A DNA stretch of 37,738 bases from Massiliimicrobium timonense (GTDB taxonomy: Bacteria > Bacillota_I > Bacilli_A > Erysipelotrichales > Coprobacillaceae). Of this stretch, positions 1 through 37,738 are shown piece by piece. The position numbers were made by a program, and so were the translations under genes. The DNA is taken from NCBI RefSeq assembly GCF_002160865.1, contig NZ_NFLJ01000031.1, forward strand, positions 1 through 37,738, written 5' to 3'. Each line of letters begins with the position of its first letter. Position 1 is the stretch's first letter. The notes beneath the pieces are model-generated. The model was not told the DNA's origin, searched no databases, and was given only the letters and a program-made list of their open reading frames with translations.

Positions 1-36
1 GAACATTATACAAGTAATACAACATTAGCTGCATAA
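1..36 (+). CDS. 3' tail of a probable IS3-family transposase (partial)
   Basis: Frame 1 from the window edge reads EHYTSNTTLAA and then TAA at 34-36. This resembles the short tail after the last conserved Pro-x-x-Tyr of IS3-type DDE transposases. It is followed by a hairpin (43-69) and a terminal-repeat-like sequence (95-118), the order expected at the right end of such an element. Eleven residues cannot prove the family; the upstream sequence is outside the window. Confidence 0.35.
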   Translation, partial: EHYTSNTTLAA

Positions 37-42
37 AGAAAA

Positions 43-69
43 ATGAAGTTGTCTCCTCGGCAACTTCAT
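43..69. terminator. Hairpin terminator, 9-bp stem
   Basis: ATGAAGTTG (43-51) pairs with CAACTTCAT (61-69) around a 9-nt loop. Minus-strand RNA continues straight into a U-rich run, so it can end transcripts of the 211-672 gene. On the plus strand it would close the putative transposase gene. Confidence 0.55.
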
Positions 70-94
70 CAAAAACATTTTTAATTATTTCACC

Positions 95-118
95 TGTCTA
101 CTTGACAGGGGCGGTTCA
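95..118 (+). mobile_element. Putative right terminal inverted repeat of an IS3-type element
   Basis: The sequence begins TGTCTACTTGACAGGG and ends GGTTCA at 118, giving the TG...CA ends typical of IS3-family repeats. CCTGTC/GACAGG (93-98, 104-109) also forms a small hairpin inside it. I recognise the sequence type from memory of Firmicute IS3 elements. The left end is outside the window, so neither the pair nor a target duplication can be checked. Confidence 0.4.
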
Positions 119-210
119 ATAATACACATAGCTTTTTCATTTATTTGATTGTCATAAAAATGATTTTTGAAATATATACTTCATTTTTATATTTTGGTTC
201 TCAAATCATA

Positions 211-672
211 TTATTGATTACGTTTTTGAATAAAGAATAGATATATGATTGGAATATAAAGTATGATTCCAAAAGGTATTATTTTTAAAAAATAAGATTG
301 CAAAAATGTGATTGAAGATAACCTAAGAGTTAACTGAGCTAACTCACCAGAAAATTCATAAAATGAGAATCGAGTAGTCAATGTTATCATAAAATATATA
401 AAATAATAAAGTAAAATGAATATATCTAATAATGTGACAGTAGATAAAAGAACACTCATTCTATAATAGATAAAAAATAGAACAAGTAATAATAAACTGC
501 TTACTATAAGAACCTTTGAAAATTCATTAAATTGAAGGATAGTATTCGTTTGGTCGAAAGCTCCTATTGGGGCTATATACCCCAAAAATTGATTTGTCTT
601 TAAAAATATTGAAACAAATATAACAACAATAAAAAAACATATTTTCGTCAAAAAGTATATTTTTCTCTCCAT
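211..672 (-). CDS. Hypothetical multi-pass membrane protein (153 aa)
   Basis: Not recognised. The protein is very hydrophobic, with about four predicted membrane spans: a first helix near residues 7-25, then helices near 53-70, 76-98 and 130-150. It has short basic ends and no catalytic motif I can name. I chose the ATG at 672 (MERKIYF) because AAGGAGTG lies at the right distance upstream; a longer frame starting at 720 lacks such a site. It is a single gene flanked by the hairpin at 43-69 and a 307-nt non-coding gap, next to a possible IS end. Its very low GC suggests poorly conserved accessory sequence. Confidence 0.55.
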   Translation of the reverse strand: MERKIYFLTKICFFIVVIFVSIFLKTNQFLGYIAPIGAFDQTNTILQFNEFSKVLIVSSLLLLVLFFIYYRMSVLLSTVTLLDIFILLYYFIYFMITLTTRFSFYEFSGELAQLTLRLSSITFLQSYFLKIIPFGIILYIPIIYLFFIQKRNQ

Positions 673-844
673 AAAAACACTCCTTATTCCGTTTACAAAA
701 TTGATAATAACATGAATCAATTTTCAATGTTTTAAGATTTTTTATGATTTCTTTTAAAATTTCTTAATTTTCTTTAAGAACTGTTTTATTTATCACAAAA
801 ACATGTCATAAAATAATGAATAAAGAAGTAGAACTTATCAAATA

Positions 845-925
845 TTATGATTTATGTAAAAAATGCATATAATATATCGAAGAAGAAAAATAAAGGTTTT
901 TGTAGGGCTATGCTCTACTTTTTAT
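845..925 (+). ncRNA. Possible small-RNA unit: promoter-like site plus orphan terminator
   Basis: The 673-979 gap holds no ORF. On the plus strand, TTATGA (845-850), 17 nt and TATAAT (868-873) are followed about 30 nt later by GTAGGGC-TAT-GCTCTAC (902-918) and a U5 run. That hairpin pairs fully only in plus-strand RNA (one G-U pair); the complement has an A-C mismatch. No plus-strand gene lies upstream for it to terminate, so a transcript of about 45 nt is possible. The -35 is weak and no family is recognised. Confidence 0.25.
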
Positions 926-944
926 ATTATATAAAATAAAGATA

Positions 945-976
945 AAAGGTTGGAATCTATAATGATTTCAACCTTT
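945..976. terminator. Terminator downstream of the PspC-domain gene
   Basis: AAAGGTTGGAAT (945-956) pairs with ATTTCAACCTTT (965-976) around an 8-nt loop. U-rich tracts follow on both strands. It starts four bases beyond the minus-strand stop codon at 980 and separates that gene from the 673-944 gap. Confidence 0.6.
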
Positions 977-979
977 CTT

Positions 980-1171
980 TTATTGATAAGGGTTTTTAGG
1001 AATAATAAGCACTGCTATTAAATAAGCAAGAAGTCCTGAACCCCAACCTAAAATCAAAACAACAGCTATCAATCTTACAATTGTAGGATCAACATCAAAA
1101 TATTCTGCAATTCCTCCACAAACTCCTGCAATCATCACATCACGTCTTGATCTATATAATCTTTTTCTCAT
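980..1171 (-). CDS. PspC-domain membrane protein (63 aa)
   Basis: A stand-alone PspC domain. The basic start MRKRLYRSRRD is followed by the family signature VCGGIAEYFDVDPTIVR and a single hydrophobic span (about residues 36-56) ending IPKNPYQ. PspC proteins are small inner-membrane proteins tied to envelope-stress responses in other bacteria; single-domain copies are common in Firmicutes and their role is mostly unknown. The ATG at 1171 is preceded by TGGAGGAA, so I take it instead of an in-frame ATG further upstream. The gene has its own promoter and terminator, so it is monocistronic. Family assignment is secure, function is not. Confidence 0.88.
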   Translation of the reverse strand: MRKRLYRSRRDVMIAGVCGGIAEYFDVDPTIVRLIAVVLILGWGSGLLAYLIAVLIIPKNPYQ

Positions 1172-1192
1172 TAAAATTCCTCCATTACCTAG

Positions 1193-1222
1193 ATTATATT
1201 GATTAAAGCATATGATTGTCAA
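1193..1222 (-). promoter_or_regulatory. Sigma-A-type promoter of the pspC-like gene
   Basis: On the minus strand, TTGACA (1217-1222) and TATAAT (1193-1198) are separated by 18 nt. Both hexamers match the consensus exactly, and the -10 lies about 20 nt upstream of the start codon. Confidence 0.75.
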
Positions 1223-1238
1223 TAGACTTCATAAGAAA

Positions 1239-1258
1239 AAGGGATTTGAGTATCCCTT
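1239..1258 (-). terminator. Terminator of the ROK kinase gene, overlapping its stop codon
   Basis: AAGGGAT (1239-1245) pairs with ATCCCTT (1252-1258) around a 6-nt loop. Minus-strand RNA continues with a U-rich run. The stem includes the first two bases of the kinase stop codon complement. Confidence 0.6.
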
Positions 1259-2138
1259 ATCTTTCTTTTGCCATTTTGGCTAGTGCTAAAGCACCACAAA
1301 CACCAGCATTATCACCTAATCCTGGATAAACAACATAATTTTTAATGGCATCTGTTGTAATTTCATCTTTTTGAATATAACCATTTAATCTTTCTTGAAG
1401 ATATTTATGAATGAGTGGGAATAATTGTTTTTGATGCATAACACCACCACCTAAGATAATTTTCTTTGGTGATAAAGTTAAAACATAAATAGCTAATGCT
1501 TGAGCAATATACCATGCTTCTAAATCCCATGCAGGGTGATCTTCAGGCAATTCGCTTCCTTTGATTCCCCATCTTTCTTCAATAGCTGGACCTGCTGCCA
1601 AACCTTCAAAACATGTTCCATGATATGGACATTTTCCTTTATAAGTATCGTCTTCTCTTTGTTCTAGAATCATGTGTCCCATTTCTGGATGTAGTAAACC
1701 ATGAACAAGGTTTCCTTCCACAATGGCTCCTCCACCAATTCCAGTTCCAATTGTTAAATATAAAGCACTATCTAATCCTTTGGCTGCACCAAAGTATGCT
1801 TCACCAAGTGCCGCACCATTCACATCTGTATCAAAACCAATTGGCAAATCAGGGTAATGTTCCTGTAAAGCTCCTACAATATTATAGTTTGTCCACCCTG
1901 GTTTAGGTGTTGTTGTAATATATCCATATGTTGGACTCTTTAAATCAGGATCAATAGGTCCAAAACATCCTAATCCTAAAGCTTCAATGTTCTTTCCATC
2001 AAAAAATTTAAAAATATTTTCAACTGTTTCTTGTGGTGTTGTTGTTGGAAAAGCATCTCTTTCTAAAACATTTCCATTTTCATCTCCAATCGCAACAACA
2101 AATTTTGTACCTCCGGCTTCAATTGCACCTAATTTCAT
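1257..2138 (-). CDS. scrK: ROK-family fructokinase
   Basis: Cytoplasmic ATP-dependent sugar kinase, most like the ScrK/GmuE fructokinase branch of the ROK family; it would phosphorylate free fructose to fructose-6-phosphate. Visible motifs are the N-terminal phosphate-binding EAGGTK (residues 7-12), [11 protein letters not shown] with catalytic Asp105, GTGIGGG (131-137), and the zinc site His155, Cys170, His173, Cys176 (GH followed by CPYHGTC). At 293 residues it has normal length. GGGAGGAA precedes the ATG at 2138. It has its own promoter and terminator and no neighbouring sugar transporter, so the natural substrate could be another hexose. Confidence 0.87.
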
Positions 2139-2166
2139 CTTATTTATTCCTCCCTTGTTTTATCAT

Positions 2167-2193
2167 ATTTTATCATAACTTATATCTTGTCAA
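2167..2193 (-). promoter_or_regulatory. Candidate promoter of the ROK kinase gene
   Basis: Minus-strand TTGACA (2188-2193) and TAAAAT (2167-2172) are 15 nt apart, shorter than ideal. A 10-nt direct repeat, TTTTATCATA twice on the plus strand, overlaps the -10 side and could be fortuitous in such AT-rich DNA. Confidence 0.4.
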
Positions 2194-2196
2194 AAG

Positions 2197-3429
2197 TTAT
2201 TTTTCATATATTATTGATAATTGTAATGACTGTGAAGACTCTGTTTCTTTTAACATACTTTCTAAATACTGTTGATAAAAACTTAAATCTTCATTTTGTA
2301 AATATTGATAACCATCGCTAGAGCGAAGTTCATCTACATATTGATTGATGTTACCAGTAAAATAGTAACGATTGGCTTTCACTAATACATCTTGAATAGC
2401 CTCTCTTTTTTGAGTATCTGATATCCCCTGCAAAGATTCACCGAATTTATTTGCAGAAACTGTATCAAAATACTCATCTGCATTGACTGAAATTGATAAT
2501 GACTTTGTATGATAGTTCATTTGCTGCTGATTTAATTCAATAATACCATATTGAAGTGGAGCATCCAATAATGATGAAGATGCAATATAATAGATTCCCT
2601 GAATCGTTTTGATATTTTGACAATGTATATGTCCACTTAATACAAATGGAACATGATATTGAGAAAAGAGTTTTGCAATCTTCTCATGATCATTAATGGT
2701 ATATCCATTATTTAACAATTCATTATGGATTGCTAAATTATGATGCATCGCAATAAGAGGTATCTTCTTTTGTTTTTGTATATCTTGGAGTTGTTCCTCT
2801 AACCACTGCATTGTTGACTCTGTAAAAAAACCACTTGCTCCTAGCATCATTTCTGTTTGTTCATGTGCATTAGAATCCATCATCAACAAACTATAATCTT
2901 CATTCAAATCAATACGATAACTTAAAGACTCATCATGTTTTGAAACAGCCAAATGATAACCTAAATCTTGATAAATATCTTGAAAAGTTTTAGCATCAAT
3001 ATTCTCTACATCAAAATAATCATCTTTGCCATATCCCTTTGTATAAATATTATCAATATCATGATTTCCCGGTATAACAGCAACCTGAATATTCTTTTCT
3101 CTTAATTGTTCTAGTTTTTGAGCTAATTGTTGATGACTCCCCTTTTCACCATTAAAACTTAAATCACCTGTTAAAATGACCAGCTCTGGTTTTTCTTGAA
3201 GAACAGCTGATATAAAAGCATCTACAATTTCATCACCATAAGTGACCATTTTCCCATCACCATATAACATAGATTCTTCAAACCAGTCACAATCTTGATA
3301 ATAATCTTTTAAAAAATAATGTAAGTCACTAGCAACAATGATTTTTAAATTGTCTTTATCGCACACAGTTTTTTTCTGGCATCCCATCAAACAAAGACAA
3401 CAAATAATCCCATATATTATCTTTTTCAT
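2197..3429 (-). CDS. Metallophosphoesterase lipoprotein (410 aa)
   Basis: Predicted surface-anchored calcineurin-like phosphoesterase. Residues 1-17 form a lipoprotein signal ending LMGC, with Cys17 the likely lipidation site. Metal-binding motifs of the fold appear in order: SDLH (Asp35, His37), LTGDLSFNGEKG, PGNHDID, a lone His in MHHN, and SGHIHCQ. The C-terminal 110 residues are an unassigned helical extension. The substrate cannot be read from the sequence. The start at 3429 has only a weak AGG upstream, and a terminator hairpin sits about 12 nt before it, so its promoter is unclear and limited read-through from the PTS IIB gene is possible. Confidence 0.82.
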   Translation of the reverse strand: MKKIIYGIICCLCLMGCQKKTVCDKDNLKIIVASDLHYFLKDYYQDCDWFEESMLYGDGKMVTYGDEIVDAFISAVLQEKPELVILTGDLSFNGEKGSHQQLAQKLEQLREKNIQVAVIPGNHDIDNIYTKGYGKDDYFDVENIDAKTFQDIYQDLGYHLAVSKHDESLSYRIDLNEDYSLLMMDSNAHEQTEMMLGASGFFTESTMQWLEEQLQDIQKQKKIPLIAMHHNLAIHNELLNNGYTINDHEKIAKLFSQYHVPFVLSGHIHCQNIKTIQGIYYIASSSLLDAPLQYGIIELNQQQMNYHTKSLSISVNADEYFDTVSANKFGESLQGISDTQKREAIQDVLVKANRYYFTGNINQYVDELRSSDGYQYLQNEDLSFYQQYLESMLKETESSQSLQLSIIYEK

Positions 3430-3440
3430 AAATGACCTAA

Positions 3441-3471
3441 AAAGAATGGATAGCGAAGCTATTCATTCTTT
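3441..3471 (-). terminator. Terminator after the PTS IIB gene
   Basis: A 14-nt inverted repeat (3441-3454 / 3458-3471, one mismatch, 3-nt loop) is followed on the minus strand by a U5 run. It fills the short gap between the IIB stop and the phosphoesterase start. Confidence 0.65.
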
Positions 3472-3481
3472 CACATTTCTA

Positions 3482-3781
3482 TTATTTTTGATAAGCTTCA
3501 TAAGCCATATCAAAAATCTTTTGTGCATTGAAATTCTTAAAATCATCGTCACTAATTAAAATAACTGGTTTATCAGGGTTATCTGCTTTGATTTTTTCAT
3601 ATGATCCTTTTAATTGAGGTTCTACAAGAATCACATCAGCAAGATTACTTGAATATTCTACTGCATGTTCAGATGCAGACCAAACAGTAGCGTCTACTCT
3701 CTTTCTTGAAGCAGCGTCTTTTAATTTTGTAGAAAACAAAGTAGATGTTACACCAGCTAAACAACATAATAAGATTTTCAT
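3482..3781 (-). CDS. Orphan PTS IIB protein, lactose/cellobiose type
   Basis: A 99-residue soluble phosphocarrier of the PTS IIB lactose/cellobiose family. The N-terminal beta strand leads into the active-site loop CLAGVTST with Cys7 as the probable phosphorylation site (canonical form C-x-A-G-M-S-T). The pattern VILVEPQL follows, where the family has a conserved strand and Pro-Gln. AAGGAGGAAT precedes the ATG at 3781. Neither IIA nor IIC is nearby, so the permease must be encoded elsewhere or the protein has become regulatory. Adjacent Cys6 and Cys7 make the exact active Cys slightly uncertain. Confidence 0.8.
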   Translation of the reverse strand: MKILLCCLAGVTSTLFSTKLKDAASRKRVDATVWSASEHAVEYSSNLADVILVEPQLKGSYEKIKADNPDKPVILISDDDFKNFNAQKIFDMAYEAYQK

Positions 3782-3840
3782 GATTATATTCCTCCTTCTT
3801 AGTTCCCTACATCTATTTTATCACAATTTTATAACGACTT

Positions 3841-4452
3841 CTATTGCTTTTGACTTTCCTTCATAAAATTATTTGCTTCTTCTAAGGAAGAATAACCATA
3901 AGCCTTAACAGTATTTGTTAAAATCTTTTCAATCAGATTTTCTTGATTCTGGACCATTCTTAAAACCATCTGTCCATATAGATAAAGTGTTTCATCACTA
4001 TAAGTCATTAACTCTCCTCTTAAGTAAGTTTCAAAAGATGTATCGTCTTTTTCATCCTCTAAAGTATGAGTTAAACGTGCCTGTGCTAAAAGATATGGAT
4101 ATTTTTCATTCATATCTTCACGCATAGATACTTCAATTTCACATAAAATCTGAATGAACGCTCTTTTTTGTGGATCCACTTGTGGCAATTGATCTTGAAT
4201 CGTCTGATAATAATCAGGATCTGTACTTTCCATCATATAGGCATACTTTTCCATCACTGGATTTCTTCCCATCTGTTTGGCTACTTTTAAATCTTGTAGA
4301 CAGGCTTGTTGAACATCTTGATCAAAAGCATCAAATTGACTCTTTCTTTGTAAGTAAAATGTTTCAAAGTCATCCTGACAACTTGCACGTCCATCAATAT
4401 GTTGTACATGCTGAAAAAACTCCCATTCTAACTGTACAATATCATCACTCAT
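3841..4452 (-). CDS. DUF4125 family protein (203 aa)
   Basis: Matches the DUF4125 pattern: an N-terminal EWEFFQ segment, then GRASCQDDFETFYLQRKSQF, an Asp-Leu-x-x-Ala helix, GRNPVMEKYAYMMEST, and a helical C-terminal half. No enzymatic function is established for the family as far as I know. It starts two nucleotides after the DUF4037 stop, with GGAGGG inside that stop region, so the two are co-translated. The tight pairing suggests a shared pathway or complex. It has no signal peptide or membrane span and is presumably cytosolic. Confidence 0.85.
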   Translation of the reverse strand: MSDDIVQLEWEFFQHVQHIDGRASCQDDFETFYLQRKSQFDAFDQDVQQACLQDLKVAKQMGRNPVMEKYAYMMESTDPDYYQTIQDQLPQVDPQKRAFIQILCEIEVSMREDMNEKYPYLLAQARLTHTLEDEKDDTSFETYLRGELMTYSDETLYLYGQMVLRMVQNQENLIEKILTNTVKAYGYSSLEEANNFMKESQKQ

Positions 4453-4454
4453 TT

Positions 4455-6203
4455 TTATCCCTCCATCACATGTTTTAAACGAATATGCTGATCTTGAATA
4501 TGATTCATGACAAGATGTGCATGTGTATCTAAAAAATCATCTTGACTATCAGAAAGTTCCTGTCGCTGCAATTCACCAATCACCATCTGACATATCTTTT
4601 CAATCACAACAACCTTCGCATCATCTAAATTGATACCACCTTGAAAATGTTTCCATTGAAACAATTGAGATGGCAGTTGTACCAGTTCCAACAGTAAATC
4701 TTGGACTTGTTGTAAATAAAAGCAATCTTTTAATCCATAATAACTCCATTTATAATAAGGTTTATATTTTTTATTCAGTAAATAAACAACAGATAATGTC
4801 TGATCTATAAATTCATGAAGTGCCAATGAAGCAGCCACCTCATCGCCTCTTTGCATACATCTTCCATAATTATACTGTCCAGATTGTGCCATTTTCGCAA
4901 GAGCACGGGCTATCTTCTTTATTCTAATATCTTCTGGATATGTTTTGAGATATTCTCTGATCTGTGTGACTTTTCCATAATCATCTTCAAATATACGACC
5001 ATTTGTACAAGCTAATAAAGCATTTTCATCAACGTAAAGCCATTCATCTAAAGTTTCGGGAATTTTTCTTAAAAACTGTTCAAAAAAGCTTTCAATTTCA
5101 AAAACCCCAACTCTCCCAGAACCATGTAAAGAAGTTAATCTTTGAACACCCATAAATTCTTGTGGGAGTTTTTGATAACTTTCCTGTATTTTTTGACCAT
5201 ATTGTTGATAAATATCACGAGGTACCCAAATACAAAATCCCGGTCCAAAATCATGATCATGAGAAATCTCATCATCATACCCCAAACAATCAGAACCCAT
5301 TCCCATAAGTCCAATCGCCATATAAGGACGAATAGAGGCAAATTCTTGTTCAATCATAGCACGACCATATTGGTTATAAAAAGCTTCACATAAATCTAGT
5401 CCTTTGACTGTTTTCATTTCACTTAAAACTTTTTCTTTATTTTTTAAAATGGTTTGATAATCTTTATTTTTTCCATATACACTTTCAATAAGTATTAAAA
5501 CTTGATCATAAATCGCAATAGCCTGAGAAAAGTTTTTTTGTAAGTATTCTAACTGAGCCAATGAAGCAAGGGTTGCAAAATAATGAGGATCATCTGGTGC
5601 ATACTGTTGAAATAACGCCACTGCCTGATGAATACATTGTTTAGCTTCTTCATTTTGATGAAGTGTTAAATACATTTGAGCCAAATTTGTATAAGTAATG
5701 GCTTCTTCTTCACGATAGTTTTCTAATTTTTGAACTATCGTAAGTGCTTTTTTTCCTGTTTCAATAGCCAAAGTTGTAGAACCCATTTCTTGATACAAAA
5801 GACTTAAATTATTATAAAAGGCACTATACAGTTCATCATCTGGAGATAAGTAATGATGATAAATCTTTTCTGTTTTTTGATAGAGTTCCAACGCTTCCTG
5901 ATATTTTCCCTGTGCTCTATAAAAGGTCGCAATATTAATATAAGAGGTAGCTCCATCAATTGTATCTTCAAGTCCACACATATTTAAAATATTCAATATT
6001 TGAACAGCAATCTGATTTCCCAGTTGAAACTTTGATGTAACACGAAAATAACCTATCATTTCATTTAGTAAAAACAATAAGGCTGGATTGTCCTGTTTTT
6101 CCATTGCAATGCGAACTTGTTCCATTAAAAAAGTATAGGCATCATCTAATGCATTTTGTGCATAGAACTGATCTAATTTTTCTTGTAGTTCTTGTATAGT
6201 CAT
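4455..6203 (-). CDS. TPR protein with DUF4037 nucleotidyltransferase-like domain (582 aa)
   Basis: Residues about 1-260 are tetratricopeptide-like helical repeats; examples are ATFYRAQGKYQEALELYQKT, LSLLYQEMGSTTLAIETGKK and AQMYLTLHQNEEAKQCIHQA. From about 275 comes DUF4037, with GLMGMGSDCLGYDDEISHDH and a following Asp. Gly303-Ser304 and Asp316-x-Asp318 form a GS...DxD nucleotidyltransferase signature. The C-terminal helical region (about 430-580) resembles the four-helix substrate-binding domain of kanamycin-type nucleotidyltransferases, by inference. The substrate is unknown. AAAGGAGA precedes the ATG at 6203. It is the first gene of a two-gene unit with DUF4125. The motif set is complete, so I expect an active enzyme. 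Confidence 0.82.
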   Translation of the reverse strand: MTIQELQEKLDQFYAQNALDDAYTFLMEQVRIAMEKQDNPALLFLLNEMIGYFRVTSKFQLGNQIAVQILNILNMCGLEDTIDGATSYINIATFYRAQGKYQEALELYQKTEKIYHHYLSPDDELYSAFYNNLSLLYQEMGSTTLAIETGKKALTIVQKLENYREEEAITYTNLAQMYLTLHQNEEAKQCIHQAVALFQQYAPDDPHYFATLASLAQLEYLQKNFSQAIAIYDQVLILIESVYGKNKDYQTILKNKEKVLSEMKTVKGLDLCEAFYNQYGRAMIEQEFASIRPYMAIGLMGMGSDCLGYDDEISHDHDFGPGFCIWVPRDIYQQYGQKIQESYQKLPQEFMGVQRLTSLHGSGRVGVFEIESFFEQFLRKIPETLDEWLYVDENALLACTNGRIFEDDYGKVTQIREYLKTYPEDIRIKKIARALAKMAQSGQYNYGRCMQRGDEVAASLALHEFIDQTLSVVYLLNKKYKPYYKWSYYGLKDCFYLQQVQDLLLELVQLPSQLFQWKHFQGGINLDDAKVVVIEKICQMVIGELQRQELSDSQDDFLDTHAHLVMNHIQDQHIRLKHVMEG

Positions 6204-6221
6204 GATTTTCTCCTTTTAAAA

Positions 6222-6248
6222 ATAAATAGACACAAAGTGTCTATTTAT
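6222..6248 (-). terminator. Terminator overlapping the pflA stop codon
   Basis: A perfect 12-bp inverted repeat, with AAATAGACAC (6224-6233) and GTGTCTATTT (6237-6246) at its core, has an AAA loop. On the minus strand it runs into a U-rich stretch. The stem contains the pflA stop codon and ends just before the ribosome-binding site of the DUF4037 gene. Confidence 0.75.
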
Positions 6249-6987
6249 GATTTAATGCATCTTTCATTCCTTTTAATACGACTTCTCTGGCAGCTATGGC
6301 ATCTTTTTTATCTAAAGGTGGAATGCCTTCAAGAGGATAATCCATACCTAAATTCTTATATTTCACAACGCCCATCGTATGATAAGGTAAAACATCTAAT
6401 GCTTTGACATGTTTCAAAGTTGCGATAAATTGACCTAGACGATATAAATATTCATCATTTTGTGTAATTGTTGGAACTACAACATGACGAATCCATATAT
6501 CAATACCTTTGTCATCTACATATTTTGCAAATTTTAAAATCATATCATTAGGTTGTGCTGTTAATTTTTTATGTTCTTCAGGATCAATATGTTTAATATC
6601 CAACATAACCAAATTTGTTGAAGCCAATAAACGATCAACTTTCTTTAGATATTCAGGATTTTCATTAAAAGTTATACCTGAAGTATCTAAACATGTATGA
6701 ATATTTTCCTCACGACATTTTTCAAATAACTCTGTTAAGAAATCAATTTGCATCATTGGTTCTCCACCAGTACAAGTGATTCCTCCATTTTTATAAAACT
6801 CTTTTTTCGTATTATATTCTTTCAAAATTTCATCAACTGTCATCTGTGTTCCAGTATGTGGTTTCCAAGTATCAGGGTTATGACAGTATTGACAACGCAT
6901 AGGACACCCTTGAAAGAAAACAACAAAACGAATTCCCGGACCATCAACAGTTCCACAACTTTCTAAAGAATGAATATATCCTTTCAT
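6241..6987 (-). CDS. pflA: Pyruvate formate-lyase activating enzyme (248 aa)
   Basis: Radical SAM enzyme that abstracts hydrogen from the radical glycine of pyruvate formate-lyase. Cys28-x3-Cys32-x2-Cys35 (QGCPMRCQYCHNP) binds the 4Fe-4S cluster. GGEPMMQ is the SAM-binding motif, and the N-terminal ESCGTVDGPGIRF is typical of PflA. Length is normal for the family. I chose the ATG at 6987 (GGTGAG upstream), which aligns with other PflA starts; a longer frame from 7038 adds an unrelated 17-residue tail. It lies downstream of the PFL locus but behind a terminator, so it probably has its own promoter. In this organism its target glycine is on a separate small protein (7094-7336). Confidence 0.93.
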   Translation of the reverse strand: MKGYIHSLESCGTVDGPGIRFVVFFQGCPMRCQYCHNPDTWKPHTGTQMTVDEILKEYNTKKEFYKNGGITCTGGEPMMQIDFLTELFEKCREENIHTCLDTSGITFNENPEYLKKVDRLLASTNLVMLDIKHIDPEEHKKLTAQPNDMILKFAKYVDDKGIDIWIRHVVVPTITQNDEYLYRLGQFIATLKHVKALDVLPYHTMGVVKYKNLGMDYPLEGIPPLDKKDAIAAREVVLKGMKDALNHK

Positions 6988-7060
6988 ATTCTCACCAACT
7001 TTCTTTATTATTTTAACATATTTTCTATAAAATATCATTGCATATGTACTATTTTTTACA

Positions 7061-7085
7061 AAAAGAAAAGGTGCCTCAGCACCTT
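7061..7085 (-). terminator. Terminator closing the PFL operon
   Basis: AAGGTGC (7068-7074) pairs with GCACCTT (7079-7085) around CTCA. Minus-strand RNA continues UUCUUUUU. It lies 8 nt past the stop of the glycyl-radical-domain gene and separates the operon from pflA. Confidence 0.85.
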
Positions 7086-7093
7086 AACCCTCA

Positions 7094-7336
7094 TTACATT
7101 GCTTCATGGAATGTACGAGAAATAACATCATCTTGTTGTTCTTTTGTTAATTTAACAAAGTTAACAGCATATCCAGAAACACGAATTGTTAATTGTGGAT
7201 ATTTTTCTGGATGTTTTTGAGCATCAATTAAAGTATCTCTGTTTAAAACATTAACATTTAAATGATGTCCTCCTTTTGTAGCATAAGCATCTAACATTCC
7301 AACTAAATTTTCAACTTGTTGTTCACTTGCAGCCAT
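7094..7336 (-). CDS. Stand-alone glycyl-radical domain of pyruvate formate-lyase (80 aa, GrcA-like)
   Basis: The whole protein corresponds to the C-terminal domain of an ordinary [41 protein letters not shown], then [10 protein letters not shown] with radical Gly55, ending RTFHEAM. In canonical PFL this is fused to the catalytic barrel; here the catalytic protein (7575-9647) ends just before it. Once activated by PflA it should dock into that protein and pass the radical to its cysteines. E. coli GrcA (YfiD) has a similar domain but only rescues damaged full-length PFL. Here it appears obligatory. A strong AGGAGGAG precedes the ATG at 7336, 14 nt after the preceding gene, so it is probably well translated. 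Confidence 0.9.
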
Positions 7337-7350
7337 AAATTTCTCCTCCT

Positions 7351-7560
7351 TTAATATTGGTCATCGTCATCCATTGGCAAATTAGGAATCTTACAAGCAG
7401 TATCACCACTATCACAATCCATCTTTGACACAACAGATACTTCTTCCATTTCAATATGAGCATCTTCATTGACCTTCAAATTAATATGTCCAGCCCCTGC
7501 ACTCATACGTCCATCTAACATTTTGACTAAATCATCAATTTCTTTTTGAGTAGCCATCAT
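7351..7560 (-). CDS. Small PFL-domain-related protein without the radical glycine (69 aa)
   Basis: Residues 5-35 ([20 protein letters not shown], then NLKVNEDAH) align with residues 6-36 of the next gene's product, so it derives from the PFL glycyl-radical domain. The RVSGY loop is absent. Instead the last 30 residues carry Cys49, Cys56 and an acidic end, [13 protein letters not shown]. It lies between the catalytic and radical genes with 14-nt gaps on both sides. Its ribosome-binding site is weaker (GAAGTG), and two adjacent ATGs are possible starts. It looks maintained rather than decayed. A structural, chaperone or redox-sensing role at the PFL interface is possible; none can be shown from sequence. 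Confidence 0.8.
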
Positions 7561-7574
7561 TTCACTTCTTTCTA

Positions 7575-9647
7575 TTAATCAAGATTTCCTTCTTTGATTG
7601 AATCAATATCTAAGTCACCAGCGAAAACTTGATCATCTTTACCTAATGCACCAGGAATGACAGTAAATGTATTTGAAATACCATCTTGTGCATCTTTGAA
7701 TGGTAATTTAGCAACTGAAGATAATGAAGAAATAGCACCATGAGAATCTCTACCATGCATTGGGTTAGCACCTGGAGCAAATGGTTGACCAGCTTTTCTT
7801 CCATCTGGAGTATTACCTGTTGCTTTACCATATACAACGTTAGAAGTAATTGTTAAGATTGAAGTTGTTGGATAAGAATCTCTATAAGTATGATGAGAAC
7901 GAACCATATCCATGAAAGTTTCAACTAACCAAGTTGCAATTTCATCAACTCTGTCATCATCATTACCATATTTAGGGAAATCTCCTTCTACTTCGTAATC
8001 AACGACAATACCATCTTCATCTCTAATACATTTTACTTTAGCATATTTGATAGCTGATAAAGAGTCAGCAACAACTGATAAACCAGCAATACCTGTTGCA
8101 AAATAACGTCTTACTTCTCTATCATGTAAAGCCATTTGAATTCTTTCATAAGCATATTTATCATGCATATAATGAATGATATTTAACGCATTAACATAGA
8201 CACCAGCTAACCAAGACATCATATCTACAAATTTAGATTTAACATCTTCGTAATCTAAGTAATCACCTTCAACTGGTCTATATTTTGGTCCAACTTGTTT
8301 CTTAGTTTTTTCATCAACACCACCATTGATAGCGTATAATAAACATTTAGCTAAGTTAGCACGTGCACCAAAGAATTGCATTTCTTTTCCAACTCTCATT
8401 GAAGATACACAACATGCAATAGCGTAATCATCACCATGAGTCACTCTCATTAAATCATCATTTTCATATTGAATTGATGAAGTTTCAATAGAAGTTTTTG
8501 CACAGAATGCTTTGAAGTTTTCTGGTAAACGAGTTGACCATAAAACTGTCATATTTGGTTCTGGTGCAGTTCCTAAGTTAGATAATGTATGTAAATATCT
8601 GAATGAAGTCTTAGTAACCATATGACGTCCGTCAACACCAACACCACCGATTGATTCAGTTACCCAAGTTGGATCTCCTGCGAAAATTGAGTTATATTCT
8701 GGAGTTCTTGCGAATTTAACAATTCTTAATTTCATAATGAAATGATCAATAAATTCTTGGATTTGTTCTTCAGTGAATAATCCTTTCTTTAAATCTCTTT
8801 CTACATAAATATCAATAAATGTAGAAGTACGTCCTAAAGACATTGCTGCACCATTTTGTTCTTTAACTGCACCTAAATATCCAAAGTATAACCATTGAAT
8901 AGCTTCTTGGCAGTTTGTTGCTGGTTTAGAAATATCAAAACCATATTTTGCAGCCATTTCTTTCAATTCACCTAAAGCTCTAATTTGTTCACTTAATTCT
9001 TCACGTAATTGAATAACTTTAGAAGTCATTCTCTTTTGAGTTGTCGCAAATTGATTTTTCTTATCTTCAATTAATTTATCTACACCATATAAAGCAACTC
9101 TACGATAGTCACCAATAATACGTCCACGACCATATCCATCTGGTAAACCAGTGATAATATGTGCTGAACGACAAGCTCTGATTTCTGGTGTATAAACATC
9201 AAATACACCTTGGTTATGTGTTTTTCTATATTCTCTGAAAATATAAGAAACTTCTGGATCTACTTTATATCCATTTGTTTCACAAGCTTGTTCTGCAATA
9301 CGGATACCACCAAATGGTTGTAAAGATCTTTTGAATGGTTTATCAGTTTGAACACCAACAATTTTTTCTTTAGATCTATCTAAGTATCCTGCATCATGTG
9401 AAGTTAAAGTAGAAACAATTTTTGTATCCATATCTAAAACTCCACCAGCTTCTCTTTCTTGTTTAGTTAAATCCATAACTTGTGCCCATAAATCTTTTGT
9501 GTTTTGAGTAGGACCAGCCAAGAAAGAATCATCACCATCATAAGGTGTGTAGTTTAATTGAATGAAATCTCTTAAATTCACTTCCTTGTTCCATTTACCT
9601 GCTTGGAAGCCATCCCAAGCATCATTCCATTTTTCTTTAAATGTCAT
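7575..9647 (-). CDS. pflB: Pyruvate formate-lyase catalytic subunit lacking the glycyl-radical domain (690 aa)
   Basis: Converts pyruvate and CoA to acetyl-CoA and formate in anaerobic fermentation. The paired active-site cysteines are Cys412-Cys413 ([20 protein letters not shown]). [16 protein letters not shown] and [20 protein letters not shown] are also characteristic. Canonical PFLs have about 740-770 residues with a radical glycine near the end. This one runs normally through [17 protein letters not shown] and [12 protein letters not shown], then stops at DSIKEGNLD, exactly where the glycyl-radical domain should begin. The TAA is followed by two small genes carrying related domains. CAGGGGG precedes the ATG at 9647. 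The reading frame is clean, so this is a split enzyme rather than a frameshift. Confidence 0.95.
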
Positions 9648-9680
9648 TTTCTAAACCCCCTGTTTGTTTATTTCTCATTC

Positions 9681-9709
9681 ATTATAGCACTAATAGACTA
9701 CTGAAACAA
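9681..9709 (-). promoter_or_regulatory. Promoter of the split PFL operon
   Basis: Minus-strand TTGTTT (9704-9709), 17 nt, and a perfect TATAAT (9681-9686). The imperfect -35 leaves room for an activator. The -10 is about 35 nt upstream of the pflB start. Confidence 0.6.
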
Positions 9710-9843
9710 TAAAATAGCTTGTTTTTTTTCGCAATTTTCTGCCATAAAATGAATCGCCGGAACTTGACAGCTTCAATATAACAGATTCTTTTTTGAATTA
9801 CCAATTATATGCTTCAAAAAACACTTTTTTTACCAAATCTTAA

Positions 9844-9876
9844 CAAAAAAAGATATACAGACTATCCTATATATCT
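9844..9876 (-). terminator. Terminator overlapping the end of the EIIB-like gene
   Basis: AGATATA (9851-9857) pairs with TATATCT (9870-9876) around a 12-nt loop that contains the stop codon. Minus-strand RNA then has seven U. The stem is AT-only, so strength is uncertain. Confidence 0.5.
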
Positions 9877-10209
9877 CCTTAAATCAGCTGCAATATTTTC
9901 TGACTGTCGCCCAAAAATCATCGCCAGACTTGAAGCACCTTCTACAATACCACTTGCGCCCAAAGCTTTAATTTTATCAATATCAACAAGCTGTTGATTA
10001 GCCAAAACAACTGTGACCTTAGAGGCACTGCTACGTACTTCTTTAACATTTTCCTGACCACCCAATGCTTCAATCAATTCCTGAATAGGAAGGGTTGATT
10101 GAAATTCCTGATTCAAACGCTTATTCTTAATTAAATGAATAAACCCCAGATAAAGAAGTATCAAAGCAACGATAATCGCTATAACAACAAAAATATATTG
10201 AACATCCAT
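9862..10209 (-). CDS. Membrane-anchored PTS EIIB-like protein without the catalytic cysteine (115 aa)
   Basis: One N-terminal membrane helix (about residues 5-27) is followed by a glucose-type EIIB fold. IQELIEALGGQENVKEV matches the EIIB start, and VDIDKIKALGASGIVEG plus IFGRQSENIAADL match its second half. In active EIIB the first strand carries the phosphorylated Cys (pattern D-A-C-x-T-R-L-R-V). Here the aligned segment is RSSASKVTVV, with Ser61 in the Cys position, so phosphotransfer by the usual mechanism is not expected. It resembles small membrane-tethered EIIB-like proteins known in Mollicutes and relatives. A sensor or scaffold role is an inference. AAGGATGTG precedes the ATG. Confidence 0.8.
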   Translation of the reverse strand: MDVQYIFVVIAIIVALILLYLGFIHLIKNKRLNQEFQSTLPIQELIEALGGQENVKEVRSSASKVTVVLANQQLVDIDKIKALGASGIVEGASSLAMIFGRQSENIAADLRRYIG

Positions 10210-10229
10210 ATTTTCACATCCTTTTTTAA

Positions 10230-10257
10230 TTGAAGTATTTCTTTTTTATAGTATACT
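10230..10257 (+). promoter_or_regulatory. Promoter of rodA, overlapping a 14-nt palindrome
   Basis: TTGAAG (10230-10235), 16 nt, TATACT (10252-10257). The -10 lies in the perfect palindrome TATAGTATACTATA, which is also a potential -10 for the divergent minus-strand gene at 9862-10209. Confidence 0.55.
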
Positions 10258-10289
10258 ATAAGAAGATAAAAAAAGAAAGGAGCAAAGTC

Positions 10290-11498
10290 ATGGAGCGAAT
10301 CAAAAAACTCTGTTATGAACAGCCCTTGATTTGTATCATTTGCGTACTTGCTGTGATTAGCTGTTTTGCAATTCTCAGTGCAACTCCAATGATTTCTAAT
10401 AAAGTAGGAAATCCTGAAACCCTATGGATCAAACAAGGCGTATTCTATGTCATATCAGCCATTATGGTTTTTATTATATATAAAATAGGAAAAGAGCAGA
10501 TTTATGATAAAATATGGATTATCTATTGGATATTGATGGTTCTTCTCATTATTTTAGCCATTGAACATTTCATTTGGACAAGATTATGGCCTGGTCATCA
10601 TATCATTCCTCTGGTCAATACATCTGGAGGTGCAACCTCATGGTTCAATTTTCCACTTTTAAGCATACAACCATCTGAATTTATGAAAATTGCGATTGTT
10701 GTCGCTTTAGCGAGAGTCACTAAAGAACATAATGATTATTATTTAATTCATACAACCGAATCTGAACTTCAATATATCTGGAAATGTATGAAAGTTGTTG
10801 TTCCTCCAGCTCTATTAGTATTATTACAAAATGACACTGGGGTAGTGTTGATTATTCTAGTCGGTGCTGCTTTTGTTATATTTTCTAGTGGTTTAAGAAA
10901 TCAGTGGTTTATCTTTGGATTAAGTTTAGTTGCTGTGATTCTTATTGTTGGAGCTTATCTCTTTATCTATCAGCCAGAAATCTTTGAAAAACTCTTAAGT
11001 TCTCATCAAGTCGACCGTTTTTATGGCTGGCTGGATCCAGAAGGAACCTATAATAAAGAAGGCTTTCAGCTTTTTAACTCTTTATTATCTTATGGAAGTG
11101 CTGGATGGTTTGGTCATGGTTTCCAATCTGTGATTAAAGTCTTTCCAGAAGCTCAGACCGATTTTATCTTTGCTGTTATTTTAACAAACTATGGTTTTAT
11201 TGGAGGTTTTATAACTATCGCAGCTATTGTTGCTTTAGATATTATTATTTTAAAAATTGGTTTAGATTCTACCAATGCCCAAGATAAGTTTATGACCATT
11301 GGTATTATTGGCATGTTGTTATTTCAACAGATATGGAATATGGGAATGATTTTAGGTTTATTACCAATCACAGGTATTACTTTACCTTTTATTTCTTATG
11401 GTGGTTCATCTTTACTTTCCTATATGATTGCTATCGCATTATTTATTGATATTAATACACAAAATAATATTATGAAAAACAGATCTGTCATTCAATAG
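10290..11498 (+). CDS. rodA: RodA/FtsW-family (SEDS) peptidoglycan polymerase (402 aa)
   Basis: Polytopic membrane glycosyltransferase of the SEDS family that polymerises lipid II for cell-wall elongation. Family signs include QPSEFMKIA near the middle, a large extracellular loop with DRFYGWLDPEG, then GHGFQSVIKVFPEAQTDFIF and the C-terminal LPITGITLPFISYGGSSLL. Several hydrophobic helices are evident (about ten). I chose the ATG at 10290, with AAAGGAGC upstream; the longer frame from 10230 starts inside the promoter. RodA is favoured over FtsW because there is no division cluster nearby, but this is not decisive. Its end overlaps that of the convergent rluD-like gene. Confidence 0.87.
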   Translation: MERIKKLCYEQPLICIICVLAVISCFAILSATPMISNKVGNPETLWIKQGVFYVISAIMVFIIYKIGKEQIYDKIWIIYWILMVLLIILAIEHFIWTRLWPGHHIIPLVNTSGGATSWFNFPLLSIQPSEFMKIAIVVALARVTKEHNDYYLIHTTESELQYIWKCMKVVVPPALLVLLQNDTGVVLIILVGAAFVIFSSGLRNQWFIFGLSLVAVILIVGAYLFIYQPEIFEKLLSSHQVDRFYGWLDPEGTYNKEGFQLFNSLLSYGSAGWFGHGFQSVIKVFPEAQTDFIFAVILTNYGFIGGFITIAAIVALDIIILKIGLDSTNAQDKFMTIGIIGMLLFQQIWNMGMILGLLPITGITLPFISYGGSSLLSYMIAIALFIDINTQNNIMKNRSVIQ

Positions 11499-11508
11499 AT
11501 CTGTTTTT
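11475..11508. terminator. Bidirectional terminator inside overlapping gene ends
   Basis: A perfect 12-bp stem (AAAAACAGATCT, 11475-11486 / AGATCTGTTTTT, 11497-11508) with a 10-nt loop and U runs on both strands. The rodA stop and the convergent pseudouridine synthase stop both fall in this hairpin. Confidence 0.85.
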
Positions 11509-12309
11509 TGTAATCGTTATGATTTGTTTTGTAATAGGGTGAATAAATCCCAGTCTATAGCTATCTAAATCAAAATGGCCTAAACCATCTCCATAAAGTG
11601 AATCCCCAACCAGAGGATGACCAATGGACGCCATATGTACCCGAATTTGATGTGTTCGTCCAGTTTCCAGCTTAAACCTTACAAAAGTACAGTCATGACG
11701 AACATTTTGAACCCAATAATGCGTACAGGCTGCCTGTCCTCGTGAATCAATCACACGTTTCATCATATATGGTTCCTTGTAAATCGGCAAACGAATCGTC
11801 CCATTATTTTCAATAATACCTTGAACATGAGCTTGATAATATCGATCAATATGTCCTAAATCCTTCATCATACGATCATGAATATAACGATATTTAGCTA
11901 CAATCATTAAACCACTTGTATCCTTATCTAAACGATTCACTAAATGTATGGTTGAAGATAAATGAATCTGCTGATAATAATAAGTTAAAGCATTGGCTAA
12001 AGTATTAAGAGGATGCCTTCTTGTAGGAATGGAAGGTAACCCGGCTGGTTTATCCACAACCAGTAAGTAATCATCTTCATAGATAATTTTTAATGGAATA
12101 TCAACGGGTGTCAACTGATTATTTTCTGGTGGATAAAAGATGGTTAAAACATCATCTGGCTGCAGTAGATAACGCACTGTCTGGTGCTTTCCATTAACCA
12201 GAATTTCCCCTTTCATCTTAATATCTTTGATGGCCTTTTGACTGATTCCTTGAGATAAAAGAAAATCACCAACACTGATAACATTTAAAATATACCATTG
12301 ACGTTTCAT
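11488..12309 (-). CDS. RluA/RluD-family pseudouridine synthase (273 aa)
   Basis: Isomerises specific uridines in RNA to pseudouridine, in the cytosol. An N-terminal S4-like RNA-binding segment (about 12-60, IKDIKMKGEILVNG) precedes the synthase domain. The catalytic motif is LVNRLDKDTSGLMIVAK with Asp128; the usual His of HRLD is Asn125. Further family signs are ETGRTHQIRVHMASIGHPLVGD and LYG. It overlaps the NAD kinase stop by four nucleotides (ATGA), so it is translationally coupled. The pair nadK-rluD-like corresponds to yjbN-yjbO in Bacillus. The exact RNA target cannot be assigned. Confidence 0.9.
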   Translation of the reverse strand: MKRQWYILNVISVGDFLLSQGISQKAIKDIKMKGEILVNGKHQTVRYLLQPDDVLTIFYPPENNQLTPVDIPLKIIYEDDYLLVVDKPAGLPSIPTRRHPLNTLANALTYYYQQIHLSSTIHLVNRLDKDTSGLMIVAKYRYIHDRMMKDLGHIDRYYQAHVQGIIENNGTIRLPIYKEPYMMKRVIDSRGQAACTHYWVQNVRHDCTFVRFKLETGRTHQIRVHMASIGHPLVGDSLYGDGLGHFDLDSYRLGFIHPITKQIITITKNRSIE

Positions 12310-13082
12310 GAACGTAAATAAGCTCTCTTTAAACGTTTTGTAAAAGGGACTTGTTTATATTGTAGAAAACGGGCGGTCTTGGATGCCATCTTAATACTGA
12401 TACAATCATGTTCCTGTAAATCAACCACAAGATGATCAATACCTAAAATAGCCCCTTGATAGCTTTGAGATTGAAAACGAATAGTATGAGATTTATCTAA
12501 AATTAAAGATGAGCCCAACGAACGATAAGCATTATGATGAATTCCTGCAATCTCGCTTAACTGCATCAGTTCTGCTCCCGAATTAATAACTGCTCCACCT
12601 AATGATTTATTATATGCTGTTGAACCTGAAGCTGTAGAAACACAAAGTCCATTCCCCCTAAATGTTTCAAAGCAATCATCATTAATATAGACATCAATCA
12701 CCTGTGAACGGCGATTATTTTCAACACGTACTTCATTTAAAGCTAGAAATTTTCCTTGCAAAGAAGTCACTTCCAGTAAATGTCGTTCATAAATATGATA
12801 TTCACCTTTTTTGATATCCGCTATTAATTGCTGATATTCATCACGCTGATAATCTGTTAAAAAACCCAATGTTCCAGTATGGATGCCAATAAAAGCAACA
12901 TGCTCTAGCATATGAATATATTTATGAACACTATATAACATCGTTCCATCTCCACCAATACTAATCACCATATCTGGACTGATTTCTTCATATGTTAAAA
13001 AAGTATTGAGTTCTGATTTGATTTTTTCACTCAAGATGATGGATTCCTGATCTTGTTTACAGACAATTGCATATGTTTTCAT
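12306..13082 (-). CDS. nadK: NAD kinase
   Basis: Phosphorylates NAD to NADP. The nucleotide-binding motif GGDGTMLY is at residues 43-50; IGIHTGTLGFLTDY follows, then LNEVRVENNRRSQVIDV and the glycine-rich TASGSTAYNKSLGG that binds the pyrophosphate. At 258 residues it is the short, single-domain bacterial form. AGGTGGTG precedes the ATG at 13082. It heads a two-gene operon with the pseudouridine synthase and is divergent from the CYTH gene. The neighbourhood nadK, rluD-like, CYTH is conserved in Bacillus (yjbN, yjbO, yjbK), although here the CYTH gene is inverted. Confidence 0.95.
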   Translation of the reverse strand: MKTYAIVCKQDQESIILSEKIKSELNTFLTYEEISPDMVISIGGDGTMLYSVHKYIHMLEHVAFIGIHTGTLGFLTDYQRDEYQQLIADIKKGEYHIYERHLLEVTSLQGKFLALNEVRVENNRRSQVIDVYINDDCFETFRGNGLCVSTASGSTAYNKSLGGAVINSGAELMQLSEIAGIHHNAYRSLGSSLILDKSHTIRFQSQSYQGAILGIDHLVVDLQEHDCISIKMASKTARFLQYKQVPFTKRLKRAYLRS

Positions 13083-13104
13083 AACTTCACCACCTATGCA
13101 TTAT

Positions 13105-13132
13105 ATTATATAAAAATTGCAATGGAATGCAA
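13105..13132 (-). promoter_or_regulatory. Promoter of nadK with overlapping dyad
   Basis: Minus-strand TTGCAT (13127-13132), 16 nt, TATAAT (13105-13110). A short dyad, TTGCA (13117-13121) and TGCAA (13128-13132), overlaps the -35 and could be an operator; at 5 bp per arm chance is also likely. Confidence 0.5.
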
Positions 13133-13163
13133 TACAAGATAAAATAAGGTGAGGTGATTTTTT

Positions 13164-13742
13164 ATGCAACAATTAGAAATAGAATACAAAATCTTATTAA
13201 CACATCAAATTTTTAATCAAATTTTAGAAGATTATCATGATGCCATCACAAAAGATTATATCCAGACAAATGATTATTTTACCCATCCCTTATTATCACA
13301 AAAAAAATATATGTTACGCATTCGTACAAAAAACAATCAATATGAACTCACACTCAAAAGACCTTATCAAAATCATCAATTAGAAACAAATATTCCTCTT
13401 ACCAAGAAAGAAAAAGATTTATTTTTTCAATTTCAATTAAAAAATGAAATAACGGATATCCTCGAACAAGAAGGAATTCCCCTTCATGAATTGGCTCATC
13501 TTTTCTCTCTTACAACCCATCGTTATGATATTCTTTTACCAGAAGGGACACTATCATTAGATGAAAACACTTATCTGCATCAACATGATTATGAATTAGA
13601 ATTTGAAGTTCATCATGAAAAAAAAGGTTATCAACAATTTCTTAAAATCATTGAACCTTATCATTTACAATATACTCACAATTGTCCAAGTAAAGTCACA
13701 CGTGCCTTTGAAGCGTATCTTAAAAGCAGTCATCAAAAATGA
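13164..13742 (+). CDS. CYTH-domain protein (triphosphate tunnel metalloenzyme fold, 192 aa)
   Basis: Carries the diagnostic E-x-E-x-K motif at the start (LEIEYKILL; Glu5, Glu7, Lys9). RIRTKNNQYELTLKRP follows, as expected of the tunnel's basic strands, then the acidic strand YELEFEVHHE and a final helix. Members hydrolyse inorganic triphosphate or other organic triphosphates, and the Bacillus YjbK homologue lies in the same neighbourhood as nadK. The real substrate is unknown here. AAGGTGAGGTG precedes the ATG. It is divergent from nadK and convergent with cutC, whose stop it overlaps by 10 nt. Confidence 0.87.
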   Translation: MQQLEIEYKILLTHQIFNQILEDYHDAITKDYIQTNDYFTHPLLSQKKYMLRIRTKNNQYELTLKRPYQNHQLETNIPLTKKEKDLFFQFQLKNEITDILEQEGIPLHELAHLFSLTTHRYDILLPEGTLSLDENTYLHQHDYELEFEVHHEKKGYQQFLKIIEPYHLQYTHNCPSKVTRAFEAYLKSSHQK

Positions 13743-13750
13743 CTGCTTTT
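13722..13750. terminator. Bidirectional terminator shared by the CYTH and cutC genes
   Basis: A perfect 12-bp stem, AAAAGCAGTCAT (13722-13733) / ATGACTGCTTTT (13739-13750), with a 5-nt loop. U runs follow on both strands. Both stop codons lie within the hairpin. Confidence 0.85.
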
Positions 13751-14488
13751 TATAACATCAAGAAGTGTTTTCACCAATTCTTCACTGACGATTTCATAAT
13801 CATTTTCATGAGGAAATGGAGCATAAGCAAAAGAAACATCATGCATAGATGTTGTAACATCTTCAATCCAATCTTTACAAGAACTATGCACCTGATGAAC
13901 TTTTGTTTTATCTAAGATTTCTAGCACATTCTCCTTATTCACACCACTACCCACTAATATTTCTATTTGATTTCCATATTGTTGTTGAAGTTTGGATAAA
14001 AGTTCCACTGCCTCAATGGCTTTAGGTTTTAATCCACTCGTTAAAACACGATCCACTTGCAAATCAATCAGTTTTTCAATCGCTTGAAAAGGATCATTGA
14101 CACAGTCAAAAGCACGATGGAATACAGCTTCCTTATGATAACGATGAATCAACTGCACAAATTCTAAAGTACGTTTTTCATCTATCATTCCCTGTTTATC
14201 TAAAAAGCCAAAAGCTAAACCATCGACACCATGATCCAGCATGATCTTCGCATCTTCTTTCATGATTTCGTATTCTTCATCACTATAACAAAATCCTGCT
14301 CCTCTTGGTCGAACCATCGCAATAACTTTTAAAGATGTATCCTGTTTGACCTTGATTAATGTTGCCAGTGATGGTGTCAGACCACCTAAAGATAAAGCGC
14401 TATTTAATTCAATACGTGTTGCTCCTGCATGAGCAGCTGATAAAGCATCACTGTAGCTGCCACAACAAATTTCCACAATCGGTTTCAT
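13733..14488 (-). CDS. cutC: CutC family protein (251 aa)
   Basis: A TIM-barrel protein of the CutC family, recognised by EICCGSYSDALSAAHAGATR, IELNSALSLGGLTPS, MVRPRGAGFCYSDEE, FHRAFDC, and LTSGLKPKA. The family was named for copper homeostasis in E. coli, but that role is doubtful and no enzymatic activity is settled. The ATG overlaps the stop of the upstream glycosylasparaginase-type gene by one base (TAATG), so the two proteins are made together. From memory, cutC also sits beside glycosylasparaginase genes in Bacteroidetes, suggesting a metabolic role in glycoprotein or amino-sugar breakdown rather than copper handling. That link is an inference. Confidence 0.9.
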   Translation of the reverse strand: MKPIVEICCGSYSDALSAAHAGATRIELNSALSLGGLTPSLATLIKVKQDTSLKVIAMVRPRGAGFCYSDEEYEIMKEDAKIMLDHGVDGLAFGFLDKQGMIDEKRTLEFVQLIHRYHKEAVFHRAFDCVNDPFQAIEKLIDLQVDRVLTSGLKPKAIEAVELLSKLQQQYGNQIEILVGSGVNKENVLEILDKTKVHQVHSSCKDWIEDVTTSMHDVSFAYAPFPHENDYEIVSEELVKTLLDVIKSSHF

Positions 14489-15450
14489 TATTCATCCTCA
14501 CTTTCTGTCAACGGTGCCATACGTGTATGCATATACTCATCCATCCATTGTTGACTGGCAGGAGCATAAACACATTGATTTCCTTGACGTTCAACTAAAT
14601 ACACAATAGGTGACTGTTGAGGCAGACAGACAACAAATGAAAAACCATCAATGTTAGTAGCAACTCCAAATTCTCCTCGATGATTCATCGCTACAACAGA
14701 TAAATCTCCTGCCTCACCACGTCGTTGTTTTAATTTTTCTTCTAAATCAAAAACAGCTTTTTCACATGCCTGTTGAGGATGCATTCCTTTTGCCATGAGT
14801 TGAACAATTTCATAAGAAATACAACCTTTCATCAAATCTTCTCCTAAACCTGTTGCACTGGCACCACCAATATCAGAATCAACATAAAAACCAGAACCAA
14901 TGATAGGAGAATCACCAATTCTACCCTTTTTCTTCATAAATAATCCACTTGTCGATGTCGCTGCAGTCATTTTTCCTGTTTCATCCAAACAAACCATACC
15001 TACAGTATCATGTCCAGTATAAGGTTTAAGTTGCTGTGATGACTCTTTGATACGACGACGATAATGAATCCTCGCACGGTCTGTCAACATATTTTTACGT
15101 TCAAAACCTTCTTTATGAGCAAATTTTTCTGCCCCTTCTCCCACCAGAATACAGTTGACTTTTTCATGAGATAAACGTCTGGCAATGGAAATAGGATTAG
15201 CAAAATCTTTGATAGCTCCAATAGCTCCGACACTTAAAGTGTTCCCATCCATATAAGCCGCATCTAATTCTACTTCCATTTCCTCATTAGGCAATCCCCC
15301 ATAACCGACAGATTTATAATAAGGAAAGTCTTCTACTGCCTGTATAGCCTTTTCAATAGCATCTCCAGCATCTCCATGATGACTCAAAATATCTTGTGCT
15401 ATTTCTAATCCTTCTTTAGCCATGCGCCATGTCGCAATCATACCCCACAT
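14488..15450 (-). CDS. N4-(beta-N-acetylglucosaminyl)-L-asparaginase-type Ntn hydrolase (320 aa)
   Basis: An asparaginase-2 (glycosylasparaginase) family enzyme, which cleaves the GlcNAc-Asn bond of N-glycopeptides after self-processing. The nucleophile Thr149 lies in the signature GHDTVGMVCLD, where the precursor would be cut before Thr. VGYGGLPNEEMEVELDAAYM near the start and IGDSPIIGSGFYVDSDIGGA, with ATGLGED, bind the substrate Asp. No signal peptide is visible, so it acts on imported glycoasparagine. AAGGAAGG lies just before the ATG, 2 nt after the EAL-protein stop, making a three-gene unit of EAL, asparaginase and cutC. The start could also be the internal MAKEGLE. Confidence 0.88.
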   Translation of the reverse strand: MWGMIATWRMAKEGLEIAQDILSHHGDAGDAIEKAIQAVEDFPYYKSVGYGGLPNEEMEVELDAAYMDGNTLSVGAIGAIKDFANPISIARRLSHEKVNCILVGEGAEKFAHKEGFERKNMLTDRARIHYRRRIKESSQQLKPYTGHDTVGMVCLDETGKMTAATSTSGLFMKKKGRIGDSPIIGSGFYVDSDIGGASATGLGEDLMKGCISYEIVQLMAKGMHPQQACEKAVFDLEEKLKQRRGEAGDLSVVAMNHRGEFGVATNIDGFSFVVCLPQQSPIVYLVERQGNQCVYAPASQQWMDEYMHTRMAPLTESEDE

Positions 15451-15452
15451 CT

Positions 15453-17726
15453 CTATTTTTCCTTCCTTTCTTCCATATAACGCTTATCAAAATCTTCCTG
15501 ACTGATTGGTCGACTATAATAATAGCCTTGTCCTAAATCACAGCCAAATGATTTCATTAAATCATGATATTCCTTTGTTTCAATACCTTCAACAACCGTA
15601 GAAATAGCTAATGTTTTTGCTAGTTTAATGATTTCTTGCAAAATAATCTTTGCTTTTTGATTATCACTATCAAAAATCTCCTGTAAAAATCCTCTATCAA
15701 CTTTCAATTCATCAATATGAAGTTTTCCTAAAATATTCAGTGAAGAATAACCACTCCCAAAATCATCCATTGAAACCCTAAAACCAATCTGATGTAATAA
15801 ATGGATTTTATCATTGACTTCATCCACATTATCAGCAACCAAATCTTCCAATATCTCTAATGTTAATAATTGTGGTGATACTTGATATTTATTGACAATC
15901 TGTTTTAAACAATCCACATAATCAGCTTCATAAAACAATAATTTAGATTGATTAACAGAAATACCGATCGGTGCTATGCCTTGATCCATCCATTTTCTCA
16001 GCTGTAAACATGCCTGTTCAAACATAAATAAATCCAGCTTCTTACAAAAACCACTGTTTTCAAAAATAGGAATAAATTGATTTGGAAACAACATTCTTCC
16101 ATCATGTGTCTGCCATCTTACCAGTGCTTCACTGCTTTTTAACGTTCCATCTTTTAAATCTATTTTAGGCTGTAAATAAAGCTGAAATTCACCATCTTTT
16201 AAAGCCTGATCCATATGACTTTCAACATAATTATCCATTTTTTCCTGTTCATGCAATTCAATATCATAAAACCAGATATTCGTTAAAATGCTTTCTTTTG
16301 CCTTTGCTAAAGCAAACATAACACGAACCATTAAACTATCAAAAGAATCATCCACAATAAATTCCAAGCTGGAAATAGCCACTCCACAATGAATCTTTAA
16401 CTGATAATTTGTATGTAACAAATCCACATATTGAATAATTTCAGACATGATATTTTCAATTCTTTTTTGTAAGATATCCTTTTGTGTATCTTTTAAATAA
16501 ATATAAAACTGATCAGCCCTATCTCGACAGAAAAACTCTCCCTCTTTTAAATGTTTTTGAATCACATTTCTTTCATAAATCAATAACTGATCTCCTTGTT
16601 CATGACCAAAAATTTCATTAAAAAACTTAAACTGTCTAATATTCAATACAGCTACACTACAATAAGGTTGTTCTTTAAATATTTCCTTTCCTAAAGATAC
16701 AAAATAAGAATAGTTATATACTCCTGTTAAAGAATCATAATAAGCAAAATGCTTCAATTCACGATTATTTTTCAACATGAAACGATAACCAAGAATCAAT
16801 AAAGCAACAAATAATCCCACCATAAATAGAAAAATCAAACCAACAATACGCATATTTTCATTTGTAAATAAATGCGAATCATCAATCATATTAACACTAT
16901 AAATATACCAGTTATTAATGCCTAAAGGCTTTAATACACCATGATAAGATTGTCCCTCATATTGAAAAGAATGTGTAAAATCATGCTGCATCTGTAATGC
17001 ATCTTCTAATTCATGATAATCTTTTTGTTGGAAAAAAGGTGATGCAAAAAGGGTTGTCTGATGAAATAAATCATACTGAGAATTGACAAGAATTTGACCA
17101 TCTTCATCCACCAGATAAGCATAAGTGTCACCACCTAAAACACCAGTACCAGCTCCTGCATCCATCCATATTTCAACATTTTTAGTAGCCAGTAAAACCC
17201 CAACAACATGGTCTTTTTGATAAATAGGTATACCATAAGCATAAACATGTTTTTGTGAAATACGACTTTTAAAAATATCAGAAATCGTTCTTTTTCCAAC
17301 AAAACCATCCGCAACAATCTCTTGAATTTCTTGTTGAATCATAGATAATGATTGATGTTCTTTAACCTCATTATCTGAATTGGCAATAATACCTTCTTTT
17401 GATTCATCAAAATACATCATGGTTGTAAAATCATTTTGTTCATTAGCATCTGATAAAACTTGTGGAAATTGTGGATTATCCACAATGTTTTCCATTTCTA
17501 AAACACTGGCAAATGAATCTAAAATCTGAAAATCATTATCAATTTGTTGTTGGAGAATACTCATATCTTTATCAATCTCATCTTCGATTTGATGCACTTT
17601 ATTATCTTCTACAATATTATTTAAATGAATACGTAAAGATACGGATACACAAAGAAGACTCACAGCAATAACAAAAACAACAATCATCATTTTTCTAATT
17701 CTTCTTTCAAATACATCTTTCATCAT
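15453..17726 (-). CDS. Membrane Cache-GGDEF-EAL protein, probable c-di-GMP phosphodiesterase (757 aa)
   Basis: Residues 12-32 form the first membrane helix, then an extracellular double-Cache-like sensor (about 45-285), a second helix (about 294-314), a GGDEF domain (about 328-490) and an EAL domain (about 505-750). The GGDEF signature reads RADQF (403-407), so cyclase activity is unlikely. The EAL domain keeps EALVRW (533-538), TLEILED and MDDFGSGYSS (653-662), so c-di-GMP hydrolysis is expected. The ligand is unknown. I chose the ATG at 17726 because AAGGAGGA lies in front of it; an in-frame ATG 30 nt upstream lacks a site. It leads into the asparaginase-cutC pair, which is an unusual partner. 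Confidence 0.88.
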   Translation of the reverse strand: MMKDVFERRIRKMMIVVFVIAVSLLCVSVSLRIHLNNIVEDNKVHQIEDEIDKDMSILQQQIDNDFQILDSFASVLEMENIVDNPQFPQVLSDANEQNDFTTMMYFDESKEGIIANSDNEVKEHQSLSMIQQEIQEIVADGFVGKRTISDIFKSRISQKHVYAYGIPIYQKDHVVGVLLATKNVEIWMDAGAGTGVLGGDTYAYLVDEDGQILVNSQYDLFHQTTLFASPFFQQKDYHELEDALQMQHDFTHSFQYEGQSYHGVLKPLGINNWYIYSVNMIDDSHLFTNENMRIVGLIFLFMVGLFVALLILGYRFMLKNNRELKHFAYYDSLTGVYNYSYFVSLGKEIFKEQPYCSVAVLNIRQFKFFNEIFGHEQGDQLLIYERNVIQKHLKEGEFFCRDRADQFYIYLKDTQKDILQKRIENIMSEIIQYVDLLHTNYQLKIHCGVAISSLEFIVDDSFDSLMVRVMFALAKAKESILTNIWFYDIELHEQEKMDNYVESHMDQALKDGEFQLYLQPKIDLKDGTLKSSEALVRWQTHDGRMLFPNQFIPIFENSGFCKKLDLFMFEQACLQLRKWMDQGIAPIGISVNQSKLLFYEADYVDCLKQIVNKYQVSPQLLTLEILEDLVADNVDEVNDKIHLLHQIGFRVSMDDFGSGYSSLNILGKLHIDELKVDRGFLQEIFDSDNQKAKIILQEIIKLAKTLAISTVVEGIETKEYHDLMKSFGCDLGQGYYYSRPISQEDFDKRYMEERKEK

Positions 17727-17791
17727 TGTTAGTCCTCCTTGCTCATATTCCATCATATTATACCACTTTTAAAAAAACTATAAAATAAAAA

Positions 17792-17811
17792 TCGTTTCTA
17801 TATAGAAACGA
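17792..17811 (-). terminator. Terminator of the Spx gene
   Basis: A 20-nt perfect palindrome, TCGTTTCTAT/ATAGAAACGA, followed on the minus strand by UUUUUAUUUU. It lies 8 nt past the spx stop. Confidence 0.75.
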
Positions 17812-17818
17812 CTTCAAA

Positions 17819-18274
17819 CTATTCACAACCATCTTTACATTGATGATCTTGATAATACTGTTCTTTAATATCCGTAAATTGGGGACAGAAATCACTATTA
17901 CTGCATTCCTGTAAACGACGCAACTCACGAGGAATAAAAGCACGAATTTCTTCAGCATTATAACCCACTTGAAAACGTCTTTCATCAATGATAATGGGTC
18001 TTTTCAGTATAGATGGATTCTTTTGAATAAAATGAATCAATTCGTTAATAGACATCTCATCTATATCTATTTTATTTTCTTTAATAATCTTCGATCTTTT
18101 AGATATAATATCATCTGTTCCATTTTCACTTCTTTCTAGAAGTTCTTTTAACTCAGTTTCACGTAGTAATGTAGAAAAAATATTCTTTTCTACATAAGGA
18201 ATCTGATGTTCTTTTAACCATGCTTTGACCTTACGACATGAAGCACAACTTGGTGCAGTATAAATTCGAATCAT
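17819..18274 (-). CDS. spx: Spx/ArsC-family regulator with Cys-rich tail (151 aa)
   Basis: A thioredoxin-fold protein that binds the RNA polymerase alpha C-terminal domain and senses disulfide stress. The redox switch Cys10-x-x-Cys13 (YTAPSCASCRKVKAWL) is present, as are ISKRSK, NPSILKRPIIID and FQVGYNAEEIRAFIPRE, all Spx hallmarks. Bacillus Spx has about 131 residues. This one has about 20 more, holding four cysteines (ECSNSDFCPQF and QCKDGCE) that could bind a metal or form further disulfides. I chose the ATG at 18274 (AAGGAGATG upstream). It is divergent from trpS. Confidence 0.87.
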   Translation of the reverse strand: MIRIYTAPSCASCRKVKAWLKEHQIPYVEKNIFSTLLRETELKELLERSENGTDDIISKRSKIIKENKIDIDEMSINELIHFIQKNPSILKRPIIIDERRFQVGYNAEEIRAFIPRELRRLQECSNSDFCPQFTDIKEQYYQDHQCKDGCE

Positions 18275-18343
18275 TACATCATCTCCTTGCTTCATCATTA
18301 TACATCATTTTTATCAATTATGAAATTATTTTTTATGATTCTA

Positions 18344-18372
18344 TTGATTTTACATCTTGACCGTTCTATAAT
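18344..18372 (+). promoter_or_regulatory. Promoter of the trpS T-box transcript
   Basis: TTGATT (18344-18349), 17 nt, TATAAT (18367-18372). The transcript would begin about ten nucleotides before the first T-box helix. Confidence 0.65.
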
Positions 18373-18377
18373 AACCT

Positions 18378-18591
18378 TACAGCAATGAAGGAATGGAGTA
18401 GTTATCACTTCATGTTTTAGAAAGTCTGTGGTTGATGAAAACAGTCCATGAACGATAATGAATTGGGATTCTGGAGCTAAAAATGGCATCAGTCATTTTT
18501 CGTTTGTTGCGTTAAGACAAGAGTGCATATCGGTAGATATGAATAAAGGTGGTACCGCGTTATAACGTCCTTTTTAAAGGACGCTTTTTTT
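18378..18591 (+). promoter_or_regulatory. T-box leader (tRNA-Trp sensing) of trpS
   Basis: Stem I is visible: AGTA (18397-18400), TTATC (18402-18406) pairing with GATAA (18454-18458), and TTCATG pairing with CATGAA. The specifier-loop sequence TGAATTGGGA follows, with TGG (18464-18466) as the tryptophan specifier codon. The conserved T-box AAGGTGGTACCGCG ends at 18559. The terminator CGTCCTTT/AAAGGACG (18566-18583) has a U7 run. Uncharged tRNA-Trp should stabilise the antiterminator and allow trpS transcription. Confidence 0.93.
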
Positions 18592-18612
18592 ATGAGAAAG
18601 GAAGGTTTATAT

Positions 18613-19602
18613 ATGAAAAGAATGTTAAGTGGAATTAAGCCAACAGGTCGTGTGACTTTAGGCAATTATATTGGTGCTATTAAACCATTTGTGTCTTATC
18701 AGGATGAATATGAAATGTATATTTTTATTGCAAATCTTCATTCAATGACAATTTATCAAAAACCAGCTGACTTACGTCAAAATACAAGAGATTTAATTGC
18801 ATTATATATTGCTGCTGGATTAGATCCAGAAAAAGTGACTTTATTTTTACAATCCGATGTTTTAGAACATGCTCAACTAGGATGGTATTTAGGTTGTATG
18901 GTTTCTATGGGTGAACTTTCTCGTATGACTCAATACAAAGATAAAAAAGCCAAAAACGAAGTCATTGGTGCAGGTATTTTTAACTATCCTTCATTAATGA
19001 ACGCAGATATTTTAATGTATGATCCAGATTATGTTCCTGTTGGTGAAGATCAAAAACAACATGTAGAATTATGTCGTGATATTGCAGAAAGATTTAATTC
19101 ACGTTATAGTGAAACATTTAAAATTCCTGAACCTTTAGTCACAAAAGTGGGTGGACGCATCATGGATTTACAAAATCCAACAAAGAAGATGTCAAAATCT
19201 GATGAAATTGGAAAAGGAACAATTTATATCTTGGATGATATTCAAGTTTCTAAAAAGAAAATCAAATCAGCCGTAACGGACAGTGATGGACATATTCACT
19301 ATGACCCTGAAAATAAACCTGGTATTTCTAATTTACTAGAAATCTATTCCATCCTTGTAAATCGTTCTATTGCTGATTTAGAAAAACAGTATGATGGAAA
19401 AGGTTATGGCGAATTTAAAAATGATTTAGCTGAAGTCTTAGGTGAAGAACTTGAAAAGATTCAGACACGTTATCATGAAATCATGAGTGGTTCTTATTTA
19501 GATGATGTCTTAGAAAAAGGGGCTCAAAAAGCCAGAATTATTGCCAGAAAGAAATTGGCAAAGGTTGAAAGAAAAATTGGTATTACAATTAGAAAAAGAT
19601 AA
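18613..19602 (+). CDS. trpS: Tryptophanyl-tRNA synthetase (329 aa)
   Basis: Class I aminoacyl-tRNA synthetase that charges tRNA-Trp. The HIGH-like element is in SGIKPTGRVTLGNYIGA, and the KMSKS loop is KKMSKSDE. ADILMYDPDYVPVGEDQKQH is the tryptophan-site segment, and the length is normal. I chose the ATG at 18613, with AAAGGAAGG upstream; an earlier ATG at 18592 directly follows the T-box terminator. Expression is controlled by the T-box leader. In Bacillus the neighbour yjbA is next to trpS, as it is here. Confidence 0.96.
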   Translation: MKRMLSGIKPTGRVTLGNYIGAIKPFVSYQDEYEMYIFIANLHSMTIYQKPADLRQNTRDLIALYIAAGLDPEKVTLFLQSDVLEHAQLGWYLGCMVSMGELSRMTQYKDKKAKNEVIGAGIFNYPSLMNADILMYDPDYVPVGEDQKQHVELCRDIAERFNSRYSETFKIPEPLVTKVGGRIMDLQNPTKKMSKSDEIGKGTIYILDDIQVSKKKIKSAVTDSDGHIHYDPENKPGISNLLEIYSILVNRSIADLEKQYDGKGYGEFKNDLAEVLGEELEKIQTRYHEIMSGSYLDDVLEKGAQKARIIARKKLAKVERKIGITIRKR

Positions 19603-19627
19603 AAAGCAAACTTCGGTTTGCTTTTTT
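19601..19627. terminator. Bidirectional terminator with UUCG tetraloop
   Basis: AAAAAGCAAAC, TTCG, GTTTGCTTTTT: an 11-bp stem closed by a C(UUCG)G tetraloop. It serves trpS and the convergent DUF3603 gene. Confidence 0.88.
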
Positions 19628-20193
19628 CATTCCTTTTGTACTAATTCTTTATATAACAGTTCATGTAAAGACGTATATCCTTTTTCAATCTTATGTTTTA
19701 AAGCTAAATATTTTTCACTGGGATTGTTTCCCTCAATATGCAATTGTTTACAAATTTCTACAAATACATCATATTTAACAACAAAAATCTCATCAATCAT
19801 TTCTTCCAGACACATTTTCTTTAATCGTTCATGTCGTGTTAAACCAAATTCTTTATCATAGGCTTCTTCTTTCATTTGATATTGAAAAAAAGTCACTGGT
19901 TCTCTTTGAATCAAAGCATTCATTTCATCACTTTGCTGCCATGACAAAGTGCCACGTCTAACAAGGTAATGTTTTTGAATATCCACCACAAAGCAATAAT
20001 GTCCATCTCCTACCAGCATATAACCATCCTGCCAAAGAGGTTGATAAACTTTTGCATATAAAAAGTCATGAAGCTGACTGGTTGATACATGGTAAATAGG
20101 AACATTTTCAATTTCTTCAAAATTATCATCTTCTTGCCATTCATAGGGTTCCAATAATTCTTCATCATCATATACAAAATTGACCAATAACAT
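19627..20193 (-). CDS. DUF3603 (YjbA/UPF0736-like) family protein (188 aa)
   Basis: Cytosolic protein without signal or membrane span. Patterns shared with Bacillus YjbA are an early PYEWQEDDNFEEIENVPIY (YjbA: EWRK.D...LL.QVP), a HYCFVVDIQKH strand, and GLTRHERLKKMCLEEMID (YjbA: GLTRKERQIKQLMFMALD). It is about 60 residues shorter than YjbA. The position beside trpS repeats the Bacillus arrangement, which supports the assignment. No function is known. CAGGGGG precedes the ATG at 20193. Confidence 0.7.
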   Translation of the reverse strand: MLLVNFVYDDEELLEPYEWQEDDNFEEIENVPIYHVSTSQLHDFLYAKVYQPLWQDGYMLVGDGHYCFVVDIQKHYLVRRGTLSWQQSDEMNALIQREPVTFFQYQMKEEAYDKEFGLTRHERLKKMCLEEMIDEIFVVKYDVFVEICKQLHIEGNNPSEKYLALKHKIEKGYTSLHELLYKELVQKE

Positions 20194-20252
20194 AATAACC
20201 CCCTGTCATCATCATATGCTTATTATATCTCAAAAGAACCCTTTCTAATCAT

Positions 20253-20278
20253 AAAAAAAACTTACTTTATCAGTAAGT
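20253..20278 (-). terminator. Terminator of the 59-aa gene
   Basis: ACTTACT (20260-20266) pairs with AGTAAGT (20272-20278) around five nucleotides; minus-strand RNA ends in U8. It follows the stop codon at 20279 directly. Confidence 0.75.
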
Positions 20279-20458
20279 CTAAGTTTGAGAATCATTTTCC
20301 ACAGCTGAATCAATAAGTTTGATCATTTCTAAGGCACTACGAAAATGCTGCTTCTTATTCTGGTCCAGCCACTCAATCGTTCCCTGCCATGAAGCATTCT
20401 GTGTGTCTTTGATGACAATCATAAAACTTTTATCTTTTTTTGATTGTTTCATACTCAT
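20279..20458 (-). CDS. Small WQG-motif protein (59 aa), unknown function
   Basis: A short gene with a good ribosome-binding site (AGGTGGGTG) before the ATG at 20458. The product begins MSMKQSKKDKSFMIVIKD, then NASWQGTIEWLDQNKKQHF, RSALEMIKLIDSA. The block (A/T)-W-Q-G, about 15 residues, and L-E-M-I-K-x-I-D recurs in the C-terminal third of the neighbouring 20533-20976 product (QATWQGSLFF ... VLEMIKIID), so the two are related. I have seen this short pattern in hypothetical proteins of gut Firmicutes but know no function. It has its own promoter-like region with direct repeats and its own terminator. Confidence 0.8.
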   Translation of the reverse strand: MSMKQSKKDKSFMIVIKDTQNASWQGTIEWLDQNKKQHFRSALEMIKLIDSAVENDSQT

Positions 20459-20478
20459 TCACCCACCTATATGTTTTA

Positions 20479-20507
20479 AGTATACACCATAAAAGTCACA
20501 CCATAGT
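20479..20507 (-). promoter_or_regulatory. Promoter with 14-nt-spaced direct repeats upstream of the 59-aa gene
   Basis: On the minus strand TATGGTGT occurs twice (20498-20505 and 20484-20491), exactly 14 nt apart, ending at the -10 hexamer TATACT (20479-20484). The -35 position (20502-20507) reads CTATGG, far from consensus, and overlaps one repeat. Direct repeats over a poor -35 are the layout used by SARP activators, and a SARP gene lies next door. Confidence 0.45.
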
Positions 20508-20532
20508 CATATCTGGGCTTTTTTACTAAGAT

Positions 20533-20976
20533 TTATGATTTTTTTAATAACTCATTCATCTTTTTATCAATAATTTTAATCATTTCCAATACATCCTGAA
20601 AAACAATCTCCTGTCCATCAAAGAATAAAGAACCTTGCCATGTTGCCTGGCGCCTTGATTGAACAACAATATCAAAATCTGTAATCTTCCCTCTTTTTTT
20701 TGCAATCGTTTCCCAATCACATAAAACTTCTGGCTTATTTTGATAACGCCCAACTGCTTCTTGTTTCATAAAGCTTCGTGATAAATGAGAAGATAAGGGA
20801 TTTCCATTTTTATTAAAAACTTCTTCAAAACGTAAAATAATTTCATGGATATCAAAAAATTCAATAGGTGATTCTATCGTATTATTGTATGCATAACCTT
20901 TCATCTGAAAATGATCATACTCATCAATACATACATGAATCATATTAAAAGGAATACTTTTTGCATATTTCAACAT
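20533..20976 (-). CDS. Unknown protein with C-terminal WQG-motif segment (147 aa)
   Basis: Not a family I can name. Residues 1-95 include IPFNMIHVCIDEYDHFQMKG, YAYNNTIESPIEFFDIHEII, and RSFMKQEAVGRY. The last 50 (GKITDFDIVVQSRRQATWQG ... VLEMIKIIDKKMNELL) match the separate 59-residue protein at 20279-20458. AGGTGATG suits the ATG at 20976; earlier starts at 20982 or GTG 20985 are possible. It starts within 10 nt of the SARP regulator's stop and should be co-translated with it, so it may be that regulator's partner or co-effector. No membrane span or signal. Confidence 0.7.
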   Translation of the reverse strand: MLKYAKSIPFNMIHVCIDEYDHFQMKGYAYNNTIESPIEFFDIHEIILRFEEVFNKNGNPLSSHLSRSFMKQEAVGRYQNKPEVLCDWETIAKKRGKITDFDIVVQSRRQATWQGSLFFDGQEIVFQDVLEMIKIIDKKMNELLKKS

Positions 20977-20985
20977 GTTCATCAC

Positions 20986-22164
20986 CTATTGTTTAGGTAA
21001 GATTTCATCAACCATCAAATCAATATTTAAGGTTGTATGATTTAAAGAATATCTTATTTTACGTAAAACTCTGTTCATAACACTAATGGCATTTTCATAA
21101 TTACATGATGGTAATAAAACAACAAATTGATTCACATTCAATCGAGAAACAACATCACCAATACGAAGTCCTTTTAATAAGGCTTCCTGAACTTTGTTCA
21201 TGACTCTTTCTACCGCTTTTTTTGAATAATCATCTTCAATCATAGAATGATCCATCACCGATACCAAACATAAATGTGAACAAATACCTAATCTTCCAAT
21301 CGTTCTTGTCTGCATAGCATATATTTCTCTAAATGTACCATATTCACAAAGAAAAGCCCCCTGTGTTTCATCATTTGCCAGTTCCTGTTGAACTTCCATA
21401 ATATCTAATTCATCATCATGTGTTTCCTTTTTAATCATTTCATAGAGTTCTAAAAGTGACTGCGAAGGTTTCACACCCAATGTTTGATAAAGTAAATCTG
21501 TTGTTGTTTTATATGTGTCTTTTGCTTTTTTATATTGTTTCTGGAAGTATAGAGAACGAATAAGAATTTCATAAATACATTCTTCAAGATTATCAATAGC
21601 GATAGCTTGACGAGCAATTCTTTCCATTTTTTCATATTCTTTCTGTTCTTCTAACAACATAGCATATTCAATTGTTTTATCCATAAAGAGCGAATGATAA
21701 TACACACGTTTTGATAAAACACTGTGATCCTCTTTAATTTCCATCAAATACTTTCCAGTATATGATTCAAGTAAATGCTCATAATATTCTGGCTTTTGTG
21801 AAGTTTTCAAAAGTGCTTCATATTTTTCAAATATGATTGTATCTATTTGTAAATGATAATTTGGATTAATAGAATAAGAGCCTTTCCCCGTGATAATAAA
21901 ATCCGTTAATCCAAATTCTTTCTTTAATAAAGTTCTTAGTCTGTATATTAAATTTTTTAATGCTCCAATTGGATTATCGACATCATCAAGATACCACAAG
22001 ACATCCACCAGTTCACTGGAAGGAACAGTTCTTTGATAATGTGATAAAAGATAGGCAAACAATTTGACAAGTTTCTCAGATTTCATTGTTTCACTATCAA
22101 TTTCACGTTCATGATAGGAAAATGAAAATTTATGAAACATTGTGATAATGACGCAATCTCCCAT
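20986..22164 (-). CDS. SARP/BTAD-type transcriptional regulator with degenerate GGDEF-like domain (392 aa)
   Basis: An OmpR-like winged-helix domain (about 12-100: KLVKLFAYLLSHYQRTVPSS, ELVDVLWYLDD, ALKNLIYRLRTLLKK) is followed by a bacterial transcriptional activation domain (about 105-250, TPR-like). The C-terminal domain (about 265-385) resembles GGDEF, with LRIGDVVSRLNVNQFVVLLP where RxGGDEF is expected. NVNQF (343-347) makes cyclase activity unlikely, so it may bind a nucleotide or act structurally. I chose the ATG at 22164, preceded by GGAAGGGG. It diverges from the filament operon and is followed by the coupled gene at 20976; these are its likely targets, by position only. Confidence 0.83.
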   Translation of the reverse strand: MGDCVIITMFHKFSFSYHEREIDSETMKSEKLVKLFAYLLSHYQRTVPSSELVDVLWYLDDVDNPIGALKNLIYRLRTLLKKEFGLTDFIITGKGSYSINPNYHLQIDTIIFEKYEALLKTSQKPEYYEHLLESYTGKYLMEIKEDHSVLSKRVYYHSLFMDKTIEYAMLLEEQKEYEKMERIARQAIAIDNLEECIYEILIRSLYFQKQYKKAKDTYKTTTDLLYQTLGVKPSQSLLELYEMIKKETHDDELDIMEVQQELANDETQGAFLCEYGTFREIYAMQTRTIGRLGICSHLCLVSVMDHSMIEDDYSKKAVERVMNKVQEALLKGLRIGDVVSRLNVNQFVVLLPSCNYENAISVMNRVLRKIRYSLNHTTLNIDLMVDEILPKQ

Positions 22165-22208
22165 TGAAGTCAAACCCCTTCCTGACAAAAAACTTTTGTC
22201 TTATCTTT

Positions 22209-22237
22209 ATTTTAATGTTTTTTCAAACTTTTCACAA
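22209..22237 (-). promoter_or_regulatory. Promoter of the SARP-type regulator
   Basis: Minus-strand TTGTGA (22232-22237), 17 nt, TAAAAT (22209-22214), about 45 nt before the chosen start. Confidence 0.5.
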
Positions 22238-22283
22238 GAACTTTGTACAATTCCCTCGCAATTTTATAAAGCGTTTACATTTT

Positions 22284-22354
22284 TAACCAAATACTTGTTA
22301 TTTTTGGTTATTTTTTGATTTTATATTTTCTCTTTATCAAATTCACTGTATAAT
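22284..22354 (+). promoter_or_regulatory. Promoter/operator region of the filament operon
   Basis: A perfect TATAAT (22349-22354) has only TTTTCT at the -35 position (22326-22331). Upstream is a dyad TAACCAAA (22284-22291) / TTTGGTTA (22303-22310), and a tandem TTATTTTTG repeat (22298-22306 and 22308-22317) with 10-nt period. The poor -35 plus helically phased repeats suggests activator control, perhaps by the divergent SARP protein. Confidence 0.45.
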
Positions 22355-22378
22355 AAAAACGAAACGAGGTGAGTCCAA

Positions 22379-23323
22379 ATGCCCATAACAAAACGTTGTT
22401 TGATGCTATGCTTAAGCATTGCTTTTTTACTCACCGGCTGTTCTTCCCCAAGTCATAAAGAACCTCCTTCAAAAAAAGGAACGCGTGATAATACACCAAC
22501 TGTTTTACAGCCTCAGGCTTCTGGTGAAAAAACCATTGGCAATTCAAAAATCACCTTTGATTTATCCCATAGTGAAGATGGCTATACAATGGTTGAATAT
22601 CATGGTCATAATTCTAAAGTTAAAGTACGTATTCAAAATCCAGATTCACAGGAATTTTACACTTATGATATTCATGAAGGATATAATACTTTCCCTTTAA
22701 CTGGAGGTAGTGGCAGCTATACTTTTATTGCTTATGAGAATATCTCAGGTACAAAATATAGTCAACTCTTTTTAAAAGAAGAAAATATCCAAATACAAAA
22801 TGATTATATATCTTATCTTTACCCTAATCAATATGTTTCTTTCGACAAAAACACCCAAGCCATTTCCCTAGCTCAAGAGATTGTTGTTGGTGCCAACAAT
22901 GATTTAGAAGCCGTCAGTTATGTTTATGATTATGTAATTGAACATATCAGCTACGACGATGAAAAAGCAACACTTGCTAAAGAAGGGAAAATGGCTGGTT
23001 ATCTTCCAGATGTGGATGAAACTTTGCAGACAAAAACAGGAATCTGTTTTGATTATGCTGCTCTTATGGCAACCATGCTCCGTACGCAAAATATTCCTAC
23101 CCGCATGGAACTGGGTTATGTCACAATGGAAGATGAAACCATTTATCATGCATGGATCAGCGTCTATATTCATGATATTGGGTGGATTGATGATTTAATT
23201 CATTTTGATGGTAAAAACTGGTCTATGATGGATCCCACATTGATTTCTGATGGTCACAACAGTTCTAAGGTGAGATCTCTCATCAAAGATCAAAAAAATT
23301 ATACAACAAAATACCTGTATTAA
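22379..23323 (+). CDS. Transglutaminase-like lipoprotein (314 aa)
   Basis: Residues 1-21 are a lipoprotein signal ending LLTGC (Cys21). A beta-rich segment follows (about 45-150). The transglutaminase/protease-like domain (about 160-295) carries the catalytic triad: Cys223 in KTGICFDYAALMATMLR, His257 in YHAWISVY, and Asp285 in MMDPT. Such domains are usually peptidases or cross-linking enzymes acting on surface proteins. GAGGTGAG precedes the ATG. It is the first gene of the filament operon, 12 nt from the GspF-like gene, so it may process or attach filament components. That is an inference. Confidence 0.88.
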   Translation: MPITKRCLMLCLSIAFLLTGCSSPSHKEPPSKKGTRDNTPTVLQPQASGEKTIGNSKITFDLSHSEDGYTMVEYHGHNSKVKVRIQNPDSQEFYTYDIHEGYNTFPLTGGSGSYTFIAYENISGTKYSQLFLKEENIQIQNDYISYLYPNQYVSFDKNTQAISLAQEIVVGANNDLEAVSYVYDYVIEHISYDDEKATLAKEGKMAGYLPDVDETLQTKTGICFDYAALMATMLRTQNIPTRMELGYVTMEDETIYHAWISVYIHDIGWIDDLIHFDGKNWSMMDPTLISDGHNSSKVRSLIKDQKNYTTKYLY

Positions 23324-23335
23324 GGAGGCTTATTT

Positions 23336-24373
23336 ATGCAACAAAATCTATTGACAAATCGTGAAATTGCTGTTTTTACATCACAAGTAGAATTAATTCT
23401 TCATGCTGGTATATCACCTTATGAAGGTATCATGATCATGAATGAAGATCAAGATGATGAGAAAATGAAAATGATTCTCACAACAATTGAAGATGAATTA
23501 AGTGTAGGTAAACCTTTCTATGAAGCCCTTGAAACATCAAAGGTCTTTCCCGATTATTTATTAAATATGGTAAAAATTGGAGAAATCGCTGGTCGTTTAG
23601 AAGAAGTCATGCACTCATTATCTATTCATTATCAAAGATTATATGAAACAAAACAGAATATTAAGAGTGCTATTGCTTATCCGATTATTATGATTATGAT
23701 GATGTTTGTTGTGGTTATTGTCTTAATGACTCAAGTGCTTCCTATTTTTAATCAAGTTTTTATTCAATTAGGAAGTACAATGACTGGTTTTTCACAAATG
23801 GTATTACAGCTAGGTATGACACTTTCCACTTATTCGTATGTATTCATTGGTATTCTTGTCGTGATAATTATATGTGTTTTCTATTTATTAAAAAGTTCTC
23901 GTGGCAAAAAAAGACTTTATCATTTCTTAACACGTTTTTATGGAGCACGTGATATCACATTAAAAATGGCTTTATCTCAATTTACAAGTGCCATGTCCAT
24001 TGCCTTAAGCAGTGGTTTAGATATCGATCAAAGTTTACAGATGTCTAAGGCATTGGTTGAACATCCAGCTTTAAAAAAGCGTATTGATCAAGCTGAAAGC
24101 ATGTTAGATCAAACAGATTTAGTTAATGCTTTAGTAAAAAGTCATGTTTTAACAGGTATGTATGCCAGATTATTAAAATTAGGTCATCAAACAGGACATG
24201 TAGATACAATCATGAAAAATATCGCTGATCATTATAATGAAGAAACAAATGAAAGAGTAGAACATCTGATTAGTATTATTGAACCAACATTGGTTATTGT
24301 TTTATCCCTCTTTGTTGGTATTATTTTATTAAGTGTCATGTTGCCACTTATGGGCATCATGTCAAGTCTATAG
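23336..24373 (+). CDS. GspF/PilC-family inner-membrane platform protein (345 aa)
   Basis: Polytopic platform protein of type II secretion / type IV pilus systems. Two T2SSF domains are visible. The first (about 8-130) starts FTSQVELILHAGISPYEGI and ends with KIGEIAGRLEEVMHSLS before a membrane helix. The second (about 205-335) has QFTSAMSIALSSGLDIDQSL and LKLGHQTGHVDTIMKNIADH. Membrane helices lie around 110-140, 165-190 and 310-340. It transmits ATPase motion to the pseudopilins. AAGGAGGC precedes the ATG. It is in one operon with the PilT-type ATPase. Confidence 0.9.
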   Translation: MQQNLLTNREIAVFTSQVELILHAGISPYEGIMIMNEDQDDEKMKMILTTIEDELSVGKPFYEALETSKVFPDYLLNMVKIGEIAGRLEEVMHSLSIHYQRLYETKQNIKSAIAYPIIMIMMMFVVVIVLMTQVLPIFNQVFIQLGSTMTGFSQMVLQLGMTLSTYSYVFIGILVVIIICVFYLLKSSRGKKRLYHFLTRFYGARDITLKMALSQFTSAMSIALSSGLDIDQSLQMSKALVEHPALKKRIDQAESMLDQTDLVNALVKSHVLTGMYARLLKLGHQTGHVDTIMKNIADHYNEETNERVEHLISIIEPTLVIVLSLFVGIILLSVMLPLMGIMSSL

Positions 24374-24673
24374 ATGAAACTCATTCGTCAATATTGGTTA
24401 TCTATTCTTTCATCATTTTTCATTTGTATTCTTATGATCAGTGGTTTCCAGTCGATTTCACAAAAAACATTTCAAAATCAAAAAGAAAGTCTGGAAAAAG
24501 CCTTAAAGCGAGGAATCATGCAATGTTATGCATTAGAGGGCAGATACCCCGCATCTTTAGAACAACTCATATCTGATTATCATATTATATATAATCAAGA
24601 TCTTTTTGATGTGCAATATGAAGTTGTAGCCAGTAATATGATGCCCTCAATAACAATTATTGTTAAGGAGTAG
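24374..24673 (+). CDS. Pseudopilin-like protein, GspG-like C-terminal region (99 aa)
   Basis: One N-terminal membrane helix (about 8-28) and then a helix and a small globular part. MQCYALEGRYPASLEQLISD follows the classic pseudopilin pattern (Y-x-x-E-G-x-Y-P-x-x-L-x-x-L). Unlike true prepilins it has no Gly-Phe/Met cleavage site and no Glu at position 5 of the helix. The ATG follows the GspF stop directly, with no clear Shine-Dalgarno, so it relies on translational coupling. I infer the major or GspG-like subunit. Confidence 0.72.
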   Translation: MKLIRQYWLSILSSFFICILMISGFQSISQKTFQNQKESLEKALKRGIMQCYALEGRYPASLEQLISDYHIIYNQDLFDVQYEVVASNMMPSITIIVKE

Positions 24674-24683
24674 GAGGGATTAT

Positions 24684-25154
24684 ATGAAAAGACATCATTC
24701 CATTGATTTTGTTTTTGTTCTTTTACTCTTTAGTTTATTTGTTATGGGTTCACTGGCATTGATTTCAATTGGAAGTCGTGTCTATTCATCTACTGTAGAT
24801 ACGCTCGAACAAAATTATACTCAATATACCATTCTGGATTATATCCAGCAAAAAGTCAGACAAAATCTATCAGTGAATCAAATTGAAATTCAGACATTTG
24901 ATCATCAAACTGTTTTATGTATTCATGAAATCTATCAGGATGTTCCTTATACAACATATATTTATCATGACCAGAATGCATTAAAAGAACTCTTAATTGA
25001 TGATAAGCAGTCTTTTGATAAAGATCGTGGTGAAACAATTATGGAAGTGGATGCTGTTTCTTTTGATATTTCTCAAAACATTTTAACAATCACTGTTGAA
25101 AATAATCAAGAAAAACGACAGACAAGTTTGGCTTTAATAGGAGGTTCATCATGA
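24684..25154 (+). CDS. DUF4860-like membrane protein, minor-pseudopilin-like (156 aa)
   Basis: One N-terminal membrane helix (about 8-32, HHSIDFVFVLLLFSLFVMGS) leads into an extracellular domain with YTQYTILDYIQQKVRQN, a set of beta strands and ALKELLIDDK. The layout resembles GspJ/ComGF-like minor pseudopilins, and the sequence matches what I know of DUF4860 proteins from Lachnospiraceae. No prepilin cleavage motif is present. The ATG at 24684 has GTAGGAGGG upstream; a longer frame from 24660 lacks one. Its stop overlaps the next start (ATGA). Confidence 0.78.
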   Translation: MKRHHSIDFVFVLLLFSLFVMGSLALISIGSRVYSSTVDTLEQNYTQYTILDYIQQKVRQNLSVNQIEIQTFDHQTVLCIHEIYQDVPYTTYIYHDQNALKELLIDDKQSFDKDRGETIMEVDAVSFDISQNILTITVENNQEKRQTSLALIGGSS

Positions 25155-25522
25155 AACATAGTAAAACAAGTCTTTTTCTGATGGAATTTATTATTGGTAT
25201 TTTATTTTTTTCGCTGGCTGTAGGGCTTTGTGTGCAAATCTTTGTAAAAGCTAAAACAATGAATGATGAAAGTGTCAAAAGAAGTCAAGCTCAATTGATA
25301 GCGACTTCAATTATTGAAAATGCAAAAGCAAATCATGACATAGATTCTCTTTTATATTTTGATGAACAAGGATTACCTGCTTCCAAAGAAAATCATCAAT
25401 ATTTTGCTAAAATAGATCAACAAAATCACTTATTCAAAATTTCTATTTGCTATCAAGATCATGAAATCTATACGATTGAATACTACCATTATCATCAACG
25501 AAGATGGGAGGCATCCTCATGA
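25151..25522 (+). CDS. Prepilin-like protein with Glu in the helix but Ser at the cleavage position (123 aa)
   Basis: The N-terminus MKHSKTSLFLMEFIIGILFF has the prepilin layout: basic leader, then helix. Glu12 would be position +5, which places Ser7 at -1, where Gly is normal. So it is the one small protein in the operon that resembles a prepilin, with an altered cleavage site. The soluble part carries QAQLIATSIIENAKANHD, as seen in minor pseudopilins of the GspI/PilV type. It overlaps the previous gene by four nucleotides and the next by four (ATGA both), so it is tightly coupled. AGGAGG lies before the ATG. Confidence 0.75.
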   Translation: MKHSKTSLFLMEFIIGILFFSLAVGLCVQIFVKAKTMNDESVKRSQAQLIATSIIENAKANHDIDSLLYFDEQGLPASKENHQYFAKIDQQNHLFKISICYQDHEIYTIEYYHYHQRRWEASS

Positions 25523-25974
25523 AACAAAGAAAACTTACAATGAATATTGGGATTATTTCCTTTATAGTTATTTTTGTCATTTTATGTTTAATGACTTTTG
25601 CTATTCTTTCTTTATCCAGTGCCAAATCAAATGCCCAATCTGTTGAAAACAGTATTAATCATACCAAACAATATTATCTTCTTTCAAGTCAAGGCGAAAA
25701 AACATTAGAAACTATTGATAATTATTTATATCAATATTATCAATCAAGTACAAATAGTGATGATTATTTTACCCATATCCAATCTTTAACTCAGATCATT
25801 CCTGATAGTTCTATTCATCAACATCTTTTGACATATACATTACAAGATCAAGAAAACACTCTTTATGTTGAAATAGAAATTCTCTATCCCGGTTCACAAC
25901 TCTATCAAATCAAAACATGGAAAATCACTCCATCCAATGAATGGGATATGGATCAAAGTATGGACATATTATAA
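25519..25974 (+). CDS. GspK/PilX-like minor pseudopilin candidate (151 aa)
   Basis: One N-terminal membrane helix (about 8-32, LTMNIGIISFIVIFVILCLM) is followed by LSLSSAKSNAQSVENSINHT and KQYYLLSSQGEKTLETIDNY, a long helix as in GspK and PilX. The basic leader is short and there is no Gly cleavage site or Glu at +5. I chose the ATG at 25519, with GGGAGG upstream; the in-frame ATG at 25504 has none. It ends 11 nt before the ATPase gene. The assignment is by layout rather than strong similarity. Confidence 0.7.
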   Translation: MKQRKLTMNIGIISFIVIFVILCLMTFAILSLSSAKSNAQSVENSINHTKQYYLLSSQGEKTLETIDNYLYQYYQSSTNSDDYFTHIQSLTQIIPDSSIHQHLLTYTLQDQENTLYVEIEILYPGSQLYQIKTWKITPSNEWDMDQSMDIL

Positions 25975-25985
25975 AGGAGGAGCCT

Positions 25986-27050
25986 ATGAATATTCAAAAT
26001 ATACTTCAAGAAGCTGTCAAACAAAATGCAGCTGACATTTTCATTATTGCCGGACAACCTGTAACAATCAAAGTATTTAATCAATTAATTCCCTTAAATG
26101 AACAGAAAATTATGCCTGATTCAAGTTATGAATTAATTCAACAAATCTACGAACTGGCAAATCACCGACAAGATGATATTTTAAAAAACAAAGGCGATGA
26201 TGACTTTTCCTTTTCATTACGAGGACTTTCAAGATTTCGTGTCAGCACTTATAAACAACGTGGTACTTATGCCGCAGTGATTCGTGTCATTTCATTTGAT
26301 TTACCACACCCCGAAGATATTGGCATTCCTTCTCATATCATTGAACTTGCCAATATCAATAAAGGTTTGATTTTAGTCACTGGTCCTGCCGGAACAGGAA
26401 AAAGTACCACTCAAGCATGTATGATTGATTATATCAATCAAACCCAATCCAAACACATTATTACATTGGAAGATCCTATTGAACATCTTCATTCCCATCA
26501 TCAAAGCATTGTTTCACAACGTGAGATTTCCATTGACAGTGAATCTTATGTGAGTGCCTTAAGAGCAGCTTTAAGACAAGCCCCCGATGTTATCTTATTG
26601 GGTGAAATGCGTGACTATGAAACAATTAATATTGCATTAACAGCAGCAGAAACAGGGCACACTGTTATTTCAACATTACATACTTTAGGAGCTGCCACAA
26701 CGATTGATCGTATTATTGATGTTTTTCCTGCGAATCAACAACACCAAATTGCCTTACAGTTATCTATGACTCTAGAAACCGTCATTTCTCAACAGCTCAT
26801 TCCAACTGTAGATCATAAACTTGTTCCTGTGTTTGAAGTCATGATTGCTACACCAGCCATCAGAAATCTCATTAGAGAAAACAAAGTTCATCAAATTGAC
26901 GGAATCATCGCTTCTAGTGCCAGTTCACATATGATCAGCATGGATAATAGTTTGCTGAATCTTTATAAAGAAGGAAAAATCACACAAGAAACAGTTTTAC
27001 TTTATGCAACAAATCAAGAACTAATGAAACGAAAATTGAATCTAAAATAA
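25986..27050 (+). CDS. PilT-type secretion/retraction ATPase (354 aa)
   Basis: Hexameric ATPase of the type II/IV secretion superfamily. Walker A GPAGTGKST is at residues 133-141, the Asp box is ITLEDPIEHLH, Walker B is DVILLGEMRD (201-210), and the His box is AETGHTVISTLHTLGAATT. The N-terminal domain has DIFIIAGQPVTIK and LSRFRVSTYKQRGTYAAVIR, matching PilT rather than PilB/GspE, which have an additional N-terminal domain. The operon has no PilB, so this ATPase may power both assembly and retraction, or only one mode. AAAGGAGGAG precedes the ATG at 25986; a longer frame from 25941 is unlikely. It is the last gene before a terminator. Confidence 0.92.
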   Translation: MNIQNILQEAVKQNAADIFIIAGQPVTIKVFNQLIPLNEQKIMPDSSYELIQQIYELANHRQDDILKNKGDDDFSFSLRGLSRFRVSTYKQRGTYAAVIRVISFDLPHPEDIGIPSHIIELANINKGLILVTGPAGTGKSTTQACMIDYINQTQSKHIITLEDPIEHLHSHHQSIVSQREISIDSESYVSALRAALRQAPDVILLGEMRDYETINIALTAAETGHTVISTLHTLGAATTIDRIIDVFPANQQHQIALQLSMTLETVISQQLIPTVDHKLVPVFEVMIATPAIRNLIRENKVHQIDGIIASSASSHMISMDNSLLNLYKEGKITQETVLLYATNQELMKRKLNLK

Positions 27051-27080
27051 AAGATGGAAACCTTAAAAAGTTCCATCTTT
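27050..27080. terminator. Bidirectional terminator between the filament operon and pectinesterase gene
   Basis: AAAGATGGAA (27050-27059) pairs with TTCCATCTTT (27071-27080); U-rich runs follow on both strands. It begins in the ATPase stop codon, and the minus-strand pectinesterase stop is 47 nt away. Confidence 0.7.
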
Positions 27081-27126
27081 TTGATTTACTAAATGTCAAA
27101 AATGAAATAAATCAAACATTATTTTG

Positions 27127-29949
27127 TTATGAAATTTTCTTATTTTTTCTTAAAAATATAACCAATCCTATAGTACCTATTCCAACAAGGACACAAACAA
27201 TATAAATTATTGGTTGATTTTGTGTTTTTGCTTCTATTGTATGACTAGCAGTACTACTATTATCACTTGAAGAAGCTAAAGGAATATCTTTTTCACCAAT
27301 TGTTTCTACAACCTCATCAGATTGATTATCATTTTTTTCAACTTTATATGTTTCATCAGTTCCTGTTACTAACAATGAAACATTTGGAACCACCTTATGT
27401 GATGATATATCAAGCTGAATATGAGGTGTTTTTAAACTTTCAAAAGATTCTTCTAATTGAGAATCATGGTCATCTCCCGGATTGGTTTGCCAAGACTCTT
27501 CTGGAATTTGTGGTTCTTCAGATACATCTGGTTTTTCTGGAATGACTGGTTCAACAGGTTCTATCGGTGTAACTGGTTCTGATGGATGGTAGGTATCAAG
27601 ATTTGGTAACCACAAACCTAACCCATTTCCTATTCTCATCAAAGTTAATGTATCGCTTAAATATGAATCCAAATCATCAACATAAGCCATTTTTCCTAAA
27701 ACAACATCAAAATCGTCTGTATTCAAAAGATTTCCTTGTTCATCATGACTATTGTATTCTATAAAACGAACTGTTTCTTCATATGTAACACTGATTGTTT
27801 CTCCATCTTTATTCTTTCTTGTCCATTTATTCCATCTTTCATTTTGAATCTGATGACTCATCGTACAATCTATAAACTGTGTAGCAGAAGAAACATCTGC
27901 ATATAAAGGATTTGGCGTTGATGGATCATAATCAACAACATAAGTAACACCATCTGCAGTTGTTTCTGTCACTGTATAACATTCATTTTGCCACGGACGA
28001 CCTAAACTTACATCTTCAACACGTTCATCTGCACTTAATGAGCATTGATAAAATACAAGCCCTATACCATCTTTTTTAGTATTTGGTGCACTAAAATAAC
28101 CGTTTTTCTTTCCATTAAAATATGCCATATGCAATTGGCATGCTTCAAAATAAGCATCTGCATCGCCAAAAATAAAATCAACTGTTCCCTCAATATAGCA
28201 ATCTTTAAAATATGTACGATTACCATTTCCTTTAACATATAAAGTATCTTGTCTTCCTATAAGACGACAATTATTTAAGTAAACCTTATCAGCATTACTG
28301 CAAAAAGCAACTGCTGGTGTTTGTTCATCTTTTTGTGTTTTCTTTTCTGTATTATAATTATTTTCTACAGTAATATTATACATAGAAAACGCACTAGCTC
28401 CTGATGTTACAATAATTGTTCCACTCTTATCAGTTCCCACATCATAGTCATCTTGTGGTTTGAATTCTCCATTAATAAACGTATTTGATGAATAAAAACC
28501 ACTTTTAATAACAACATCTTCTGGTTGAGAACTCAAAGCTCTTAATGTGACATGTGATTGACTAATTTCAAGTTTTTCCTCATAAACTCCTGGTTCAATA
28601 TCAATAATCAATGGATGAGCTGCATCAGATATTTCATGATCTAATGCAGATTGAATTGTTTGATAATCCGCTTCTTGGCTACTTCCTACACGTACTGTAT
28701 GTGAAATAGATTGATTATCACTTTTATAATCAATACGAATATTTTCTAAATAACAACTTCCTTCACCTTCAAACTTTAAAGGAACATAACGTGTTTCTTC
28801 ATTAGCAATTACAAATTCCTTGCCAATAGTAATATCTTGATTATCCCATGTTACTTTTAAACCGTTATAATTATTACCATTAACACTCACCGCAATTTCA
28901 TCATCTTTTGCTAGTGGAATATATAAAATGGTTGTAGCATTAATTTGAGTATCACCATCACGTGGAGAAAATTTACCAGATGAAGCATCAATTTGAATTC
29001 CTTCATACTCATCCTTACCGCCTTGAATTTCTGGTCTTGTATTTGCAGCATTGGATGTAAAATCCCATCCTGTATCAATAGCTTTTACATCTGGTACTTC
29101 AAATCCAAGATCACTTTTATAATCTATACTTATTAATCCTACATATGTTTGTTGAGAAAATTGAACTTTTATATAACTAGTTTCATGAATATCTAATGAA
29201 ATTTTCTGATTTGTATAATAGTTATCACCATTAATTTGAATTTCTGCTGCTTGACTTTGATTATCAACCCCTGAAATTAATATAGACACCCCTTGTTCAT
29301 CAGATGTCACAGGTATATAAAGTATTGTCCCACTATTAATTTGTACACGTGAATATTCTGGTTGAACTGCAAATTTACCATTTGTAGCATCAACAAGAAT
29401 ATCATCAAATGTTCCTTTTGTTTGTTCAATTGAAACAGAATTATCTTCAAAAGTATAATCTTTATCCTTAGCAACAATATCTTCAGGAACACCTGGATAT
29501 GCTTCTAAATAAGATAATGATAAATTCAAAAGATATGCAGTAGTTTTAAATTCCACTGTTACATCTTGCCCCGTTTGTTCTGATGAAAGTGGAATAGTTA
29601 TGAATTGACTGGCTGACTTATATTCATTTTCCAATACTGATACTGTTGCTTCTCCACCAGAAAGTTGCAATGTAATTTCAGCTCCTTCTTGATGTGATTC
29701 AACTGGAATAATTAATTTCGTTTGTGCGTTAATTTGAATATCTTGATTGTCAACTCTTTTATTAAACTTTGCTCCATTAGCAGTTGCATCTATGTCTATA
29801 CCTGACCAAGTCCCTGTTGTTCCTTCGATCGTACCTTCTGGAGCATCAACATATGACCATACTTTAGATGTTGAAGCAAAAACATCTAAAGGTGTATTCA
29901 TGCCTAAAAGCATAAAACATGCTAATAATAAAACAAATAATTTTTTCAT
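27127..29949 (-). CDS. Membrane-anchored modular pectinesterase, CE8 (940 aa)
   Basis: A signal peptide (1-25, cleavage likely after VFA) precedes three related beta-sandwich modules of about 120 residues. Each has the pattern G-I-x-I-D-A-x-x-G-K-F ... Q-I-N-A-x-T-x-L-Y-I-P. The CE8 domain (about 420-790) demethylates pectin; its motifs are NNCRLIGRQDTLYVKG, YIEGTVDFIFGDADAY and SLGRPWQNECY. A Pro/Glu-rich spacer (about 800-850) and a C-terminal helix ending FLRKNKKIS anchor it. No LPxTG sorting motif was found, so it is held by the membrane helix. I chose the ATG at 29949 (AAAGGAGGATG). No other pectin genes are here. Confidence 0.88.
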   Translation of the reverse strand: MKKLFVLLLACFMLLGMNTPLDVFASTSKVWSYVDAPEGTIEGTTGTWSGIDIDATANGAKFNKRVDNQDIQINAQTKLIIPVESHQEGAEITLQLSGGEATVSVLENEYKSASQFITIPLSSEQTGQDVTVEFKTTAYLLNLSLSYLEAYPGVPEDIVAKDKDYTFEDNSVSIEQTKGTFDDILVDATNGKFAVQPEYSRVQINSGTILYIPVTSDEQGVSILISGVDNQSQAAEIQINGDNYYTNQKISLDIHETSYIKVQFSQQTYVGLISIDYKSDLGFEVPDVKAIDTGWDFTSNAANTRPEIQGGKDEYEGIQIDASSGKFSPRDGDTQINATTILYIPLAKDDEIAVSVNGNNYNGLKVTWDNQDITIGKEFVIANEETRYVPLKFEGEGSCYLENIRIDYKSDNQSISHTVRVGSSQEADYQTIQSALDHEISDAAHPLIIDIEPGVYEEKLEISQSHVTLRALSSQPEDVVIKSGFYSSNTFINGEFKPQDDYDVGTDKSGTIIVTSGASAFSMYNITVENNYNTEKKTQKDEQTPAVAFCSNADKVYLNNCRLIGRQDTLYVKGNGNRTYFKDCYIEGTVDFIFGDADAYFEACQLHMAYFNGKKNGYFSAPNTKKDGIGLVFYQCSLSADERVEDVSLGRPWQNECYTVTETTADGVTYVVDYDPSTPNPLYADVSSATQFIDCTMSHQIQNERWNKWTRKNKDGETISVTYEETVRFIEYNSHDEQGNLLNTDDFDVVLGKMAYVDDLDSYLSDTLTLMRIGNGLGLWLPNLDTYHPSEPVTPIEPVEPVIPEKPDVSEEPQIPEESWQTNPGDDHDSQLEESFESLKTPHIQLDISSHKVVPNVSLLVTGTDETYKVEKNDNQSDEVVETIGEKDIPLASSSDNSSTASHTIEAKTQNQPIIYIVCVLVGIGTIGLVIFLRKNKKIS

Positions 29950-29978
29950 AGCATCCTCCTTTTTTTCAAACATGGTGC

Positions 29979-30007
29979 ATTCTAACATGAAAAAATCCGC
30001 ATATCAA
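29979..30007 (-). promoter_or_regulatory. Promoter of the pectinesterase gene
   Basis: Minus-strand TTGATA (30002-30007), 17 nt, TAGAAT (29979-29984), with TGT before the -10 (extended form). Confidence 0.62.
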
Positions 30008-30018
30008 CAGTTTTTTAT

Positions 30019-30055
30019 AAAAATAGCCACATAGATGGTCACACTAACTATTTTT
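30019..30055 (-). terminator. Possible second hairpin downstream of fba
   Basis: AAAAATAG (30019-30026) and CTATTTTT (30048-30055) form an 8-bp AT-rich stem with a 21-nt loop. U-rich sequence follows on the minus strand. It could back up the fba terminator at 30102-30141. Weak. Confidence 0.3.
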
Positions 30056-30101
30056 TTAATAATCAATACTTTTCCATAAAACAATCCATCGAATTTTATA
30101 A

Positions 30102-30141
30102 AAAAAGGACTAACTTCTGTTCAAACACAGAAATTAATCCT
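30102..30141 (-). terminator. Terminator of fba
   Basis: A 14-nt stem (30106-30119 / 30128-30141) with two G-U pairs on the minus-strand RNA; on the plus strand these are C-A mismatches, so it works in the minus direction. A U7 run follows. It lies about 50 nt past the fba stop. Confidence 0.7.
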
Positions 30142-30188
30142 ATTAACAGTATACAAGAATTTTCAATCAAAAATCTGTTATACTTTTA

Positions 30189-31058
30189 TTATTCAGCTTT
30201 ACCAATGCATCCAAATAATTCCATTTTTTCTTTAACACAAGTTTTAATAGCTTCAGCACCTGGAGCTAATAATTTACGTGGATCAAATCCTTTTCCTTCT
30301 AAGTCTTTACCTGCTTCAATATATTTACGAGTTGCTTCTTGGAAATATAATTGACATTCAGTATTAACGTTGATTTTTGAAACTCCTAATGTGATAGCTT
30401 TTTTAATCATATCTGCAGGAATTCCTGTACCACCATGTAGTACTAATGGTAAAGTTCCTGTTTCTTGTTGAATAGCATCTAATGCATCAAAATCTAAACC
30501 TTCCCAGTTAGCAGGATATTTACCATGAATATTTCCAATACCTGCTGCTAAGAAATCTACACCTAAATCAGCAATCATTTTACATTCTTTAGGATCGGCA
30601 ACTTCACCTTTACCAATAACTCCGTCTTCTTCTCCACCAATTGAACCAACTTCTGCTTCAACTGATACACCTTTTGAATGACATAAAGCAACGATTTCTT
30701 TTGTTTTTTCAATATTTTCTTCGATTCCATAATGAGAACCATCAAACATAATTGAAGAAAAACCTGCTTCTAATGCTGCTTTAGCTCCTTCATAGCTACC
30801 ATGATCTAAGTGTAAAGCAACTGGTACTGTAATATTTAAAGATTCAACCATTGCTTTCACCATAGCTGCAACTGTTTTATAACCAGTCATATATTTTGCA
30901 GCTCCTTCAGAAACTCCTAAAATAACTGGTGCTTTTAATTCTTCTGCAGTTAATAAAATTGATTTTGTCCATTCTAAGTTGTTGATGTTAAATTGACCAA
31001 CAGCATAGTGACCTGCTTTTGCTTTATCAAGCATTTCTTTAGCTGAAACTAATCCCAT
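30189..31058 (-). CDS. fba: Class II fructose-1,6-bisphosphate aldolase (289 aa)
   Basis: A Zn-dependent glycolytic aldolase that cleaves fructose-1,6-bisphosphate into dihydroxyacetone phosphate and glyceraldehyde-3-phosphate. ALHLDHGS carries catalytic Asp85 and zinc ligand His86. VEAEVGSIGGEEDGV, IGNIHGKYP and VLHGGTGIP carry other ligands and phosphate-binding residues, and SKINVNTE is the usual C-terminal substrate motif. Length is normal for the family. The related tagatose or sulfofructose aldolases are alternatives, but this sequence is closest to Firmicute FbaA. AAAGGAGAT precedes the ATG at 31058. Confidence 0.95.
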   Translation of the reverse strand: MGLVSAKEMLDKAKAGHYAVGQFNINNLEWTKSILLTAEELKAPVILGVSEGAAKYMTGYKTVAAMVKAMVESLNITVPVALHLDHGSYEGAKAALEAGFSSIMFDGSHYGIEENIEKTKEIVALCHSKGVSVEAEVGSIGGEEDGVIGKGEVADPKECKMIADLGVDFLAAGIGNIHGKYPANWEGLDFDALDAIQQETGTLPLVLHGGTGIPADMIKKAITLGVSKINVNTECQLYFQEATRKYIEAGKDLEGKGFDPRKLLAPGAEAIKTCVKEKMELFGCIGKAE

Positions 31059-31140
31059 AATTCAAATCTCCTTTACATTTTTTTTACAAATATATCATAC
31101 ACTGATTTTCAATAAATTTCCATAATAATTCTCTTTTTTA

Positions 31141-32304
31141 TCATTCTTTTATAGCTTTTTCTAATTGTTCCAGGGCTTGTTTTAATACTGAACGAGGGCA
31201 GGCAACATTAAATCTTTCAAAACCATCTCCACCAGTTCCAAAAATATAACCCTCATCTAACCATAGGTGTGCCTTTTCTAACATCAATGTTTCCAATTCA
31301 TCTTTATTCAATCCTAAACTTCTCATATCTACCCAGACAAGATATAATCCTTCTGGTGAGATCACCTTTAACTGTGGTAATCTTTCTTTAAAGAAATCTT
31401 TCATATATTGAATATTATCAGCTAAGTAAACTAATAATTCATCAACCCATTTAGCTCCAAAAGTATATGCAGCCTCACATGCTTCTAAACCAAAAATATT
31501 AGGATCACTCATACCAGAAGCATTTTTTTCATCTTGAAACTTTTCACGCATATCTTTATTTTTGATGATAATGTTTGATGTCTGTAAAGCTGCTAAATTA
31601 AATGTTTTAGATGGTGCACTGCAAATAATACTAAAATCACCAAAAGCAGGATCAACATTATAAAAAGGAATATGTTGATGTCCTGAATAGATAAAATCCA
31701 TATGAATTTCATCACTGACAACATAGACATGATGTTTTTGACATATTTTCCCTATTTGATAAAGTTCTTCTTTTGTCCATACCTTTCCAATAGGATTATG
31801 TGGATTACATAAAATAAACATTTTGACATCATGATCAATAATCTGTTTTTCAAAAATATCAAAATCACATTCATAATGATTTTCCTTTAGTATTAATGGA
31901 CATTCAATAACACGTCGTCCATTCAACTGAATAGATGCATCAAAAGGATAATATACAGGTTTCATAACCAAAATCGCATCATCTTTTTGTGTTAATGCTC
32001 TAACTGCCAATTTTAAAGCACCTACAACCCCAGATGTTGTCACAATCCAATCTTTTTCAACATGGAATTGATGGCGTGTTTCCATCCAGTTAATGACTGC
32101 CTGATAATAACTTTCTGTTGGCGCAGCATAACCAAAAACACCATGACTGGCACGACGCACTAAAGCCTCTTTGACTTCAGGCAATGTTTCAAAATCCATA
32201 TCTGCTACCCACATTGGGATGATACGTGGATCTTGAGCTTTTTCACGATCATACTTAATACTGTTTGTTCCTTTCCTTTCAATCACTTTATCAAAATCAT
32301 ACAT
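31141..32304 (-). CDS. MalY/PatB-type PLP aminotransferase, probable cystathionine beta-lyase (387 aa)
   Basis: A fold type I pyridoxal-phosphate enzyme of the MalY/PatB subfamily. The start MYDFDKVIERKGTNSIKYD and MWVADMDFETLP are hallmarks. The PLP-binding Lys233 lies in SAPSKTFNLA, NPHNPIGKVW and DEIHMDFIY are also standard, and CPRSVLKQ is near the C-terminal Arg. Members are C-S lyases acting on cystathionine or Cys conjugates, and some control maltose genes. The start overlaps the methyltransferase gene by 8 nt, making it the last gene of a four-gene operon. Confidence 0.9.
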   Translation of the reverse strand: MYDFDKVIERKGTNSIKYDREKAQDPRIIPMWVADMDFETLPEVKEALVRRASHGVFGYAAPTESYYQAVINWMETRHQFHVEKDWIVTTSGVVGALKLAVRALTQKDDAILVMKPVYYPFDASIQLNGRRVIECPLILKENHYECDFDIFEKQIIDHDVKMFILCNPHNPIGKVWTKEELYQIGKICQKHHVYVVSDEIHMDFIYSGHQHIPFYNVDPAFGDFSIICSAPSKTFNLAALQTSNIIIKNKDMREKFQDEKNASGMSDPNIFGLEACEAAYTFGAKWVDELLVYLADNIQYMKDFFKERLPQLKVISPEGLYLVWVDMRSLGLNKDELETLMLEKAHLWLDEGYIFGTGGDGFERFNVACPRSVLKQALEQLEKAIKE

Positions 32305-33037
32305 TTTCTTTTAATACCTCTTTTCCTTCCCATTGTTCTTTTGAAAAATGAAATAATGCGATTGTCAAAGCCATAGATAGATTTAATGAATCAATATCCT
32401 CACTATGAGGAATAAACACACTTTGACCATAATTTAAATAACGATCATCCAATCCATGACTCTCATTACCAAAAATAAGACTATAAGGCTTGACAGCCTT
32501 CACTTGATGAATGTTTTGTGCTCCTTTCAACATAAAAGGATAAAATTCTCGTTTTGAAAATTGGGTATGATAATCTTCAAATGTATCATAAAAAGCAATA
32601 TTCAAATGAAAAATAGCTCCCATTGAAGCACGAATCACTTTGGGATCAAAAATATCTACTGCCGGTTTAATAATGACTAAATCTTTATATCCAAAGCCAA
32701 GCATTGTACGCATAATTGTTCCCATATTTCCCATATCCATAGGATGTTCTAAAACAACATGATTCCCATTGTGTAATAAAGATGTATAAGTTTGAAAAAC
32801 ACCTATCGCATAACAATTATTTTTAGGACTTAATTTTTCAATAGTCCGATCATGAACATCTATTTGAATATGATACTTTTCACATAAGTCTTGAATAACT
32901 GGATAGCCTTTATTTTGTTCAATAGATGAATGAACAACAACTCTTTTGACCATCTCTGGTTTTTGTATTAATAATTCAATTGTTGGAAAAACACCTAGAG
33001 TATAAGACGTTTCATCTCCTTTTTTATATAATTTCAT
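32297..33037 (-). CDS. SpoU/TrmH-family RNA 2'-O-methyltransferase (246 aa)
   Basis: A SPOUT-type methyltransferase. The characteristic motifs appear in order: VVLEHPMDMGNMGTIMRT (motif 1), SLIFGNESHGL (motif 2, about residue 190) and SLNLSMALTIALFHF (motif 3, knot). An N-terminal region (1-80) likely contacts RNA. The substrate, rRNA or tRNA, cannot be told. It overlaps the upstream Sel1 gene by 14 nt; its AAGGAGG site is unusually far from the ATG, so coupling probably drives translation. Confidence 0.87.
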   Translation of the reverse strand: MKLYKKGDETSYTLGVFPTIELLIQKPEMVKRVVVHSSIEQNKGYPVIQDLCEKYHIQIDVHDRTIEKLSPKNNCYAIGVFQTYTSLLHNGNHVVLEHPMDMGNMGTIMRTMLGFGYKDLVIIKPAVDIFDPKVIRASMGAIFHLNIAFYDTFEDYHTQFSKREFYPFMLKGAQNIHQVKAVKPYSLIFGNESHGLDDRYLNYGQSVFIPHSEDIDSLNLSMALTIALFHFSKEQWEGKEVLKENV

Positions 33038-34133
33038 ATGCTTTTTCTTTCCCCTCCTTAATCATTTGAGCCTGTTGATAATAAGAGAGTGCATAACCAT
33101 GATGCTTCTTGACATAACGTCCCAGTTCATAAAATTGACTCAACAATAAACAGGCTTCATAACTATTTAATCTTGCTGCCTGATGTAAATATTGAAGGGC
33201 TTTTTTAACATCTTTTTTCAACGCCACACCATCAAAATAAAGCATAGCCAGTTCATAAGCACATTCTTCATGTAAAAGATAATATCCATATGTCAAATAA
33301 TGAATAGCATCATCCATATTCAATTCCACACCTAATCCCAGTTTCAACAACAAACCTGTTTTATATAAACAATCTTTTTGAAAACATTTCGCTCCTTTTA
33401 AATAAGCTTGAAAAGCAGATGAATAGTCTTTTTGTCTTTCTAATAAAATCCCCTGATACAAATAAGATTCCTTTTCATGACTATTCAAAAAATAATGCAT
33501 CGCCTGATTGCTATCTTGTTCAACATATTGCCCATACATATAAAATAAGCCCAGCCTTAATGATGATTGACTATCACATTGTTCACGATAATAAGCCAGT
33601 GCCTTTGCGATATCTTGTTCAACTCCATCACCATGTTCATACATATATCCCAGATAATAACAGCTTTCTAAAATACCATTGTCATGCAAATACGAAAAGA
33701 TTTCAAAAGCCTTTTCATAATCCTGTGTGACTCCAAATCCTAAAAAATAAGTTCTTGCTAAAACATAAAGATGAGAAAAATTTTGTTCTTGATAAGCCTG
33801 TCTTAAAAAGTTTTCAATATCAGGAATCTCAAAATAATAACCAATACTTTCTATTAAGTGTGCATAGACACTCACCATAAATAAAGCTTCTTCTTCCTTT
33901 AATGAAGCATACTGACATAAATAATCTACATATCTGGACATTTCAAAATCTTCATCAAAAATCATAGCTTCAAAAACACCCAGCTTCATTCCCAAGACAA
34001 CAAGATAGCACTCATCCATCATATTAAAAGCTAAATCATTTAAAACTTCTTCAAAACGCTCAATATCAAATCTAATTGTATCACCATACTGATTAAAGAC
34101 ATCTATTACTTTTTCAATAATTTGAATATTCAT
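33024..34133 (-). CDS. Sel1-repeat protein (369 aa)
   Basis: Residues about 130-360 are tandem Sel1-like (TPR-like) repeats, each near 36 residues: ARTYFLGFGVTQDYEKAFEI, LGYMYEHGDGVEQDIAKALA, LGLFYMYGQYVEQDSNQAMH, LGLGVELNMDDAIHYLTYGY, AMLYFDGVALKKDVKKALQY and LSQFYELGRYVKKHHGYALS. These give a solenoid for protein binding. The first 125 residues are helical and unassigned. No signal peptide is visible, so it is cytosolic. It begins directly after the stop at 34134. The partner is not apparent. Confidence 0.85.
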   Translation of the reverse strand: MNIQIIEKVIDVFNQYGDTIRFDIERFEEVLNDLAFNMMDECYLVVLGMKLGVFEAMIFDEDFEMSRYVDYLCQYASLKEEEALFMVSVYAHLIESIGYYFEIPDIENFLRQAYQEQNFSHLYVLARTYFLGFGVTQDYEKAFEIFSYLHDNGILESCYYLGYMYEHGDGVEQDIAKALAYYREQCDSQSSLRLGLFYMYGQYVEQDSNQAMHYFLNSHEKESYLYQGILLERQKDYSSAFQAYLKGAKCFQKDCLYKTGLLLKLGLGVELNMDDAIHYLTYGYYLLHEECAYELAMLYFDGVALKKDVKKALQYLHQAARLNSYEACLLLSQFYELGRYVKKHHGYALSYYQQAQMIKEGKEKAYEII

Positions 34134-34409
34134 CTATGTATTCATTTCATTAATCTGATGAATTGATTGTAGTTCTTTCATCGCATTATCTTTTAATGCT
34201 TCAAAATGCTCTTTATCGAAATGAGCACCTTGATCAATCAATTCAATCAATTCACGATATTTTTCAACAATGACTTCATATAAAGATTCTTTAATCACAT
34301 AGTCCATTTCCTGATGAGCCTGTTGTGTTAACTGATTCACAGATTTATATTGTTCTTTAAAAACAGCATCATAATCTATAACTGTTTTTTTCTTTTTAAA
34401 TAATCCCAT
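34134..34409 (-). CDS. Small helical hypothetical protein (91 aa)
   Basis: Not recognised. It starts MGLFKKKKTV and is otherwise predominantly helical and charged: YKSVNQLTQQAHQEMDYVIK, ESLYEVIVEKYRELIELID. A coiled-coil or helical bundle is likely. AAAGGAGTG precedes the ATG at 34409. Its stop touches the start of the Sel1 gene, so it is the first gene of the operon running to the MalY-like gene. A possible promoter (TTTTCA-17-TAGAAT, 34436-34464) lies upstream. Confidence 0.6.
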   Translation of the reverse strand: MGLFKKKKTVIDYDAVFKEQYKSVNQLTQQAHQEMDYVIKESLYEVIVEKYRELIELIDQGAHFDKEHFEALKDNAMKELQSIHQINEMNT

Positions 34410-34490
34410 AATACACTCCTTTCTTCCTTATCATTATTCTACTTGATTTTACTCAAAATGAAAATCCTTTTCCTTTATCATTTGTTATAA

Positions 34491-34534
34491 AAAGTTCATT
34501 ATTTTTTCTCATTGATTCATGATTGATGAACTTT
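34491..34534. repeat. 9-bp inverted repeat in a divergent intergenic region
   Basis: AAAGTTCAT (34491-34499) and ATGAACTTT (34526-34534) are separated by 26 nt, midway between the divergent starts at 34409 and 34605. An operator or a leader hairpin is possible. There is no U run, so it is not a terminator. Apart from this, the 195-nt gap holds only weak promoter-like sequence. Confidence 0.35.
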
Positions 34535-34604
34535 ATTTTCAAAATCGTCTTGTTTATTTATCTTTTATTGCTTTTATGTCATAATTCTATTGAGGTGATG
34601 AAAG

Positions 34605-35051
34605 ATGGAAGAACTACTCCAATTAGAAAAAGATTTATCTTTTATATCTTTTGATCATGAAGATGCTTATCATTTAGGACAAATGCTTGTTGATAAAGTC
34701 AATACACAAAACTTAAAACCCCTGCGTATTCGTATTGTCTTAAACCATGATATTGTATTTCAGTATTTGATGAATGGAAAAAATGGTGAGGAATGGTTAA
34801 ATCGTAAACAAAAAACAGTTGAGATGTTTGAACATTCTTCCTATTATATCTGGACTTGTCAGGAAACAAACCATCAATATGATAAGTATTTAGATGATGA
34901 TTCAATGGCTATATGTGGTGGTGGTTTTCCTCTTATAGTGAATGATGAAATCATAGGTTGTTGCATCGTATCAGGATTACAACATGATCAAGATCATCAA
35001 ATCATTGTTGACTGTTTAAAAGAATTAAAAAGAAAGAAGGAAGATTTATGA
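34605..35051 (+). CDS. UPF0303/HbpS-like (heme-degrading domain) protein (148 aa)
   Basis: A small cytosolic protein of the GlcG/HbpS-like fold, UPF0303 branch. Signs are FDHEDAYHLGQMLVDKV, a central RKQKTVEMFEHSSYY segment, and AICGGGFPLIVNDEIIGCCI then VSGLQHDQDHQIIVDCL. The annotation heme-degrading domain is by homology to HbpS and is not established for this branch. GAGGTGATG lies before the ATG. It overlaps the next gene by four nucleotides and is co-transcribed with two oxidoreductases, so a role in the same carbohydrate pathway is likely. Confidence 0.8.
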   Translation: MEELLQLEKDLSFISFDHEDAYHLGQMLVDKVNTQNLKPLRIRIVLNHDIVFQYLMNGKNGEEWLNRKQKTVEMFEHSSYYIWTCQETNHQYDKYLDDDSMAICGGGFPLIVNDEIIGCCIVSGLQHDQDHQIIVDCLKELKRKKEDL

Positions 35052-36031
35052 AACTTGGTATTTTAGGAACAGGTATGATTGTTAAGGATTTAATGACAAC
35101 TTATCAAAAACTTCATATTGAAAAGACATATCTTTTAGGAACATTAGAAACCAAAAAAGAAACAGAACAATTATGTCAAAAGTATCATCTTGATCAGACA
35201 TTTTATGATTATGATGAACTTTTAAAAAGTGATGTAGATACAATTTATATTGCTTTACCTAATCATTTACATTACAGTTTTGCTAAAAAGGCCATAACAC
35301 ATCAAAAACATGTGATTATTGAAAAACCAATATGTGCCAATACACAAGAATTACAAGACTTAATCACTTTAAGTCAACAATATCATGTGATTGTCTTAGA
35401 AGCCATGAATATCCATTATTTACCTGCTTATCAGTCACTTCAAAAAACACTTTCAAAAATAGGACAAATAAAAATCTTAAATTTCAATTATAGTCAATAT
35501 TCTTCGCGCTATAATGCATTTAAGCAAGGACAGATTTTACCAGCTTTTGATTATCATAAAGCTGGAGGTGCTTTAATGGATTTAAATGTCTATAACTTAC
35601 ACGCTATTATAGGACTATTTGGAAAACCTGTAGACAATCATTATTATGCTAATATTGAAAAGGGTATTGATACAAGTGGCATTATGGTTTTAGAATATCC
35701 TCATTTCCAAGCTATTTCGATTGGTGCTAAAGACTGTAAAGCCCCTATCACATCTACTATTCAAGGTGATTTAGGTGCCATTGTCATGAATACGCCAATA
35801 AATCAGCTCACTGAATATACGCTTATTGATAATAATGGGTTAAGTACAAAATATGAATTTTCTAAAGATGAACATCGTCTTTATTATGAATTCCAAGCTT
35901 TTCAAAGAATAATTGATGAAAAAGATTTTGATAAAGCTCAAAACATGTTAAAATTGAGTTTAGATGTAGCCAGTGTTATGGAAAAAGGTAGAAAACAGGA
36001 AGGAGTTGTTTTTGATAGTGATCAACAATAA
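35048..36031 (+). CDS. Gfo/Idh/MocA family oxidoreductase (327 aa)
   Basis: An NAD(P)-dependent dehydrogenase. The Rossmann fold starts GILGTGMIVKDLM (GxGxx...). DVDTIYIALPNHLHYSFAKK and VIIEKPICANTQEL carry the conserved EKP near residue 95, and the C-terminal alpha/beta domain has the usual layout (about 120-300). Substrates of the family are sugars, inositols or related polyols. GAAGGAAG precedes the ATG. It is coupled to the UPF0303 gene (ATGA) and overlaps the next oxidoreductase start. Confidence 0.9.
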   Translation: MKLGILGTGMIVKDLMTTYQKLHIEKTYLLGTLETKKETEQLCQKYHLDQTFYDYDELLKSDVDTIYIALPNHLHYSFAKKAITHQKHVIIEKPICANTQELQDLITLSQQYHVIVLEAMNIHYLPAYQSLQKTLSKIGQIKILNFNYSQYSSRYNAFKQGQILPAFDYHKAGGALMDLNVYNLHAIIGLFGKPVDNHYYANIEKGIDTSGIMVLEYPHFQAISIGAKDCKAPITSTIQGDLGAIVMNTPINQLTEYTLIDNNGLSTKYEFSKDEHRLYYEFQAFQRIIDEKDFDKAQNMLKLSLDVASVMEKGRKQEGVVFDSDQQ

Positions 36032-37049
36032 ATTAGTACTCGGTTATGTTGGAAATGGAAAAAGTGCAAATCGTTACCATATTCCTTTTGTTTTACAAAG
36101 ACCAGAAAAGTTTATCATCAAAAGAATATTTGATATTCATGTTCACCATGATTTATGGGAAGCCATTGATGGTGTAGAATATACTGAAGATGTGAATGAA
36201 TTACTTCATGATACTGACATTGATATGATTGTTGTATGTACAACTCATCATTTTCATTATCAATATGCTAAAATGGTTTTAGAAGCAGGTAAGCATTGTT
36301 TAGTAGAAAAGCCATTTATGGAAAATAGCCAACAGGCACAGGAAATTTTTGCTTTGGCTAAGCAAAAAGGATTATATTGTTCAGCCTATCAAAATAGACG
36401 CTATGACAGTGACTTTTTAACAGTTCAAAAAGTGATTGAAAGTGGAAAACTTGGTGACTTATTAGAATTAGAAATGCATTTTGATTATTATAGACCTGAA
36501 GTTCCTGAAAAGGCACATGAATTTGACCCAGCAAATTCTTATTTATATGGTCATGGTTGCCATACTTTAGATCAGGTGATTTCTTATTTTGGAAAACCTG
36601 ATGATATTCATTATGATGTCAGACAATTACTTGGTGATGGAAGAATGAATGATTATTTTGATTTAGACCTTTACTATGGAACTTTAAAAATTTCTGTAAA
36701 ATCAAGTTATTTTAGAATTAAAGAAAGACCAAGCTTTGTTGTTTATGGAAAAAAAGGAATGTTTATCAAACAAACAAAAGATCGACAAGAAGAACATTTA
36801 AAATTATTCTATATGCCAGATCATGCAGATTTCGGAAAAGATTTGCCTATTCATTATGGTGTTCTCACATATATTGATGATAATGGTCAATACCATGAAG
36901 AAAAAGTCCCAACAGTGGCGGGTGATTATGCCAGAGTTTATGATGGAATTTATGATTGTATCGTCAATGGACAACCTCAAATCATTACTCATGAACAAAC
37001 ACTTTTACAAATGAAAATCTTGGAAACAGGTGTTCAAAACTTAAAATAA
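36018..37049 (+). CDS. Second Gfo/Idh/MocA family oxidoreductase (343 aa)
   Basis: A paralogue of the preceding gene product: LGYVGNGKSANRYHIPF at the Rossmann start, DTDIDMIVVCTTHHFHYQYA, then EAGKHCLVEKPFMENSQQA (EKP motif), and YGHGCHTLDQVISYFGKP in the substrate domain. The start is not ATG. GTG at 36018 is 12 nt from GGAAGGAG, and TTG at 36012 is 6 nt from it, so either may be used; both overlap the preceding gene. The paired arrangement suggests consecutive steps or a heteromer acting on a sugar. The terminator follows at 37056. Confidence 0.88.
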   Translation: MINNKLVLGYVGNGKSANRYHIPFVLQRPEKFIIKRIFDIHVHHDLWEAIDGVEYTEDVNELLHDTDIDMIVVCTTHHFHYQYAKMVLEAGKHCLVEKPFMENSQQAQEIFALAKQKGLYCSAYQNRRYDSDFLTVQKVIESGKLGDLLELEMHFDYYRPEVPEKAHEFDPANSYLYGHGCHTLDQVISYFGKPDDIHYDVRQLLGDGRMNDYFDLDLYYGTLKISVKSSYFRIKERPSFVVYGKKGMFIKQTKDRQEEHLKLFYMPDHADFGKDLPIHYGVLTYIDDNGQYHEEKVPTVAGDYARVYDGIYDCIVNGQPQIITHEQTLLQMKILETGVQNLK

Positions 37050-37055
37050 ATCATT

Positions 37056-37089
37056 TTTCTTTAAGAGCATATCTTTGTTCTTAAAGAAA
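37056..37089 (+). terminator. Terminator of the oxidoreductase operon
   Basis: TTTCTTTAAGA (37056-37066) pairs with TCTTAAAGAAA (37079-37089), 11 bp, followed by ATTTTTT. Confidence 0.7.
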
Positions 37090-37124
37090 TTTTTTATTAT
37101 CATATATGCTTTAAGCAATTTATG

Positions 37125-37133
37125 TGATATAAT
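37125..37133 (+). promoter_or_regulatory. Extended -10 promoter of the Rpn-family gene
   Basis: TGATATAAT is an extended -10 (TGnTATAAT). No good -35 is seen 17 nt upstream. It gives a leader of about 75 nt before the ATG at 37215. Confidence 0.5.
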
Positions 37134-37167
37134 GTCTATAAAGATAAAAAAATTGAGAATAAAAAAA

Positions 37168-37251
37168 GAAATCTGTCAAAAAAATGCGTATATATATAAT
37201 AGGAGGGCTATTTTATGACGGATTTCAAGAATCTTTTTGACATACGCATTT
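37168..37251 (+). promoter_or_regulatory. 5' leader able to pair with the start region of the Rpn-family gene
   Basis: GAAATCTGTCA (37168-37178) is complementary to TGACGGATTTC (37216-37226), which contains the UG of the start codon: 11 pairs with one G-U. AAATGCGTAT (37182-37191) is perfectly complementary to ATACGCATTT (37242-37251). The ribosome-binding site GGAGGG (37202-37207) lies in the loop. Such a fold would restrict translation, as known for several transposase genes. Confidence 0.5.
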
Positions 37252-37738
37252 ACAACTATTTTCTCAATCATGAACGTCTGGCTGATTTTTTGAATGCTAT
37301 TCTCTTTGACGGACAAATGATAATGGATACTCAAGATATCATCATCCTTGATTCCAACAGCAGTGGTGTTTTGTTGTCTAATGGACAAACAATCAAGCGT
37401 ACAAGAGATCATCTGCTTCTTGTGAGCCTGAATGGAGAGCAATGCATCATAGGACTGGAACATCAGTCCTATGCAGATAAAGGGATGTTTCAAAGAATCA
37501 TGGAATATGATTATCTCAGCTATCTTAGACAGTATCATATCTATGAAAAGAACATTCATGAAAGAATCAATGGTGTCATGACTTTGGCTATCTATTATGG
37601 CGAAAGGAAATGGAACTATGCCAGAAGCTATAAGCAGATGATGAATCGAAGTATCAGACACTTAAGACGTTACATGAATGTTGAATTTCATCCGCTGGTA
37701 GAAATGGTAAAGCTGGATGAAACAAGATTTCAAAACAA
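37215..37738 (+). CDS. Rpn-family PD-(D/E)XK nuclease / putative transposase (partial, runs off the window)
   Basis: Open from the ATG at 37215 to the window end (174 codons), with TAGGAGGG in front. Segments match the Rpn (recombination-promoting nuclease / transposase_31-like) family: KNLFDIRIYNYFLNHERLAD, IKRTRDHLLLVSLNG and CIIGLEHQSYADKGMFQRIM. The nuclease residues would be Asp65, Glu82 and Gln84 (D...E-x-Q in place of E-x-K). Family members in E. coli promote RecA-independent recombination. G-richer codons than its neighbours (CTG, AAG, AGC) suggest a recent arrival. The C-terminus is missing. A long minus-strand ORF here (37176-37661) is its shadow. Confidence 0.8.
   Translation, partial: MTDFKNLFDIRIYNYFLNHERLADFLNAILFDGQMIMDTQDIIILDSNSSGVLLSNGQTIKRTRDHLLLVSLNGEQCIIGLEHQSYADKGMFQRIMEYDYLSYLRQYHIYEKNIHERINGVMTLAIYYGERKWNYARSYKQMMNRSIRHLRRYMNVEFHPLVEMVKLDETRFQN

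Follow-up and report, generated by a model that had tools for sequence, protein, structure and literature searches.

The best reading of a seven-gene operon within the stretch of Massiliimicrobium timonense DNA analyzed here (37,738 nucleotides; hereafter the window) is that it encodes a self-contained, reduced, PilT-driven pseudopilus-like machine that works independently of prepilin peptidase. With neither an experiment nor a structure of the complex at hand, we give this reading a probability of roughly 0.5. The initial annotation had described seven consecutive plus-strand genes, encoding a transglutaminase-like lipoprotein, one platform, four small single-span proteins and one PilT-type ATPase, as a coherent but stripped-down type-IV-filament-like machine with PilT as its only ATPase. 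All seven open reading frames were found with these contents and the wider claim is supported by the analysis below. The initial annotation had not noted that prepilin sites have been lost or that some genomes bearing the operon have no prepilin peptidase at all.

Gene content and conservation of the operon

The seven plus-strand genes span positions 22379–27050, with neighbors at most 14 bases apart or overlapping, in the order TG, F, G, DUF4860 (J), I, K and T. They are listed here together with two adjacent minus-strand genes.

20533..20985, minus strand: 150-aa protein of no known family, adjoining REG; listed for the recurrence of its family (f1)
20986..22188, minus strand: REG, with HTH, BTAD and degenerate GGDEF (NVNQF) domains (Pfam), divergent from the operon
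22379..23323, plus strand: TG, Cys-His-Asp transglutaminase-like lipoprotein, 314 aa (PF01841 and lipobox LTGC)
23336..24373, plus strand: F, GspF/PilC/ComGB-type inner-membrane platform, 345 aa (PF00482, GspF profile)
24374..24673, plus strand: G, small protein with a predicted pilin fold and no prepilin site, 99 aa (AF2 and VIA-align)
24687..25154, plus strand: J, DUF4860, minor pseudopilin with a predicted GspJ fold, 155 aa (PF16152, AF2, VIA-align)
25151..25522, plus strand: I, GspI/PilV-like single-span protein, 123 aa (weak PilV match, invariant Glu at +5; fold not predicted)
25516..25974, plus strand: K, GspK/PilX/ComGG-like single-span protein (invariant Gly, no Glu5; fold not predicted)
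25989..27050, plus strand: T, PilT-family hexameric ATPase, 353 aa (TIGR01420)

For three genes, DUF4860 (24687), K (25516) and T (25989), the homologues pointed to a start downstream of the earliest in-frame codon; an in-frame TTG is also present at 24660 for DUF4860, and an ATG lies further upstream of T at 25941. As the initial annotation had stated, no PilB/GspE, PilMNO, secretin or prepilin peptidase gene is found inside the block 22379–27050. Scans for promoters and terminators performed no better than chance level.

TG matches Transglut_core (PF01841, E 5.2e-23) and carries the Cys-His-Asp triad of the transglutaminase-like superfamily (C223, H257, D285), which is invariant among 46 homologues, in 93% of which the lipobox Cys C21 is also kept; catalysis itself is inferred from the sequence. 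The gene is missing in four loci (L045–L047 and L146) with the flanking sequence present there, and TG is therefore not indispensable. F is covered over two stretches by PF00482 (T2SSF, 7.6e-44) and matches the GspF profile (2.4e-56). T exceeds the curated cut-off of the PilT/PilU model TIGR01420 (411 bits, cut-off 319), and its alignment displays the Walker A motif GPAGxGKST together with LEDPIE, GEMRD and AIRNLIRE. The solved chains nearest to it are PilT, its catalytic residues are invariant among homologues, and in the tree the T proteins of the operon form their own clade, separate from canonical PilT (support 100/99).

Across Erysipelotrichales and Clostridia, 53 loci showed the same gene order (19 from the relatives' set and 34 further; beyond the window, 18 relatives' loci, 16 named Bacillota loci and 18 additional loci), which answers the proposal to collect DUF4860 plus PilT neighborhoods and argues that the operon is not due to chance. 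Among the loci, L051 belongs to a culturable host, Pseudobutyrivibrio ruminis AD2017. Contigs were scanned with T as the query, the alignment of G being too variable to serve; canonical PilT was also drawn and was sorted out by neighborhood and tree. REG adjoins the operon at many loci, divergent upstream or downstream, and is likely to be its regulator. Members of the f1 family, which includes the 150-aa protein, lie close to the operon at 7 of 35 loci and have no Pfam or NCBIfam match. Another neighbor family (f0) was discarded, since the members scanned had been joined through shared GGDEF/response-regulator type domains.

Pilin folds and prepilin sites

The initial annotation had assigned G-, J/F-, I/V- and K-like layouts to the four small proteins. 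The AF2 model of G (pLDDT 92.3) consists of a helix at residues 2–55 and a small beta part, and its six best VIA-align rows are type IV pilins, led by PilA4 (6xxd; Z 7.8, rmsd 3.1, 94 aligned). DUF4860, identified by its PF16152 match (2e-21), was modelled with a pLDDT of 90.2, and its nine best VIA-align rows are all type IV pilins or XcpW/EpsJ/GspJ (Z 8.3–10.1), the next row scoring 4.8. Plain Foldseek against the PDB returned no match at E <= 0.001 for either model, and the pilin matches came from the second look with VIA-align. The models thus predict type IV pilin folds for G and DUF4860, that of DUF4860 being the GspJ fold, and the result that would have refuted the initial annotation, small proteins without a pilin fold, was not obtained.

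The assignment of I and K as pilin-like is based only on sequence, gene position and the early-branching locus L146, with no fold prediction. No pilin family scored above its curated cut-off in sequence searches with G, I or K; I has a weak PilV match (E 0.007) and K a weak phmmer match to the ComGG-like protein of the same genome (E 1.9e-4). Profile searches of the three proteins against PDB sequences were uninformative, the gp41 and TRPM8 rows being discounted as helix matches.

When the consensus prepilin site was counted as [GA]xxxxE, it was found in none of 53 loci for G, in one of 53 for J and in 10 of 52 for I (Gly or Ala at −1). All 52 homologues of I keep E12 at the +5 position with no conservation of the −1 residue; all 52 homologues of K carry a Gly before the hydrophobic stretch and lack Glu5. 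In L146, whose T is sister to all other operon T proteins, the sites read GG/YTLIE in J, DG/FTLAE in I and RG/MASALI in K (KRG/MASALIIML in full), indicating that the operon proteins descend from cleaved pseudopilins. In hosts that have an A24 peptidase, K, with its invariant Gly, and some of the I proteins may still be cleaved.

The absence of prepilin sites from most members could be taken to mean that the operon is what is left of a type IV pilus operon, decaying and without function. We regard this as very unlikely, as the seven genes are intact, their order is kept over Erysipelotrichales and Clostridia, and the TG triad (46/46), the catalytic residues of T, the Glu of I and the Gly of K are all invariant. 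Chance or pseudogene status was likewise dropped.

A second possibility is a true short surface pilus, its subunits extruded either uncleaved or after processing by another protease. This is conceivable: pilin folds are kept in the models of G and J, K keeps its Gly, I retains Glu5, the residue whose partner in pili is the N-terminus of a neighbor, and extension can be promoted by PilT in one system (PMC9815625). Against it stand the site counts for G and J, the fact that in known filaments the partner of Glu5 is the freed amine (PMC10191384), and the lack of a separate major pilin in the operon.

Other type IV filament parts in the host genomes

The genome from which the window derives carries, outside the operon, a comG operon (C92) and one A24 prepilin peptidase (C1). 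No PilB-type T4aP ATPase was found in it, so that the proposed search for pilD and pilB yielded the former activity only and the ComG pilus is the only other filament there. Most operon genomes, this one included, possess an A24 peptidase and another type IV filament system. Of 46 operon-bearing Clostridia genomes, sampled with the completeness setting at 95%, eight lack the peptidase, among them the near-single-contig G547 and the single-contig G812. The latter (2,335,857 bases, 54 tRNAs covering 20 amino acids) carries the full operon, with T as its sole T2SSE-type ATPase and F as its sole platform, and has no A24 prepilin peptidase. In four further genomes (G016, G065, G066 and G072), A24 and any other T2SSE-type ATPase are both missing. 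Since G812 has no other secretion/pilus ATPase, no other platform and no prepilin peptidase, the operon is not a fragment of a classical pilus, nor simply an accessory to one, and the second proposed refutation, a classical type IV pilus locus elsewhere, also failed.

The same data bear on the view that the operon is an accessory module, supplying minor pilins and a retraction motor to the ComG pilus or T4aP of the same cell. In its favor are ComG and A24 in the window's genome, one locus (L043) in which the operon lies immediately upstream of comG, and the enrichment of PilB-type T4aP in Erysipelotrichales with the operon (12/19 vs. 2/41, p 2e-6), which fits a possible link with T4aP in some hosts. 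Nevertheless, we consider this view unlikely: G812, without another filament ATPase, platform or A24, contradicts a general role, the four further genomes point the same way, and the operon supplies its own platform. DNA uptake as the main role was dropped, as no link to it was seen in G812 (ComEC being outside the search).

We also consider unlikely a monoderm T2SS-like device in which the pseudopilus drives one particular protein, possibly TG itself or a different surface protein, across the wall. The GIJK set, the predicted GspJ fold of J and the lack of filament-specific genes do resemble the T2SS pseudopilus, and surface-protein genes lie beside the operon at two loci (an LPXTG protein at L055, an adhesive-domain protein at L063). 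However, clustering of the neighbors in 35 loci gave only REG and f1 and no conserved substrate-like gene, TG bears its own lipoprotein signal, and GspE, GspL and GspM are missing.

Proposed machine and known systems

In the preferred reading, a reduced pseudopilus-like machine, the T hexamer would drive platform F, which would act on the membrane helices of the four pilin-fold proteins, with I, J and K as a T2SS-like tip complex and G as the stem. As the leaders are inferred to be mostly uncleaved, the subunits would stay anchored in the membrane; instead of a long extruded pilus they would build a short stub or piston within the monoderm cell-wall zone. ATP-driven motion of this stub, in a direction left undefined, may cooperate with TG as an enzyme of the cell surface, for instance by putting TG in place or by delivering some still unidentified peptide or protein for it to cut or crosslink. 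A bolder version, which we hold with less confidence than its negation, is that this branch of the type IV filaments abandoned prepilin processing and filament extrusion altogether and became a mechanical device, not a pilus, in which a PilT motor and GspF platform move a permanently anchored I-J-K-G complex coupled to extracytoplasmic TG.

If the preferred reading is true, the pilin/platform/ATPase core can function with leaders left uncut and a PilT-type ATPase can serve as sole motor. DUF4860, for which no paper was found in the literature searched, gains a model-predicted fold and a proposed role. Neither a description of the operon nor a paper pairing a transglutaminase with it was found in that literature. 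About an eighth of the Clostridia genomes sampled carry the operon, as do many Erysipelotrichales, so that it would represent a common and so far unstudied machine at the surface of gut bacteria, the surface role being inferred.

Every type IV filament system is described as sharing a pilin, a prepilin peptidase, an extension ATPase and a platform (PMC10191384). The operon meets this core with its predicted pilin-fold subunits (G, DUF4860) and T2SSF platform. It lacks two of the parts called universal: a dedicated peptidase, together with cleavable class III signals save those of J, I and K in L146, and a dedicated PilB/GspE-type extension ATPase, only the PilT-type being present in the operon and in all of G812.

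With the type IVa pilus the operon shares a PilT-family ATPase with AIRNLIRE, a PilC-type platform and a minor-pilin-like set. It differs in having PilT as sole motor and no PilD or major pilin with a class III signal; the defining PilMNO and PilB are absent from the operon, as is a PilB-type ATPase from the window's genome. With the T2SS pseudopilus it shares the G/J/I/K-like quartet, the predicted GspJ/XcpW/EpsJ fold of DUF4860 and a K that lacks Glu5 like GspK. Of the GspI-GspJ-GspK tip pseudopilins, J is backed by its predicted fold, and I and K only by sequence traits and L146. Unlike the T2SS, it has no GspE, L, M, O or secretin, its prepilin sites are mostly gone, TG is added and the motor is of PilT type. 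The 'Generic' TFF systems (Denise et al. 2019, PMC6668835) similarly combine an ATPase, a platform and a pilin without a fixed type, but their model needs a recognizable major pilin and the small proteins of the operon are not picked up as pilins by sequence libraries. The Com pilus (ComGA-GG, ComC) is likewise a monoderm machine of small size, built from a single ATPase, a single platform and a few minor pilins; in contrast, T is of PilT type and not ComGA, there is no dependence on ComC in G812, and the operon is separate from comG, the two coexisting in the window's genome.

Layout and conservation of the operon

Seven consecutive plus-strand genes at 22379-27050 had been proposed in the initial annotation, and this layout held by ORF and family matches: seven + strand ORFs lie end to end with short overlaps or gaps of at most 14 bases.

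TG, first operon gene, + strand: Cys-His-Asp transglutaminase-like lipoprotein
F, second operon gene, + strand: T2SSF-family platform
G, third operon gene, + strand: 99-aa protein
J, fourth operon gene, likely start 24687 (from homologues), + strand: DUF4860 protein
I, fifth operon gene, + strand: small single-span protein
K, sixth operon gene, likely start 25516 (from homologues), + strand: small single-span protein
T, seventh operon gene, likely start 25989 (from homologues), + strand: PilT-family ATPase
REG, 20986-22188, - strand: divergent regulator upstream of the operon, SARP-like, BTAD fused to a GGDEF domain

In alignments the catalytic motifs of T and TG are intact. The GGDEF signature of REG reads NVNQF and has thus lost its catalytic form. 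Adjoining REG is a 150-aa protein of no known family (20533-20985, - strand), whose own family has members close to the operon at 7 of 35 loci. The window also encodes a GGDEF-EAL type protein resembling c-di-GMP phosphodiesterases (15453-17756, - strand) and, convergent with the operon, a 953-aa protein with a pectinesterase domain and a membrane anchor at its C terminus (27127-29988, - strand).

DUF4860 is present in 19 of 60 relatives' genomes, and the order F-G-J-I-K-T is the same in all 18 loci besides that of the window; in two (L041, L042) one small gene fell under the cut-off, yet a similar-sized ORF occupies its position. TG precedes F in 15 of these 18 loci and is missing from L045-L047. 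Scanning named genomes with the T alignment yielded 16 loci at ≥52% identity, all of them the same operon, in Lachnospiraceae, Oscillospiraceae, Family XIII/Mogibacterium, Erysipelotrichaceae and unclassified Clostridia; three begin at a contig edge, so that TG is not visible there. Matches below these 16 usually have a second secretion-type ATPase and a platform as neighbours, in the style of a classical pilus locus. At locus L059 TG is convergent and placed after T. The operon occurs in 18 further loci, where L129 and L130 show no T within the stretch read. Hence the suggestion that DUF4860 and PilT neighbourhoods might form a conserved set is borne out, the gene order recurring in relatives, named genomes and further loci. 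The sample of the window's phylum (393 genomes) gave 12 matches, all within the window's own order, and 50 of 392 genomes matched in the Clostridia sample (the class of operon genome G065), four of them weakly. At L055 (52-5712) an LPXTG-anchored protein of 1886 aa that gives a pilus ancillary-like match lies directly upstream of TG.

A maximum-likelihood analysis of 94 ATPases separated the 35 operon T proteins from the rest by a branch with 100/99 support. In a quick tree of 51 operon T proteins, the one from locus L146 branches as sister to the remaining 50 (SH-aLRT 99). Both trees place some Erysipelotrichales proteins (L030, L041) among Clostridia, which suggests transfer. Membership of the window's host in the Erysipelotrichales is inferred from its named tree neighbours (L058, L062).

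Subunit folds and prepilin cleavage sites

AlphaFold2 modelled G with pLDDT 92, as a helix spanning residues 2-55 plus a small beta part, and DUF4860 with pLDDT 90. Plain Foldseek E-values were weak for both models. In VIA-align, a structure comparison run afterwards, the six best rows for G were all type IV pilins, the first with Z 7.8 and rmsd 3.1 over 94 residues; taken by itself this Z is middling for a protein with a long helix, but no other fold came near it. The nine best rows for DUF4860, at Z 8.3 to 10.1, were without exception type IV pilins or pseudopilins of GspJ type, the tenth falling to 4.8. Both proteins are therefore predicted to have type IV pilin folds. I and K, without fold models, are inferred to be pilin-like from gene order, invariant residues (Glu in I and Gly in K, each in 52/52) and L146, so the structure prediction envisaged for the four small proteins supports a pilin fold in two and leaves two resting on sequence and gene order. 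A conserved Cys occupies column C51 of the G alignment (92% of 53); at column C27 of I, Cys exceeded 90% in the first 18 sequences and fell below 80% in the larger set.

The consensus prepilin site, taken as [GA]xxxxE with ten hydrophobic residues after it, occurs in 0/53 G, 1/53 DUF4860, 10/52 I and 0/52 K sequences. The pattern is strict: of the controls it found ComGC and ComGD, but a charged residue made it miss a ComGE-like protein. On visual inspection, neither the Gly nor the Glu of the site is present in G or DUF4860, and in I the residue at -1 varies (S, F, G, R, others) although the Glu is invariant. K has a Gly where the membrane stretch begins, and no Glu; GspK likewise has Gly without Glu. 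Since this Gly is kept as in GspK, K may still be cleavable in hosts having a peptidase. At L146 (G716:C88), which has no TG in front, sites are present in DUF4860 (RRGG/YTLIELVL), I (RDG/FTLAELIM) and K (KRG/MASALIIML), and absent from G. Because J, I and K carry sites there, these families descend from ordinary pseudopilins and the sites were lost in most lineages, a conclusion shown on this single locus of a metagenome-assembled genome that also carries site-less operon copies (L144, L145).

Prepilin peptidase and other pili

The search for pilD suggested in the initial annotation revealed one peptidase of the prepilin peptidase family A24 in the window's genome, where canonical pilins are encoded in a comG operon as well. 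In four of the first 35 operon genomes (G016, G065, G066, G072) operon T is the sole T2SSE-type ATPase, and none of these four, searched to E 10, has A24, save for a 19-residue match in G016 (E 3.6); A24 is present in 29 of the 31 with another such ATPase. The chance of this co-absence under random assignment, calculated by hand, is 15/52360 = 3e-4. As incomplete assemblies could give the same result, closed genomes were sought. Among 46 operon genomes of Clostridia, drawn at a 95% completeness setting around G065 (own completeness not given), eight had no A24 at E ≤ 0.1. Two of the eight are nearly or wholly contiguous: in G547 the operon contig accounts for 2,969,292 bases of a 3.0 Mb genome, and G812 is one contig of 2,335,857 bases. 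Read whole, G812 encodes 54 tRNAs, which cover all 20 amino acids. Its only T2SSE-type ATPase is operon T and its only platform is operon F; each small operon protein occurs once, and A24 is absent, the best look-alike having E 0.04. The operon is independent of A24 in G812. The only GxGD-type stretch in a hydrophobic frame in this genome, considered as a candidate A24, looks like a transporter and was rejected.

It could be argued that the operon is merely accessory to a classical pilus encoded elsewhere, which would have refuted the initial annotation. Among Erysipelotrichales genomes, PilB-type type IVa pili are commoner where the operon is present (12/19 vs 2/41, p 2e-6, a generous value because related genomes are not independent), and at L043 (8729-10966, G052) the operon is directly upstream of a comG-like operon. 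These observations hint at cooperation with other pili in some hosts; as a general rule, dependence on another pilus is excluded by G812.

A putative PilT-driven machine

The MSH loci that Denise et al. record as lacking a peptidase lie in genomes that have other systems, and a recognisable major pilin is required in their generic model (PMC6668835). The operon is not described in the relevant passages of the survey of Gram-positive pil, tad and com operons by Imam et al. (PMC3244431), and DUF4860 is not named in the 5.39 million papers searched, subscription papers being outside that scope. Within that literature, the operon is a previously undescribed variant of type IV filament machinery.

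We read it as a self-contained, PilT-driven, prepilin-peptidase-independent pseudopilus-like machine working with the surface enzyme TG. The gene parts, their conservation, the intact T and TG motifs and A24 independence in G812 are shown, and two subunit folds are predicted by model. In type IV filaments the ATPase sets the platform in motion, and the platform in turn works on the membrane helices of the pilins; the tip complex is built from HIJK-type minor pilins, and Glu5 pairs with a neighbour's freed N-terminus (PMC10191384). By analogy, T would move F, F would act on the pilin membrane helices, and I, J and K would make a tip complex. Because leaders are mostly uncut, a long filament seems to us less likely than a short stub or piston that is anchored in the membrane and would work with TG at the cell surface. 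To the whole reading we assign a probability of about 0.5, holding its self-contained, peptidase-independent part with well more confidence than the stub and TG parts. The role of PilT in MSHA pilus extension offers partial precedent for PilT as a lone motor (PMC9815625).
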